A stretch of DNA of 64,000 nucleotides. Origin: Cognaticolwellia mytili (lineage in GTDB: Bacteria > Pseudomonadota > Gammaproteobacteria > Enterobacterales > Alteromonadaceae). The DNA lies in NCBI RefSeq assembly GCF_002104475.1, contig NZ_NBOF01000002.1:372001-436000 (forward strand), read 5' to 3'. A program made the translations under genes and the position numbers. Shown here one piece after another: positions 1 to 64,000 of the stretch (position 1 is the first letter of the stretch; every line of letters starts with the position of its first letter). The notes beneath the pieces are model-generated. The model was not told the DNA's origin. It did no database searches and saw nothing but the letters and a program-made list of their open reading frames with translations.

Positions 1-183
1 TTAGGTAGTGTGGCTTGTAGTAAAACTGCATGGGGGAAGTCTGCTATTGAAAACATCAATAGCGCCTTAAGAAAACAACGACAACAAGATAACTTTATAT
101 CAACGATAAGCTATTGGTGGCCTGAAGAAACAACAAAACAAGAATTTAAAGACTTTTATCAAAATGTATTCTTAACAAAATAA
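1..183 (+). CDS. C-terminal end of a periplasmic substrate-binding-like protein (partial)
   Basis: Frame 1 is open from the first base and ends in TAA at 181-183, giving the last 60 residues of a protein that starts outside the window. The fragment has the pattern seen at the end of solute-binding family 3 / TIGR02285-type periplasmic proteins: a short Val-Ala-Cys-Ser strand, then Trp-Gly-Lys, a helix with Ile-Asn and Leu-Arg-Lys, and a Tyr-Trp-Trp-Pro-Glu motif before the final helix. Such proteins bind amino-acid-like ligands or act as orphan sensors in the periplasm. Neither the signal peptide nor the ligand pocket is visible here, so the ligand is unknown and the family call is from memory of the motif only. 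Confidence 0.55.
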   Translation, partial: LGSVACSKTAWGKSAIENINSALRKQRQQDNFISTISYWWPEETTKQEFKDFYQNVFLTK

Positions 184-476
184 GTCTGTTCTTTATTGGA
201 AACTATTGATCTTTGATTATATTTTCAGCAACAGGTTGATTTTAATATTAGTAAAGCTGAATAAATGAGGTTTGGTTGTTCCAAATACGTAAAACTCTAA
301 TGCTACTAGCGTTAAAAACAGCCGTTGCCCGAAGCTAAAGCCTTCTTATTTTTTAAACAGTTGATTTAAATGACTCAATCACACCATTTCCGCCTTAATT
401 AAGTCGACTTTATCTCTCAGTTGACCTATTGAGAAAATATCAACAGCCGTTAGTAGCAGCAAACAAATACTCTAGT

Positions 477-1079
477 TTACTTTATTGCTGATTCAGGAAG
501 TTCTATACGTATTAAAGCGCGCAATTGTGCAAGCTCTAGGGCACCAGAATGATCATTAGGATACTTTTTATCAATTACTGCTTTTAATTCTTCATTCATA
601 TCTTCGCTATGACATAGAAGACATTTCTTTTTTACATACATAGGTTGGTAATAAAAATAACGATAGCCCTCTTCCCCCTCCACTTTACGAGAAAAGTACT
701 TTTCATTTTCTGATGCGTCGCTGAGGAAGAAGTTTAAGGCAACTTTATCAATGTCATCAGGCCTATTAATTGGATTTCTATACTGGTAAGTTGGTCGCTT
801 AATTTTCATTCCAAGGTTAAAAGATTCAGCAGTTTGGTTAATAATATTAACAGACTTACTCCAGCCTTGAGCTGCTCCAACAAGCCCTAATGATTTAATG
901 TCGGCCAACATGGTCGCCATTAACGTCTTAGAAACTTTACTTGCGGCCTTATCACCAATATTACTCAATATTTTATCTTCCTGTTGAGATAATTCAATTA
1001 AGGTTTCACCTTTAGCAAACGTTGAAAGCGACCAGCTAACTAGAAATATAAAAGTTATTGCTTTCGTAATATAAAACAT
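477..1079 (-). CDS. Secreted c-type haem protein, DUF3365/Tll0287-like
   Basis: This 200-residue protein has an N-terminal signal peptide (hydrophobic residues 5-21, cleavage probably after Ala22) and one c-type haem attachment motif, CLLCH, at residues 153-157. The rest resembles the Tll0287-like/DUF3365 haem domain, including a Tyr-Arg-Asn-Pro-Ile-Asn segment near residue 100 and a Tyr-Phe-Tyr-Tyr-Gln-Pro segment just before the haem motif. In other bacteria this domain often forms the periplasmic sensor part of kinases and chemoreceptors; here it stands alone. The start has a strong AAGGAG site at 1089-1094. The gene is transcribed toward a convergent partner and lies downstream of a chemoreceptor gene on the same strand. 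A redox, CO/NO or electron-transfer role is possible, but the sequence does not decide it. Confidence 0.75.
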   Translation of the reverse strand: MFYITKAITFIFLVSWSLSTFAKGETLIELSQQEDKILSNIGDKAASKVSKTLMATMLADIKSLGLVGAAQGWSKSVNIINQTAESFNLGMKIKRPTYQYRNPINRPDDIDKVALNFFLSDASENEKYFSRKVEGEEGYRYFYYQPMYVKKKCLLCHSEDMNEELKAVIDKKYPNDHSGALELAQLRALIRIELPESAIK

Positions 1080-1393
1080 GACAAGTTTCTCCTTGGAATA
1101 TACTACTAGTATATTGAAAGAGTATTGAGTCTCAAGGAATTCAAGCAGCTATTGAGGTTTATTACCAGTAACATTGATTTGCCTCAAAATAAGACCAATG
1201 TCAATAATTCATAGCGCCCAAAGCAATACTTAACAAATACTACTACTCGCTATTTTTAATCGAAAAAAAAGGCAACAACATCTCTGCTATTACCCTTCCT
1301 ATTACTTTTAGCTATTTATATGTATTAATTTTTATCTAAATTAAATGATTTTTAAAATAATTAAATTTATTTCAGCTAATCCTAATCATTATA
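1080..1393. other. Intergenic region with a palindrome next to the haem-protein gene
   Basis: These 314 bases separate the chemoreceptor gene from the haem-protein gene. The only clear structure is a palindrome at 1097-1115 with 8-base arms (AATATACT and AGTATATT) around a 3-base centre, placed immediately upstream of the Shine-Dalgarno site of the 477-1079 gene. It could be a repressor operator or an mRNA hairpin. The remainder is AT-rich with no convincing ORF, RNA gene or terminator. Confidence 0.4.
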
Positions 1394-3541
1394 TTAATCT
1401 TTGCTAGTTTTAAGCTTATTTAGTACGTTTTCCAACTCAATAATATCAGTGTTAATGATCATTGCACTTTGTTCCGAAGCTTCCGACAAAATCATAACTT
1501 CTTTGGTCGCATCACCAACAATGACCATGTTCCTATTTAATTCTTCGGAAACCTGGCTTTGCTCTTCTGCTGCTGCTGCAATTTGAATGATATGCTGAGT
1601 AACCTCACTAATTTGGTTTACGGTATCTTTCATTTTAATAAAGGCTGTGTTTGACTGAGTTGCAGCTGTTTGAGCTTTTTCAGTGCCTTGCTCAATAAGG
1701 TTTACCGTTGTAGTCACTTCTAATTGTAAAGAGGAAATAACTTGTGATATTTCATCAACGGAGTCGGCCGTTTTTGATGCTAAAGCTCTTACTTCATCCG
1801 CTACGACACTAAAGCCTCGACCATGCTCCCCGGCTCTTGCTGCTTCAATAGCGGCATTAAGCGCTAATAAATTGGTTTGATCAGCTATAGCGCTAATAAC
1901 GTCTAAGATTTTTCTTATATCCTCACTGCGCACTGATACTGCTTTCACTGCATCAGTCGCCGTAGCCATCTCATTAGATAAGCTGGTGATCTCATTTGTT
2001 ACCAGGGAAACGTCAGACTCTGTCCCTTTAATCGAATTACTTGCCGCGTCAGCATTGCTTGCAGCATTGGACGCAGTATTAGCGACTTCTGATGCTGTTG
2101 CTGACATCTCTGTAATCGCCGTTACAATACTATTAATTTCAGTCTCTTGTAACGATATTTGAGCATGTGTTTTTTCAGCATTACTTTTACTTTCTTCACT
2201 TTGCTCAAGTACTGCCAACCCAGATCTTTTTGCTTGCTCTAATAACTCTCGAACTTTCTCTCTAAATTGATTAAAAGCGATACTTAAACTTATAAGTTCG
2301 GCATGCGAATGTACTTGCAGCTCTTGGGTTAAATCACCGCCTTGGCCAGCAAGCTCTGCCATTTTATCTGCTACCGCTTTGACAGGCTTAATAATACTGC
2401 TAGTAAATATGTTAACTAGCAACAGAGCTAAAATCGTAGCTACTAGTGCTAATATTAGAAAACTGGTGATAATTTGATTAATTATTTCAGCAATACCATT
2501 CGATATTTCACCAACGGGTAACATCGCCACATTAAGGTCGATACCTACGATAAGATGCCATTCATTACCAGAAATATTAATCTTAATAGGTCGTACAAAA
2601 TACAGTAAACCATCAATAACTATGGATTTATCCTGACCTGAAATATTAAGTAATTCAGCACTATTTTTAAGTGCTTCTTTTATTGGCCGCGCCAGACTTT
2701 CTTCTTGGTCTGTCGCAGCAGCCAAGAAACCATCTTGACTGACGATTAAAACACTCGCCTTGCCGCCATAAAGAGATGATTTTAACTGTTGCGCTTTCTC
2801 TTGCAAAAGGGGTAAATTAAGATCTGAGCCAACAACACCTTTAAACTCTCCATTTACCACGACAGGCACAACTAAACTGGTCATTAACTCTGTGTAACCT
2901 GGTCTTATTTCATATTTATAAGGATTATTAATACAAGGTTTTAAGCTCTCTTTAGAGCATAAATACCACTGCGCTGCACGGTTACCAAATTCATCCAAGG
3001 TTTCATCATATTTATCTACTGAATTATCGATAAGCTGTTGAGATATTTTATTATTTTGCTCTCTTACGAAATAAACTTCGAAACTGCCTGTCCCCGCAAC
3101 GGAGTGACTATATCCGGTAGTAAAATCACCATCTTTACCGTCAAATTTATTAGCGTCAAATTGTGCATACATTGAGGAAACTTTACTATATGACAGCGTA
3201 TTTCTTACCATAGCTTCGGTTTGTTCTCGACTATAAGGTTCTGGCAATTTTCCTTCAATACTAGCAGCAATTTGTTTAGCTAACTTATAAGGGTAAACGT
3301 AGCTTTCATTAAAAGTATTCGAAATATCAAATGCGATGGCACTTGATTTAGCCGCTACCGTTTGCTCAATTTGAGTCCTAACCTCAGTACTTACTTCAGA
3401 AACGATCTCCTTTTCCGCATCATTTAAGGCTGTCGAGCTCACTAAAATAAAGCTTACCGACATCAATATTAATAAGCTCCCAACAACTAGCAATAACTTC
3501 AATGACAGACTTCTTTTTTGTAATAACATCCACAACCTCAA
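1394..3541 (-). CDS. Methyl-accepting chemotaxis protein with periplasmic Cache domain
   Basis: This 715-residue inner-membrane chemoreceptor has a transmembrane helix at about 14-34, a large periplasmic Cache-type sensor at about 40-350, a second transmembrane helix near 358-380 and a HAMP domain to about 432. The cytoplasmic coiled coil carries the conserved MCP signalling tip ([20 protein letters not shown]) that contacts CheW and CheA. It should bind a small ligand and bias flagellar rotation through CheA. The sensor contains two cysteines (in WYLCS and KPCIN), which is uncommon for Cache domains. There is no C-terminal CheR-docking pentapeptide: the protein ends in KTSKD. The downstream neighbour on the same strand is the haem protein, so joint redox or gas sensing is conceivable but not shown. 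Confidence 0.93.
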
Positions 3542-4031
3542 CTATAGTTTTTATTAACAGGTTAAAATCAAAAGCATAACTAACTTTAGCTATATAAATT
3601 TATTCTCGCCATATGAATTAAATGGTATTCATTATTTCCAAAGGTATATCAATACTCATTACGTATAAAAAACCTTAAAAACTTAAGTTAATTACTCCTT
3701 AACAAACAGTAGATGTCAGGTACCTTAACATTCGCCCCTCCAATAAAGATAAGATATTTTTACTTAATATCAAAGCATTAGTTTAATTTACTTACTAAGT
3801 AAGGATAAGCAGAAACCATAGTTTTCAATGACTAGAATGTATGCCATTGAATGCTCTGGTTTAGTGACATAGGAGACTTCGATAAAGGATAACATCCTAG
3901 TTAACCTGAGCTCGGGATAAGTAAAGTACTACCGCTACGCTATTAAAGCCTATTGCTACATTGTTCAAGACGACACAGCTCTTGATGCAGTACAGACTTT
4001 GGGGCTAACTATCGATTAACATCCTTTTAAA
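3542..4031. other. Intergenic region with a one-ended remnant of a MITE-like element
   Basis: This stretch between the M16 peptidase and chemoreceptor genes holds no convincing ORF. At about 3904-3975 the sequence starts with ACCTGAGCTCGGGATAAG and continues with CGCTATTAAA and TTGTTCAAG blocks. These match, in the same order and spacing, the reverse complement of the right half of the element at 7179-7370. No opposite inverted repeat is found before the terminator at 4032, so only one end of the element remains. Confidence 0.45.
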
Positions 4032-4079
4032 TCAGGTACAAAAAAAGGGAAGCTATTACTTCCCTTTTTTTGTACCTGA
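4032..4079 (-). terminator. Rho-independent terminator of the M16 peptidase gene
   Basis: A long inverted repeat pairs TCAGGTAC plus an A-run and GGGAAG with CTTCCC plus a T-run and GTACCTGA around a short loop. It lies about 20 bases beyond the stop codon of the 4098-6836 gene. The A/T runs inside the stem supply a U-tract in both directions, so it could also stop plus-strand transcription. Confidence 0.8.
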
Positions 4080-4097
4080 ATTTTGAGCTAAATTTTA

Positions 4098-6836
4098 TTA
4101 CTTCTCAATTTTACTCATATCTCCAGCTTTAATAATGGCGAAAGCTTCAACAGATAAGTATTTACGCATTACCTTGTTGATATCATCAGCAGATAGTTTT
4201 GCAATTTGCTGTTCATACTTTTTGCCAAACGCCATGGTACGGTCTAAACGTATATTAGTATTTAACGAACCCGCTAATTCTCGGTCTTGAGACCGACTAA
4301 CTTTACGCCCTTGTAACAAACCAGACTTAGCAGCTATTACTTCCTCGTCAGTAAAGCCATCTTTTAGTAAACGAGCAATTTCTTCTTTAAAGCCGACTTC
4401 AACTTTAGCCAAGTTTTGTGGCGCACAAATAGCGTATGCACCTAATGACGCACGTTCGTCAATATTACTAATATTAATAAAGGACCCAGCACCATAGCTT
4501 AAGCCATCTTTTTGACGTAAGCGCGTCGCTAAACGACTATTTAAGAAGCCACCACCTAACATATAGTTACCAATAGTCAAAGCAGGAGCGTCAACGTGCT
4601 CTTGCCCCACAGGAATACTCAATGAAGCAACGAAAGTCGCGTTTTCTTTATCTGGTGTATTGAAGTCCATCGCTTTGTTAGAAAGCTTTTGATAAGGGGC
4701 ATCAACGCGCTTGTATGTCGTTGAACTCTGCCAATTAGCCGTTACCTCATCTAACACTTTTGTCGATTTTTTTTCATCAAAATCACCAACAACTGTAATT
4801 TGCATGCTGTTTGAACCGTAAAAATCTTTATGGAAACGTTTAACATCAGCTAAAGTTGTAGCTTTTAATGCAGCTAAGTCTTCCTCAAAGGTTCCTATGT
4901 AATTAGGATGTCCTTTAGGGAATGGACTTTGATGACGACTATAAGCGCGAAATGCAATTGCTTGTGGATCTTGTAATTGCTGTTCAATGCCTACCTTAGT
5001 TTCGCTTTTGTATAGCTCAAACTCTTTTTTATCAAAAGCTGGTTTTTGCAATACTTCAGCAACTAGCGTTAAAGTTTGGTTTAAATTTTTACGCGTTGTA
5101 TTAACGGTCACATAAGCATTATCGTTAGAACCGCCTATATTAACTTGCGCTTCCAGCTTATCAAACGCTTCTTTTAACTGCTCACGAGAGTAATTTTCAG
5201 TACCACGCATTAACATAGCACCCGTTGCATTGCCTACCATGCTTAGGCCCTGCAGAGATAATAAATCCCCCATTTGCATAGACATACGCACAACAACAGA
5301 CTCACCACGTGTTTTCTTTGATAATAAAGCTATTTTGACCCCTGTATCTAAATTACTAATACTTGTACGGGCGTCAATATTATCATGTGATGGATCAAAC
5401 GCTTCACCTTGAGCAACTTGTTCGCGGCCTTTATAGCCCTCAACCATTGCTTTAACATTTTCCACTTGTGGAATTTCAGCTCGCTCAGATTTTTCAGCTG
5501 GAATAAACTTACCTAACGTTCTGTTATTACGTGTAATATAACTTTTAGCAACACGGTTCACATCTTCAGCTGTTACTTTTTCAACACGATCACGGTTTAA
5601 GAAAACTAAACGCCAATCCCCCATACCTAACCATTCGCTTAATTCCATCGCAATACGCTCAGATGAATTAAACGCCAATTTAGTATTTTTTAGCAGAGTA
5701 CGTTTTGCTTTTTCTACTTCTTCTGTCGTTACAGGTTTATCAGTAATATTTTCTAAGGTCTGAATTAACACTTCTTCTGTTTTAGCTAAGTCACCGGCTT
5801 TATCTACTTCAGCCATAAAAATGGCAACCCCAGGCTCAGCCCATTGGAAGTTAAAACCAAAAGCACTACTAGCCAGTTTATTTTCAACTAATGCTTTGTG
5901 TAAACGACCCGTTGCTTGCGCAGACAACACTTCATTTAATACATCAATCGCAGCAAAGTCAGGGTGTGAACCTGCAGGAACATGGTAAATAGACCCTATC
6001 ATCTGTGCATCACCAACACGACGAACAGTGACTTCACGTTCACCATCTTGCGCTGGTTCAGCCGTATACAACGGACTAATCACACGTTCTGGCTTGTCTA
6101 TTTTGCCAAAAGTTGCGTTAATTTTTTTCAGCATTTCATCAGAATCAAACTTACCTGCAACGGTTAGTGTCGCATTGTCTGGTTGATAATATTTACGATA
6201 AAACGCTTGTAAGCGATCAATTGGTACATTCTCTAAATCAGCACGAGAGCCAATAGTTGACTTACCATAATTATGCCATTCAAAAGAAGCTGCAAGCATG
6301 CGCTGTAATGTAATACGAAATGGATTGTTTTCACCACGCTCAAATTCATTGCGCACAACCGTCATTTCACTATCGAGATCTTTTTTAGCAATAAATGAAT
6401 TGACCATGCGATCAGATTCCATGCTTAATGCCCAATCGATATTTTCTTCTGTAGCTGCAAAGGTTTCAAAGTAATTAGTCCGGTCTGTCCATGTAGTTCC
6501 GTTCGGACGAGCGCCATGTGAACTCAACTCTGCTGGAATATCTTTATGCTTTGGCGTTCCTTTAAAAACAAGATGCTCAAGTAAATGCGCCATACCTGTT
6601 TCACCATAATTTTCATGCTTTGAACCCACATGGTAAGTAACATTTACCGTTACTGTTTCTTTGGTTTGGTCTGGAAAAAGTAAAACTTGTAGACCATTAT
6701 CTAGCCGGTACTCACTGATCCCTTCTACTTCGGTAACTTTTTTTAATTCTTGTGCAAAGGCCACTGAGCTTAATGACGTAATGCTTATTGAAGCCGCTAT
6801 CGCAATTGTGCTTGGCTTAAACCATTTTTTTAGCAT
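4098..6836 (-). CDS. Secreted M16 family zinc metallopeptidase (two-lobed, pitrilysin type)
   Basis: This 912-residue protein begins with a signal peptide (positive MLKKWFK, hydrophobic core, cleavage near VAFA at 25-28) and has the inverted zinc motif HLLEH at 84-88. The third ligand glutamate lies about 77 residues later, in the VVRNEFERGENNP segment. A second M16 lobe follows after about residue 490, with the usual R/Y-type substrate signature near the C-terminus (RLRQKDGLSYGAG). Such enzymes enclose and cut unfolded peptides; this one should be periplasmic. The gene appears monocistronic, with its own terminator at 4032-4079. It is the first of two M16 peptidases in the window; the other (45049-47844) lacks a signal peptide. 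Confidence 0.92.
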   Translation of the reverse strand: MLKKWFKPSTIAIAASISITSLSSVAFAQELKKVTEVEGISEYRLDNGLQVLLFPDQTKETVTVNVTYHVGSKHENYGETGMAHLLEHLVFKGTPKHKDIPAELSSHGARPNGTTWTDRTNYFETFAATEENIDWALSMESDRMVNSFIAKKDLDSEMTVVRNEFERGENNPFRITLQRMLAASFEWHNYGKSTIGSRADLENVPIDRLQAFYRKYYQPDNATLTVAGKFDSDEMLKKINATFGKIDKPERVISPLYTAEPAQDGEREVTVRRVGDAQMIGSIYHVPAGSHPDFAAIDVLNEVLSAQATGRLHKALVENKLASSAFGFNFQWAEPGVAIFMAEVDKAGDLAKTEEVLIQTLENITDKPVTTEEVEKAKRTLLKNTKLAFNSSERIAMELSEWLGMGDWRLVFLNRDRVEKVTAEDVNRVAKSYITRNNRTLGKFIPAEKSERAEIPQVENVKAMVEGYKGREQVAQGEAFDPSHDNIDARTSISNLDTGVKIALLSKKTRGESVVVRMSMQMGDLLSLQGLSMVGNATGAMLMRGTENYSREQLKEAFDKLEAQVNIGGSNDNAYVTVNTTRKNLNQTLTLVAEVLQKPAFDKKEFELYKSETKVGIEQQLQDPQAIAFRAYSRHQSPFPKGHPNYIGTFEEDLAALKATTLADVKRFHKDFYGSNSMQITVVGDFDEKKSTKVLDEVTANWQSSTTYKRVDAPYQKLSNKAMDFNTPDKENATFVASLSIPVGQEHVDAPALTIGNYMLGGGFLNSRLATRLRQKDGLSYGAGSFINISNIDERASLGAYAICAPQNLAKVEVGFKEEIARLLKDGFTDEEVIAAKSGLLQGRKVSRSQDRELAGSLNTNIRLDRTMAFGKKYEQQIAKLSADDINKVMRKYLSVEAFAIIKAGDMSKIEK

Positions 6837-7126
6837 AAATCTTCCTTATTTATTTGTAAGGTCTCCACCTTACCAAATTGTTAATTATTTGTTAAACCTT
6901 CTTAATGATAATAGCTAAGTACATAAGTAGTGTATTTGTTAGCTTTAGTTTACTGCTAAAACTAACCAGTTATGTACTCAATGCAAGGTTTAAGAAATCA
7001 CTAAATGTTTACCAGTCCTTTAGTCTCCTTTAATACAAATTTATTACAGAGTCGGCTAAATTAACTTAAAAATAATATTACTTAAAAATTTTGGCTGATT
7101 GCCATTACTTTAATTAGCGGGAATTT

Positions 7127-7471
7127 ATGCAAAATCAAGCACCAATTAAACCTGTAGCTGCTAAGTATTCACTATTTAACCTGAACTCGGATCAGTGAGA
7201 ATGAAAAACACAATATTTCAAAGTATTATCAAAAGTCTATTACAGTGGTGATATTTATGCCTAGTTCAAAGCATTTATGTATGTCCAATAACGGTTATTG
7301 GCAACTTGAACAACGTAGAGGTAGGTTTTAATAGCGCTGCAATAACATTTCGCTTATCCCGAGCTCTGGTTATTTAATACAACCAGTAAAAACAAGCGGT
7401 TAAAACCCATACTCACAGTGGTTGTGAGGGCAAGTCATGCGCATCAGCCTGAACGCGCTCCTATTGAGTAA
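7127..7471 (+). pseudogene. Small ORF interrupted by a MITE-like insertion
   Basis: An ATG at 7127, preceded by a weak GCGGGA site, opens a reading frame (MQNQAPIKPVAAKYSLF...) that runs straight into the left inverted repeat of the element at 7179. If the element and one copy of the 6-bp duplication TATTTA are removed, the frame continues without a break from 7377 to a TAA at 7469-7471. The restored product would be 48 residues, basic in the middle (SKNKRLKP) and ending in QPERAPIE. I do not recognise the product. It may have been a real small gene, or a chance ORF that happened to receive the insertion. Confidence 0.35.
7179..7370. mobile_element. MITE-like element with imperfect inverted repeats and 6-bp target duplication
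   Basis: The 192-bp block begins ACCTGAACTCGGATCAG and ends with sequence whose reverse complement is ACCAGAGCTCGGGATAAG, so the ends are imperfect inverted repeats. TATTTA occurs directly outside both ends (7173-7178 and 7371-7376), as expected for a target-site duplication. No transposase is encoded, although the right half keeps a short frame, NLNNVEVGFNS followed by LSRA, that is echoed at the 3904 remnant. It is therefore probably a non-autonomous or internally deleted derivative of an insertion sequence whose family I cannot name. Confidence 0.6.
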
Positions 7472-7615
7472 ACAATCCACAAACAATATGCTCTATATGA
7501 AATAACCAGCCTTCTTTTTAAGGTAATTCCAACCTAGACAGTTAGAACTATCAATAAAATACGACGAGTAAACTATTTATGGCTCAATGAATCAGCGATC
7601 ATATAGAATTTTAGC

Positions 7616-7735
7616 TTATTGCCCTTTCATGGCACGCAGATAAAAGAATGTTTCATAGATCACTTGCTGATAGCGATTAAAGCTGGTGCAACTCGGCGTG
7701 ACTAAACCTTGCTCATCAGAAATAAAAAAAGGGTA
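7616..7735 (-). pseudogene. C-terminal coding fragment downstream of the isc operon
   Basis: On the minus strand a frame reads ISDEQGLVTPSCTSFNRY and then QQVIYETFFYLRAMKGQ before TAA at 7616-7618. The composition looks protein-like, but there is no start codon: the frame enters from inside the isc terminator hairpin after an in-frame TGA. It may be the tail of a gene lost by deletion, or chance. I do not recognise the family. Confidence 0.22.
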
Positions 7736-7758
7736 ATAACATCACTGTTATTACCCCT
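7724..7758 (-). terminator. Rho-independent terminator ending the isc operon
   Basis: GGGTAATAAC (7731-7740) pairs perfectly with GTTATTACCC (7747-7756) around a 6-base loop. Read on the minus strand, the stem is followed by a run of T (the A-run at 7724-7730). It lies about 25 bases beyond the fdx stop codon. Confidence 0.88.
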
Positions 7759-7783
7759 TCTAAGATTATGCTTTACTTAAAGT

Positions 7784-8122
7784 TTAGTGATTTTCACTAA
7801 CCATATTCACAGTATACTTTGGAATTTCAACAACTAAATCTTCATCACCAACAATTGCTTGGCAGCCAAGACGTGAGTCTGGTTCTAAGCCCCATGCTTT
7901 GTCTAACATGTCGTCTTCTAATTCATCACTTTCACCGATAGAATCGAAACCTTCACGGATGATCATATGACAGGTAGTACAAGCACAAACTTTTTCACAA
8001 GCATGCTCAACGCCAATATCATTCTTAAGTGCTACATCTAGTACACTTTCGCCTTTTTCAGCTTGTACTACTGCGCCTTCAGGGCAAAGATCTTCGTTAG
8101 GTAAAAATATAATTTGTGGCAT
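7784..8122 (-). CDS. fdx: Isc-type [2Fe-2S] ferredoxin
   Basis: This 112-residue adrenodoxin-like ferredoxin donates electrons during Fe-S cluster assembly on IscU. The cluster ligands fit Cys42, Cys48, Cys51 and Cys87 of the family; an extra Cys46 in the CEKVCACTTC loop is also usual for Isc ferredoxins. It is the last gene of the isc operon, three bases after hscA. The small acidic iscX gene that often follows fdx in enteric bacteria is absent: the terminator comes directly after this gene. Confidence 0.95.
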   Translation of the reverse strand: MPQIIFLPNEDLCPEGAVVQAEKGESVLDVALKNDIGVEHACEKVCACTTCHMIIREGFDSIGESDELEDDMLDKAWGLEPDSRLGCQAIVGDEDLVVEIPKYTVNMVSENH

Positions 8123-8125
8123 TGA

Positions 8126-9988
8126 CTAAACCTCGTCTACTGAATGGCCTGATAATGCTGTTCGAATAGAAGAATCCATTCTACGCTCAGCAAAAGCGGC
8201 GGTACTGTTATTTAATGTTTCCAATACCGCTTCAACATCAGCGGCATTTCCTATTTGGCTCGTTTTTGCTAGTGCCGAAATATTACTTTCTATTTCAGCT
8301 ATTTCAGCTTGGCTTAATAAGTGGCTATCAGCTGTTAATGCGGCTTGCACTGATTCAATCACTCTTGATGCTTCCACTTGTTGCTCTTTAAGCATACGTG
8401 CTTGCATGTCTAGCTCGGCATTTTCCATCGATGCTTTTAGCATGCTGGTAATTTCATGTTCTTCCAAACCAAAGCTTGGCTTAACAGTAATACTTGATTC
8501 AACACCGGTTGATTTTTCCATTGCTGACACTTCTAATAAACCGTCAGCGTCAACTTTAAAAGTTACACGAATATGCGCCGCACCTGCCGTCATTGCTGGA
8601 ATACCACGTAATTCAAAACGAGCTAACGAACGACAGTCATCAACAAGTTCACGTTCACCTTGCAGCACGTGTACAGCCATCGCTGTTTGACCATCTTTAA
8701 AAGTGGTAAATTCTTGTGCTTTGGCAACAGGGATTGTGGTGTTACGAGGAATAACCTTTTCAACTAATCCACCCATTGTTTCTAAGCCTAACGACAATGG
8801 AATAACATCAAGCAATAGCATATCGCTATCAGGCTTATTGCCCGCTAAAATGTCTGCTTGAATGGCAGCGCCAATGGCAACCACTTTATCTGGGTCAATT
8901 GAAGTTAATGGTTTCTTAGCAAAGAACTTCTCAACTTCACTGCGCACTAATGGCACACGAGTTGATCCGCCAACCATAACAACTTCAATTACATCAGCTA
9001 TTGCTAATTCAGCATCTTTAACAGCGCGTCGACAAGCTCTAAGGGTTTTCTTTACCAATGGCGCAATAAGTTGTTCAAAATCACTAAGCGTTAAACTGTT
9101 CGACCATTGCTTATCAGTTTCAAGCGTTAGTGAAACTTCAACACTATCATTATTTGAAAGTTGTTCTTTTGCATAACAAGCTTGTTGCGTTAATTGTCGC
9201 TCCATAGAAGCTGACAATGGGCGTGATAAACCGGATTTAGCTATTAAATGTTCAACAATAGCTTCATCAAAGTCATCGCCACCTAAGGCAGAGTCACCGC
9301 CAGTTGCTAGTACTTCAAATACACCTTTATTTAAGCGTAATATCGAAATATCAAACGTACCACCGCCTAAATCATAAACAGCAACTACACCTTCTTGGCC
9401 GGAGTCTAAACCATAAGCAACGGCTGCCGCTGTCGGTTCATTTAATAAACGTAAAACATTAACGCCTGCTAACTTAGCAGCATCTTTCGTACTGTGACGC
9501 TGAGCATCATCAAAATATGCAGGCACAGTAATAACCACACCTGTTAACTCGCCACCTAGGGAAAGTTCCGCACGCTGAACTAATGTTTTCAGAATTTGAG
9601 CTGAAACTTGTACCGGATTAACTTCACCCGTACGCGTTACAATTGCAGGATGATTTTCATCGCCGCAGAAGTTATATGGCAAAGAGGCATATTTGGTATT
9701 GATATCAGTTTTTGAACGGCCAATTAAACGCTTGGCAGATACAATAGTATTTTCAGGGTCGCTAACCGCTAGGGCTTTAGCTGTATCACCAACTAATATC
9801 TCATTACTTTGGTAACTAACAACGGAAGGAAGAATGTCTTTACCATTTTCATCAACAATGGTTTCGGCTAAACCGCTTTTAACGCTAGCAATAAGTGAGT
9901 TGGTCGTACCAAGGTCAATGCCAGCGGCTAATCGGTGGTCGTGAGGAACCGTACTTTGTCCAGGTTCAGCAATTTGTAATAGTGCCAT
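8126..9988 (-). CDS. hscA: Hsp70-class chaperone HscA for Fe-S cluster transfer
   Basis: This 620-residue Hsp70 specialises in releasing Fe-S clusters from IscU. The nucleotide-binding domain shows [12 protein letters not shown] near residue 23, the [14 protein letters not shown] phosphate loop near residue 200 and [13 protein letters not shown] near residue 335. The substrate-binding domain follows from about 390, with a lid rich in Ala and Glu. Length matches E. coli HscA (616). It recognises the LPPVK loop of IscU, present here at IscU 99-103, and is stimulated by HscB. It lies between hscB (138-base gap) and fdx (3-base gap) in the operon. Confidence 0.96.
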
Positions 9989-10126
9989 GATGAAAGCTCA
10001 TTAGATAATAGTGTTACTGATTTTACTATTAACAACCTAATTCCACTGCTACTTGAGTCTGAGTTAAGGCCGTTAATAGCTTTTAAATAGTTCGAAGCTG
10101 CTTGCCTCGTTTACTTGCGACAAGAA

Positions 10127-10654
10127 CTAATCGTCTAGTAATGCGTCTTCAAGTTTGTCCAGTTCAACTTGCAGTTTTTGATAAAATTTAAGTTTTCTAA
10201 CATTGTCACACGCTTGAGCATTAGACTCTGTAGTGTTATCCGTTAGTTGAACTTGCAGTTGATTAAACAGCTGCTCAAATTCAGTTTCAAAAACCACTGA
10301 CGCTTCAAATATTGCCGCATCGGTATCATTAGCAAATTTAATTTCTGCTAACAATTCACGTAGTTCCATTTGACGCATTAAAAAGCTGACATCGCCAAAT
10401 GATGCTTGTTCACTGGGCATATCAACGCCGCGCAATGTTAACATGTATTGCGCGCGTAATAATGGGCTTTTTAGCGTTTGATAGGCATCATTAATTTCTG
10501 TCGATTTTTGCACGGCAATCAACTGCTCTTGACTTGAAGCGTGAGCAAAACGATCCGGATGCGCTTGTTTCTGCAACGTTTGATAAATTGTTGATAAGTT
10601 TGCAAGATCAATATCAAATTGATTTGCTAAACCAAACAATTGAAAATAATTCAC
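10127..10654 (-). CDS. hscB: J-domain co-chaperone HscB
   Basis: This 175-residue co-chaperone has an N-terminal J domain with the HPD tripeptide (QAHPDRFAH, about residue 33) and a C-terminal three-helix domain that binds IscU. It stimulates HscA ATPase and delivers IscU to it. Size and the N-terminal NYFQLFGL signature match the E. coli protein (171 residues). It follows iscA by 27 bases and precedes hscA, the standard order. Confidence 0.95.
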   Translation of the reverse strand: MNYFQLFGLANQFDIDLANLSTIYQTLQKQAHPDRFAHASSQEQLIAVQKSTEINDAYQTLKSPLLRAQYMLTLRGVDMPSEQASFGDVSFLMRQMELRELLAEIKFANDTDAAIFEASVVFETEFEQLFNQLQVQLTDNTTESNAQACDNVRKLKFYQKLQVELDKLEDALLDD

Positions 10655-10681
10655 ATCAACTCCAATGAATAAATAAACTCA

Positions 10682-11005
10682 CTAAACATTAAAGCTTTCA
10701 CCACAACCACACTCGCCTTTGGCGTTTGGATTGGTGAACTTAAAACCTTCGTTTAAGCCTTCTTTGACAAAATCTAGCTCGATACCATCAAGATAAACTA
10801 AGCTTTTGCCATCAATGATGATATTAACACCTTCAATGGCGAACATTTCATCGTCTTCGTTCAGGTCATCAACAAATTCAAGTACGTAGGCTAAGCCTGA
10901 ACAACCTGTTGTTTTAATGCCTAATCGCAAACCAAGGCCCTTGCCTCGGTTTTCGATAAACGATTTAACCCTGTTTGCTGCAGCAGGTGTCATCGTTACG
11001 CTCAT
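10682..11005 (-). CDS. iscA: A-type Fe-S carrier IscA
   Basis: This 107-residue A-type carrier has the three conserved cysteines Cys35, Cys99 and Cys101 (TGCSG and CGCGESF) that bind iron or an Fe-S cluster. It receives clusters from IscU and passes them to apoproteins. It lies 14 bases after iscU in the operon. Confidence 0.96.
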
Positions 11006-11019
11006 AGTATGTCTCCAGA

Positions 11020-11403
11020 CTAATCGTTGTTCTTAGTACGGTAATCTTCAATCGCTGCTTTAATGGCATCTTCTGCCAAAATTGAACAGTGAATTTTCAC
11101 TGGTGGTAATGCAAGTTCTTCAGCAATTGCAGTGTTTTTGATTTCTGCAGCTTCGTCAATAGACTTGCCTTTAACCCATTCTGTTACCAATGAACTTGAA
11201 GCAATGGCAGAGCCACAACCGTAAGTTTTAAATTTCGCATCTTCGATGATACCGTCATCAGAAATTTTAAGTTGTAGCTTCATTACGTCACCACATGCAG
11301 GTGCGCCAACCATACCAGTCGCTACTTGTGGGTCATTTTTATCTAATGAACCAACGTTGCGTGGATTTTCATAATGATCAATTACTTTTTCGCTATAAGC
11401 CAT
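11020..11403 (-). CDS. iscU: Fe-S cluster scaffold IscU
   Basis: This scaffold protein assembles [2Fe-2S] clusters from IscS sulfur. I place the start at the ATG at 11401-11403 ([18 protein letters not shown], 127 residues), not at an upstream in-frame codon. The reasons are the conserved N-terminus and an AAGGAGAAT ribosome site at about 11409-11417; the longer frame would overlap iscS. Scaffold residues Cys37, Asp39, Cys63 and Cys106 are all present, as is the HscA-binding LPPVK motif at 99-103. Confidence 0.96.
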
Positions 11404-11422
11404 AATTATTCTCCTTGAACTG

Positions 11423-12637
11423 CTAGTGAGCAGCCCATTCAATTGAGTCTAAATCAATACCGTCTTTGAACATTTCCCAAAGCGGTGACATGTCACGTAA
11501 ATGGCCAATTGACTTTTTAATTAGGTCAATGGCGAAATCAATTTCTTCTTCTGTAGTGAAACGACCAAAGCTAAAACGAATTGAGCTATGTGCCATTTCA
11601 TCGTTTAAGCCAAGTGCACGTAATACATATGAAGGTTCTAAGCTTGCTGATGTACATGCTGAACCAGAAGACACAGCTAAGTCTTTAAGTGCCATGATAA
11701 GTGATTCACCTTCAACAAAGTTGAAGCTAACATTTAAGTTACCAGGGTAGCGTTTATCAGCATCACCATTGATGAAAACTTGTTCCATATCGTTTAAACC
11801 AGCCCACAAACGGTCACGCATTTTTGTTACGTGTGCTTCGTCTTGCGTTAGTTCTTCTTTGGCAATTCTAAAGGCTTCACCCATACCAACAATTTGATGA
11901 GTCGCCAATGTGCCACTGCGCATACCGCGTTCATGGCCGCCACCGTGCATTTGAGCTTCAAGGCGAATACGAGGTTTACGACGAACATATAGTGCGCCAA
12001 TACCTTTTGGACCGTAAATTTTGTGAGCTGAAAATGACATTAAGTCAACTTTTAAGTGTTGTAAGTCAATTTTGATCTTACCAGCACTTTGCGCCGCATC
12101 AACATGGAAAATGATTTTACGAGCACGACAAATTTCGCCAATTTCAGCAATATCCTGAATTACACCAATTTCATTATTAACATGCATAATGCTAACTAAA
12201 ACAGTATCTTCACGAATAGCATCATTAAGCTTATTCAAGTCAATTAAACCATTCGTTTCAGGATCTAAGTATGTTACTTCAAAACCTTGGCGTTCTAATT
12301 CACGACACGTGTCTAAAACTGCTTTGTGCTCGGTTTTGCAGGTAATAATGTGCTTACCTTTTTTACTGTAAAAATTCGCAGCGCCTTTAATGGCTAAATT
12401 GTTTGACTCTGTTGCACCAGAAGTAATTACGATTTCACGTGGGTCAGCATTAATCAAATCAGCAACTTGATTACGAGCGATATCAACCGCTTCTTCAGCT
12501 TGCCAACCAAACTTGTGTGAACGTGATGCTGGGTTGCCATAAAAACCATCAGTAGTCATGTACTGCATCATTTTTTCAGCAACACGCTTATCTACCGGCG
12601 TTGTTGCTGAATAATCAAAATAAATAGGAAGCTTCAT
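11423..12637 (-). CDS. iscS: Cysteine desulfurase IscS
   Basis: This 404-residue PLP enzyme converts cysteine to alanine and supplies persulfide sulfur for Fe-S clusters, tRNA thiolation and other uses. The PLP lysine lies in [12 protein letters not shown] and the catalytic cysteine in the flexible loop [14 protein letters not shown], about residue 328 as in E. coli, which has the same length. The C-terminus ([18 protein letters not shown]) matches the IscU/TusA-docking tail. It is second in the operon, 29 bases after iscR. Confidence 0.97.
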
Positions 12638-12666
12638 TGATTAATAATCTCCAATTAAACAGGCAA

Positions 12667-13176
12667 TTAATGCCAATCGTTCATAATGTTACGGGTGGTA
12701 ATTAGTGTCTCTAATGACGGAGCCTTTTTCGCTTTTGCGCTAGCTTGGTCTTGACGTTGAGAAACTAATTTTACATTTCGTTGCTCGACGAGCTCGGCAA
12801 GTGAAATGCTTTTTAAAAATTCTTCGATTCTATCGCTTAAATCTGACCATAGGTAATGAGTTAAACATTGTTGGCCATCTTGACAGTTACCTTTGCCACC
12901 GCATTTAGTGGCGTTGATGCTTTCATCAACAGCATTGATTACGTCTGATACGGCAATTTCTGCAGAGCATTTACCTAAACGGTAACCGCCACCGGGGCCT
13001 CGAACACTATTCACTAAGCCATTTTTTCTCAGGCGTGAAAATAATTGCTCTAAATACGATAACGAGATACCTTGGCGCTCAGAAATATCGGCCAACGGCA
13101 CTGGACCAGTTGCAGCATGAATGGCTACATCTAGCATTGCAGTTACAGCATAGCGTCCTTTAGACGTCAGTTTCAT
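12667..13176 (-). CDS. iscR: Rrf2-family Fe-S regulator IscR
   Basis: This 169-residue transcription factor carries an N-terminal winged helix with the Rrf2 signature ([16 protein letters not shown]) and [2Fe-2S] ligands Cys92, Cys98, Cys104 and His107. With a cluster it represses its own operon; without one it activates other assembly genes. It is the first gene of the isc operon, directly behind a matching type-1 operator at 13235-13259, so autoregulation is expected. Confidence 0.97.
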
Positions 13177-13202
13177 TTATTACCCCTATCAATTCGCTGC
13201 GC

Positions 13203-13259
13203 ATTTTACATAACCTTGTAAATTAGTCAACTAAATACCCGACTGATTTACTCGGGTAT
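13203..13259 (-). promoter_or_regulatory. iscR promoter with type-1 IscR operators
   Basis: On the minus strand TTGACT (13225-13230) and TAAAAT (13203-13208) form a -35/-10 pair with a 16-base spacer. Just upstream, 13235-13259 is a near-perfect palindrome with arms ATACCCGA and TCGGGTAT, matching the type-1 IscR consensus. A second, weaker copy (about 13211-13234) overlaps the -35 box, the same arrangement as at the E. coli isc promoter. Holo-IscR should repress here. Confidence 0.85.
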
Positions 13260-13335
13260 TCTACTAGGGATAAAAAAATAGTCAATGAAAAGGGCAGCAA
13301 TAGCATTAATACTGCCTATAAATAGAATGTATTCG

Positions 13336-14145
13336 CTAAATTGTTGGGTCGAATGACTCCGTTGCAGTTTCTCGGCGTTTAGCAGCAGCTTGCTCATCTT
13401 CAACGAACTCACCAACGCGCAATTCAGGCAAGGCTTCTTGACACACTTCACCACCAAGTTGATTAACTTCACGGCATAGGTCTGAGACCTTATTGTCCAT
13501 TAAATGCATATGATCTAATAAACGCCCTATCGCCTTAGCGACTGGATCTGGATTGTCTTCAGCAACAGCGTAGGCGTCAAAGCCAAACTTTTTAGCCGCT
13601 TTTTCACGTTTTTCAGCAGCATTATTATCTCTATTTGCGTTAACAATGCGCCCTGGAATGCCAACAGCGGTTGCATTGTCAGGAACATCTTTTACAACCA
13701 CTGAGTTTGAACCCACTTTACCGTGGCTGCCAATCGTAATAGGACCTAATATTTTAGCTCCTGCGCCAATAACAACATTATCTTTTAAGGTTGGATGACG
13801 CTTACCAGCATTCCAGCTTGTACCACCTAAAGTTACGCCCTGATAAAGCGTAACGTCATCGCCAATTTCAGCAGTACCGCCAATAACAACGCCCATACCG
13901 TGATCAATAAAGAAACGACGGCCAACCGTAGCACCTGGATGAATTTCAATACCGGTTAACCAGCGAGAAAAGGTCGATAAGCTACGTGCCAACCATTTCC
14001 AATTATTTTTCCAAAGCTTATGACTTAAACGATGAAACCAAATGGCATGTAAACCAGGATAATTTGTTAAAACCTCAAAAACATTACGTGCGGCAGGGTC
14101 TCGGTCAAAAACACTGGCTATATCTTCTTTCATGCGGCTAAACAT
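13336..14145 (-). CDS. cysE: Serine O-acetyltransferase
   Basis: This 269-residue enzyme acetylates serine with acetyl-CoA, the first committed step of cysteine synthesis, and so supplies the IscS substrate. An N-terminal helical region is followed by a left-handed beta-helix of hexapeptide repeats (residues about 70-180), with the catalytic [12 protein letters not shown] segment and the CoA-contact region [18 protein letters not shown]. It is the shorter EpsC-like form with a charged C-terminal extension. It lies just upstream of iscR on the same strand, a conserved neighbourhood in gammaproteobacteria. Confidence 0.94.
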
Positions 14146-14212
14146 ACCACTTTCCTTAATTCTTGCTATTCTAGCCGCTGTTTACTTATTAGTAGGTTAC
14201 CGGCGACTAAAA

Positions 14213-14974
14213 TCAGTCAGTTTTGTTATCAGTTTTCGATGCTTTAGCAGCGCGCTCTACAGACGCTAAAATACCACGCATCATTTTCAATTCTTTTACA
14301 TCAGGTCGCGCACGGTTAAATAATCGGCGTAACTTTGTTAATACTAATCCAGGGTGACTCGGTACAATGAAGCCTGTCGCTTTTAATGCATTTTCAAAGT
14401 GTTGATAAAAACGTTCTGTTTCATCAACTACAGGGTATTCTTCATCATCGCTTAAAGTAAACGCTTTTTGTTCATGCAGTAAAAAGCTAGTGCGAATTTC
14501 ATAGCTTAGCGTTTGTACTGCCATCGCCAAGTTCAACGAGCTATATTCTGGATTAGCCGGAATTTGTACGTGAAAATGACAAAGCTGTAATTCATCATTA
14601 GTTAAACCACTACTTTCGCGGCCAAATACCAAAGCAACCGGATACTCTTGTGCTTCTGCAATCATTTTCTCGCCACAGCCACGAGGTTCAAGCATAGGCC
14701 AAGGTAAAGTGCGTGAACGTGCGCTAGTGCCAACCACTAAACCACAATCGCTAATTGCTTCTTCAAGCGTGCTAACAACTTTGGCATTTTTTAATACATC
14801 AGTTGCACCAGCTGCTAATGCTTGTGCTTGACCATTTGGCATTTCAATAGGATCAACAAGAATAAGTTCACTTAAGCCCATTGTTTTCATCGCTCTAGCG
14901 GCAGAGCCGATATTACGACAATCTGAGGTATTAACGAGAACGATACGTACTTTACTTAACAAAGAATCTGACAT
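14213..14974 (-). CDS. trmJ: tRNA (cytidine/uridine-2'-O-) methyltransferase TrmJ
   Basis: This 253-residue SpoU-class knotted methyltransferase modifies the ribose of residue 32 in tRNA anticodon loops. Motif 1 ([20 protein letters not shown]), motif 2 ([17 protein letters not shown]) and motif 3 ([17 protein letters not shown]) are all visible. The C-terminal helical extension is typical for TrmJ. It lies upstream of cysE on the same strand and diverges from suhB, the standard arrangement. Confidence 0.94.
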
Positions 14975-15359
14975 TATCTACACTTACTTATTTTGAAGAC
15001 AACAATTCACATACTATTGCTGCCTATCTAGATGGCTAAAATTGTCGATAATGTTAACACAGAACATTATCCTTGTACTGCGAAAAAATCACGCCTTTTA
15101 TATTTGTTTTCTAGTGCTTATCAATATGGATTAGTCCATTTACTTATAAGTAGTAAGAAAATAAGGAAAGTTTTGCCCATTGCGCTATAACTTATTCACC
15201 ATTGAGAAAAGAATTTAACTTATGTTAATAACGGTATCGCAATAGCTTATTTATTTTGCTATACTCTGCGCGCTTAATTTCAGGCTTATTATACTGAAGT
15301 TAACTTCGTTCTTTTACATAGCTGTTTATGACATTTTACAACATATAGGGTAGTCGATA
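14975..15359. promoter_or_regulatory. Divergent promoter region between trmJ and suhB
   Basis: These 385 bases carry the promoters of both genes. A TATACT hexamer at 15260-15265 is a reasonable -10 box for suhB, giving a leader of about 90 bases; no good -35 box accompanies it. An imperfect inverted repeat around TAATGTTAACACAGAACATTA (15049-15069) may be a regulator site for trmJ. No ORF or RNA gene is seen. Confidence 0.35.
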
Positions 15360-16163
15360 ATGCATCCGATGCTAAATATTGCCGTGCGCTCTGCGCGTGC
15401 TGCGGGCAAAGTAATTCTGCGCGCTTTTGAACAAGTAGATAAGATTGAGATTGAATCTAAGGGTACTAACGACTTCGTTACTAATGTTGATATAAGTGCT
15501 GAACAAGCTATCGTGGAAACGATACAAAAATCTTACCCAAATCACACCATCATTGGTGAAGAATGTGGTTTAATCGAAGGTAAAGACAGCGACTACCAAT
15601 GGATTATTGATCCACTTGACGGTACGAGTAACTTTATTAAAGGTATTCCTCATTTTGCCGTTTCAATTGCCTTAAAAGTTAAAGGTAAATTAGACCAATC
15701 TGTTATTTATGATCCAATTCGTGGTGAGTTATTCACGGCGAGCCGTGGTAAAGGTGCACAACTTAACGGTTTCCGTATTCGCGTTAAAGCGTCTAAAGAG
15801 CTTAAAGGTGCAATTTTAGCAACAGGATTCCCTTTTAAACATAAGCAACATACAAATGCTTACTTAGATATGTTTAAAACTTTATTCGGCAAAACTTCAG
15901 ATATGCGTCGTGCTGGCTCTGCTGCACTTGATTTAGCATACGTAGCAGCTGGTCGTGTTGACGGTTACTTTGAGATTGGCTTAAAGCCTTGGGATACTGC
16001 TGCAGGCGAACTAATGGTTATCGAAGCTGGTGGTTTAGTTACAGATTTCGTTGGCGGTCATAACCACAGCAATTCAGGTAACATTGTGGCAAGTAGCCCA
16101 CGCTTAGCAAAAGAAATATTGAAAGATATTCGCCCTCATTTAGGTGAAGCACTTAGCAAGTAA
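15360..16163 (+). CDS. suhB: Inositol-1-monophosphatase family protein SuhB
   Basis: This 267-residue Mg-dependent phosphatase also acts in rRNA transcription antitermination in enteric bacteria. Metal-binding motifs are visible: GEECG near residue 67, WIIDPLDGTSNF near residue 82 and KPWDTAAGELMVIEAGG near residue 210. The length equals that of E. coli SuhB. It is monocistronic, with a terminator 28 bases beyond the stop codon. Confidence 0.95.
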   Translation: MHPMLNIAVRSARAAGKVILRAFEQVDKIEIESKGTNDFVTNVDISAEQAIVETIQKSYPNHTIIGEECGLIEGKDSDYQWIIDPLDGTSNFIKGIPHFAVSIALKVKGKLDQSVIYDPIRGELFTASRGKGAQLNGFRIRVKASKELKGAILATGFPFKHKQHTNAYLDMFKTLFGKTSDMRRAGSAALDLAYVAAGRVDGYFEIGLKPWDTAAGELMVIEAGGLVTDFVGGHNHSNSGNIVASSPRLAKEILKDIRPHLGEALSK

Positions 16164-16190
16164 TTAACTGCTGATTACGCATTACTATTT

Positions 16191-16215
16191 AAAAGCGCCT
16201 TTAGGCGCTTTTTTT
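16191..16215 (+). terminator. Rho-independent terminator of suhB
   Basis: AAAGCGCC pairs with GGCGCTTT around a TTTA loop and is followed by a run of T (to 16215), 28 bases after the suhB stop codon. Confidence 0.9.
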
Positions 16216-16510
16216 ATGTCTGTAATATAAGAGTTTATCTTAATTTTAGCCTTACTTTAAACGACGGTTTTACAGAGAGAGAGAGAGGTAATGGTAGGAG
16301 TCATCAAGGGTTGATATTAGAAATGCACTAGCTCAGACGGAACTGACAATTGTTAACAATAGGATTGTGCTATATCAACAGGCGGCAACAAGCTTATAGC
16401 GGCCCGTGGCAAGTCATTTTGAAATGCTAACTAATACCACAAAGGAGACATCAGCCGTTAACGCCGAGATGACATTTCGGATTAGATTCTGTATCAATTA
16501 ACTAAGAAAA
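16216..16510. other. Intergenic spacer, no gene seen
   Basis: About 295 bases between the suhB terminator and an accessory gene. A GA-dinucleotide run lies near 16277-16287 and a perfect 12-base palindrome ATTGTTAACAAT at 16349-16360. The block GCACTAG...TGAC...TGTTAACAAT around 16325-16360 resembles 17469-17509 on the other side of the accessory gene, in the same orientation. No promoter or ORF is convincing. Confidence 0.3.
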
Positions 16511-17278
16511 TTAATTAGACTTTACTAATCTTGGGTTTCGCCATACCCAACTTACTAGATTTGATTTATCTTCTTTCACGGTTTCAAAGCTCATAGCTAT
16601 TTGTTCTTTATTTTTATCAAGAAACTCAATATCAATCGGATTTAGTGAAAACTCATACTGATTATCGACAAGACTAAATTTTTCAGGAGACTTTATTTCT
16701 ATAATCGCTTTGTATGCACCAGCTTTCCATGAAAAAGAATGCTTCATATAGTTAAATAAATCAGTCATTTCTTGGCATCTTAAAAAATCAGCCTCGACAT
16801 ATTCATTTTGTTCCTGAAGGTAAGCTTTCTTTTTGATTGCATTTATCTCATATTTATTTATTCCATTAATATAAGATATTTCTCGGCACTCTATAGACCT
16901 TTCAATTATATCATTTTGATTAAGCTTTATAGCCAATACAGAATGATTTTTTTCAGTGGGCATAACTCCACCATCAAGTGTGGTTATAGTTGATATTTGT
17001 TGGCGCATATTTTGCCATTCAAATATTCTCTCTTCTCCACTTTCATGTTTTAGTCTAATTTTCAAATCTGAAATAACAATATCACTGTTCTTTATTGAAA
17101 AAGCTAAACGTAAATTAAAGATAGATCCATAAGTTGTAAACCCTACTGAGCCAAACTCCTCTGTAATAACCCTGATTTCCGGTATCATTAATGCTTTTTT
17201 TATAATTGAAAAAAGGTGAGGAGTCCAAGCAAGAGCACCCAAAATTGCAATCCAGTCTATTAATTCCATTTTATCCAC
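16511..17278 (-). CDS. Uncharacterised membrane-anchored protein
   Basis: I do not recognise this 252-255 residue protein. It has a hydrophobic N-terminal segment (WIAILGALAWTPHLFSIIKKAL), likely a single membrane anchor, followed by a soluble domain rich in beta-strand-like stretches and Asn/Glu/Lys/Ile. Two starts are possible: GTG at 17276-17278, or ATG at 17267-17269. The ATG has a GGTGG site 5 bases upstream and looks better. Codon use is more AT-rich than in the flanking core genes, and the gene sits alone between spacers. This suggests recent acquisition, which is inference only. Confidence 0.65.
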   Translation of the reverse strand: MDKMELIDWIAILGALAWTPHLFSIIKKALMIPEIRVITEEFGSVGFTTYGSIFNLRLAFSIKNSDIVISDLKIRLKHESGEERIFEWQNMRQQISTITTLDGGVMPTEKNHSVLAIKLNQNDIIERSIECREISYINGINKYEINAIKKKAYLQEQNEYVEADFLRCQEMTDLFNYMKHSFSWKAGAYKAIIEIKSPEKFSLVDNQYEFSLNPIDIEFLDKNKEQIAMSFETVKEDKSNLVSWVWRNPRLVKSN

Positions 17279-17734
17279 CGCATCTTAATTAATTTTGTTG
17301 TTATGTAATTATTTTAAAACAATTGTATAGTTAATCATCAGTAACATAAACGTCATTTATCATTAAATCAAAGATACATTCCTTTCTTATTTTTCATAAA
17401 TCCCCTTAAGTCTATTAACTCTTGTCGTTATTTACGGATTCATTAGAAAATATATGCCAAATTATTTAGCACTAGTGTCTCCAATGCGCACAAAGTGACT
17501 GTTAACAATTCAAAAATGGCTGAAACTAAGTTACTAACAAGAGACTTAGTTGCAGCCAAGCGATTCCCTAGTAGCTGCTCATTGCCAATGAAGACCTATC
17601 AACACGCCTTCACAATGACGTTGAGAAGTACCTAAGATTTTGAAAAATATCACAATGAGACAATCACAGGGATAATTCATCGAAATATTACTCTTACTTG
17701 AGGCTATCGAGCTATGACCTAAAAACATAAACAT
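17279..17734. other. Intergenic region with a possible decayed reading frame
   Basis: About 455 bases without a clear gene. On the minus strand one frame is open for roughly 50 codons (about 17440-17600; it includes GNEQLLGNRLAATKSLVSNL) and ends at TAA. It has no start codon or ribosome site and may be a fragment or chance. The block near 17469-17509 resembles the one at 16325-16360. Confidence 0.3.
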
Positions 17735-17758
17735 AAAAAAGCCAGCAGATGCTGGCTT
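17735..17758 (-). terminator. Rho-independent terminator of hpd
   Basis: AAGCCAGC and GCTGGCTT form a stem around a 4-base loop and are followed on the minus strand by a T-run (A-run at 17735-17740), about 37 bases beyond the stop codon of the 17795-18838 gene. Confidence 0.85.
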
Positions 17759-17794
17759 GGTAAATCAGGGGTTCTTCATCAAATGAATTGGCGG

Positions 17795-18838
17795 TTAAAG
17801 TACACCACGCTCCATTTGGTTTAATTCAATTGATTTGAATAATGCAGTAAAATTACCTTCACCAAAGCCTTGGTCATCAACACGCTGAATCATTTCGATA
17901 AAGATAGGGCCAAAGATATTTTTAGTGAAAATTTGTAATAAGTAAGAATTTTCTTTTTGGCTATCTACTAGTACTTGATGGTCACGTATACGTTGTGGAT
18001 CTTCTTTAACCCATGGGATACGGTCAAATACATCATCATAGTATTCAGGCACAATATTCAGTGTATCGATAATGTTTTTATCAAGCTGATCTAAAGAACC
18101 TAGTAAATCATCGCTAATAAAAGCTAAATGCTGAACACCAGGACCATTATATTCATCTAAATACTCATCAATTTGGTTGTTCTTACTACCTTTACCTTCA
18201 TTGATTGGTATACAGAATTTGCCACATGGAGACTGTAACGCATATGAAATCAAGGCTGTTTTCTCACCCTTAATGTCGAAGTAGCGTACATCAGTAAAGC
18301 CAAATACGTCTTTATAGAAGTTAGCCCAATGCTCCATTGTGCCTTGGTAAACATTGTTAGTAAGGTGATCAACGGCTAAAAAGCCTTTGTCTTTTACTAT
18401 TACTGGCTCAGCAAGATCTTCACAGTCATCTTGATAAATAGAACCTTTAGTGCCGAACTTTTCAATAAAGTAAATTAAGCTGTCACCAATACCAAATATA
18501 GCTGGGTATGGTAATTTATTGTCTGCATCTTGTGCTGACTTCGCACCACGAGCTACAGCTTGCTCAAAAGCAAATTCCGCATCTTCTACACGCCAGCCCA
18601 TTGAACAAATAGCCGGACCGTGATTTTTTGCAAATTCACGAGAAAAACCTGCTTGTTCGTTGTTTAAGAAGAAATGGATATCGTTTTGATTAAAGTAATC
18701 AATATCACGACCTTTGAATTTTTTTGTTTTTGAAAAACCGAAACCATAAAACGCATTTTCCATAAAATCTGAATCTGGTGATGCATATTCAATAAATTCG
18801 ATACCACGTAAATTAAGTGGGTTTGTTACTTCTGTCAT
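17795..18838 (-). CDS. hpd: 4-hydroxyphenylpyruvate dioxygenase
   Basis: This 347-residue non-haem iron dioxygenase converts 4-hydroxyphenylpyruvate to homogentisate in tyrosine degradation. It has two vicinal-oxygen-chelate domains, and the iron ligands fit His158 (VDHLTNNV), His237 (GVQHLAF) and Glu315 (IFIEMIQR). The C-terminal helix (GFGEGNFTALFKSIE) that closes the active site is present. Homogentisate dioxygenase and later pathway genes are not adjacent; homogentisate may be degraded by enzymes encoded elsewhere or feed pyomelanin. A TyrR-like box lies about 90 bases upstream. Confidence 0.95.
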   Translation of the reverse strand: MTEVTNPLNLRGIEFIEYASPDSDFMENAFYGFGFSKTKKFKGRDIDYFNQNDIHFFLNNEQAGFSREFAKNHGPAICSMGWRVEDAEFAFEQAVARGAKSAQDADNKLPYPAIFGIGDSLIYFIEKFGTKGSIYQDDCEDLAEPVIVKDKGFLAVDHLTNNVYQGTMEHWANFYKDVFGFTDVRYFDIKGEKTALISYALQSPCGKFCIPINEGKGSKNNQIDEYLDEYNGPGVQHLAFISDDLLGSLDQLDKNIIDTLNIVPEYYDDVFDRIPWVKEDPQRIRDHQVLVDSQKENSYLLQIFTKNIFGPIFIEMIQRVDDQGFGEGNFTALFKSIELNQMERGVL

Positions 18839-18927
18839 AGTTAAATTCTCTCACGCTAGCAATAAAGCGATTATTACCGTGAATGAGGTGCAGAGGAAGT
18901 GAATAGAGAATCCAACATTTTATCTTG

Positions 18928-18945
18928 CGTAAAACTATTTTTACG
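18928..18945 (-). promoter_or_regulatory. TyrR-like operator upstream of hpd
   Basis: CGTAAA and TTTACG are separated by exactly 6 bases, an inverted repeat close to the TyrR-box consensus TGTAAA-N6-TTTACA. It lies 90 bases upstream of the hpd start. TyrR/PhhR-family control of aromatic amino acid catabolism is established in related bacteria; its action at this site is inference. Confidence 0.5.
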
Positions 18946-19082
18946 TATTAATCAGATGAAATTTAAGCGACTCGGATCAAGCCTATAGCTAGCTTAGCTC
19001 ACAGATGTAACAATTTATTTACAGTTGATTTCAGCGTTAAAAAATCGTTCAAATAACCTTCAAACTATCAATTAACTAAATA

Positions 19083-19311
19083 ACCTGAACTCTGGATAAG
19101 CAGCACTTGCTCAACACTCCCTTTTCTCCGATTCTCTGCGTCAAAATGTTGATAAATAGCCAGCTATTCATAAACATTTTGCCTTGATAATAGAATAAAA
19201 TGAAACATTGATGGTGCATATAGTTATTTTAACATTGCAACAAATTTTATAGCATCATATAAGTCATTGATTTCACTTAAACATCAAGCACTCATCATCC
19301 AAAGTTCAGGT
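19083..19311. mobile_element. Second MITE-like element with 6-bp target duplication
   Basis: The 229-bp block begins ACCTGAACTCTGGATAAGC and ends ...CATCCAAAGTTCAGGT, whose reverse complement is ACCTGAACTTTGGATG, so the ends are inverted repeats. TAAATA flanks both sides (19077-19082 and 19312-19317). Inside, 19142-19181 forms an imperfect stem of about 19 base pairs (CAAAATGTT...AAATAGC with GCTATT...AACATTTTG). No transposase is encoded. Its ends resemble those of the element at 7179-7370 and the remnant at 3904. Confidence 0.6.
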
Positions 19312-19341
19312 TAAATAATACAAAGTTCAGGTTAAATAATA
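19300..19341. repeat. Tandem duplication of the element's right end plus target site
   Basis: A 21-base unit made of the right inverted repeat CAAAGTTCAGGT plus TAAATAATA occurs twice in perfect tandem (19300-19320 and 19321-19341), giving a third copy of TAAATA. It looks like the scar of a second insertion or a slippage event at the element edge. Confidence 0.7.
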
Positions 19342-19402
19342 CAAAACAAAGAGTTTTTCTTAACAAGCGTACACGCTGGGAGGTAACTAATTTTTTTAGA
19401 TG

Positions 19403-19439
19403 AAAAAAAACGCCAACTCTTATTCAGAGTTGGCGTTTT
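19403..19439 (-). terminator. Rho-independent terminator of the DEAD-box helicase gene
   Basis: A perfect 14-base stem (AAAACGCCAACTCT with AGAGTTGGCGTTTT) with a 5-base loop; on the minus strand it runs into eight T. It lies 22 bases beyond the stop codon at 19461. Confidence 0.93.
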
Positions 19440-19460
19440 CAGAATCTAATTACGTAAGAA

Positions 19461-21254
19461 TTAGTTAGTACGTTGTTCTTTACGTGGACGGCTTGGACGT
19501 TCAGCAGCAGGTTGCGTATCAGATACTGTAATTGCTAACGCTTGACGACGAACTTGAACACGCTTTAATTGTGTAAAAGACTTCTCAGGCATACCTTTAG
19601 GTAACTGCACGAAACTATGCTTCTCATGCAAATTGATTGCACCAATGTAGCTACTGTCTAATGAAATTTCATTAGCGATTGCGCCTACGATGTCGCCAGG
19701 GCGAGCACCATGTTCTTTACCTACTTCAAGGCGGTAAGTCTGCCAATCAACATCTGAACGGCCAACTTTTGCTTTACGCGGAGCACGTTCAGCACGGTTT
19801 TCATTACGACCACCACGAGAATCGTTACGACCTCTGCCGTCACGGTCATTACGACCACCACGACTATCATTACGACCTCTTCCGTCACGGTCATTTCTTT
19901 CACGAGAATCACGACGAGGTTTCGGGTCTTCTTTCGGTTGTAATGGTTGCTTCAATTGCTTTTGATAAAGCAAAGCGGCAGCTAAGTCAGTCATTGAAAG
20001 CTCTGATTCTGCAGCCATTGTTTCAATGATTTCACGCATTGCTGTTAATTCTTTATCAGCAATAACTGTAGATAACTCAGTACGAGTACGTTCTATACGC
20101 GCTTTACCGATTTCTTCAATGTTTGGTAGGTCATACATTGCAACCGTACCAGAAGTTAAACGTTCATAATGACGTAAAGAGTACATTTCACGTGGACGAA
20201 CAAATGATATCGCTGTACCACTTCTACCAGCACGACCAGTACGGCCAATACGGTGAACATAAGCTTCGTTATCACCTGGTAAATCATAGTTAATAACTAA
20301 TGAAATACGTGGAATATCAAGACCACGGGCAACAACATCAGTTGCCACAAGAATAGATGACGTGCCTGACTTAAGTTGATCAACTGTACGTTCACGCTGT
20401 GCTTGGTTCATGTCACCGTTTAAAGCAACAGCAGCATAGCCTGCACGTTCTAATTTTTCAGCTACTTCAATAGTATCATTACGAGTTCGTACGAAAATTA
20501 TCATCGCATCGTAGTCAACTGTTTCAGCAATACGCTCTAATGCAGTCATTTTATTAATGCCGCTAACTTTCCATGCATATTGAGTGATATTGGCTTTAGC
20601 TTTTTTCACTGCCGCTATTTTAATATGCTCAGGTGATTTCAAAAAGCGATTCGCTACTTTGCGAATTTGCGCTGGCATTGTTGCAGAGAACAAAGCCATT
20701 TGAGTTTCTTTTGGTAAATGCTCAAGGATCCACTCAATGTCTTCTAAAAAGCCCATGTTTAACATTTCATCAGCTTCATCAAGCACACAAAATGATAAAT
20801 TAGCTAATTTAAGGCTCTTACGACGTAAGTGATCCATTAAACGACCAGGTGTGCCAACAACAACCTGTGCACCACGTTCTAGCTGTTGAAATTGTGGTTG
20901 GTAAGATTGACCACCGTATAAAGTAGCTACACGAAGTCCTTTCATATCTTTAGCAAAGGTTTCAATTGCTTCGGCAACTTGAATCGCTAATTCACGTGTT
21001 GGCGCTAACACCATCAATTGTGGTTTACGTAAAGTAACATCAATTTTTGCTAGTGCAGGCAAACCAAATGCTGCAGTTTTACCAGTACCGGTTTGTGCTT
21101 CACCAAGTACATCTTTACCTGCTAATAAAGGAGGAATTGTTTGCGCTTGAATTGCAGTAGATGATTCAAAACCTAGTGCTTTTACAGCAGATACTAAGTT
21201 TTCAGGCAAACCAAGGGCGTCAAAGCCTACAGAGGCATTGTTAAGATCAGTCAT
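19461..21254 (-). CDS. deaD: DEAD-box RNA helicase, DeaD/CsdA type
   Basis: This 597-residue ATP-dependent RNA helicase acts in ribosome assembly and cold adaptation. The N-terminal half has the Q motif, AQTGTGKTAAFG, PTRELA, TPGRL, DEAD and SAT motifs; the second RecA lobe has ARGLDIP and HRIGRTGRAG. A DbpA-like RNA-binding domain follows at about residue 490-570. Between them lies an Arg/Gly/Asp/Asn-rich linker with two almost identical copies of RNDRDGRGRNDSRGG. A strong promoter about 215 bases upstream gives a long 5' leader, as for E. coli csdA; cold-induced control is therefore likely but not proven. Confidence 0.94.
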   Translation of the reverse strand: MTDLNNASVGFDALGLPENLVSAVKALGFESSTAIQAQTIPPLLAGKDVLGEAQTGTGKTAAFGLPALAKIDVTLRKPQLMVLAPTRELAIQVAEAIETFAKDMKGLRVATLYGGQSYQPQFQQLERGAQVVVGTPGRLMDHLRRKSLKLANLSFCVLDEADEMLNMGFLEDIEWILEHLPKETQMALFSATMPAQIRKVANRFLKSPEHIKIAAVKKAKANITQYAWKVSGINKMTALERIAETVDYDAMIIFVRTRNDTIEVAEKLERAGYAAVALNGDMNQAQRERTVDQLKSGTSSILVATDVVARGLDIPRISLVINYDLPGDNEAYVHRIGRTGRAGRSGTAISFVRPREMYSLRHYERLTSGTVAMYDLPNIEEIGKARIERTRTELSTVIADKELTAMREIIETMAAESELSMTDLAAALLYQKQLKQPLQPKEDPKPRRDSRERNDRDGRGRNDSRGGRNDRDGRGRNDSRGGRNENRAERAPRKAKVGRSDVDWQTYRLEVGKEHGARPGDIVGAIANEISLDSSYIGAINLHEKHSFVQLPKGMPEKSFTQLKRVQVRRQALAITVSDTQPAAERPSRPRKEQRTN

Positions 21255-21497
21255 ATAATTTTTGTCTTCTCATGGTAGAAACCGGCAAGATGCCAAAATT
21301 CCTACGTACATATACGAGGAAACCACCAGGAAGACTTAAGGCACATTCATTACGTTAACGTTGAAAAGTTAACTGGGCAAGTCTATTGGGCGGATATACC
21401 CCACTCATTAAAAATTCTGTGATTAACGTTTCTAGTGAATAAATTCACATCACGTTCTCAGAGGCGCGCATTATACAGATATAGCTTCTTTATACAA
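21255..21497 (-). promoter_or_regulatory. deaD promoter and long 5' leader
   Basis: On the minus strand TTGTAT (21492-21497) and a consensus TATAAT (21470-21475) are 16 bases apart. Transcription from here would leave about 205 untranslated bases before the ATG. The leader includes a small palindrome GTGAATAAATTCAC near 21435-21448. Long structured leaders are a known feature of cold-shock mRNAs. Confidence 0.65.
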
Positions 21498-21530
21498 GTA
21501 ATAAAACCATTTCGCTTCAATTTAGCAACA

Positions 21531-21564
21531 AAAACAGCCATATTCTATCGAATATGGCTGTTTT
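21531..21564 (-). terminator. Rho-independent terminator of the DGSG lipoprotein gene
   Basis: A perfect 15-base stem (AAAACAGCCATATTC with GAATATGGCTGTTTT) and 4-base loop, with T-rich flank on both strands. It lies about 95 bases beyond the stop codon of the 21660 gene and upstream of the deaD promoter. Confidence 0.85.
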
Positions 21565-21659
21565 GAATGTCAAAACCAAATAGAACAAAAATCAATCAAC
21601 ACATTATTCTTCCGCAAAAAAGTCAAAAAATAGCATAGTTGATAGCAAATAAATTAAGC

Positions 21660-22481
21660 TTAGCTGTCGATTTCAAAGCCACCTTTAACTTTTTTCACTC
21701 GTAGGCCACCAGAGCCACTGTCCAAGATTTTTAAGCCACCAGCTTGTTCAACATCAATATCACCTGAGCCATCATCAATGGTGATCACGCCATCAACTTT
21801 TCTAACTGTTAAATCGCCAGAGCCATCTTCAAACATAGCACTGCCTGAGATTTCTTTTGCATAAATACTGCCTGAACCATCATCAATATCGACATTACCG
21901 TCAATTTCACTTAGTTCGATTTCGCCAGAGCCATCGACAATAGTTACGTTACCGATAACTTGGCTGACATATAGGCCACCAGAGCCATCATTGATTGTTA
22001 CATCACTTTTGATGCCCTTAATCGTTAGTTCACCTGAGCCATCTTTAACATCAACAGCGCCATGTATATTACTAACACTAGCCGCACCTGAACCGTCTTC
22101 AAGCATTAACATCATATGACTTGGTACAGTCACTTTAAGGTCAATATGTGGCGAGTCACCTTGCCAAAAGCCACTACTACTTTTAATTTTTGATACTAAG
22201 AAAGCGGTTTTACCAGAGTCAGTCAATTCAAGTTGGTAATTGCCAGTATTACGTTTATCGGTATAAATATCAGCAACCACAGTAATATCAGTGGCATTAT
22301 CTGAACCTGAAATAACTAATGAGCCAGCGCCGGCTTCAACATCAAACTTAGTTAAGGTTGCTGCATCAATAATCAACTCTTGCTGACTATGGTGATTAGC
22401 GTGTGATGGATTGGCGACAACAATACATCCGCTCAATAACGTTGTAGTGGCGATAAAAAGTAACGATGAAGCTAATTTCAT
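21660..22481 (-). CDS. Lipoprotein with DGSG beta-solenoid repeats (DUF4097-like)
   Basis: The likely start is the ATG at 22479-22481, preceded by AAAAGGAAA; a longer in-frame start at 22544 lacks a ribosome site and would spoil the signal sequence. The 273-residue product has a type II signal (MKLASSLLFIATTTLLSGC, lipid on Cys19). It then carries about eight consecutive units of 18-19 residues, each beginning with Asp-Gly-Ser-Gly (once Asp-Ser-Gly-Ser-Gly) and following the pattern xIxVxxIxGxVxI. This periodicity predicts a right-handed parallel beta-helix with a DGSG turn stack, similar to DUF4097 putative adhesins. The N-terminal His-rich stretch (HANHHSQQ) may bind metal. Function is unknown. 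The gene stands alone with its own terminator. Confidence 0.8.
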   Translation of the reverse strand: MKLASSLLFIATTTLLSGCIVVANPSHANHHSQQELIIDAATLTKFDVEAGAGSLVISGSDNATDITVVADIYTDKRNTGNYQLELTDSGKTAFLVSKIKSSSGFWQGDSPHIDLKVTVPSHMMLMLEDGSGAASVSNIHGAVDVKDGSGELTIKGIKSDVTINDGSGGLYVSQVIGNVTIVDGSGEIELSEIDGNVDIDDGSGSIYAKEISGSAMFEDGSGDLTVRKVDGVITIDDGSGDIDVEQAGGLKILDSGSGGLRVKKVKGGFEIDS

Positions 22482-22850
22482 TGGTTTATTTCCTTTTAGA
22501 AACACAATTATTTTAATTACATTAAACAAAAAGCACGCCAACAATTAAAAACCTAATTATCAACAGCTTAAATAAAACCTCTTTTATAACAAAGCTTAAA
22601 AGTTCAATTTTTGGCTAAAAGCACAACTAATTGGCAGTTTATTCATTTTAATACCAGTCACTCCCTAATAAAAATTCAAGTAAAATAATCTTCTAGCTAT
22701 ATTGTTAACTTTACATAGTGCTAAATGCAATAAACCGCGTAACAACACCAAGAACACTTAACAGCAGATCTATCATTGGCTTTCAATGTTGCAATACCTT
22801 CTGACTCAAATTACGAGAAGCAAAAGCTATATGATTGTTGATTTAGTAGA
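22482..22850. other. Intergenic region, nothing clear seen
   Basis: About 370 AT-rich bases upstream of the lipoprotein gene. It should contain that gene's promoter, but no -10/-35 pair stands out. No ORF, RNA gene or inverted repeat of note. Confidence 0.3.
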
Positions 22851-23108
22851 ATGTGTTATGCGGGTGACATTGAACTTCAAAAAGCTAACCAACAACAGTT
22901 AAAGAATATTATTACTTCGATAAGTGCCTGCTGTGCATGTTGGAACAATGCTATTTTGAGCGATTTTAGAATCGCTTGATAAGCGAATACTTATATCCGG
23001 TATCGCAACCTGTTCAGGCTACAGACACCACATGATGAGTGCTTTCCAGTTGAGTTTGAGCAGCCCACAGTAAGTCCAACTTATGCAGACCAATTTAGCT
23101 TACGCTAA
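22851..23108 (+). pseudogene. Possible decayed small gene with two in-frame stops
   Basis: From ATG 22851 one frame reads 42 codons (MCYAGDIELQKANQQQLKN...), hits TGA TAA at 22977-22982, then continues in the same frame for 41 codons (ANTYIRYRNLFRLQTPHDE...) to TAA at 23106-23108. A perfect terminator hairpin follows 4 bases later. That arrangement suggests a former plus-strand gene, though the start lacks a ribosome site and I recognise no family. Confidence 0.25.
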
Positions 23109-23112
23109 AACT

Positions 23113-23146
23113 AATAAACACGGCCTTTGCCGTGTTTATTTTTTGA
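23113..23146. terminator. Bidirectional terminator between the 22851 remnant and the Lon-like gene
   Basis: AATAAACACGGC pairs perfectly with GCCGTGTTTATT around CTTT. The plus strand continues into a T-run, so it terminates plus transcription best; it also lies 35 bases beyond the minus-strand stop codon at 23175. Confidence 0.85.
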
Positions 23147-23174
23147 AAGGTGTATTATAAATGATTAAAACATT

Positions 23175-25571
23175 TTATGGTTCTTCTTCAACACCATTAA
23201 TCAGCTCAGAAAAAGCAGATAGTTTATTTAATACCAAACCATGAACTGATTTTTTCGGGTAACGTCCCATTCGGCTCATTTCTCCCGCTGGCAGCCCCAT
23301 CAAAACTTCTATTGCTTGATCAATATTCTCTACGGCATAAATAGAAAACATATCATTCTTCACCGCTTCAATAACTTCAGGTGCCAGCATAAGATTAATT
23401 TCATTAGTCTTAGGGATAATTACCCCTTGCTTTCCGGTTAAGCCTTTATCTTTACATAAGCGATAAAAACCTTCAATTTTTTCATTGGCTCCACCAATAG
23501 ACTGCACCTCACCATGCTGATTCATTGAACCCGTAATCGCAATACCTTGAGCAATAGGCAAGTTGGCAATAGCTGAAATTAGTGCACACAGCTCAGCCAT
23601 GGAGGCACTGTCACCGTCAATATGCCCGTATGATTGTTCAATTGCGATATTGGCAGATATGGTTACCGGAAAATTTTGACCGTATTTATGGCCTAAATAC
23701 CCCGTTAAAATTAACACACCTTTTGAGTGAATTGACTTGCCTAAATCCACTTCACGTTCAATATCGGTAACACCTTCGCTACCTGCATATACGGTAGCAG
23801 TGATACGAGCAGGCGTACCAAAAACACTATCACCAATTTCGAGTACGGTTAAACCATTTATATTACCAACCTTGTCACCGTCAGTATCAATCAGAAGCTG
23901 TCGTTCTTTAATTTCTTCTAACCAAGCCTCACTCATTCTTCCGGTACGGCGTTGCTTCGCGGCTAATGCCATAGCAACATGTTTACCGCATAAACCATTA
24001 CTAGCACCAGACAGCTTCCATAGATAGAATGCCTCGTCTAACAAGTCATTTACTTGCACTATATTGGCAGAAATTTTTTCCTGATGTTCAGCACGCCTTA
24101 ACGCATACTTTACTAGCTCTAACACGGCTTCATCGGTAACTTCTGGATAATTATTGCGATATGCACGTTGACGAATCAGGTTTGCGTAATCATTTAAGTT
24201 ATTGTGATTTTTACTTAAATGACGATCAAAGTCGGCAAGCACTCTAAATAGCTCAGTAAATTCTTGATCATAATCTTGCAAGGTGTAATAAATTTCAGGA
24301 TCACCCAATAAAATTACTTTCACTTTAAAAGGGATTTTTTCAGGTTGTAAACTAAAAGCCCCCGGCTGAGCGTATTCAGAGTATGGATTTTCTATGGTAA
24401 TTTGTTGTGACTTTAACGCCAGTTTTAATCGCGCCCAAACCAAAGGTTGAGTTAGTAATTTATCAGCCTCAAGTAATAAATAACCGCCATTAGCTTTATG
24501 CAATGCTCCTGGTCTAATCAAGCAATAACTAGTGTAGCTACTGCCTTGAAAGCTAGAAAAATCAACATGACCAAATAAGTTTTGAAAGGTTGGATTTTGC
24601 TCATAAACGACAGGGGCCCCTTCATCAGCAGTACGCGGTACTAATAAGTTTGGTAAAAAGCGTTCAACCATCAATTTACGCATGTCTTTATCGTTGCTAG
24701 TTTCTGCACTTTCATCAACCAGAATTTCCAACACCGCGTCTACAACATGGTCTTTTACTTTAGAAAGGTATTTTAGCACGCCAATATTACTGGTGAATTC
24801 ATGCTCAAGTTCTTTCAAAAATGGACGAATGCTATTTTCTGCGGTTTCGTATTTAAGCTTACGAAATTTGTCTGATGAAATACGCTTCCATTGCGGTAAC
24901 TCAATTAATTTTTCTGACAGAAAGTCTTCTAGCTTGGCCAACTTGACGTAAAATTCGGCGCGGTTTGACTCTTTTAAGTTAGCAAATTCTTTATCGTTTA
25001 GCGGTTTGCCATCAACTAACGGTGAAAAACCAATCTCACCATTTTCTTCATAAAGCACCACTTCATTTTTTAATGCAGTTTCTTCAACTTCAGCAATAGC
25101 TTCGTCGTATTTTTCATTAAACTCACGGTCAATTGCCGCTTTTTGTCTTTGGTAACCTGGGTTATCAAAAATTTCAGGAAATAAGTCCATCAATTCATCG
25201 ATAAAGGTGTTTATACGCGTTAGTAATTGCTTACCATCACCAGGACTAACGTAAAGCTTATGTGGTGAATTACTATCGTCAAAATTATTTATGTAACACC
25301 ATTCTGGTGGTGTCGGCTCTTTACTTGCTGTTGCCGCAAGCATCTGTTTAATCAATGTTTGTCGGCCAGTTCCATGTTCTCCCATGGCATAGACATTAAA
25401 ACCAGGCGCGTCCATTGATAGCCCAAAAGTCAGCGCTTCTTTCGCCCTTTCGTGACCAATAAAAATTTGTTCTATTTCTGATGTCGGTGTATCACTTGCA
25501 AATTGTTCTACCGTCAGGTTTGCGGTTAATTGGCATGGTTTTAGTCGTACACTTGTAGACACTTTTGTCAT
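23175..25571 (-). CDS. Lon-like ATP-dependent protease (AAA_32 / S16)
   Basis: This 798-residue protein combines an N-terminal AAA domain with Walker A GEHGTGRQT at 64-72 and a C-terminal S16 serine-lysine protease domain. The catalytic dyad fits Ser655 (GDSASMA) and Lys698 (GGANEKIEGF), spaced 43 residues apart as in Lon. A long insertion with coiled-coil character (about 170-300) lies inside the AAA module, and the Lon N-terminal LAN domain is absent. This is the group of YcbZ/LonH-type Lon homologues, larger than E. coli YcbZ (586). Substrates are unknown. The gene is monocistronic, next to ybeL on the same strand. Confidence 0.9.
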   Translation of the reverse strand: MTKVSTSVRLKPCQLTANLTVEQFASDTPTSEIEQIFIGHERAKEALTFGLSMDAPGFNVYAMGEHGTGRQTLIKQMLAATASKEPTPPEWCYINNFDDSNSPHKLYVSPGDGKQLLTRINTFIDELMDLFPEIFDNPGYQRQKAAIDREFNEKYDEAIAEVEETALKNEVVLYEENGEIGFSPLVDGKPLNDKEFANLKESNRAEFYVKLAKLEDFLSEKLIELPQWKRISSDKFRKLKYETAENSIRPFLKELEHEFTSNIGVLKYLSKVKDHVVDAVLEILVDESAETSNDKDMRKLMVERFLPNLLVPRTADEGAPVVYEQNPTFQNLFGHVDFSSFQGSSYTSYCLIRPGALHKANGGYLLLEADKLLTQPLVWARLKLALKSQQITIENPYSEYAQPGAFSLQPEKIPFKVKVILLGDPEIYYTLQDYDQEFTELFRVLADFDRHLSKNHNNLNDYANLIRQRAYRNNYPEVTDEAVLELVKYALRRAEHQEKISANIVQVNDLLDEAFYLWKLSGASNGLCGKHVAMALAAKQRRTGRMSEAWLEEIKERQLLIDTDGDKVGNINGLTVLEIGDSVFGTPARITATVYAGSEGVTDIEREVDLGKSIHSKGVLILTGYLGHKYGQNFPVTISANIAIEQSYGHIDGDSASMAELCALISAIANLPIAQGIAITGSMNQHGEVQSIGGANEKIEGFYRLCKDKGLTGKQGVIIPKTNEINLMLAPEVIEAVKNDMFSIYAVENIDQAIEVLMGLPAGEMSRMGRYPKKSVHGLVLNKLSAFSELINGVEEEP

Positions 25572-25803
25572 AGAAAATCTCTCGGGAATGCGGTTTTAAT
25601 AAAAATGAAGTAACGGTTCACTTAATTGTATTTCTTACCTAGCTATTATTATATTAATGCGATGAATACGGGTAATGATACTGAGTGAAATACAGTGTAC
25701 CGTGAGATATAGCTTTTGAGCAAAAACAATAACAAAAAAGTTCAATAAGCCACTAATAACCAAACATTAACTGAACTATAACTGAACAACAACTAAATAA
25801 GAA

Positions 25804-26289
25804 TTAAGGCGTTAGGCTAATACGTTGAAAGTCTTTACCGCCACACTCGATACAATCAGCAATAACATTGGCATGGGTATAAGCAATGCTATATTGGCAT
25901 TTTTGGCAAATCAATTGCCCAAAGCCCACTGAGTCCCCTGCATGGTACCTGCCCTCATGCTGAAAATCATCAACTAGCTCAGTCCATTCAACCTGCGATT
26001 GATCAGTAATTTTTGCTAAGCTTGTCCAAACACTCTCATTCAGCAAATCTAAATAAATCGAATGCTTAATATCAGATTGAGACTGCAGATAAAACTCGTT
26101 AAGATCATATTTTACGTTATCCATAAACTGCTTAACTTGTTGTTCTGGAATTTGTTCTGCGGCAATAAGTATTGATTTGGCTTGTGCTATTAACTCAATT
26201 ATTGAAACTATTTCATGCTGGCTAGTATCTTCAAGCCAAATTTGTAGTTTTTGATAAACCAATTGAATGTGCGATTGTTTCTGACCCAT
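25804..26289 (-). CDS. ybeL: YbeL family zinc-ribbon protein (DUF1451)
   Basis: This 161-residue cytoplasmic protein has a helical N-terminal region and a C-terminal zinc ribbon with two Cys-x-x-Cys pairs (ICQKCQ and DCIECGG). The position matches E. coli ybeL, which also diverges from leuS. Function is unknown in the family. Confidence 0.85.
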   Translation of the reverse strand: MGQKQSHIQLVYQKLQIWLEDTSQHEIVSIIELIAQAKSILIAAEQIPEQQVKQFMDNVKYDLNEFYLQSQSDIKHSIYLDLLNESVWTSLAKITDQSQVEWTELVDDFQHEGRYHAGDSVGFGQLICQKCQYSIAYTHANVIADCIECGGKDFQRISLTP

Positions 26290-29193
<2,904 letters not shown>

Positions 29194-29336
29194 GTTTATG
29201 AAATCGCAGCGCAATAACTGATATAGTCATTGCGCTGAAATTTAGCAGTATCTAATGTTAGTTTAGGCATTAGGTACTTATTAAATTTTTAGTTTTTAAC
29301 TAGTTATTTTTACCTATATCAATAAGTGAACAATTT

Positions 29337-29843
29337 ATGACTCAATCAATAATTCGCCAAGTCGGTATCGTTATCTCATTTAGCCTATTATCAATATTGC
29401 TAAGTGGTTGTGGTTTCCAATTGCGTGGTAATTATTTATTAGCACCTGAATTGCAAACGATTGAGTTTAGTTCAGTCGATAAGTTTGGTGAATTAACCCG
29501 GTTAGTTAAACAGCATTTAACGATTAATGATGTTAATTTAGTAAAAAGAAGTGCTAAACCTATTCCTCAAATGCGTATCTTGCAAGACAACCTAGACAGA
29601 AGGACGCTGTCAGTTTTCCCGAATGGTCAAGTTGCCGAATACGAGCTTATTTACACAGTACGTTATCAAGTACTGATCCCTGGTAAAGAGATACAAGATT
29701 TCAACTTTGAGCTAAACCGTGATTATCAAGATGACCCTGATATTGCCTTAGCAAAAAGTCGTGAATTATCATTAATGTTACGTGAAATGCGTCAAGAAGC
29801 AGCAAATAAAATCTTACGTGATATGGCTAGTATTCAGCTATAA
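29337..29843 (+). CDS. lptE: LPS-assembly lipoprotein LptE
   Basis: This 168-residue outer-membrane lipoprotein plugs the LptD barrel and is needed to insert LPS in the outer leaflet. It has a type II signal with lipobox LLSGC (lipid on Cys25) followed by GFQLRG, the family signature. It lies 143 bases after leuS and 34 bases before holA, as in E. coli. Confidence 0.93.
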   Translation: MTQSIIRQVGIVISFSLLSILLSGCGFQLRGNYLLAPELQTIEFSSVDKFGELTRLVKQHLTINDVNLVKRSAKPIPQMRILQDNLDRRTLSVFPNGQVAEYELIYTVRYQVLIPGKEIQDFNFELNRDYQDDPDIALAKSRELSLMLREMRQEAANKILRDMASIQL

Positions 29844-29877
29844 GTAGCCACAACAACTTACTTAAAAAGTAGCTAAT

Positions 29878-30921
29878 ATGCGCATATACCATAACCAACT
29901 CGACAATACGCTTAAACAAGGTTTTAAGCCTATTTGGTTGGTTTTTGGTGATGAGCCTTGGCAAAAGAGCGATGCACTGAACACCATTAAAAACTCAGTA
30001 AAGCAGCAAGGTTTTGATGAGATAATTCGCTTTAGTATTGATGATAAGTTCAATTGGGATGAGCTATTTCAAGAATACCAATCGATGAGTTTATTTTCTT
30101 CACTACGTATCATCGAAGTCGAATTTGTTAACGGTAAAATAGGTGATGCTGGCGCAAAAGCCGTCACTCAATTACTCACCATGTTGCACCAAGATATTCA
30201 ATTAATATTCTATGGCCCGAAACTTGACGCGGCAACACAAAAACGTAAATGGTTTAAAGCGTTAGAAGCTGCGGGGTGTTTTCTGCCTTTGTATGACATT
30301 GAAGGCAAGCAGCTTAAGCAATGGCTATCAAATCAAGCTCGACAATTACAACTGACTTTACAACCTGAAGTCATTGATTTAATGGCTGAGCTATTTGAAG
30401 GCAACTTGCCAGCGTTATCGCAAGAATTACAAAAGCTTTCCATTTTATTCGGTCACCAAGCTATTGGCGTTGAAGAAGCTGAAAAACTCGTTATTAAGCA
30501 GGCAAAGTTTAATTCTTTCCAATTGATTGACACTTTACTGATTGGTGACTTAAAAAAATGTATTGCTATGTTAGATCAACTTCAGCACGATGGCAGCGCT
30601 TTTGGCCAACTCGTTTGGTTTGTTCATAAAGAAATTAATCAACTATATGCTATGCTAGCGCAGCTAGAACAAGGTGATAGCCTAGTGGATATTTTTAAAC
30701 AACACCGTGTTTGGGATAAGAAAAAGCCTTTATATCAGCATGCCCTAACCCATATTAGTTTAGCTAATGCTGAACAAGCTCTAGGGCGACTAGCGCAAGT
30801 GGATTTACTCAGTAAAACCAGTAGTGACTTTAATCCGTTCATTCTACTTAGTGACGTACTGATCAGTTTGTATCATGGCCAATTTAGCGAAAAATTTAGC
30901 TTAGATTATGAGTACAACTAA
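29878..30921 (+). CDS. holA: DNA polymerase III delta subunit
   Basis: This 347-residue subunit of the clamp loader opens the beta sliding clamp. The N-terminal region has the degenerate AAA fold start (PIWLVFGDEPWQKSDAL) and the C-terminal helical collar is present. Length agrees with E. coli HolA (343). The last 14 bases overlap the start of nadD, implying translational coupling. Confidence 0.94.
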   Translation: MRIYHNQLDNTLKQGFKPIWLVFGDEPWQKSDALNTIKNSVKQQGFDEIIRFSIDDKFNWDELFQEYQSMSLFSSLRIIEVEFVNGKIGDAGAKAVTQLLTMLHQDIQLIFYGPKLDAATQKRKWFKALEAAGCFLPLYDIEGKQLKQWLSNQARQLQLTLQPEVIDLMAELFEGNLPALSQELQKLSILFGHQAIGVEEAEKLVIKQAKFNSFQLIDTLLIGDLKKCIAMLDQLQHDGSAFGQLVWFVHKEINQLYAMLAQLEQGDSLVDIFKQHRVWDKKKPLYQHALTHISLANAEQALGRLAQVDLLSKTSSDFNPFILLSDVLISLYHGQFSEKFSLDYEYN

Positions 30922-31567
30922 TTCCGCCAAAGCTGACATTTTATTATTAATGGGTGGCACTTTTGATCCTATCCATCTTGGTCACATTTTACCTGCCGAA
31001 GAAACTGCACACTGGCTTGGCGCGAAACAAGTTGCGTTAATACCTGCTCATATTCCGCCGCATAAAAGTACGCCACATGCGAGCGCCAAGCAACGGGTAA
31101 CGATGACAGAGTTAGCCTGCAATAATCATCCGCTATTTCATATTGATACTCGAGAATTACAACGAGATAGCCATTCATTTACCGTGGATACCTTAATAGA
31201 GTTAAAAGCTGAACAACCAAACAAACGCTTACACTTTATTATGGGCATGGATTCATTACTCTCTTTTACCTGCTGGGAACGATGGCAGCAAATTCTAGCG
31301 CTATGTCATTTAGTGGTAAATATTAGACCTGGCTATTCGCATCAACAATTAGAAAAAAACATAAGCCCACAGCTACATGCTCATATTGTTGATAATATTA
31401 CGGAATTAGAAAAACACCCTGTCGGTAAAATAATTCTCCATGATTGCACCGCTGCTGATATTTCATCAACTGACATTCGCGCCAAAATAAAAACAGGTGA
31501 AGATTATTCACCGTTTGTTAGTCAGGATGTGCATGAATATATTGAGCAGCAACAGCTTTATCGCTAA
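30908..31567 (+). CDS. nadD: Nicotinate-nucleotide adenylyltransferase
   Basis: This 219-residue enzyme joins nicotinate mononucleotide and ATP to give deamido-NAD. The nucleotidyltransferase motif GGTFDPIHLGHI is at about 16-27 and the C-terminal SSTDIR motif is present. The start ATG lies inside the end of holA (14-base overlap). Confidence 0.96.
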   Translation: MSTTNSAKADILLLMGGTFDPIHLGHILPAEETAHWLGAKQVALIPAHIPPHKSTPHASAKQRVTMTELACNNHPLFHIDTRELQRDSHSFTVDTLIELKAEQPNKRLHFIMGMDSLLSFTCWERWQQILALCHLVVNIRPGYSHQQLEKNISPQLHAHIVDNITELEKHPVGKIILHDCTAADISSTDIRAKIKTGEDYSPFVSQDVHEYIEQQQLYR

Positions 31568-31687
31568 TTCTTCATTTTAAAACACGCCATTAATTAAAAA
31601 ATCCTCTTCTGTCTGCATTACATGGTTAACTGACAACCAAATTAATGTTATTATCGCCGATTATTGTTTTTAATAGAGATACAACAC

Positions 31688-32005
31688 TTGCAAAGCTCAG
31701 ATCTAATTACTTTTGTTACTGAAAAAATCGAAGATATGAAAGGCCGTGACATCGTCACTTTAGACGTATCTAAAAAGTCAGGATTTACTGATTCTATGCT
31801 GATTTGTTCAGGCAATTCAAAGCGTCATGTTATTTCCATCGCTAAATCGTTAATTATTGACTGTCGTAATGCCGGTGTGGAAGCCTTAGGTGTTGAAGGT
31901 GCTGACATTGGTGAGTGGGCTTTAGTAGATTTAGGCGACATGGTTGTTCATGTTATGACAGATGAAACTCGTGATACTTACCAGTTAGAACAGCTTTGGG
32001 AATAA
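31688..32005 (+). CDS. rsfS: Ribosomal silencing factor RsfS
   Basis: This protein of about 105 residues binds ribosomal protein L14 and blocks subunit joining under starvation. I choose the TTG at 31688-31690 (translated MQSSDLITFV) as start because it gives the exact family length and N-terminus. A longer frame from TTG 31664 would add eight unconserved residues. A weak AGAGA site lies 8-12 bases upstream. Core motifs include SKKSGFTDSMLICSGNSKRH and GDMVVHVMTDETRDTYQLE. Confidence 0.93.
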   Translation: MQSSDLITFVTEKIEDMKGRDIVTLDVSKKSGFTDSMLICSGNSKRHVISIAKSLIIDCRNAGVEALGVEGADIGEWALVDLGDMVVHVMTDETRDTYQLEQLWE

Positions 32006-32016
32006 TCTAAAAGACA

Positions 32017-32487
32017 ATGCGCATTACCTTATATGCTGTTGGCAATAAAATGCCTGTTTGGGTTAGCCAAGGTTTTAATGAATACTGTCGTCGTTTTCCG
32101 CGTGATATGAGTTTCCATTTAGTTGAAATAACACCTGGTAAACGCGGTAAAAACGCAGATATTGCTCGTATTCTAGAAAAGGAAGGCGAGCAAATGTTAG
32201 CAGCTATTCCTAAAGGCAATCGTATTGTTACTTTAGAAGTAGAAGGCAAACCTTGGACGACACCAGAACTTGCTAAACAACTAGACCGTTGGCATGTAGA
32301 TAGCCGAGATGTTGCGCTGTTAGTTGGTGGTCCTGAAGGACTAGCCCCCGCTTGTATTAAAGCTTCAGAACAAAAATGGTCTTTATCACCTTTAACATTG
32401 CCACACCCTATGGTGCGTATTGTCGTTGCTGAAAGCCTTTATCGTGCATGGTCAGTTAATACAAATCACCCTTATCATCGCGAGTAA
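32017..32487 (+). CDS. rlmH: 23S rRNA (pseudouridine1915-N3)-methyltransferase RlmH
   Basis: This 156-residue knotted SPOUT methyltransferase acts on assembled 70S ribosomes. The SAM-binding [10 protein letters not shown] loop and C-terminal [23 protein letters not shown] region are fully conserved. It begins 11 bases after rsfS; both act on the ribosome. Confidence 0.96.
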
Positions 32488-32490
32488 ACT

Positions 32491-34515
32491 ATGGCACCTA
32501 AAAAACGTGTTGCCATAAGAAATCATAGCGCTGAAGCCAATTTATTTGCCCGCCGTACTTTTATTACTTTTATCGGCGTATTGATACTTTCCATTATATT
32601 ATTCGCAAATATTTATGACCTTGAAGTTAATTCATATCAAAAGTATCAAACTCGTTCGAACTCTAATCGTATTAAACTGCTACCTGTTGCGCCTAACAGA
32701 GGCTTAATTTATGATCGTAATGGCGTATTACTCGCGGACAACAAGCCAGTACACAGCCTAGAAGTGATCCCAGAGCAAGTAGATAACATTAGTGCAAGTT
32801 TAAAAGAAGTCAGCTTACTGCTAGATATTAGTCAGGAAAAGCAAGATAAGTTACTTAAAGCTATTAAAAGTAAACGCCGCTTTAAACCTATTGAACTTTA
32901 CTCGCGTTTAAGTGAGCAGCAAGTCTCGTTATTCTCCGTCAATCAGCATAAGTTTCCCGGATTTTTTATCGATGCGCGTTTAAAGCGCTATTACCCTTTT
33001 GCCGATTTGACCACCCATTCATTAGGCTATGTTGGTCGTATTAACCGTAAAGACTCTATTCGCTTAACAGAGCAAAACTTAGCAGAAGATTATGCTGCCA
33101 CGCGTAATATAGGCAAACTCGGTTTAGAAAAATATTATGAAGACTTACTTCATGGCACAATTGGCCATCAAGAAGTTGAAATAAATAACCAAGGTCGAGT
33201 GGTGAGAACGCTTGATTATACTCCGCCAGTTTCAGGCCAAAACCTCACTTTAAGTATTGATATTGAATTACAAATGATAGCCAAGCGTGCACTTTCAGGT
33301 AAGCGTGGAGCGGTCGTTGCTATGGATCCGCGCAGCGGTGAAATACTAGCAATGTACTCAAACCCGAGCTACGACGGTAATTTATTTGTTCATGGTATCA
33401 GTAATAAAAATTACCAAAAATTACTTGACCCAAAAAACAATCGCCCTTTAGTCAATCGCAGTGTGCAAGGTTATCCTCCCGCATCAACAGTAAAACCATT
33501 ATTAGCGTTAACTGGCTTAGAGGAAGGTGTGATCACTCAATCGACAAAGTTTTATGATCCCGGCTGGTTTCAACTAAAAGGCCTGAAACGAAAATATCGT
33601 GACTGGTGGGCACAAGGTCACGGCTGGGTTGACTTAAATAAAGCAATTGAACATTCCTGTAATGTGTATTTTTATAATTTAGCCAACAAATTAGACATTG
33701 ATAGAATTACCAATATGATGGAAAAATTTGGTTTTGGGGATTTAACTGGTGTTGATATTAGAGAAGATAATCGCGGCATTCTACCGAGTGTTGAAGCCAA
33801 GCGTCGCCGCTATAACCAGCCTTGGTATAAAGGTGACACTATTTCTGTCGGGATTGGTCAAGGTTACTGGACGGTAACACCACTACAACTGGCACAAGCA
33901 ATTTCAATATTAGCAAATAAAGGGCAAATAAAGATCCCTCATTTTTTACAAGCCACCAGTATGTTAGTAACTAGTGACAACGTAAATGAAACAAGTTCAA
34001 GCGATAAAGCTAACACCACAAGTCTGGATAATATGACAGTCAAAATGATCACTGAGATGATCGAATATGAAGATAAACCGCCTATTATTTTAAAGGATAG
34101 CAAAAACTGGAATTTGGTCCTTGATGCAATGCATAACACAGCTCAAAAGAAAGTAAGTGCTTTCAAAGGTAGCCGATATGATGCTGCTGGTAAAACGGGT
34201 ACAGCGCAACTTATAACAAAGAAACAAGATGCGAAGTATGATGCAAAAGCAACAAAAGAAAAACAACGCAATAATGCTATGTTTGTTGCATTTGCTCCTT
34301 ATGAGAGCCCAGAAATTGTGGTGGCTGTTGCCGTAGAAAATGTTCTAGACGGTGGTGGTGGTGCTAATGCAGGTCCTGTTGCTCGTCAGATAATGGACCA
34401 GTATTTTGGCGATAGAGAAATTATCAGTAAAGATAAGAGCCAGCACCCAATGCACGATAATATCTATCAACAAAATATAAAACAAAGCCATAATAAAGAT
34501 GTAGGAGCCCAATAG
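32491..34515 (+). CDS. mrdA: Penicillin-binding protein 2 (elongasome transpeptidase)
   Basis: This 674-residue inner-membrane transpeptidase crosslinks peptidoglycan for rod-shaped growth. It has one transmembrane helix (about 24-44), a pedestal domain and the penicillin-binding domain with Ser332 in PASTVKP, the SCN motif in HSCNVYFY and KTG in GKTGTAQL. It is slightly longer than E. coli PBP2 (633), with an Asn/Lys-rich C-terminal tail. The stop codon overlaps the rodA start by one base. Confidence 0.96.
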
Positions 34516-35630
34516 TGCGTAGTACCGGACAAGACCAACAAAAGTACCGAACGCTATGGCAACGATTACATATTGATCTGCCGCTATTAAGTGGTATTTT
34601 AGCATTGATGACGCTTGGTCTATTCGTAGTATACAGTGCCGGAGGGCAAGAAAACGCAATATTAATTCGCCATATAAAGCGCATAAGCGTTGCACTTTTC
34701 GTGATGTTTGCTGTAGCACAAATCCCGCCATTGTCTTATCGAAAATGGGCGGTACCTGTTTTTATTCTTGGCTTATTACTATTAACAGCAGTTTTATTGT
34801 TCGGCCATGTCGGCAAAGGCGCTCAACGCTGGTTAGACTTAGGTTTTACGAAATTTCAGCCCTCGGAAATTATGAAGCTTGTCGTGCCTATCATGATCGC
34901 TTGGTACGTAAGTCAATATGATTTACCTACCAAGATATCTAGAATTATTATTGCCTTTATTTTGGTGTTAATACCGACACTTCTGATTGCAAAACAGCCG
35001 GATTTAGGCACATCACTACTTATCGCTAGCTCCGGTATATTTGTTATATTCCTTGCGGGCGCGAGCTGGAAATTAATTGGCATTTGCGGAGGCTTAGCGT
35101 CAGCGTTTGCACCAATATTATGGATGTTTTTGATGAAACCTTATCAAAAACAGCGAGTATTGACCTTTCTAGACCCAGAAAAAGATCCTCTTGGCTCTGG
35201 CTATCATATCATTCAATCTAAAATAGCTATCGGCTCAGGCGGTCTACAAGGTAAAGGCTGGCTTCAAGGTACGCAATCACAGTTAGAGTTTTTACCTGAG
35301 CGCCATACTGATTTCATCTTTGCCGTATTTAGTGAAGAATTTGGCTTAGTCGGTGTAGGGGTATTATTAACGGTTTATCTCGCTATTGTTATGCGTGGTT
35401 TATGGATAGCAGTAAATGCCCAGCATGCTTTTACCAAGCTACTCGCAGGCAGTTTAACACTAACATTTTTTGTTTACGTCTTTGTTAATATCGGCATGGT
35501 ATCCGGGTTATTGCCTGTTGTCGGGGTGCCTTTGCCTTTAGTTAGTTATGGCGGCACATCAATGGTGACATTAATGGCCGGGTTTGGCATGCTAATGGCT
35601 ATAAGTACTCATAGGCGTTTTCATGCCTAA
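34515..35630 (+). CDS. mrdB: Peptidoglycan glycosyltransferase RodA
   Basis: This 371-residue SEDS-family polymerase works with PBP2 to synthesise wall along the cylinder. About ten transmembrane helices are evident, with the hallmark motifs [21 protein letters not shown] and [11 protein letters not shown]. It begins with GTG at 34515, sharing one base with the mrdA stop codon, so translational coupling is expected. Confidence 0.96.
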
Positions 35631-35666
35631 GTTTTTAAGCTCTAAAATGAATATAAATACTTACAT

Positions 35667-36632
35667 ATGGCAACACTAAAAATAACAAACAGCTTCTTCG
35701 TGCTTTCATTCCTTTGCTTTATTTCTGCTTGTAGCAGTAATTATGGCAGATACCAACAAAAGCACGACAGTACGCCAAGTAGACTACCCAATAGTAGTGA
35801 ACTTTACGATGCTACGCCTCGAGCAGAGGCTCACAGTCGTGGTGGCAATAAGCATTACGAAGTTCGTGGTAAACATTATCGAGTATTAAAGTCAGCGCAG
35901 GGCTTTACAGCAACCGGTGAAGCATCATGGTATGGCAGAAAATTTCATGGTCACTTAACGGCTAATGGCGAGATTTATGATATGTACGCCATGAGTGCTG
36001 CTCATAAAAATTTGCCCTTACCCACCTACCTTAAAGTGGTCAACAATAATAATGGCCGTAGTGTTATTGTCAGGGTAAATGATCGGGGCCCCTTTCATCA
36101 AGATCGCATTATTGACTTGTCTTACAGTGCTGCGTATAAATTAGATATGCTAAAAACAGGTACCACTAGCGTTACCATTACTGCCATCACCGACTTTTCA
36201 GCTAATATTTCCACGACTCAAAAAAGTGAAAAATTAAAACCAGTTGAAGCTATAATTCCTCGTTCTGTAAGCACAATACCCATTCACGGAGGCCCATTAG
36301 CACAAACGGTAAATACAGCAGGGAATAAACAACAGAAAACTATCGCCATGATTTCAGCAACTCCCAGTGGTGTGGCCACGCCGGAAAAATCAAAAAACAT
36401 AAAACTGAGTGCAAAATATATTCAAGTTTTTGCCAGTAAAAGTCAGATTAAAGCCAATAAAGTGGCAGATTCTTTAGCAAAATCACATCAAAAAAATACT
36501 CAATTGGAACAAAGAAATGGAATCTTTCGGGTTTTAGTTGGTCCGATAAAGCAGCATGATATTTTAACAACACTATTGCAATCAATTAAAAGTGATGGCT
36601 ATCAGAATGCCTTTATTCGGCAATTGAATTAG
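35667..36632 (+). CDS. rlpA: RlpA septal lytic transglycosylase with SPOR domain
   Basis: This 321-residue lipoprotein (signal peptide, lipid on Cys22 in ISACSSN) has a double-psi beta-barrel domain (ASWYGRKFHGHLTANGEIYD ... VNDRGPFH) and a C-terminal SPOR domain (about 245-321). The SPOR domain binds glycan strands lacking stem peptides at the septum. In Pseudomonas it cleaves such naked glycans. It lies between mrdB and dacA as in E. coli. Confidence 0.92.
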   Translation: MATLKITNSFFVLSFLCFISACSSNYGRYQQKHDSTPSRLPNSSELYDATPRAEAHSRGGNKHYEVRGKHYRVLKSAQGFTATGEASWYGRKFHGHLTANGEIYDMYAMSAAHKNLPLPTYLKVVNNNNGRSVIVRVNDRGPFHQDRIIDLSYSAAYKLDMLKTGTTSVTITAITDFSANISTTQKSEKLKPVEAIIPRSVSTIPIHGGPLAQTVNTAGNKQQKTIAMISATPSGVATPEKSKNIKLSAKYIQVFASKSQIKANKVADSLAKSHQKNTQLEQRNGIFRVLVGPIKQHDILTTLLQSIKSDGYQNAFIRQLN

Positions 36633-36838
36633 TTCCTTTGAACCTTTTCAGCACAATAGCTAAGCTTTCACCATCGATTGAGTTAATTGACTAGAATTTT
36701 TGGTGACAAGATAAATTCATCAAAAGTAACAAATTGGTGCCTTAGCCCAATAGAATTCAAAATGAAAAATGTTATACTGCACAAAGTTATATATCACTTT
36801 TTGTAATTTTCATCAAACCACAGCGCTTCAGGACAATT

Positions 36839-38026
36839 ATGCCTCAAATTCAGCTTAACCGAGCCACAAGAAAACCAACAAAGTTACTTACTATTTTAGG
36901 CTCAATTTTATTAAGTATTTGTACGCTTTCTCATGCTCAAAGTATCATCCCATCTGCACCCGAAGTAAACGCTAAAGGTCATATTTTAATTGATTATAAT
37001 ACAGGTAAAGTGATTGCTGAAAGTAATGCGGATATATTACTTGCGCCGGCTAGCTTAACCAAAATGATGACAAGCTACATCATAGGTAAAGAGCTTGATA
37101 GTGGGAATATTAGCAACGACGATGCTGTTAAAATTAGTGAAAAAGCTTGGGCAAAAAATTTTCCTGACTCTTCAAAAATGTTTATCGAAGTTGGTACTGA
37201 AGTATCGGTCGATTTATTAAATCAGGGGATTATTGTCGCTTCTGGTAATGATGCCTGTGTTGCAATGGCTGAACATATTGCCGGTAGCGAAGATGCATTT
37301 GCGCAATTAATGAATGCTCATGCCGAGCAACTTGGAATGCACAGTAGTTTTTTTGAAAATAGTCATGGCTTAGATAGTCAGGAGCACAAAACTACTGCCC
37401 GCGATATGGCAACATTAGCGATGGCATTAATTCGTGATGTGCCAAATGAATATAAAATTTATAGTCAAAAATCATTTACTTATAACAATATCAAGCAATA
37501 TAACCGCAATAGCTTGTTATGGGATAAAAGTATGAAGGTTGACGGATTAAAAACTGGTCACACTTCACAGGCCGGCTATAGTTTAGTGACATCCGCAACC
37601 AAAGGCGATATGCGCTTAGTCAGTGTTGTGATGGGTACAAACAGTGAACGAGCTCGTAAGGTAGAGAGTAAAAAACTGCTTAACTATGGTTTTCGTTTTT
37701 TTGAAACTTATACACCATACAAAGCTGGTGAAAAATTTGTTAGTAACCGTGTTTGGATGGGTGATCGCAAAGAAGTAGAATTAGGCATTATGGTCGATAC
37801 TCCGATTACTATCCCTCGAGGGCAACGCAAAAACTTAAAAGCTAACTTTGAGCTTAATGAACAATTAACTGCCCCTCTGCAAAAAGGCGCTGTTGTCGGT
37901 AAGCTTTTTTTACAGTTAGACGGTGAAGATATTGCGCAATATCCATTAGTGACTTTAAGTGAAGTTCAAGAAGGCGGTATGTTTAGCCGACTTATGGATT
38001 ATGTAAAATTACAATTTGCAAATTAA
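36839..38026 (+). CDS. dacA: D-alanyl-D-alanine carboxypeptidase (PBP5 type)
   Basis: This 395-residue enzyme trims the terminal D-Ala from peptidoglycan stem peptides. It has a signal peptide (cleavage near LSHA at 30-33), Ser72 and Lys75 of SLTK, the SGN motif in IVASGNDAC and KTG in LKTGHTSQ. A C-terminal PBP5 beta domain and the final amphipathic helix (MFSRLMDYVKLQF) anchor it to the outer face of the inner membrane. A terminator follows at 38091. Confidence 0.96.
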   Translation: MPQIQLNRATRKPTKLLTILGSILLSICTLSHAQSIIPSAPEVNAKGHILIDYNTGKVIAESNADILLAPASLTKMMTSYIIGKELDSGNISNDDAVKISEKAWAKNFPDSSKMFIEVGTEVSVDLLNQGIIVASGNDACVAMAEHIAGSEDAFAQLMNAHAEQLGMHSSFFENSHGLDSQEHKTTARDMATLAMALIRDVPNEYKIYSQKSFTYNNIKQYNRNSLLWDKSMKVDGLKTGHTSQAGYSLVTSATKGDMRLVSVVMGTNSERARKVESKKLLNYGFRFFETYTPYKAGEKFVSNRVWMGDRKEVELGIMVDTPITIPRGQRKNLKANFELNEQLTAPLQKGAVVGKLFLQLDGEDIAQYPLVTLSEVQEGGMFSRLMDYVKLQFAN

Positions 38027-38090
38027 ACAAGTTTATAAAAACATTATCTAATTTTTAGTAGTGACAAACTTTACTGATTATAGATCAAAG

Positions 38091-38116
38091 AAAACTCAGC
38101 CTAGGCTGAGTTTTTT
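38091..38116 (+). terminator. Rho-independent terminator of dacA
   Basis: ACTCAGCC and GGCTGAGT form a tight palindrome followed by six T, 65 bases after the dacA stop codon. It separates the cell-wall genes from ybeD-lipB-lipA, which therefore need their own promoter in 38117-38377; I could not pick one with confidence. Confidence 0.88.
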
Positions 38117-38377
38117 GTTTTATCAAAGGTTATTATTATTAGGCAATTTGATCAAAAAAGTATAATAAAACCTTAAGTAAACATTGATATTAGATAAATC
38201 TCCCTCATTTAATAGCTCATATTGCCAAGCAAATTAACGACGGCTGATCACATTTACTAGAAATAGTGCTAAAATATCGCCAATTTAAACATACAGTCCC
38301 TATATTATTGGCTTTAATAGTTAACCCTTTAAAGCAATCCGTAGCATGCCTGTGTTGTATAGCGTAAGAGAAAACAG

Positions 38378-38641
38378 ATGAAAACTAAGTTTGATGAATT
38401 ACTAGAATTTCCAACCGTATTAAATTTTAAAGTAATGGGCGTTGCCTGTGACGAACTTCCTGACCTTGTGATAGGTGAATTGCAAAAGCACACACCAGGT
38501 GATTATGCACCAAAAATAAAACCAAGTTCAAAAGGAAATTACCATTCACTTTCAATCGCCGTTACCGTAACAAGTAAAGAGCATATTGAAAAAATATATA
38601 AAACGCTTACAGCTATTGAGCAGGTACGTTACGTTCTTTAA
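38378..38641 (+). CDS. ybeD: YbeD family protein (DUF493)
   Basis: This 87-residue protein has a ferredoxin-like ACT-type fold in its family ([20 protein letters not shown] start, [20 protein letters not shown] end). Its role is uncertain, possibly regulatory for lipoate synthesis. It lies 76 bases upstream of lipB, as in E. coli. Confidence 0.93.
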
Positions 38642-38717
38642 CCCTACTTTTTACAGGGGTGCATTCCAGTTATAATTTGGATATACTGCTTACATCAAAA
38701 TTTTATAGAGATATATT

Positions 38718-39377
38718 TTGAAAAACACATTGATTATTCGGCAGCTAAATAACAGTGATTATGTCGATGTTTGGCATGCCATGCAAAATTTCACCGATAA
38801 TCGAGATGAAAATACTGCCGATGAACTTTGGTTGGTGGAACACCCTCCGGTGTTTACTCAAGGGCAAGCGGGTAAAGACGAGCACTTATTAATGCCTGGC
38901 GATATTCCGGTAGTTAAAGTTGATCGTGGCGGGCAAGTGACTTATCACGGCCCTGGCCAACAAGTTATTTACTTTATGATTAATTTACGCCGAAGAAAAA
39001 TGGGCGTAAGAGAACTTGTCACACTTGTTGAAGATGGCATCATCGCTTCAATGGCCGATTTTGGCATCATTGCCAAAGCCAAGGCTGATGCACCTGGTGT
39101 ATATGTTGACAATAAGAAAGTTGCATCGTTAGGCTTACGCATCCGTAAAGGCTGTTCTTTTCATGGCTTAGCACTGAACGTTAATATGGATTTATCACCA
39201 TTCCTACGCATTAACCCGTGTGGTTACCAAGGTTTAGAAATGGTACAAACTATCGATCTACAAGGTCCATCCTCTGTAGAGCAAGCAGGTGATTCACTGG
39301 TTAAACATCTAAGTGAATTATTGCAAACCGAAAATTTATCTTATCAAACGGGATTGGACACATTACATGACCACTAA
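38718..39377 (+). CDS. lipB: Octanoyl-ACP:protein N-octanoyltransferase LipB
   Basis: This 219-residue enzyme moves octanoate from ACP to lipoyl domains. The catalytic pair fits Cys168 ([10 protein letters not shown]) and Lys134 (KVASLGLRI), and the [16 protein letters not shown] motif is at 70-85. It starts with TTG at 38718. Its last 11 bases overlap lipA. Confidence 0.95.
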
Positions 39378-40335
39378 ATCATCACGAATTACTCCTGGTA
39401 CTAAATTACGTGACGCCGAAAAAATGGCGCACATCCCTATTAAAGTTGTTACATCTGAACGGGAAACTATGCTGAGAAAGCCTAACTGGTTGCGTATTAA
39501 GTTACCAAAAAGTTCTGAACGTATTGATGGCATCAAAGCGGCATTACGTAAGCATGACTTGCATTCAGTTTGTGAAGAAGCATCATGTCCGAACTTATCG
39601 GAATGTTTTAACCACGGTACCGCAACGTTTATGATCTTAGGTGACATTTGTACGCGTCGTTGCCCATTTTGTGATGTTGGTCATGGTCGTCCACTTGAAG
39701 CAGATAAAGCAGAGCCGCGTAAATTAGCCTTAACGCTTAAAGACATGAAGTTAAAATATGTTGTGATCACCTCAGTTGATCGTGATGATCTTCGTGACGG
39801 CGGCGCACAACAGTTTGCTGATTGTATTACTGAAATTGCTGAACATTCTCCACATACTAAAGTTGAAATTTTAGTACCAGATTTCCGTGGTCGTATGGAT
39901 CGCGCCTTAGAAATTTTAAATAAAAACCCTCCTGGTGTTTTTAACCACAACCTTGAGACTGCACCGCGCTTATATACCAAAGCTCGTCCAGGTGCTAACT
40001 ATCAATGGTCTTTAGATTTATTGAAGAAATTTGGTGAAGCTAACCCAACTGTACCAACTAAGTCAGGTATCATGGTAGGTTTAGGTGAAACTAACGAAGA
40101 AATTATCCAGGTGATGCGTGACTTACGTGCACACGGCGTCACTATGTTAACCATTGGTCAGTATTTACAACCAAGTAAACATCACTTACCTGTTGAGCGT
40201 TACGTTCACCCAGATGATTTTGACATGTTTAAGCGTGAAGCCGATAAAATGGGCTTTCATCATGCAGCATGTGGTCCATTGGTACGCTCAAGCTACCATG
40301 CAGATAAACAAGCCGCCGGTGAAGAAGTAAAATAG
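39367..40335 (+). CDS. lipA: Lipoyl synthase LipA
   Basis: This 322-residue radical-SAM enzyme inserts two sulfurs into octanoyl groups. The start is taken as ATG 39367 ([11 protein letters not shown]), inside the end of lipB; an upstream in-frame ATG at 39313 would add an unconserved leader. Auxiliary cluster ligands are Cys69, Cys74 and Cys80 ([12 protein letters not shown]) and the radical-SAM cluster uses Cys95, Cys99 and Cys102 (CTRRCPFC). It depends on Fe-S clusters such as those made by the isc system in this window. Confidence 0.97.
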
Positions 40336-40370
40336 CTCAATATAAATAAAGCGCTAGTAAACTTACATAT

Positions 40371-40399
40371 AAGCCAGTTAGATAATAACTGGCTTTTTA
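40371..40399 (+). terminator. lipA terminator overlapping the convergent MFS gene
   Basis: AAGCCAGTTA and TAACTGGCTT form a perfect 10-base stem with a 5-base loop, followed by a T-tract on the plus strand. The hairpin includes the stop codon and last codons of the convergent 40378-41556 gene. Confidence 0.82.
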
Positions 40400-41556
40400 T
40401 TACGTGTTTTAACTGGTTTATTAGTGATAAACAAAGCAGAAACACCACCGATAAAGGCCGTTAGTGCGGCAAAGTCAAATGTCGTCATGGCACCCATACC
40501 ATCTTGCCATAATATACCTGCCATATAGGCACCAACTGCGCCGCCAATACCATATACTCCACCGATATAAATCGCTTGTCCGCGACTTTGCTGGTTGGCA
40601 TTAAAGTGCTGCTGAATAAAGGCAATACTCGCGCTATGGTACAAGCCAAAACTTAAGGCGTGAATAAGTTGTGATAAAGCTAAGGCAATATCGCTATCAG
40701 CATAATGTCCAACAATGTACCAACGCAGTGCTGTTAATAAAATACTGCTACTGATCAGCGTTTTTAAAGAGAAACTTTTGAAAAATAACCCCGCAAAAAT
40801 AAAAATACCAATTTCAGCAACTACGCCAATAGCAATAAAAATACCGATAAGAAAGCCAGAATAAGCCATATTTTTTAGGTATAAAGCAAAAAACACATAA
40901 TACGGGCCAAAGCTCATTTGTAACATTAAGCCGGCAAAGAAAAACAGTAAAAAATTACTTTTGAAAATTTTATCTTTAATCGATGAATCATCAATTTTTA
41001 CCAAACTTTTAATCCGGGGTTGCTGACTCACTAAGGTTGAAAGGAAAAGTCCCGCTAAAATGACAATGCCTATATAACTAAAGGCCTCGGCCGAATAACG
41101 TTCAATTAACTCACCAGCCAGCATAGCCACAATAATAAAGCCTATGCTGCCCCACAATCGAATACGGGCATATATTTTGGCACTTTTTCGAATAGAGTTT
41201 AATGTCATCACTTCAAGTTGCGGCAATATTGCGGTCCAAAATAAACTAAACATCGCCAAACTGAACATCAATGGCCAATAACTCACTGTCCAAATAATTA
41301 AACTAAAGCTTAATAACGACAATAAAGCACCAATTTTGACTATGGTTAATTGTTTACCTGATTTATCAGCGAGTTGTGCCCAAAGTGTTGGCGCAACTAT
41401 TTTTGTCGCGGTGATCACCGCTAATATTTCGCCAATTTCCAGTGAGGTGAAGCCTCTTGCATCGAGAAATACTGATAAAAAAGGCACAACTAAGCCTAAA
41501 ATACCGAAGTACCAAAAATAGTTCGCCGATAGACGAACAAATTGTTTTGAAACCAC
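40378..41556 (-). CDS. Major facilitator superfamily transporter, HcaT-like
   Basis: This 392-residue inner-membrane protein has twelve predicted helices and belongs to the MFS_1-like group that includes the 3-phenylpropionate transporter HcaT. Signs are the N-terminal SANYFWYFGILGLVVPFLSV and the loop LWAQLADKSGKQ between helices 2 and 3. The C-terminal half contains ISFxHALSFGLYHSA-like residues typical of the group. The substrate is unknown. It is convergent with lipA and lies 77 bases from aroC on the same strand. Confidence 0.85.
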   Translation of the reverse strand: MVSKQFVRLSANYFWYFGILGLVVPFLSVFLDARGFTSLEIGEILAVITATKIVAPTLWAQLADKSGKQLTIVKIGALLSLLSFSLIIWTVSYWPLMFSLAMFSLFWTAILPQLEVMTLNSIRKSAKIYARIRLWGSIGFIIVAMLAGELIERYSAEAFSYIGIVILAGLFLSTLVSQQPRIKSLVKIDDSSIKDKIFKSNFLLFFFAGLMLQMSFGPYYVFFALYLKNMAYSGFLIGIFIAIGVVAEIGIFIFAGLFFKSFSLKTLISSSILLTALRWYIVGHYADSDIALALSQLIHALSFGLYHSASIAFIQQHFNANQQSRGQAIYIGGVYGIGGAVGAYMAGILWQDGMGAMTTFDFAALTAFIGGVSALFITNKPVKTRNKKPVII

Positions 41557-41633
41557 TAGTTATAAATCCGTAGATAGTTGATATTATTGCTAAGTCAGCG
41601 CTTGATTACTTAGCAATAATGAAAAGAATAGTA

Positions 41634-42725
41634 TTAGCGCTCAATATCTGGTGTTTCACAAACCACATCAGCATTTTGCGCGCGATGTCTTAAGTAATGA
41701 TCCATCAAAGTCAGTGCTAACATTGCTTCTGCAATAGGTACCGCGCGAATACCAACACAGGGATCATGACGTCCTTTAGTGACAATATCAGCAGACTGCC
41801 CTTCAAGGTCAACAGTTTTACCGCTAACACCAATACTTGATGTTGGTTTAAGTGCAATAGAGGCGACAATAGGTTGGCCAGAAGAAATACCACCTAAAAC
41901 ACCGCCAGCATGATTTGAAGCAAAACCTTCAGGGGTTAGTTCATCACGATGCTCTGAGCCTTTTTGATTAACAACACCAAAACCATCACCAACTTCCACG
42001 GCCTTAACAGCATTTATGCCCATTAGTGCATGAGCAATATCAGCATCTAAACGATCAAAAATAGGTTCGCCTAAACCAACAGGCACATGGTTAGCTACAA
42101 CCATTAACTTGGCGCCAATCGAATCTTTTTCTCGCATAATACCACGAAGTAGTCCGTCTAATTGTTCAAGTTTATTAGCATCAGGAAAGAAGAATGGATT
42201 TTCTTCAACAATATTCAAATCAATATTCTCTGCGCATACATCACCAATTTGAGTGACACAAGCTTGGATAGTAATACCGAACTTTTGCTGTAAATATTTT
42301 TTAGCAACGGCACCAGCCGCAACACGCATCGCAGTTTCGCGCGCAGAAGAGCGACCGCCACCACGGTAGTCACGAATGCCATATTTTTGCCAATAAGTGT
42401 AATCAGCATGTCCTGGGCGAAAGGTATTAGCGATATTGCCGTAATCTTGTGAGCGTTGATCCGTATTTTCAATCAACAAACCAATTGGCGTACCTGTTGT
42501 TTTTCCTTCGAAAACGCCAGACATGATTTTCACTTCATCAGCTTCACGACGAGCAGTGGTAAAGCGAGAGGTGCCTGGTCGGCGTCGGTCAAGATCATGT
42601 TGTAAATCAGCTTCACTAAGTTCAATGCCCGGAGGGCAGCCATCAATAATGGCACCTAAACCTAACCCATGACTTTCACCAAATGAAGTGACTGTAAATA
42701 ACTTACCAAAAGTATTGCCTGACAT
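41634..42725 (-). CDS. aroC: Chorismate synthase
   Basis: This 363-residue FMN-dependent enzyme converts EPSP to chorismate, the branch point of aromatic amino acid synthesis. Signatures [37 protein letters not shown] and [19 protein letters not shown] are intact. It follows prmB with a 61-base gap, the common gammaproteobacterial order. Confidence 0.97.
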
Positions 42726-42786
42726 AATGATTTTGATCCGTAAATATTATTTCGCTAAACCGCCAATTGAAGCACTGACGAGTACA

Positions 42787-43716
42787 TTATTTGTTACTGG
42801 AAAATTCCTGCTGATGTTGCTGTAATTGCGCTTTGGTTATTCGAAAAACACCATGACCACCACGTTCAAACGTTAACCATTGAAATGGTACATTAGGGAA
42901 TGCCGCCGTTAAATGCACCTGAGAATTACCAACTTCACAAATTAATACGCCATTATCATTTAAATAACTTGCTGCTTGTGCAAGAATTTTTCGCGTGATA
43001 TCTAAGCCATCAAAACCGCTGCCTAGGCCCATTTTAGGCTCATGCAGGAATTCTTGTGGCAAAGCGTCAACATCTTCTTGATCAACATAAGGGGGATTAG
43101 TCACTATTAAATCATAGCTTTGCCCTTCAACCCCAGAAAAAACATCAGAATAAATTGGAATAACTTGTTCTACTAAGCCATGACCTTCAATATTAATTTG
43201 TGCAACATTTAGCGCATCAACAGACAAATCAGCAGCATCAACATCTGCTTCCGGGAAATTAACCGCGCAAGCAATCGCAATACAACCACTACCGGTACAT
43301 AAATCTAAAATTTGCTGAGGAGCACAATCAATTAAGCCCTCGAATTTATTACCTATCAGCTCACCAATCGGTGAACGAGGCACTAAAACGCGCTCATCTA
43401 CGTAGAATGGTAAACCACAAAACATCGCTTGATTAGTCAAATAGGCAGCAGGTAAACCTTCCGTAATTCGGCGTTGAAATAAATCTAATATTGCCTGCTT
43501 TTCTTGTGCGATCAATCGACACTGCATTAATTCGTCAACCATATCGCTTGGCAATGATAACTGATGCATGATTAAAGTTATCGCTTCATCCCACGCATTG
43601 ATGGTGCCATGACCAAAATATAGCTCTGCTTGATTAAATTGACTAGCACCAAAGCGTACGTAGTCACCAATGGTATGTAATTGTTCGCTCACACTTGCAA
43701 AATCTAATTTTTCCAC
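42787..43716 (-). CDS. prmB: Ribosomal protein L3 N5-glutamine methyltransferase PrmB
   Basis: This 309-residue SAM-dependent methyltransferase modifies a glutamine in ribosomal protein L3. The SAM-binding LDLCTGSGCIAIACA motif is near residue 140 and the catalytic NPPY is in IVTNPPYVDQED. Divergent from smrB and upstream of aroC, as in related genomes. Confidence 0.95.
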   Translation of the reverse strand: MEKLDFASVSEQLHTIGDYVRFGASQFNQAELYFGHGTINAWDEAITLIMHQLSLPSDMVDELMQCRLIAQEKQAILDLFQRRITEGLPAAYLTNQAMFCGLPFYVDERVLVPRSPIGELIGNKFEGLIDCAPQQILDLCTGSGCIAIACAVNFPEADVDAADLSVDALNVAQINIEGHGLVEQVIPIYSDVFSGVEGQSYDLIVTNPPYVDQEDVDALPQEFLHEPKMGLGSGFDGLDITRKILAQAASYLNDNGVLICEVGNSQVHLTAAFPNVPFQWLTFERGGHGVFRITKAQLQQHQQEFSSNK

Positions 43717-43808
43717 ATATTCCTCTAATATCTCAGTGTCGTAATTATTTTAAGGGCTATATTAACCTTTCGCTTGTTATTGTTCGTCGATGTTTTTAGA
43801 CTTCACCC

Positions 43809-44351
43809 ATGAAATTTAAAGACGCACTTAACGCGGAAGAAAAAAAGTTGTTTAAAAATGCCATAGGTAAGGTAAAACCTATGGTGCAGGACAGAGTACA
43901 CCCCGAAAAAAGAACCATCAAGCAGAAAACAACGTTAGCAAGACAAAAAGATAAAAAAGTTGTCGCTGAGTTTCATTTTTCAGATGAGTTTGAACCTGAT
44001 TTAAATAGCCAAGGCCCAGTGAAATATGTTCGTGAAGGTGTTGATACATTTGAAGCTAAAAACCTTCGTCGAGGGCAATATGTACCAGATCTTATTCTTG
44101 ATTTACATGGCCTTGACCAACATCAATCAAAACGCGAAATAGCCGCTTTACTTGCTGCTTGTGAAAAAGAACATGCGCAATGTGTTTGTATTGTTCATGG
44201 CCTAGGCGCGCGGATATTAAAAAATAAAGTTCCCCACTGGTTAGTACAACATCCTGACGTAATGGCTTTTCATCAAGCGCCATTAGAATGGGGTGGCAAT
44301 GGCGCACTACTTGTTCTGGTTGAATTGAAAGATAAATTCGTTCGCGACTAA
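43809..44351 (+). CDS. smrB: Smr-domain ribosome rescue nuclease SmrB
   Basis: This 180-residue protein carries a C-terminal Smr domain with the conserved DLHGLDQHQSKREIA and VHGLGARILKNKVPHWL motifs. In E. coli SmrB cuts mRNA at collided ribosomes. The N-terminal region is basic and probably contacts the ribosome. Confidence 0.93.
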   Translation: MKFKDALNAEEKKLFKNAIGKVKPMVQDRVHPEKRTIKQKTTLARQKDKKVVAEFHFSDEFEPDLNSQGPVKYVREGVDTFEAKNLRRGQYVPDLILDLHGLDQHQSKREIAALLAACEKEHAQCVCIVHGLGARILKNKVPHWLVQHPDVMAFHQAPLEWGGNGALLVLVELKDKFVRD

Positions 44352-44363
44352 ACAGTAACGCAC

Positions 44364-44402
44364 TAATGAAGTCAAATTACTATTTACAATGTGACTTCAT
44401 TA
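44364..44402. terminator. Possible bidirectional hairpin between smrB and sixA
   Basis: TAATGAAGTCA (44364-44374) and TGACTTCATTA (44392-44402) are exact inverted repeats with a 17-base loop. They lie 13 bases after smrB and overlap the end of sixA. No U-tract is evident, so termination is only suggested. Confidence 0.45.
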
Positions 44403-44863
44403 GGTGAAACCAAGGTAACAAATTCACCTAACATTCTTGTTGTATCATATTCAATTTGTGCCACTGATGCAGTTTGAAATATTGGCATAGTGTTATCGCT
44501 GGTTAATTCTGCCACTAAATAGCTAACTAAAGGCATGTGCGACACCAATAAAATCTTTTTATATTGCTCAAGGCTAAACACAGCATCTAAGTAATCATGC
44601 ACTTCTTTTGCATTATCTTCTGGAGTAATGAAACTTAATGTTTTTCTTACACCTACTGATTTTAGTTGCTCAATAACTGTATCTGCAGTTTGTTGTGCTC
44701 GTAAATAAGGGCTAACAAAAACACAATCAAACGAGTGCTGATTCTCAGCCAACCATTGCGCAGATGTTCTAGCTTCATTGATCCCATTTTCTGTTAATGG
44801 TCTTAATGCATCTGAGGGCGCAATATTTTCAGCTTGGCCATGACGCATAACAAAAATTTGCAT
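44384..44863 (-). CDS. sixA: Phosphohistidine phosphatase SixA
   Basis: This 159-residue histidine phosphatase has the N-terminal RHG motif (FVMRHGQAE, catalytic His8) and the second histidine in LLVSHMPLVSYL. In E. coli it removes phosphate from histidine in the nitrogen phosphotransferase NPr. Convergent with smrB. Confidence 0.92.
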   Translation of the reverse strand: MQIFVMRHGQAENIAPSDALRPLTENGINEARTSAQWLAENQHSFDCVFVSPYLRAQQTADTVIEQLKSVGVRKTLSFITPEDNAKEVHDYLDAVFSLEQYKKILLVSHMPLVSYLVAELTSDNTMPIFQTASVAQIEYDTTRMLGEFVTLVSPNEVTL

Positions 44864-45048
44864 AACTACCTTAATTTAAACGAACTTTATTATTTGCGGC
44901 TATAGTAAAGGAATTATTCAATTTTTTATAACATCAGTTAAGAATAAAATAGACTCGCCTTATTCCTTAGGGTAATTTAGAAAGATAATAAAAATAAGAC
45001 TCTAGCGCTAGTAAATTACGCTACAAGTCAAATTTTGCAGGAGCAATT

Positions 45049-47844
45049 GTGAAAAAAAGCCCTAATGACGTAAAGCAATATCAAGCTATTACCTTAACCA
45101 ATGGTTTACGTGCATTATTGGTTCACAATCCAGAATCAAACAAGTCTGCCGCGGCCTTAGCGGTTAATGTTGGCCATTTTGACGACCCAACACACCGTCA
45201 AGGTCTCGCTCATTTTCTGGAGCACATGCTATTTCTTGGCACCGAAAAATACCCTGATGGCAGTGAATATCAAAAATTCATCAATGAACATGGCGGCAGC
45301 AATAACGCCTGGACAGCAACTGAACATACTTGTTTTTTCTTTGATATCGGCAAGCAGCACTTTGCTGCAGCAATTGAGCGTTTTGGTGAGTTTTTTACCG
45401 CGCCACTACTTTCAGAAGAGTTTGTTAATAAAGAGCGTAAGAATATTGATGCTGAATTCAAGCTAAAGCTTAAAGATGATATTCGACGTCTTTATGATGT
45501 ACACAAAGAAACCATTAACCCAAACCACCCTTTTGCTAAGTTTTCTGTTGGAAGTAGTGAAACATTAGCCGATAAAGCAGGCCATAACTTACGTGATGAA
45601 GTTTGTCATTTTTTCCAAAAAAACTATCAAGCTCACTTTATGACCCTAGTTTTAGAAGGTCCACAAGCTATTGCAGATTTAGAAAGCTTAGCAAAAACAC
45701 ATTTTTCACAGATCAGATCAAATGGTATTCCTAAAGCTAAAATTAGCCAACCACTTTACCGTCCTGAACACCAACAACAATGGATAAAAGTTCGTCCAGT
45801 CAAAAATGATCAACAGTTAATCATTAGTTTTGCGATGCCAAGTATTGACGAATTTTACCGTCATAAACCAGAAGCTATTCTCGCTTATTTAATTGGCCAT
45901 GAAGGCCCAGGTAGCATTTTATCATTACTCAAAAGTAAACAATGGGCTTTGGCATTAACTGCAGGCTCAGGGATAAATGGCTCAAACTTTAAAGACTTTA
46001 ATATTAATATCTCATTGTCTGAATTAGGAGAAAAAAATATTAACGCTATTATCAGCATTGTATTCTCCTATATTAAGTTATTGAAAAACATGCCGCTGAA
46101 CAAGCACTATTACCGAGAAAAAAAAGCATTGGCAGAATTGTCATTTTTATATCAAGAAAAGCTTTCACCACTAGACTCTGCTAGCCAGCTTGTTATCAAT
46201 ATGCAGCATTACCCAGAGCAAGATTATATTTTTGGTGATTATGTTATGGAAGGCATGGATGAGTCAGCTTTTGGCATATTACTTAGCTATATGGTAGCAA
46301 CAAACCTTCGTATTATTACCATCAGTCAACAGCTTGATGATCACGAAAAAAACAGAGTGAGTAAGTGGTACCAAGTGCCGTACTCTATTGCTGATTTAGC
46401 TACTATTCAAATTAAAGACTGGCAAGACCCTCCCGCTATTGAACAATTATTTCTGCCAACTGAAAATAACTATATTGTTGCTCAACCACAGCTTATCGCT
46501 TATCAAGGTGAAGACAATAATCCTTTAACTCCACCAAAAAGCATTTGCCAACAAGATGGCTTATGCGTTTGGTTTAAACATGACACTAGTTTTAATACAC
46601 CCAAAGGTTACATATATATATCAATCGACTCGCCAAAAGTCATAGAAAGCGCCAGTAGTATTGCAATGACTCGATTGTTTATCGACCTTTATAGTGATGC
46701 AGTAGTCGAAGAACATTACGATGCTGAATTAGCAGGCATTCACTATCACCTATATTCTCATCAAGGTGGGATGGCATTGCAGCTTTCAGGTATAAGCACT
46801 AAGCAAGAACAATTACTACCTTTACTACTTGCAAGTTTGCTACGTTGTGAATTCTGTCAGAAAAAATTCGAACTATTTAAGCAACAATTAGTTAGCCACT
46901 GGAAAAATTCCGAAAGCAGCAAGTCTATATCGCAATTATTCGCAACGCTTAGTGCAGCCATGCAGCCTAAAAGTCCAAGCAGCAAAAGCTTAGTTTCAGC
47001 ACTCGAAGCAATCAGCTTCAATGATTTCAAAAGATTTATTCCGCAAATATTTGACCAAGTGGCAGTAGAAGCTCTAATTCACGGTAATTGGCCAATAAGC
47101 GCTGCCAAGCGAATGATCAGCATCATAAAACAAGAATTTGGCCAGCAACTATCAGATGAAAGTTCGGTGAAAATTCCATGTATTGATATTAAAAACCAAC
47201 AACAAATAACCATTCCTCTGGAGTTACCTGAGCATGATCATGCCGCGGTACTCTATTATCCTATGCCCGGAAAAGACTTACATACAGTAGCATTAACGAT
47301 GTTAACTAATCAGCTACTATCGCCTATTTTTTTCCAAGAAATGCGTACTGAAAAGCAATATGGTTATTTAGTGGGGGTTGGCTTTATCCCTATCAATCGA
47401 TACCCCGGCATTGCCTTTTATATTCAGTCACCTCACACCGACTCATCAACACTGACCTCAGCAATGAGTGATTTTATCGGCAGAGCTAATGATTATATAA
47501 AAAACTTACCTAAAGAGCATTGGCAACACTTACAGTTTGGTCTTGCAAGCCAGCTACAAGAGAAAGACACTAGTTTAAGAATAAAAAGTCAACGATATTG
47601 GGCCGCCATTTGCAATAAGGAAACGTCTTTTATACAAAAACAGCAACTTATAGCAGTAATTAAAACATTAACAATAGCTGACATTATTAATTTTATTCAA
47701 CATCACTTTCATGGTGCAATTACGGACGATCGTTTATCACTGGTAACTTATGAAAATAATACTCAGTGTGAAAAGGCACTAAAAAATACTTCGTCTGCCG
47801 AAAATAACGAATTATTGTTAAAGAAATGTCAAAGAAAATACTAA
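45049..47844 (+). CDS. M16 insulinase-family peptidase without signal peptide
   Basis: This 931-residue pitrilysin/insulysin-type zinc peptidase has HFLEH at 55-59 (GLAHFLEHMLFLGT) and the third ligand glutamate in RKNIDAEF (about residue 136). The central and C-terminal M16 lobes are full length, including REKKALAELSFLYQEK and the RTEKQYGYLVG substrate signature. No signal peptide is visible, so it is probably cytoplasmic, unlike the secreted M16 enzyme at 4098-6836. It stands alone, upstream of the large sensor gene. Confidence 0.92.
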   Translation: MKKSPNDVKQYQAITLTNGLRALLVHNPESNKSAAALAVNVGHFDDPTHRQGLAHFLEHMLFLGTEKYPDGSEYQKFINEHGGSNNAWTATEHTCFFFDIGKQHFAAAIERFGEFFTAPLLSEEFVNKERKNIDAEFKLKLKDDIRRLYDVHKETINPNHPFAKFSVGSSETLADKAGHNLRDEVCHFFQKNYQAHFMTLVLEGPQAIADLESLAKTHFSQIRSNGIPKAKISQPLYRPEHQQQWIKVRPVKNDQQLIISFAMPSIDEFYRHKPEAILAYLIGHEGPGSILSLLKSKQWALALTAGSGINGSNFKDFNINISLSELGEKNINAIISIVFSYIKLLKNMPLNKHYYREKKALAELSFLYQEKLSPLDSASQLVINMQHYPEQDYIFGDYVMEGMDESAFGILLSYMVATNLRIITISQQLDDHEKNRVSKWYQVPYSIADLATIQIKDWQDPPAIEQLFLPTENNYIVAQPQLIAYQGEDNNPLTPPKSICQQDGLCVWFKHDTSFNTPKGYIYISIDSPKVIESASSIAMTRLFIDLYSDAVVEEHYDAELAGIHYHLYSHQGGMALQLSGISTKQEQLLPLLLASLLRCEFCQKKFELFKQQLVSHWKNSESSKSISQLFATLSAAMQPKSPSSKSLVSALEAISFNDFKRFIPQIFDQVAVEALIHGNWPISAAKRMISIIKQEFGQQLSDESSVKIPCIDIKNQQQITIPLELPEHDHAAVLYYPMPGKDLHTVALTMLTNQLLSPIFFQEMRTEKQYGYLVGVGFIPINRYPGIAFYIQSPHTDSSTLTSAMSDFIGRANDYIKNLPKEHWQHLQFGLASQLQEKDTSLRIKSQRYWAAICNKETSFIQKQQLIAVIKTLTIADIINFIQHHFHGAITDDRLSLVTYENNTQCEKALKNTSSAENNELLLKKCQRKY

Positions 47845-48033
47845 CCCTGCCGATATAACGATAAGCTGAAAATGTTTCATTTAATATTATCGTAACTTAA
47901 CAAACAGCAAAGATTGACTTACTCACTCGCATCATTTTTAATGGGCTACGAGATCCAAAATAATAATAATATCTGGCATATCCGTTAATGTAATTTTACA
48001 GGGTATGGATTTCACAAGCGTAGGGTTGTATTA

Positions 48034-51000
48034 GTGCATTTATCTTTCTTCAAGCAAAGACTATTTTCGAATTTTTCTATTTTCCGTGCCTCTTTTATTT
48101 GTTTGATGGCGTTTTCTGTTGCTATACAAACATACGCATTTGCGAATAACGTCAATCAAAATCCATTAAAATTTGAACGTATTTCAATCGCGGAAGGATT
48201 ATCTCAAAGTTATGTTTACGATATAATTCAAGATTCTAATGGTTTTATGTGGATTGCGACGCAAGATGGTTTAAACCGCTACGACGGTAAAAGTTTTGTT
48301 TATTATCGACACGATAGTACAAACAAGAATTCAATTGCCGACAACTTTATCCGTAAACTTTTTATCGATGATAAGAGTGTTTTATGGGTTGGTACTAATG
48401 AAGGCTTAAGTCGCTATAACCCATCGTTAGACAATTTCGATAACTTCTTGCACCAAGAAAACGATAACAATTCCCTTAAAGACAATGAGATTTGGGATAT
48501 ATATCAAGATAAACAAAGCAATATATATATATCTACCAAAGAAGGCCTCCAAAAATTTAATCATGAAAATAATGATTTCGTTCATATTCGTTTTCGAGAT
48601 TTTGAAAATGTACTAAAAGAAATTAAAACTATTTTTCAAGATGAAAAAGGGAATTATTGGCTAGGAACCTATGATAAGGGCATATTTTTAACCAATAGCA
48701 CTATGTCTTCAGTAGTATCTCTTAATGATAAAAATAAATGGGACATCAACCTCAACGCGACTGCACTTTATGACTTAAAATATATTGATAATCAATATTG
48801 GCTAGGAACAAATAATGGTCTTTTAATTATTTCACAAAGTTATGAAATAATTAAACACTATACAAAAGAAAGTAGTGACGTTAGCCTAAAGTTGTTATCA
48901 AATATGGTTCGCTCAATTGAACAACTTAATGAGTCATCTGTTTGGCTAGGCACATTAAGTGGCTTAAATAGTATTAATATTTTGACCGGTAAAGTTAACT
49001 CTCACCAAGGTGTTCAACACAAAAATTCTCTTTCGAGCAACTTCCTCTATAAAGTATATAAAACTAAGAAAGGTGATATGTGGCTTGGCACAACAGGAGG
49101 AGGAATCAATACATTTAATACTTTACAAAAAAAGCTAGTGCATGGACTATTCAAATATGACGGTGCTAACCAAGCGGTATACGCATTTGCCGAAACTTCT
49201 GATAACTCTGTTTGGTTCACAACAGACAATGGACAATTGAATAAGCTAACATCTGATGGAGGAGCACTTCAAGTGAGTATTAATAACAATACTCCAATAT
49301 CTCAAATAATGGTTGATGAAAAAGACAACTTATGGCTAAAAACAGAACCAAGCACTCCTTCAGAACATAGCAACCTTTTCTATTATGACACTCAAAGTAA
49401 AATATTGATAAAAAATGAAGAATGGGCTGAAAACTCTAACCAATTGAATTATAGCAATTCAATTTTACTTAAAGATAAAATTTGGTTTATTGAAAAAGAA
49501 GGAGAACTAAAAAGCTATAACATCAAAACCAAGAAGTTTAGAAGTTTTAGTCAAGGTAGTACAAAAAAATTCACAATGCTAACTAGCGACATTAATAATG
49601 ACATATGGCTTTCAACAACTGATAACCATATTCTGACTTTTAATACTTTAAGTCTTACTTTCTCAGGAAAGCAATACAACACCATTAATGATGCTAATAA
49701 TGGAAATTATACTAACATCTCAGTATCCGAAAATTGGATTTGGTTGGGAACCAGAGGGCAAGGTGTTACACTCATTAATAAGCACGCTGAAAAAACTTCA
49801 CGATTTAATGAAGAAACAGGCCTTTCTAATAACTTTATTTCAGATATAAAAATAGATACTAACGAGACGGCTTGGGTATCAACAAATAATGGTATAAACG
49901 CAATATCCCCTAATACCAAGCTTGTAAAATCATTTAACATCGACTTCCAGCTTTCTGACAACGAATTTATTAGCGACAGTGGAATAATCACTAAAAATCA
50001 AGCCATATACTTTGGAGGCATAAATGGTTTCCATACATTATCTCCCAATGAACTAATCATGACAGGTCAAAAGCTGCCTAAGCCGTATATCACCAATATT
50101 TTAATTGCAAATAAAGAGGTCCCTACTGTCAGCAAACAAGAAATAAGCACTGACTTTAGTATTAAAAAAGCACCAAATCATCTAGATTTATTAAAGTTAG
50201 GGCATAAGCAGTCTCAATTTAGTATTGAGTTTATTTCCCCAAATGTGAAAATGCCAAGCCACTTAAAATACCGCTATAGACTACTCGGCTTAGAAGATGA
50301 TTGGATCGATGCTGGTAAAAATAATTTACGAGCAACCTACACCAACTTAAGCCCAGGTGATTATAGTTTTGAAGTACAAGCCTACGATTTACAGAATAAA
50401 CAAGAAAGTGAAGTTAAAGCTTTAAGTATTAAAATTATGCCGCCCTGGTGGTTATCACTCAGTGCAATATTACTTTATAGTTTAACTTCTATCTTAATTG
50501 TTGCTTACTTTCTCCAGCAAATGCGTCATAAGCGGTTATATCATTTACAAATTAAGTTGAGTGAAGAGCGCTTAAAGCTATCTCTGTGGGGTAGCGGCGA
50601 TGAAATGTGGGACTGGAATATTAAGAAAGGAAAAATATACCGCTCTAATATCTGGGGCATTTTAGAGTTTCCACAAGATGGGAAGCGCAATGTAGGTGCC
50701 GATCAAACCAATATTCATCTACAAGATATCCCAAGAGTAAGGGAGGCACTAAATCAGCACTTTGAAGATAGCAGCCAACATTTTGAAGCTACCTATCGTG
50801 TAAAAGACAAAGACGACAAATGGATTTGGATACTTGACCGCGGTAAAATAGTCGAACGTGATGAAAAGAATAAGCCCTCACGTATGACAGGAACACTAAA
50901 AGACATCAGTCAAATAAAACGCACCGATGAACGCTTAAAGTTATTTGCAAAATGTATTGAAAATATTTCAGACGCTATTGTTATTTATGATCGCCAATTT

Positions 51001-52614
51001 ACTGTGGTTGACGTTAACAAAGCTTATCAGCGCATTACCGGTAAGACAAAGCTAAAAATGCGCGGTTCTCCATTAAAATTCGAGCAGTACCCCGAAAGCT
51101 TTAACCAGAATGTTAAGAAGCATTTGATCACAAAGGGTAATTGGCATGGTGAAATTGAAAGTATTCGCGACAATGGCGAGCTTTACTTCACGGATTTAAA
51201 TATTGATATTATCAAGGATGAAACAGGTAATATATCACATTTTGTTGGTGTTTTTTCAGATATAACAAAGCGTAAGCAAACCGAAGCTGAATTAAGAAAA
51301 CTTGCTAATTCGGATACCTTAACTGGGTTGCCTAACCGTTCTTATTTTCAAGCTAATCAACAAAGATTAGTTAAAAATAAAATATCGCATGCCTTATTAG
51401 TTTTCGATTTAGATAATTTTAAGAAAGTTAATGATTCATTAGGACATGAAGTCGGTGACGTTTTACTTTGTAAGGTCGCTGAGCGTATTCGAGGCTTAGG
51501 TAGAAACCAAGATAGTGTCTATCGACTGGGTGGAGATGAATTTAGTTTAATTGTTGAAAACACAAATGATATCCACACTGTTACAACGATTGCCAAGCAA
51601 GTATTAGACTCAATTGCTTTGCCGCTAAAACTAAAAAGCCAGGAAATCGTTCTTTATAGTAGTATCGGTATAGTACTTTACCCTGAGGACGGCATTAGCC
51701 CGCAAGAATTACTGAAAAATGCCGATACAGCAATGTATCACGCAAAAAATTCTGGCGGCAATAAATACCAATTTTTCAGTGATTCAATGAATAAAACCGC
51801 GGTTAAGCGCTTACAAGTCGAAAGTCTCATTCGTCACGGTCTAAAAGATGACTTATTTTCAGTTTTTTATCAGCCAAAAATTGAAATCGCTACTGGGAAA
51901 ATAGCAGGTATGGAAGCACTTGTTCGTTTCGAGACTCCTAGTAAAGGTATCGTTAGCCCTGTGGTATTTATTCCAGTATCTGAAGAAACAGGACAAATTA
52001 TAGATATCGGTGAAGTGGTACTTCGAAAAGCGTGTTTTGCTACCAAAAAGTGGGTTGATGCTGGTCTTTTTGAAGGGCGTATTGCAGTGAACTTATCTGC
52101 TGTACAATTTACTCAGCCAAACCTAGTGTCTATGATTGCGAATACCTTAAAAGAAAGCGAGCTACCAGCCAAGTATTTAGAGCTAGAGATTACCGAAGGT
52201 ACGGTAATGGATTCACCACAAAAAGCCATTGATACTATGCTGCAAATACGTGCGATGGGTATTCATCTATCACTAGATGATTTTGGCACTGGCTACTCCT
52301 CATTGGCTTATTTAAAAAAATTCCCACTAAACACATTAAAAATAGACAAGGCCTTTGTTGATGATATAGAAACGTCAGAGCAAGGCCGAAATATGGTAGC
52401 TACCATTGTCACTATTGCACATAACTTAGGCATGCAAGTTGTCGCTGAAGGTGTAGAAACCAACCAACAGTTAAGTTTTCTATCAGGTCTTCGCTGTGAG
52501 CAGTTACAAGGTTATTTATATAGTAAACCATTACCTGAAAATGATTTTCAAAAATATTTACTTTCGTTCCAAATAACGAGTAAATCGACCTCATTTGATC
52601 AAAATACAATTTAG
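48034..52614 (+). CDS. Periplasmic-propeller sensor with PAS, GGDEF and EAL domains
   Basis: This 1526-residue membrane sensor begins with GTG and a signal/anchor segment (IFRASFICLMAFSVAIQTYA). Two-component-regulator propeller repeats follow to about 730 (W-GT-GL signatures, periplasmic), then a Y_Y_Y domain (about 745-800) and a transmembrane helix at 803-830. Two PAS/PAC modules span about 840-1085; GGDEF is intact at 1166-1170 and EAL begins at Glu1294 (MEALVRF). An RxxD inhibitory site (RNQD) lies five residues before GGDEF, as required for product feedback. Downstream EAL motifs DDFGTGYSS and DKAFVDD are present, so both c-di-GMP synthesis and hydrolysis are possible. The ligand of the propeller is unknown. 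The nonapeptide-repeat gene starts 142 bases downstream on the same strand. Confidence 0.94.
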   Translation: MHLSFFKQRLFSNFSIFRASFICLMAFSVAIQTYAFANNVNQNPLKFERISIAEGLSQSYVYDIIQDSNGFMWIATQDGLNRYDGKSFVYYRHDSTNKNSIADNFIRKLFIDDKSVLWVGTNEGLSRYNPSLDNFDNFLHQENDNNSLKDNEIWDIYQDKQSNIYISTKEGLQKFNHENNDFVHIRFRDFENVLKEIKTIFQDEKGNYWLGTYDKGIFLTNSTMSSVVSLNDKNKWDINLNATALYDLKYIDNQYWLGTNNGLLIISQSYEIIKHYTKESSDVSLKLLSNMVRSIEQLNESSVWLGTLSGLNSINILTGKVNSHQGVQHKNSLSSNFLYKVYKTKKGDMWLGTTGGGINTFNTLQKKLVHGLFKYDGANQAVYAFAETSDNSVWFTTDNGQLNKLTSDGGALQVSINNNTPISQIMVDEKDNLWLKTEPSTPSEHSNLFYYDTQSKILIKNEEWAENSNQLNYSNSILLKDKIWFIEKEGELKSYNIKTKKFRSFSQGSTKKFTMLTSDINNDIWLSTTDNHILTFNTLSLTFSGKQYNTINDANNGNYTNISVSENWIWLGTRGQGVTLINKHAEKTSRFNEETGLSNNFISDIKIDTNETAWVSTNNGINAISPNTKLVKSFNIDFQLSDNEFISDSGIITKNQAIYFGGINGFHTLSPNELIMTGQKLPKPYITNILIANKEVPTVSKQEISTDFSIKKAPNHLDLLKLGHKQSQFSIEFISPNVKMPSHLKYRYRLLGLEDDWIDAGKNNLRATYTNLSPGDYSFEVQAYDLQNKQESEVKALSIKIMPPWWLSLSAILLYSLTSILIVAYFLQQMRHKRLYHLQIKLSEERLKLSLWGSGDEMWDWNIKKGKIYRSNIWGILEFPQDGKRNVGADQTNIHLQDIPRVREALNQHFEDSSQHFEATYRVKDKDDKWIWILDRGKIVERDEKNKPSRMTGTLKDISQIKRTDERLKLFAKCIENISDAIVIYDRQFTVVDVNKAYQRITGKTKLKMRGSPLKFEQYPESFNQNVKKHLITKGNWHGEIESIRDNGELYFTDLNIDIIKDETGNISHFVGVFSDITKRKQTEAELRKLANSDTLTGLPNRSYFQANQQRLVKNKISHALLVFDLDNFKKVNDSLGHEVGDVLLCKVAERIRGLGRNQDSVYRLGGDEFSLIVENTNDIHTVTTIAKQVLDSIALPLKLKSQEIVLYSSIGIVLYPEDGISPQELLKNADTAMYHAKNSGGNKYQFFSDSMNKTAVKRLQVESLIRHGLKDDLFSVFYQPKIEIATGKIAGMEALVRFETPSKGIVSPVVFIPVSEETGQIIDIGEVVLRKACFATKKWVDAGLFEGRIAVNLSAVQFTQPNLVSMIANTLKESELPAKYLELEITEGTVMDSPQKAIDTMLQIRAMGIHLSLDDFGTGYSSLAYLKKFPLNTLKIDKAFVDDIETSEQGRNMVATIVTIAHNLGMQVVAEGVETNQQLSFLSGLRCEQLQGYLYSKPLPENDFQKYLLSFQITSKSTSFDQNTI

Positions 52615-52756
52615 CTATTAGGTGTCAATTTTATGGCATTGCAAGTTTATTCTCTAAACATAAGCGTAGGGCCTTGCTGGTAAAGACCTTGCACTTATGG
52701 CACAGTTTTCGCTTAAACCTTATTGATTTTAATAATAATTTTAATAAGGAAAAAAC

Positions 52757-53038
52757 ATGCTTAGTTCATTAATTCTATCTTTAGCAATGTCTGGTACCCC
52801 TGCCGTTGTAAACACAAATGATTTCAACATCGAAGAAGCCGGTACTCGTCGCGGTCAAGTGCGTATTGGCACCCGTCGCGGTCAAGTTCGCATTAATAGT
52901 GAAAAATTAGACGCTACGGAAACAGGCACTCGTCGTGGTCAAGTTCGCATTAATAACGAGAAATTAGATGTTACTGAAACTGGTACTCGTCGTGGCCAAG
53001 TCCGTATTGGTACTCGCCGTGGTCAAGTTCGCATCTAG
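52757..53038 (+). CDS. Multicopy nonapeptide ORF (five GTRRGQVRI repeats)
   Basis: This 93-residue ORF has a good AAGGA site 6 bases before its ATG. The N-terminus (MLSSLILSLAMSGTPAVV) is hydrophobic and could be a secretion signal; a short acidic segment (DFNIEEA) follows. Then come five exact copies of GTRRGQVRI at 52841, 52868, 52925, 52982 and 53009. Copies 1-2 and 4-5 are contiguous. Copies 2-3 and 3-4 are separated by 10-residue acidic linkers, N[SN]EKLD[AV]TET. At DNA level the copies differ only at third codon positions. The product is strongly cationic in the repeats and acidic in the leader and linkers, as in precursors cut into several identical peptides. I recognise no family, and no modifying enzyme or dedicated exporter is nearby. 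Confidence 0.8.
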   Translation: MLSSLILSLAMSGTPAVVNTNDFNIEEAGTRRGQVRIGTRRGQVRINSEKLDATETGTRRGQVRINNEKLDVTETGTRRGQVRIGTRRGQVRI

Positions 53039-53046
53039 GAGCTAAT

Positions 53047-53151
53047 ATGATCAATCTAATTAAATCTTTATTTGTTAATAGTACAAAAGAAAATGCTATT
53101 GCTGCAGGTATAGAAATTAAAGAGATGCCTGCAAGTACATGGTGGAATTAG
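53047..53151 (+). CDS. 34-residue ORF coupled to the nonapeptide gene
   Basis: ATG 53047 is preceded by AGGAG with a 5-base spacer; the AGGAG overlaps the stop codon of the repeat gene. The product starts MINLIKSLFVNSTKEN, has a mildly amphipathic middle and ends in MPASTWWN. Spacing and the strong ribosome site imply co-expression with the repeat ORF. I recognise no family; it could be a partner peptide, an immunity-type peptide or a regulatory leader. An inverted repeat TTTAAAGCA/TGCTTTAAA at about 53155-53180 follows, without a U-tract. Confidence 0.55.
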   Translation: MINLIKSLFVNSTKENAIAAGIEIKEMPASTWWN

Positions 53152-53268
53152 ACTATTTAAAGCATTTAAACTGCTTTAAACGAGAAAAGGATACAATGCT
53201 ACAAGGATGTTAGCGTTTTAACATTATCAAATTATTTAGCCCGATAGTTTAACAAAAAAAGAGAATAT

Positions 53269-53472
53269 CTAAGCCGAGAAAAGCAAACAGTCAAAACCAA
53301 AACGCTGATAGGTCTTTAAGCGTTTCTTCATACAAAACATTGGCCAGATCAACGGGCCGAATACTAATCCAGCCGTTGCCCATCGTTTAGCTCCTAAGCC
53401 ATTGCTTATAGCCTGACAATAAAAAAACGATGAAAAAATGATAGCTAATACTGATATAAATAAAATAAACAC
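53269..53472 (-). CDS. Small membrane protein of unknown function
   Basis: This 67-residue protein starts with GTG. It has a hydrophobic N-terminal helix (FILFISVLAIIFSSFFYCQA), a conserved-looking GLGAKRWATAGLVFGPLIWP segment that may form a second helix, and a basic Cys-containing tail (KKRLKTYQRFGFDC). The GAKRWxxAGLxxGP pattern recurs in small uncharacterised membrane proteins of marine gammaproteobacteria, from memory. It converges on the peptide genes. Function unknown. Confidence 0.55.
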   Translation of the reverse strand: MFILFISVLAIIFSSFFYCQAISNGLGAKRWATAGLVFGPLIWPMFCMKKRLKTYQRFGFDCLLFSA

Positions 53473-53624
53473 GCCTAACCTACTTCGAAATTATATAGAG
53501 AAATTAAAAACGTTATAAACACGCGCATCTTAGCAATATTAGAGTAATCATTCAAAAAACATTATTTTACCATCGTCACTCTTTGTCATTCATGGCACCG
53601 TGACATACTGTTCGTCCTAAACAT

Positions 53625-53651
53625 AAAAAAGAGGCAATAAATTGCCCCTTT
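53625..53651 (-). terminator. Rho-independent terminator of the fadIJ operon
   Basis: On the minus strand GGGGCAA pairs with TTGCCTC (one G-U pair) around TTTA and runs into six T. It lies about 70 bases past the fadJ stop codon. Confidence 0.75.
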
Positions 53652-53720
53652 CGTTACTAGTTTCAGCCTACTTTACGGAAAAATCATTCCATCAATAATT
53701 TAGGCTCAACGAACTAATTA

Positions 53721-55886
53721 CTACGAATAATAACTTTCGCCTTGATCTGCCATTTTCACTAATGCATCACAAGGTGTGAATCGTTCACCAAACTCAGCTT
53801 GCCATTTGGTTAATTTACTCACCAGTGTTTTGGCTCCAACTTTATCCATGTACTGGAACGGACCGCCAAGGAACGGTGGAAAGCCAATACCAAAAATAGC
53901 CCCAATATCGCCATCACGAGCATTGCGAATAATTTTTTCATCCAAACAACGAGCTGCTTCATTAAGCATCATGTAAACACAACGCTCAACTTGTGCTTCA
54001 GAAACAGACTTATTACTCGCTTGTAATCCAAGTGAGCTATAAACGCCTTCATCAACCAGTTTTTTCTTACTCTTAGTATTATATTGATAGAAACCTTTCT
54101 TCACTTTTTTACCTAAACGACCATCTTCGATCAATTTAGAAAAAGCTGCCGGTGGAGCAAAACGCTCTCCTAATTCAGCTTGTAAAATTGGCCCAATTTT
54201 AGAACCTACATCAATACCAACTTCATCTAACAACTGCATCGGTCCGACAGGGAAACCAAATTTTACCATCGCTTTATCTAAAGCTTCAATTGAACAACCT
54301 TCAAGTAACAGCATTCCTGCTTCGTTCATGTAAGGCGCTAAAATACGATTAACATAAAAGCCGGCTTTGTCTTTAACAACAATAGGGGTTTTCCCTTGCT
54401 TTTTAGCAAACGCAACCGTTGTTGAAATAGTTTGATCAGAGGTTTTATCGTGAGCGATAATTTCTGCTAACGGCATTTTATCCACAGGTGAAAAGTAATG
54501 TAGTCCGATAACATTTTCTGGACGCTGTGCTTTTTCAGCTATTTGCCCAATCGGTAGGCTTGAAGTATTACTGGCGAAAATGGTACTCTCTTTACAATGG
54601 CTTTCAATATCTGCCACCATATTTTGTTTTAAAGTTAAGTCTTCAAATACCGCTTCAACGGCAATATCCACATTAGCAAAACCTGTAAACTCGGTTGTAC
54701 CCGTGATATTTGCCAGTTGATTCTGCATTTCACTATGACGCATAAAGCGACGCTTAACTTTTTTATTCAATAAGTCATAGCCATATTTAAGTGCATGGCT
54801 AATACCCTGATGTGAAATATCTTTAATGCGTACCGGTAATTTTGCTTTGGTTGCCGTTACAAAAGCAATACCGCCGCCCATTAAGCCACCACCAAGTACC
54901 GCAACACTTTCGATTTTAGCAGGTTGAATGCCCTCAACACCCTGCTCTTTTTTCATATCGGTTGTCGCGAAGAATATTTGTCTAAGCTGCGCAGAAACAT
55001 CTGTCATCACTAACTGACCAAAATGTTCTGCTTCTACTTGGTAACCTTTCGAAGGAGCTTGTTCCGCACCAGTACGTATACAGTCAATAATTTTTAATGG
55101 CGCAGGGTAATTACCTTTGGTTTTACCTAAGACCATTTTTGTCGCTTGACTAAACAAAACACTGCGCCCTAAACGATTGCCTTCAAGCAACTTATCCATC
55201 AATGACAATTTACGTGCTTTAGGCTTTACTTTACCTGAAAGCGCTAGCTTTTCTGCTGTGGCAATTAAAATACTGTTTGGCACTACTACATTGACTAAAC
55301 CGGCTTTTAAGGCTTGTTTTGCACGTAATTGCTTACCTGTCAGCATCATATCTAATGATTTTTGAATACCAACAAGTTTCGGTAAACGCTGTGTACCACC
55401 GCCACCTGGTAATAACCCTAATTGTACTTCAGGCAAACCTAATGCAGTTTTGCCACTATCACTACAAACACGGCCATGACAGGCCATAGCAAGCTCTAAA
55501 CCGCCACCTAAACAAGCACCATGTATAGCTGCAACAACAGGAATAGATAAATTTTCTAATTGATCGAAGATCACTTGCCCTTGACGTGATAATGCCGTGG
55601 CTTCTTCTGCAGACGTACACTTAGCCAACATATGAACATCAGCGCCCGCAACAAACGAGTCTGCTTTACCACTAATTAACACTAGCCCTTTTATTGTTTT
55701 GTCTTCACGAATCTCTTTCAATGTTGCCGCTATTTCTTCCCCAAATTCAGCTTTTAGGGTATTCATGGTGTCGCCTTTAACGTCCATGATTAAATGTGCG
55801 ATGCCATTTTCCTGGCGTGCCAAACTAAAGGTATTGGTTTCTTCTGGCATAGTTAAGTCATTTTCTTGCATTGTAACATCCGTCAT
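53721..55886 (-). CDS. fadJ: Fatty acid oxidation complex alpha subunit FadJ
   Basis: This 721-residue enzyme carries enoyl-CoA hydratase and L-3-hydroxyacyl-CoA dehydrogenase activities of beta-oxidation. The start is placed at ATG 55884-55886 ([11 protein letters not shown]), which overlaps the fadI stop in TAATG and has GGAGAC upstream; a longer frame would run back into fadI. The hydratase domain shows GACLGGGLELAMACHGRV with the catalytic glutamates nearby; the dehydrogenase domain starts with GGGLMGGGIAF and has ENVIGLHYFSPVDKMPL. Its partner thiolase is encoded immediately upstream. Confidence 0.94.
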   Translation of the reverse strand: MTDVTMQENDLTMPEETNTFSLARQENGIAHLIMDVKGDTMNTLKAEFGEEIAATLKEIREDKTIKGLVLISGKADSFVAGADVHMLAKCTSAEEATALSRQGQVIFDQLENLSIPVVAAIHGACLGGGLELAMACHGRVCSDSGKTALGLPEVQLGLLPGGGGTQRLPKLVGIQKSLDMMLTGKQLRAKQALKAGLVNVVVPNSILIATAEKLALSGKVKPKARKLSLMDKLLEGNRLGRSVLFSQATKMVLGKTKGNYPAPLKIIDCIRTGAEQAPSKGYQVEAEHFGQLVMTDVSAQLRQIFFATTDMKKEQGVEGIQPAKIESVAVLGGGLMGGGIAFVTATKAKLPVRIKDISHQGISHALKYGYDLLNKKVKRRFMRHSEMQNQLANITGTTEFTGFANVDIAVEAVFEDLTLKQNMVADIESHCKESTIFASNTSSLPIGQIAEKAQRPENVIGLHYFSPVDKMPLAEIIAHDKTSDQTISTTVAFAKKQGKTPIVVKDKAGFYVNRILAPYMNEAGMLLLEGCSIEALDKAMVKFGFPVGPMQLLDEVGIDVGSKIGPILQAELGERFAPPAAFSKLIEDGRLGKKVKKGFYQYNTKSKKKLVDEGVYSSLGLQASNKSVSEAQVERCVYMMLNEAARCLDEKIIRNARDGDIGAIFGIGFPPFLGGPFQYMDKVGAKTLVSKLTKWQAEFGERFTPCDALVKMADQGESYYS

Positions 55887-57205
55887 TAGTCTGTCTCCAC
55901 AATCATAGCTGCGCCTAAGCCACCAGCGGCACATGCAGTTGTTAAACCTACACCACCACCACGACGGTTTAATTCATTCAATGTCTGCACGATTAAACGT
56001 GTACCTGTCGCAGCAAATGGATGTCCATAGGCTAACGAGCCGCCCATAACATTAAACTTGTCCATATCAATTTCACCAATGGCCTTATCGCGACCAAGGT
56101 GGGTTTGAGCAAATTTATTACTGCCAAACATTTTTACATTCGCCAGTGCTTGGGCTGCAAAAGCCTCATGCATTTCAATAAGGTCTAAATCAGCTAACTC
56201 CATCCCCGCACGTTTAAGTGCGATAGGTGAAGCAAAGCTTGGCCCCATTAACATATCTTCCCAAACATCAATTGCAGCAAAGCCATAGCTACGGATATAA
56301 CCTAACGGCTTATAACCTAACTCTTTTGCTCGCCCTTCTCGCATAAGCAATATCGCCGACGCACCATCAGTCAATGGCGTACTTGTTGCTGCTGTTACTG
56401 TGCCGTATTTACGATCAAATACCGGCTTTAATTTCGCATAACTGGCTAATTCTGAGTTTTCACGAATACAGTTATCTTTATCGATAAATGATTTATACGG
56501 TTCACTGTGAGTAGACATTACTTCACCGGCAAGCTTGCCTTCTTGCCAGCTTTTCGTGGCAAGCGTATGTGAACGATGCGCTAGTGCATCTTGCTCTGCA
56601 CGTGTAATCCCGTGTGTTTTCGCCATTTGTTCAGCAGTTTGCCCCATTGACAACCCTGTTGAATATTCCGCTACAGCCGGAGGCACAGGTAAAATATCTT
56701 TAAATTTAAGCTGTCGAATTAACGACACCTTTTGCCCAAAGGAACGTGCCTTACTTAAATCAAGCAAAGTACGAGCAAGTTTCTTTGAAACGCCAATTGG
56801 CGCCACAGAAGTGGAATCAGCACCACCAGCAACACCAACATCAACAAAACCGGCCATAATAGACTCGACAACATTGACTGTTGACTGAAAACTGGTGGCA
56901 CAAGCTCTTGAAACACTATATGCGTCAGTATGAACATTCATACCTGTGCCAAGCACTATTTCACGAGCAATATTCGGCGCTTCAGGCATTTGCACCACTT
57001 GGCCAAAGATGAGTTGGTCAATAATTTGCGGGTCAACATCATGCTTTTTCAGCAGTTCGTTCACTACAATTTTACCTAAATCTACGGCTGGGACACCATG
57101 AAAAGCCGTTGCTTGCTTAGCAAACGGTGTACGTAAACCAGCAACAACCGCTATACGTTCCCCACTTCCTGTAATTAGTTTTGATTTTGTCATTTTTGTT
57201 TCCAT
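55886..57205 (-). CDS. fadI: 3-ketoacyl-CoA thiolase FadI
   Basis: This 439-residue thiolase completes each beta-oxidation round with FadJ. The nucleophile is Cys102 in [11 protein letters not shown]; the second active-site residues are in [11 protein letters not shown] and in the C-terminal [11 protein letters not shown]. The first ATG (57203-57205) has no clear ribosome site; the fourth-codon-later ATG (MTKSKL) has only a weak GGA, so the exact start is open. A FadR-like operator lies 16 bases upstream of the start. Confidence 0.95.
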
Positions 57206-57220
57206 TATGTTGCAACATCA

Positions 57221-57291
57221 AGAGGTCTGACCTCTCTGGTTTTGTTATGATTCTAACGAGATATTAGAAAAATTCAATCATTAGCTATCAA
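57221..57291 (-). promoter_or_regulatory. fadI promoter with FadR-like operator
   Basis: On the minus strand TTGATA (57286-57291) and TCTAAT (57263-57268) are 17 bases apart. Just downstream of the expected start of transcription, 57221-57235 is the palindrome AGAGGTCTGACCTCT, whose core GGTCNGACC matches the FadR binding consensus of gammaproteobacteria. Repression relieved by long-chain acyl-CoA is the expected behaviour. Confidence 0.7.
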
Positions 57292-57348
57292 AATTTAAAC
57301 AAAATGTTTCCAAAGCCCTAAAAAGCTAAAGAATTTTTTTAGAATGAG

Positions 57349-57406
57349 TATAATACGCTTGTTTTTTTTTACATGAACCTTATATCAATTGAAAGGTCTG
57401 ACCCAC
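57349..57406 (+). promoter_or_regulatory. moxR operon promoter with a second FadR-like site
   Basis: A consensus TATAAT lies at 57349-57354 on the plus strand, without a good -35 box. At 57392-57406 AAAGGTCTGACCCAC keeps the GGTCTGACC core of the fadI operator but has less symmetric flanks. It lies downstream of the expected transcript start and 37 bases before the moxR ATG. It could repress the moxR operon, or be an auxiliary site for fadI about 160 bases away. Confidence 0.45.
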
Positions 57407-57442
57407 TGACATTAAATTTACAAACAATAAGAACATTGAATT

Positions 57443-58399
57443 ATGGCTATTGAACACTTTGCATCTTTGAAAGAACATTTATCTTCTGAAATTATCGGAC
57501 AACCAGCATTAGTAGAGAATTTACTTATTGCGTTATTAGCAAATGGCCATTTAATTGTCGAAGGCCCTCCTGGTTTAGCAAAAACTCGTGCAGTTAATGC
57601 CTTAGCCGAGGGAATAGAAGCTGACTTCCACCGCGTTCAATTTACCCCTGATTTATTGCCAGCCGATTTAACCGGCACTGATATTTATCGTCCTGAAGAT
57701 GGTAGCTTTGTTTTCCAATCTGGGCCATTATTTCGTAACTTAGTGCTTGCTGATGAAATTAACCGAGCACCTGCGAAAGTACAATCAGCTTTATTAGAAG
57801 CAATGGCTGAAGGTCAAATTACTGTTGGCCGAAAAACCTACCCGTTACCGGAACTATTTTTAGTCATGGCAACGCAAAACCCACTTGAGCAAGAAGGTAC
57901 ATATCCTTTACCTGAAGCTCAGTTAGACCGTTTTTTAATGCATCTTGAAATTGGTTACCCGGATGCTGCCGCTGAATTAGATATTTTAAAGCTCAATCGT
58001 GGTGAAGCATTAAAAGTTGAAAAAAATACAATAAAAGAAATAACCCAAGCTGACATATTTGCAGCCCGAAAAGAAGTCATGCAAATTCATATGGCGCCAG
58101 CTGTCGAAAATTATATTGTTGATTTGATCATGGCAACTCGTACACCAGAAAAATATGACGATAAACTCAAACAATGGTTAGCATATGGCGCAAGCCCGCG
58201 TGCCACTATTGCTCTTGACCGTTGTGCTCGCGCTCGTGCGTGGTTAAATAATCGTGATTTTGTTAGTCCTGAAGATGTTCAAGCAGTGTTTCATAATGTT
58301 TTACGCCACCGTATTTTAATGACTTATCAAGCAGAAGCTGAAGGCATCAGTAGTAACCAATTACTTGACCGTCTTTTAAGTTTAGTTGCCGTGGCTTAA
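57443..58399 (+). CDS. moxR: MoxR-family AAA ATPase
   Basis: This 318-residue ATPase shows Walker A GPPGLAKTR near residue 40, Walker B VLADEINRAPAKVQSALLEAM and the sensor ATQNPLEQEGTYPLPEAQ. MoxR proteins act as chaperone-like partners of von Willebrand A (VWA) proteins, here the BatA and BatB proteins encoded downstream. It is the first gene of the operon. Confidence 0.94.
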   Translation: MAIEHFASLKEHLSSEIIGQPALVENLLIALLANGHLIVEGPPGLAKTRAVNALAEGIEADFHRVQFTPDLLPADLTGTDIYRPEDGSFVFQSGPLFRNLVLADEINRAPAKVQSALLEAMAEGQITVGRKTYPLPELFLVMATQNPLEQEGTYPLPEAQLDRFLMHLEIGYPDAAAELDILKLNRGEALKVEKNTIKEITQADIFAARKEVMQIHMAPAVENYIVDLIMATRTPEKYDDKLKQWLAYGASPRATIALDRCARARAWLNNRDFVSPEDVQAVFHNVLRHRILMTYQAEAEGISSNQLLDRLLSLVAVA

Positions 58400-58411
58400 T
58401 GCGTTTATCTT

Positions 58412-59416
58412 ATGTGGTTTAGTCAAAAAAATTCAAAAAAACAGAACTCAACTCAAGACAGCCTTGATGAGCTATTAAGCAATGGTATCGAATTAACCAT
58501 AAATGAATTAATTCGTTATCAAAGTAAAAGCTCATTAATCAATTTGGCGGCAAGTAAAAGCTTGCACGGTAAAATGTCAGGCAATTATCTCGCCCGCAGT
58601 AAAGGCCGAGGCATGGAGTTCGACGAAGTACGCCATTATCAAAATGGTGATGACATCAGGGCTATCGACTGGCGTGTTACCGCTCGTACCGGTAAAACAC
58701 ACACAAAATTATTTCGTGAAGAAATTGAACGGCCAGTGCTTATCGCGACTGATCTAAGCGAAAGTATGCACTTTGGTAGTCAATTATTGTTTAAATCAGT
58801 ACAGGCTGCTCATGTTGCCTCACTGGTGGCCTGGCATGCTAAGTCACGAGGCGATCGCATTGGTGGCATTGTATTTAATCAGCAAAAGCATAGTGAATTA
58901 AAACCTCGTAGTCGCCAACAAGGCGTATTGCATTACTTACATACGCTCGTAAAAACACATACCAATAGTACTTTAGAAACCAACGAAGTGGCAACGAACC
59001 AGCAAGCAACGTTGGTCTTTGAGCAAAATTGCGCGCGTATTCGACAATTAGCTAAACCCGGTAGCTTAGTTTACTTGATCACTGATGCTTTTCATCTTAG
59101 CGATGAGGCAGTGCGTCATCTTGCTCATGTATCTCGTCATTGCGAACTGGTGGTTTGTTTGATCAGTGACCCACTAGAACAACAATTACCTTCAAGCAAA
59201 CAGAAGATAACGGTTGCAGTTACCGATGGCCAAGAACGGCAACAATTAGTACTAGGTGATAAAAAGCTTGCAGAAAAATACCACCAGCAAGCCATTAAAC
59301 TGAGTGAATCTATCGAGCATAAACTCACCAAAGCTGGTGCTCGTTTACTGCATTTTTGTGCCAGTGAACCATTAGAAACACAATTACATCGCGGAGTAGC
59401 GTCATGGATCCGTTAG
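58412..59416 (+). CDS. DUF58 domain protein of the MoxR/Bat operon
   Basis: This 334-residue protein has the DUF58 signature GRGMEFDEVRHYQNGDDIRAIDWRVTART near residue 75 and a VWA-like fold with a metal-site-like segment ATDLSESMHFG. It is 12 bases after moxR and overlaps the next gene by 13 bases. The family always travels with MoxR and is thought to assemble with it. Confidence 0.93.
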   Translation: MWFSQKNSKKQNSTQDSLDELLSNGIELTINELIRYQSKSSLINLAASKSLHGKMSGNYLARSKGRGMEFDEVRHYQNGDDIRAIDWRVTARTGKTHTKLFREEIERPVLIATDLSESMHFGSQLLFKSVQAAHVASLVAWHAKSRGDRIGGIVFNQQKHSELKPRSRQQGVLHYLHTLVKTHTNSTLETNEVATNQQATLVFEQNCARIRQLAKPGSLVYLITDAFHLSDEAVRHLAHVSRHCELVVCLISDPLEQQLPSSKQKITVAVTDGQERQQLVLGDKKLAEKYHQQAIKLSESIEHKLTKAGARLLHFCASEPLETQLHRGVASWIR

Positions 59417-59997
59417 CACAATTAAAAGACATTCATTTACCGGGAGCTGTACACAATTATCCTATTGCGCCAGGTTGGTGGCTAGTAGCGCTTAGCTTAT
59501 TAGTTTTGCTCATTTTTGTTGGCCTGAGAATTCGTCGATACATTGTAAAACACAAAGCTAAGAAGCAAGCAATAAAACAACTTGCTAACGCCAACGATAC
59601 TGTTGCAGTGGTCAATACTTTGAAGTGGGCCTTATTAGCCTATTTCCCTCGTTCACAAGTCGCACACTTATCTGGTAATAATTTAAAAGCTTTTTTAACT
59701 ATGACACTACCAACTAAGCATCAAGAAAGTTTTCAACAACTCAGTGCCAACAATTTTAATACCGTATACCAAAGTAATAAGCAGGCTATTTCACAAAATG
59801 AAGCGCCATCAAATGTCATTGAAGCCGAGTTTACTCAGGCAGCAAAGCTATGGTTAAACCAAGCACTACCGCCAAAGGACGAGTCATATTCTGACGATAA
59901 CTCTTTATTTACTGATAATTCAACCATCAGCAGTGCAATAGTGCAAACTGAAAAGTCAGCGTTAAAGTCAACAGAAGTTATCGGAGCTAAGTCATGA
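59404..59997 (+). CDS. DUF4381 single-pass membrane protein
   Basis: This 197-residue protein starts MDPLAQLKDIHLPGAV, has one transmembrane helix (WWLVALSLLVLLIFVGLRI) and a cytoplasmic domain with the LKWALLAYFPRSQVAHLSG motif. It matches the DUF4381 proteins found between DUF58 and BatA genes. It overlaps both neighbours (13 and 4 bases), so the five genes are translated as a block. Confidence 0.88.
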   Translation: MDPLAQLKDIHLPGAVHNYPIAPGWWLVALSLLVLLIFVGLRIRRYIVKHKAKKQAIKQLANANDTVAVVNTLKWALLAYFPRSQVAHLSGNNLKAFLTMTLPTKHQESFQQLSANNFNTVYQSNKQAISQNEAPSNVIEAEFTQAAKLWLNQALPPKDESYSDDNSLFTDNSTISSAIVQTEKSALKSTEVIGAKS

Positions 59998-61013
59998 TTC
60001 ATTTTGAATTTATCTGGCTATTAGCTGCTCTGCCTCTGCCTTTACTTATTTATTGGCTACCGGCTAAAAAACAAGTTCAGTCTGCACCACTTAAAATGCC
60101 TACGTTGATTAAAGGCATTCAAGCGCCAGAATTTACGCCGCATAAAAAAAAGGGCTCATTAGCTACCTTAGGCTTAGTGTGGGCATTACTTGTCTTAGCC
60201 TGCACACAACCGCAATGGTTAGGTGAAGCAGTTAATGTCCCTACCGAAGGCCGCGAAATGATGATCGCGGTTGATTTATCCGGCAGTATGCAAGTTGAAG
60301 ACATGAACCTTAATGGCAGAACAGTTAACCGGCTAGATATGCTGAAAGTTGTCTTGGGTGATTTTATAGAACGCCGAAGTGGTGATCGATTAGGCTTAAT
60401 ACTTTTTGGTGATGACGCTTATATGCAAACACCAATGACCTTTGACCGAAAAACCGTACAGCAGATGTTAGATGAAGCAGTACTCGGCTTAGTGGGTAAA
60501 CAAACTGCCATTGGTGATGCGATTGCTCTTGCTGTTAAACGTTTTGATGAAAAAAAAGAGTCAAACCGTGTTTTGTTATTATTGACCGACGGACAGAATA
60601 CTGCAGGGAAAATTACACCAGAACAAGCTTTAGAGCTAGCGGTTGCTAAGGACATCACCATTTATTCTGTCGGTATCGGCGCCGATGTCATGATACAAAA
60701 TTCACTGTTTGGTGCAAGGCGAGTGAACCCTTCAAGCGAACTCGATGAAGAATCGCTGCAGCACTTAGCAGATGAAACCGGCGGGATGTATTTTCGTGCT
60801 AGAGCCAGTGAAGATATGAGTAAAATATATCAATTACTTGATGAACTTGAGCCTGTCGAGCAAGAACAACAACAAATGCGACCTTTAACGGCATTATTTT
60901 ATTGGCCTTTAGGGCTTGCCCTATTCATTAGCGCTATTGCCTTACTTATCAACTCACTAGCAAGCAGATCATTTTTATTAACCAGAACAAGCAACCAAAA
61001 GGAGAATAACTAA
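59994..61013 (+). CDS. batA: VWA-domain membrane protein BatA
   Basis: This 339-residue protein has N-terminal transmembrane helices (about 5-20 and 55-73), a von Willebrand A domain with an intact MIDAS (Asp94-x-Ser96-x-Ser98, VDLSGSMQVED) and a C-terminal transmembrane helix near 305-325. The VWA domain is periplasmic. Bat proteins have been linked to stress tolerance and envelope complexes; the precise role is unknown. Confidence 0.92.
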   Translation: MIHFEFIWLLAALPLPLLIYWLPAKKQVQSAPLKMPTLIKGIQAPEFTPHKKKGSLATLGLVWALLVLACTQPQWLGEAVNVPTEGREMMIAVDLSGSMQVEDMNLNGRTVNRLDMLKVVLGDFIERRSGDRLGLILFGDDAYMQTPMTFDRKTVQQMLDEAVLGLVGKQTAIGDAIALAVKRFDEKKESNRVLLLLTDGQNTAGKITPEQALELAVAKDITIYSVGIGADVMIQNSLFGARRVNPSSELDEESLQHLADETGGMYFRARASEDMSKIYQLLDELEPVEQEQQQMRPLTALFYWPLGLALFISAIALLINSLASRSFLLTRTSNQKENN

Positions 61014-61014
61014 T

Positions 61015-62925
61015 ATGGAAGAATTTCACTTTATTCGTCCGTTATGGTTACTCGTCATTATTATTTTAGTGCTGATGATCCTTTTGCTTAAAAGAAACCA
61101 TGTTAAACAATCTGGTTGGCAAAACTTAATACCACCGCATTTAGCAAAAGTATTGGTTGAAGGTAATACCCGGACAAAATCAAAATCACTAGCGCTACCT
61201 TTTTTTATTGGTTTAATTGCAATTATTGCGATGGCTGGGCCTAGTTGGAAAAAATTGCCTCAGCCTGTTTATCAAGTAGCTCAGGGCTCGGTACTGATTA
61301 TGGATATGTCGTACTCAATGTATGCCACTGACGTAACACCGAATCGTTTAACACGAGCACGTTATAAAGCCATTGATTTACTTGATGGTATTAACGAAGG
61401 TGAAGTTGGCCTTATTGCCTATGCTGGCGATGCATTTAGCATTAGCCCATTAACTGATGACGTAAATAATATTAAATTGTTATTGCCTTCACTTAGCCCT
61501 GACTTAATGCCAGAGCCGGGTAGTAACCCATTAGCCGCATTAACATTGGCAAACGAAATGCTAATCAACGCCGGACATAACGACGGTGATATTTACTGGT
61601 TTACTGATGGTATTGATAATATTGATATTCAAGACTTAACCCAGTGGTCACGTGAACATCCCTATCGAATCAATATTTTAGGCGTAGGCACGGCAGCGGG
61701 TGCACCTATTAAACTCAGTAATGGTGAATTAATGAAGGACGGTAACGGTGCAATTATTGTCCCAAAGCTAACCGAAAATTTATTGCGAGGTGTTGCTCAG
61801 CGCGGCAGTGGCAACTATGTCACCTTATCGCATGATAATAGTGATATTGAAAAGCTAACTTTTAAACCACTTGTTGCTGACTCTAATGAAACCACAGAAA
61901 GTGAAAATACTGGCGATCAATGGCAAGAATTTGGCCCCTATTTATTACTCTTAATTCTGCCCTTAGTATTAAGTTATTTTAGACGCGGAGCTTTGTTAGT
62001 CGCTCTGCCCTTTGCTTTGCTCCTTATCCCTAATGAAAAGGCTCATGCTGACATTTGGCAAGACCTTTGGAAAACGAAAGATCAACAAGGACAAGAACAC
62101 TTTAAGCAAGAACAGTTTCAACAAGCTGCCGAGCAATTTAATAACCCGCTCTGGCAAGGCAGCTCGCATTATAAAGCTGGAGATTACGAGCAAGCATTAG
62201 CTGCTTATCAGCATGTTGATAGTGCAGAATCTTTGTACAATCAAGGGAACGCTCTGGCAAAGTTACAACGAATGGATGAAGCGCTCGAAGCATATAGTAA
62301 AGCCTTAGAAAAAGATCCAAACCTTGCTGACGCTAAAGCTAACAAAGAAGTTATTGAGCAGCTTAAGAAACAGCAAGAACAAGAACAAGAACAAGAACAA
62401 GAACAACAAAAACAAGATCAACAATCTGGTGACGATGGCCAAGAGAATGGTGATCAACAAGGTGATGATCAGAAGAATCAAGACCAGCAAGGCGAAAACC
62501 AAGACGGCCAGAATCAAGATAGTGAAAATCAAGATAGCGATCAGCAACAGCAAAATACTGATCAAAATTCTGGCTCACAAGAAAATAAAGATCAGCAGGC
62601 ACAATCAAACGATGAACAAAGCACTAATGAACAGCAAGAGCAAAATAATCAACAAAATTCAGAACAAGAACAAAACGACAAACAGCAAGAATCAGCTGAA
62701 CAACAAGCAAAAACGGCACAAGAAGGCGATGAGTCTGAAAACGAACAAAGTGCTCAAGCACAATTAGCGGCAGAACAACTCGCTAAAGAAACTGAGCAAA
62801 AACATCAGCAACTACTTAATAAAGTTACCGACGACCCATACATGCTGCTACGCAATAAAATGCAGTTAGAGTATCAAAAACGTCGCCAAGACCGCCGAAA
62901 TATAGGAGTTAAGAAAAAGTGGTAA
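61015..62925 (+). CDS. batB: BatB-type VWA protein fused to TPR (BatC-like) and Gln-rich tail
   Basis: This 636-residue protein has N-terminal membrane helices, a VWA domain with MIDAS Asp97-Ser99-Ser101 (MDMSYSMYATD) and two hydrophobic segments near 303-340. Tetratricopeptide repeats follow at about 365-445 (ALAAYQHVDSAESLYNQGNA, then YSKALEKDPNLADAKANKE). A low-complexity tail of Gln, Glu, Asp and Asn spans about 448-595, and the protein ends in a basic segment (QKRRQDRRNIGVKKKW). In some bacteria BatB and the TPR protein BatC are separate; here they are one polypeptide. It is 1 base after batA. Confidence 0.9.
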   Translation: MEEFHFIRPLWLLVIIILVLMILLLKRNHVKQSGWQNLIPPHLAKVLVEGNTRTKSKSLALPFFIGLIAIIAMAGPSWKKLPQPVYQVAQGSVLIMDMSYSMYATDVTPNRLTRARYKAIDLLDGINEGEVGLIAYAGDAFSISPLTDDVNNIKLLLPSLSPDLMPEPGSNPLAALTLANEMLINAGHNDGDIYWFTDGIDNIDIQDLTQWSREHPYRINILGVGTAAGAPIKLSNGELMKDGNGAIIVPKLTENLLRGVAQRGSGNYVTLSHDNSDIEKLTFKPLVADSNETTESENTGDQWQEFGPYLLLLILPLVLSYFRRGALLVALPFALLLIPNEKAHADIWQDLWKTKDQQGQEHFKQEQFQQAAEQFNNPLWQGSSHYKAGDYEQALAAYQHVDSAESLYNQGNALAKLQRMDEALEAYSKALEKDPNLADAKANKEVIEQLKKQQEQEQEQEQEQQKQDQQSGDDGQENGDQQGDDQKNQDQQGENQDGQNQDSENQDSDQQQQNTDQNSGSQENKDQQAQSNDEQSTNEQQEQNNQQNSEQEQNDKQQESAEQQAKTAQEGDESENEQSAQAQLAAEQLAKETEQKHQQLLNKVTDDPYMLLRNKMQLEYQKRRQDRRNIGVKKKW

Positions 62926-64000
62926 AGGTTATTTTTTCATTATTTGTTATTTTATTATCACTTAATAGTTATGCGCTAAGTAAAATTAGCGCTTCAGTAG
63001 ATAAAAATCCGGTTGTGGTTAATGAATCACTGATATTAACCGTCGTTGCTGACGATAATATTGATAACAATGCCTTAGACACCTCGGCATTGTTAAAAGA
63101 CTTCATTGTCGGTAGAACATCAGTTAGCTCACAAACTAGCATGGTAAACTTTAAAACAACTCGTACCACGAGATGGACTACGGTGTTAATTCCACGTAAG
63201 CCAGGTGAGTTAGTTATTCCTCCGTTCCTTATTGACGGGCTATCCAGCCAACCAATCGCAGTAAAAGCACTGGCAGCAAGTGATGCGACAGCATCTAGTC
63301 AGCAAGATTTATTTATTACTACAGAAGCCTCGGCTACCGACATTTATGTCCAGCAGCAAATTACCTTAAAAGTAAAATTACACTTTTCGACTGAACTAAA
63401 GCGTGGCAGCCTAACTGAGCCAGCACTGACTGGCGCTAATATTCTACAAATTGGCAAAGACAATGAATCTGAAAACATTATCAATGGTAAGCGCTACCGT
63501 ATTATTGAGCGTATTTACGCCATTAGCCCACAACAAAGTGGTACGGTAATGTTGAAATCACCAGTGTTCTCTGGTGAAATTATTATGCCATCAACACGAC
63601 GTTCTAACTTTTTAAGTTTTGCTGATACTAAGCCAGTTAGTGTTATCGGTGATGATATCACCTTGATAGTTAAAGGCATTCCAAAACAGGTGTCCGGTAC
63701 TTGGTTACCAAGTGAGTTATTAGCATTACATCAGGAATGGCAGCCAGAGCCAAGTCAGTTTAAAGTTGGCGAGCCTATTACACGTACCATAACTTTAACC
63801 GCTGCAGGACTTGCTGAAGCCCAGCTACCTGAATTGATCATGGCAGTACCACAAGGCTTGAAAGTTTATCCTGATCAAGATGAGCTTCATACCGGTTTAA
63901 ACAACGAACGCTTAGTCAGCCAAAAAGTTGTTAACTTTGCCATCGTTGCTAGCCAACCCGGTGAATATCAGTTACCTGAAATAGCTATTCCTTGGTGGAA
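62919..64000 (+). CDS. batD: BatD-like protein (5' part, cut by window end)
   Basis: The frame opens with GTG at 62919, overlapping the end of batB by 7 bases, with GGAG about 12 bases upstream. It stays open to the window end (360 codons seen). A signal peptide (VVKVIFSLFVILLSLNSYA) is followed by the BatD pattern: SASVDKNPVVVNESLILTV, IPRKPGELVIPPFLIDG and, near the cut, GEYQLPEIAIPWW. BatD is an oxygen-tolerance protein with several Ig-like domains, secreted and membrane anchored. Its C-terminus lies outside the window. Confidence 0.9.
   Translation, partial: MVKVIFSLFVILLSLNSYALSKISASVDKNPVVVNESLILTVVADDNIDNNALDTSALLKDFIVGRTSVSSQTSMVNFKTTRTTRWTTVLIPRKPGELVIPPFLIDGLSSQPIAVKALAASDATASSQQDLFITTEASATDIYVQQQITLKVKLHFSTELKRGSLTEPALTGANILQIGKDNESENIINGKRYRIIERIYAISPQQSGTVMLKSPVFSGEIIMPSTRRSNFLSFADTKPVSVIGDDITLIVKGIPKQVSGTWLPSELLALHQEWQPEPSQFKVGEPITRTITLTAAGLAEAQLPELIMAVPQGLKVYPDQDELHTGLNNERLVSQKVVNFAIVASQPGEYQLPEIAIPWW

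Follow-up and report, generated by a model that had tools for sequence, protein, structure and literature searches.

We report that a small gene in the window, i.e., the 64,000-nucleotide stretch of DNA analysed here (source genome G000, 4.5 Mb, contig C12), encodes five copies of the nonapeptide GTRRGQVRI, and that in its relatives the copies within a gene are held identical by selection while the unit changes between species. The gene, ORF1, is preceded by a predicted sigma-54-type promoter and lies close to the gene for a membrane sensor with a putative c-di-GMP output, here called C3, with which it nearly always co-occurs in the C3-positive genomes of the family. We give roughly even odds (about 0.5) to the reading that ORF1 encodes a precursor from which a short, cationic and species-specific signalling peptide is released to act through C3. 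The preliminary description of this DNA had singled out the repeats and mentioned neither the promoter, nor a second small ORF (ORF2; 53047-53151), nor C3 just upstream.

The repeat gene and its relatives

ORF1, the candidate repeat peptide precursor (52757..53038, + strand; 93 aa), was characterised by protein search, profile search and alignment, and its ATG is preceded by AAGGA. The protein begins with a conserved hydrophobic N-terminus, MLSSLILSLAMSGTPA (52757..52804, +; alignment), which is a putative export leader. The five GTRRGQVRI units follow on the same strand at 52841..52867 (unit 1, residues 29-37), 52868..52894 (unit 2, residues 38-46), 52925..52951 (unit 3, residues 57-65), 52982..53008 (unit 4, residues 76-84) and 53009..53035 (unit 5, residues 85-93), the last forming the protein end, and the two linkers, NSEKLDATET and NNEKLDVTET, are two residues apart (pN 0.08). 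As the preliminary description had noted, the copies differ by third-position silent changes only; there are five distinct DNA sequences (pS 0.51, pN 0). The AF2 model of ORF1, built from a shallow alignment (17 rows), has a mean pLDDT of 43 and neither a confident nor a repeat fold. Lys or Arg occurs within residues 2-6 in 25 of 91 orthologues, i.e., a basic n-region is absent from most, and the N-terminus would therefore be a weak Sec signal at best.

Two other repeats are present in the window. A 45-bp repeat at 19801-19895 (-) lies where a DEAD-box-like RNA helicase ORF (19461-21254) encodes its RG/NDR-rich tail, and in a vWA/TPR-like protein (61015-62925) a Q/E-rich stretch is encoded by a CAAGAA repeat at 62369-62424 (+).

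Orthologues, for which the preliminary description had proposed a search, do exist. Protein search with ORF1 gave matches in 23 of 98 genomes (its own included), among them 17/17 of the window's genus, and the 17-row ORF1 profile matched 68 of 395 genomes of the family, spread over 15 of 52 genera. The orthologues start with the hydrophobic MLSSLILSLxMSxTP or a variant of it, followed by units that are alike within a gene and unlike those of other species, e.g. GTRKDQVRI, GTRPGTVRI, GTKRGVVRI, ATRRGMIRI, SAKRGSRRL and GKSHGKVRI; locus L032 carries GTKRNQVRI in six copies. Copy number ranges from 1 to 14. The protein ends exactly in [RK][ILVMF] in 65 of 91 peptides and carries this motif within two residues of the end in 73, and the last ten residues are net positive in 83. 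Within the window's genus there are 16 different units in 17 genomes (15 in 16, plus GTRRDQVRI of locus L014); positions 1, 2, 8 and 9 are invariant among the 15 genus units, and positions 5 and 6 vary most.

Some relatives have a single unit. In four genomes of g13, ORF1 carries one C-terminal unit (..AGRGNRGVRI, ..TGRRAVRI, ..TGRRSVRI and ..ARGNRGSVKI) and is followed by ORF2, and other genera encode a 44-57-residue precursor, MLKAYAVALxLTTxxPV.., with one short terminal stretch that is usually basic, e.g. WKPGSVRI. Quite different ends occur in some single-unit relatives (..GFGLFSWF, ..NGRNW), and two f15 relatives have an acidic C-terminal sequence (..LIDDQVEM, ..IEDQVGL). Since some genera have a single C-terminal unit, the repeats look, from the sequences, like amplification of a C-terminal product, and the idea of a peptide precursor in the preliminary description gains strength from the single-unit orthologues, which are most naturally read as precursors with a C-terminal product. 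The sequence of the peptide varies so much that half of the peptide genes escape profile searches; gene position and promoter reveal them.

Variant genes were also seen. In g82 genomes (e.g. L146, L147, L148 and L150) the units end in IRIQP or IRIKP, and L088 has an imperfect first unit. At L128 (G063, f6) the same spot, approximately 7387-8190 of the reverse-oriented stretch, encodes a protein of 225 aa in which a 13-residue repeat, TAALPAIKVLDTQ, recurs 15 times almost unchanged; these repeats are unlike the basic units, and an ORF2-like peptide ending in AWWK comes next.

Constancy within genes and change between species

Unit copies were gathered without requiring an exact match, which gave 378 copies in 63 multi-copy genes (L014, L085, L088, L090, L123, L133, L153 and L169 are left out of this set). 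The copy equals the commonest unit of its own gene in 365 cases, and for the pooled units pS was 0.312 and pN 0.0131 (pN/pS 0.04). Where a gene had two or more linkers of equal length (35 genes), the unit pN was 0.0176 compared with 0.068 for the linkers; linker pN was higher than unit pN in 27 genes, lower in five and equal in three (sign test p = 1.1e-4), and linker pS was higher than unit pS in ten genes and lower in 24. Given that silent sites are divergent and that linkers change more than units, we conclude that selection keeps the units identical, as the preliminary description had claimed. The constancy that it described holds gene by gene and does not extend across species, with 58 distinct units in the 63 multi-copy genes; likewise, the non-synonymous drift of repeats that it had named as counter-evidence was found between species and was not found within genes.

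The view that these are old repeats rather than recent duplications stands in part: silent divergence is large, but the DNA of some genes (L005, L006 and L077) has recently been homogenised, so that both turnover and selection act. For the pairs L005/L006 and L077/L082 the copies are closer to each other than to their counterparts. Copy-specific silent marks are in register across species for L094/L144 (p 0.0014). Among pairs in which the unit has changed, such marks are in register for L011/L012 (p 0.028) and L134/L142 (p 0.05) and are not for L071/L072 (p 0.46) and the window/L004 (p 0.42), all four p values being uncorrected. Between species the unit changes together in every copy of a gene, or almost every one, and these mixed results are only suggestive of a replacement in register across all copies at once. 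Function aside, the unit is a clear example of a short protein motif that is identical across a gene's copies yet changes between species.

A few genes depart from uniformity. The mixed gene L020/L067 (G049) has GTKRSEIRL as its first and last units and GTKRGEIRL as the three between them, which may be a replacement under way. Within the window's genus the last unit has decayed in L017 and L079 (G005, G013) and in L014 (G008), reading DTSSNEISI, DTSRNEISI and DDTNHNEVSI; these decayed units come after few or identical good units (L014 has five identical units and a decayed sixth) and may be on the way to being lost or to forming a new C-terminus.

Predicted promoter, second peptide and association with a propeller sensor

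A sigma-54-type (-24/-12) promoter, TGGCACAGTTTTCGCT (52698..52713, +), is predicted ahead of ORF1 by pattern match and conservation of position. The pattern TGGCAYRNNNNTHGCW has a single match in the window (0.32 expected) and 12 matches in the genome compared with 13 for the reversed control; being no commoner than the control, the lone match means little, and the weight lies with position and conservation. One of the 12 genome matches sits 80 nt before a gene that we take to be glnA, a classic sigma-54 target. A site scoring at least 10 of 12 (GG and GC at sigma-54 spacing) is present within 200 nt upstream in 91/91 peptide genes, 80 of which score at least 11, and six peptide genes initially left out also have it (97/97 overall), the site starting 53-96 nt ahead of the ATG. 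Among random 200-nt stretches 2.0% reach 10 and 0.7% reach 11, and for the initial 62-gene set the site was found in 62/62 genes compared with a shuffle mean of 0.27. The sites follow the sigma-54 consensus (TGGCAY..TTGC-like, GG/GC spacing), with the third T of the -12 element mostly C or A. A scan of 52500-53300 for sigma-70 promoters and terminators gave nothing above shuffles, and Rfam matched nothing in 52000-54000.

The second small peptide gene, ORF2 (53047..53151, +; 34 aa, MINLIKSLFVNSTKENAIAAGIEIKEMPASTWWN), begins 8 nt after ORF1 and was identified by profile search and alignments. Its profile matched 84 of 395 family genomes (19 of 52 genera) at E <= 1e-3. The 31 aligned members are 32-38 aa long and 24 of them end in WW, with or without one further residue, and at least nine g82 genomes have ORF2-like peptides in a tandem pair. 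An order-wide search at E <= 0.05 gave 11 matches in 295 genomes, seven in the window's family (E <= 4e-11), the other four being weak and outside it. The profile misses distant members, given that position revealed ORF2-like peptides in f6 and f15; by inspection, no ORF2 was seen at most loci with the MLKAY-type precursor. A comparison of ORF2 with PHROGs gave nothing below 0.13.

C3, the putative receptor (48034..52614, +; Pfam, AF2, Foldseek and co-occurrence), consists of a propeller sensor, Y_Y_Y, a transmembrane helix, two PAS domains, GGDEF and EAL. Pfam matches are Reg_prop (1.2e-27), Y_Y_Y (4.8e-17), EAL (2.7e-64) and GGDEF (1.9e-42). The propeller repeats and Y_Y_Y precede the membrane helix, as in Reg_prop/Y_Y_Y periplasmic sensors, and GGDEF and EALVRF motifs are present in the translation, as in c-di-GMP enzymes, of which C3 is a candidate member. 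The AF2 model of the sensor (68 sequences; pLDDT 90.9 over 797 residues) is a double propeller, for which the best PDB match in Foldseek was BT4663 (4a2l; E about 1e-51, TM 0.78/0.83), with BT3049 also matched; the profile match to 4a2l was 1.9e-147. By its structure title BT4663 senses a glycan (heparin/heparan sulphate), not a peptide. Mean identity among 12 genomes of the window's genus was 0.50 for C3 residues 391-735, 0.73 for residues 46-390 and 0.96 for EAL. Fast evolution of the C3 sensor was dropped as support, since two paralogous sensors of the same genomes are equally divergent (identity 0.63, 0.63 and 0.62 in a crude comparison, where the membrane motif was not found and domains were cut by default at residue 780); only the output part of C3 is more conserved. 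Unit and propeller divergence did not correlate significantly in the window's genus (12 genomes, partial Mantel p 0.15) or in g82 (10 genomes, p 0.11). Over 30 genomes the partial r was 0.31 (p 5e-4), and phylogeny may explain this correlation since the cytoplasmic PAS part correlates as well (0.22, p 0.002).

In the neighbourhood sample of 41 loci (the window and 40 others, approximately 16 kb each), clusters for an M16 peptidase, C3, fadJ and fadI were present at 39 loci each and a small membrane protein at 33; the other conserved neighbours are presumably MoxR-like, DUF58-like and vWA-like proteins (all these names are in part our own assignments). No modifying enzyme, exporter or polysaccharide-use gene was seen in the conserved neighbourhood of the 41 loci. 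The M16 peptidase and the small membrane protein were rejected as partners, being unspecific, i.e., present also at loci without C3 or the peptide.

The C3 sensor search was positive in 103 of 395 family genomes (E <= 1e-80). As for a peptide-receptor pair, the two genes co-occur: the peptide gene is present in 101 of the 103, and the remaining two (G102 and G159) could not be assessed. For 81 of the 101 this rests on an ORF1 or ORF2 profile match in the genome and for 20 on inspection, adjacency to C3 being seen directly at the retrieved loci only. A prediction made beforehand for 16 C3 loci missed by the profiles held throughout, with a downstream peptide ORF and a ribosome-binding-like sequence in 16/16, and further peptide ORFs were found by inspection in G024, G029, G038 and G052. 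C3 is full-length and intact at the examined peptide loci except L135 (contig end), L076 and L083. The genomes of the latter two (G322 and G332) have a full-length C3 orthologue elsewhere (59% identity), i.e., peptide and C3 are unlinked and both kept, and G053 of the same genus has neither a peptide match nor a full-length C3 match. Four profile-positive genomes had no C3 match, viz. G110, G285 (a 16-residue partial match), G293 (at base 160 of the contig) and G421.

The spot 3' of fadJ was surveyed in 40 genomes without profile matches. Propeller C3 and peptide were both present in 13 (L113, L115, L117, L119, L121, L123, L127, L128, L153, L154, L157, L160 and L169), C3 only in three, neither or a truncated C3 in 20, and four were uninformative (L124, L158, L159 and L165). 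The association has a Fisher p of 2.4e-7 (3.8e-7 without L112, which is perhaps cut by the end of the stretch), a value that ignores phylogeny. The three C3-only loci (L122, L156 and L168) have more distant C3 genes and lack the promoter-like site as well as the peptide. In G030 the fadJ spot is without C3, and both C3 and peptide are present elsewhere in the genome. The peptide gene is absent from ten paralogous propeller-sensor loci (two paralogues, six genomes) and from the G161 paralogue L199. At L065 (G001), fadJ consists of two ORFs (339 and 361 aa), either broken or the result of a sequencing error.

A putative signalling peptide, its alternatives and known systems

A ligand for C3 is the simplest account of the identical copies, the species-specific change, the one-unit relatives and the attachment to one periplasmic sensor. 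Transcription would start from the putative sigma-54 promoter, and the hydrophobic N-terminus would insert the precursor into the inner membrane or carry it across; the acidic spacer and linkers would be removed and the unit copies, here GTRRGQVRI, set free. The double propeller and Y_Y_Y of C3 would recognise the peptide in the periplasm, and recognition would alter the GGDEF/EAL output and hence c-di-GMP. Several identical copies would mean a higher dose; all of them would have to fit one receptor site and hence agree, and that site and the peptide would change together between species. ORF2 may be an accessory peptide. In other bacteria FleQ, FlrA and VpsR are c-di-GMP-responsive sigma-54 activators, and a feedback loop from c-di-GMP to the sigma-54 promoter is, by analogy, conceivable.

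The main rival reverses the roles: C3 would sense another ligand, e.g. a glycan, and the cationic repeat peptide would be its output, an effector in the matrix or envelope that binds DNA or lipopolysaccharide. The closeness of the sensor fold to the heparin/heparan-sulphate sensor BT4663, the net positive ends of 83 of 91 peptides and a promoter separate from C3 all agree with this, but a plain polycation requires neither identical copies nor sequences specific to nearly every species, some relatives have one short unit and the two f15 relatives end acidic; we regard it as unlikely, if worth keeping in mind. ORF1, perhaps together with ORF2 and its WW end, might instead be a multi-core RiPP precursor with enzymes encoded elsewhere. 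Its leader, spacer and repeated hypervariable cores have that layout, but given that neither an adjacent modifying enzyme nor an exporter was seen in the conserved neighbourhood, and that no Pfam or NCBIfam precursor family was matched, this appears improbable.

Two further readings dispense with a released peptide product. A multivalent or self-assembling chain (a binding scaffold or cross-beta polymer), in which copies must be identical for stacking and the exact sequence is free, would account for units that are identical within a species and drift from one species to the next, but it sits poorly with single-unit orthologues and with an AF2 model without a repeat fold (mean pLDDT 43, shallow alignment), and in-register stacking of K/R-rich strands would presumably be unfavourable; we give it little credence. 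Ordinary tandem-repeat turnover by slippage or unequal crossing-over, with no selection on the peptide, draws on the recent homogenisation in L005, L006 and L077 and on copy numbers from 1 to 14, but the pooled pS of 0.31 against a pN of 0.013, the greater change in linkers of the same genes and the in-register silent marks of L094/L144 (p 0.0014) make it very improbable, and simple repeat turnover alone is rejected on account of the divergent silent sites and the more changed linkers.

Returning to the signalling peptide acting through C3, we propose more tentatively that it represents a new class of Gram-negative cell-cell signalling, in which a sigma-54-controlled exported peptide, with one ancestral C-terminal unit that would have been amplified in the Colwellia clade to as many as 14 identical copies, would act through a glycan-sensor-like propeller receptor on c-di-GMP, with nearly every species having its own peptide. 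If so, a large group of marine bacteria, for which we know of no peptide language, would have one that is tied to the biofilm and motility messenger c-di-GMP, and dozens of natural species-specific ligand-receptor pairs with built-in controls would be at hand.

ORF1, ORF2 and eleven relatives had no match above cut-off in Pfam/NCBIfam (the last groups of relatives were compared partly with one library), and plasmid records had no match for one single-unit peptide. The NCBIfam family BRANT_His_rich matched one relative at E 0.16, which was judged to be chance, and the name brought up only unrelated papers. No description of the locus was found in titles and abstracts of open-licence PubMed Central papers. 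The copies are conserved at the amino-acid level (365/378, pN/pS 0.04), as in secreted multicopy peptide precursors, for which export and release of the units are further hallmarks, both putative here. The fission-yeast gene map2 (P-factor) encodes one secreted precursor with 4-8 tandem pheromone copies and is diverse among strains (PMC6342294). Yeast precursors are similar in having many short-peptide copies, with no homology claimed, and differ in using the eukaryotic secretory pathway and a GPCR receptor; the copies within one yeast precursor often differ, in contrast to the nearly constant identity found here.

Compared with the Bacteroides hybrid two-component sensors BT4663 and BT3049, the periplasmic part of C3 has the same fold (two propellers and Y_Y_Y). 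As output, however, C3 carries PAS-GGDEF-EAL where these sensors have a histidine kinase and regulator; polysaccharide-use genes were not seen beside it, and its putative ligand is a peptide. Some RiPPs have a leader and then repeated short cores in one precursor; ORF1 shares this arrangement, but no maturation enzyme was seen at the locus and the unit is, by sequence, unmodified. To our knowledge no bacterial system has a multicopy peptide precursor together with both a propeller c-di-GMP receptor and a sigma-54-type promoter, and ORF1 looks like an unrecognised bacterial signalling peptide. Gram-positive autoinducing peptides are short, exported and encoded beside a membrane receptor, with species-specific variants. 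Here too a short, species-specific and presumably exported peptide is encoded beside a putative membrane receptor; in contrast to the Gram-positive peptides, no dedicated exporter was seen at the locus, and the system has a Gram-negative host, a multicopy precursor, a sigma-54-type promoter and a putative c-di-GMP output.
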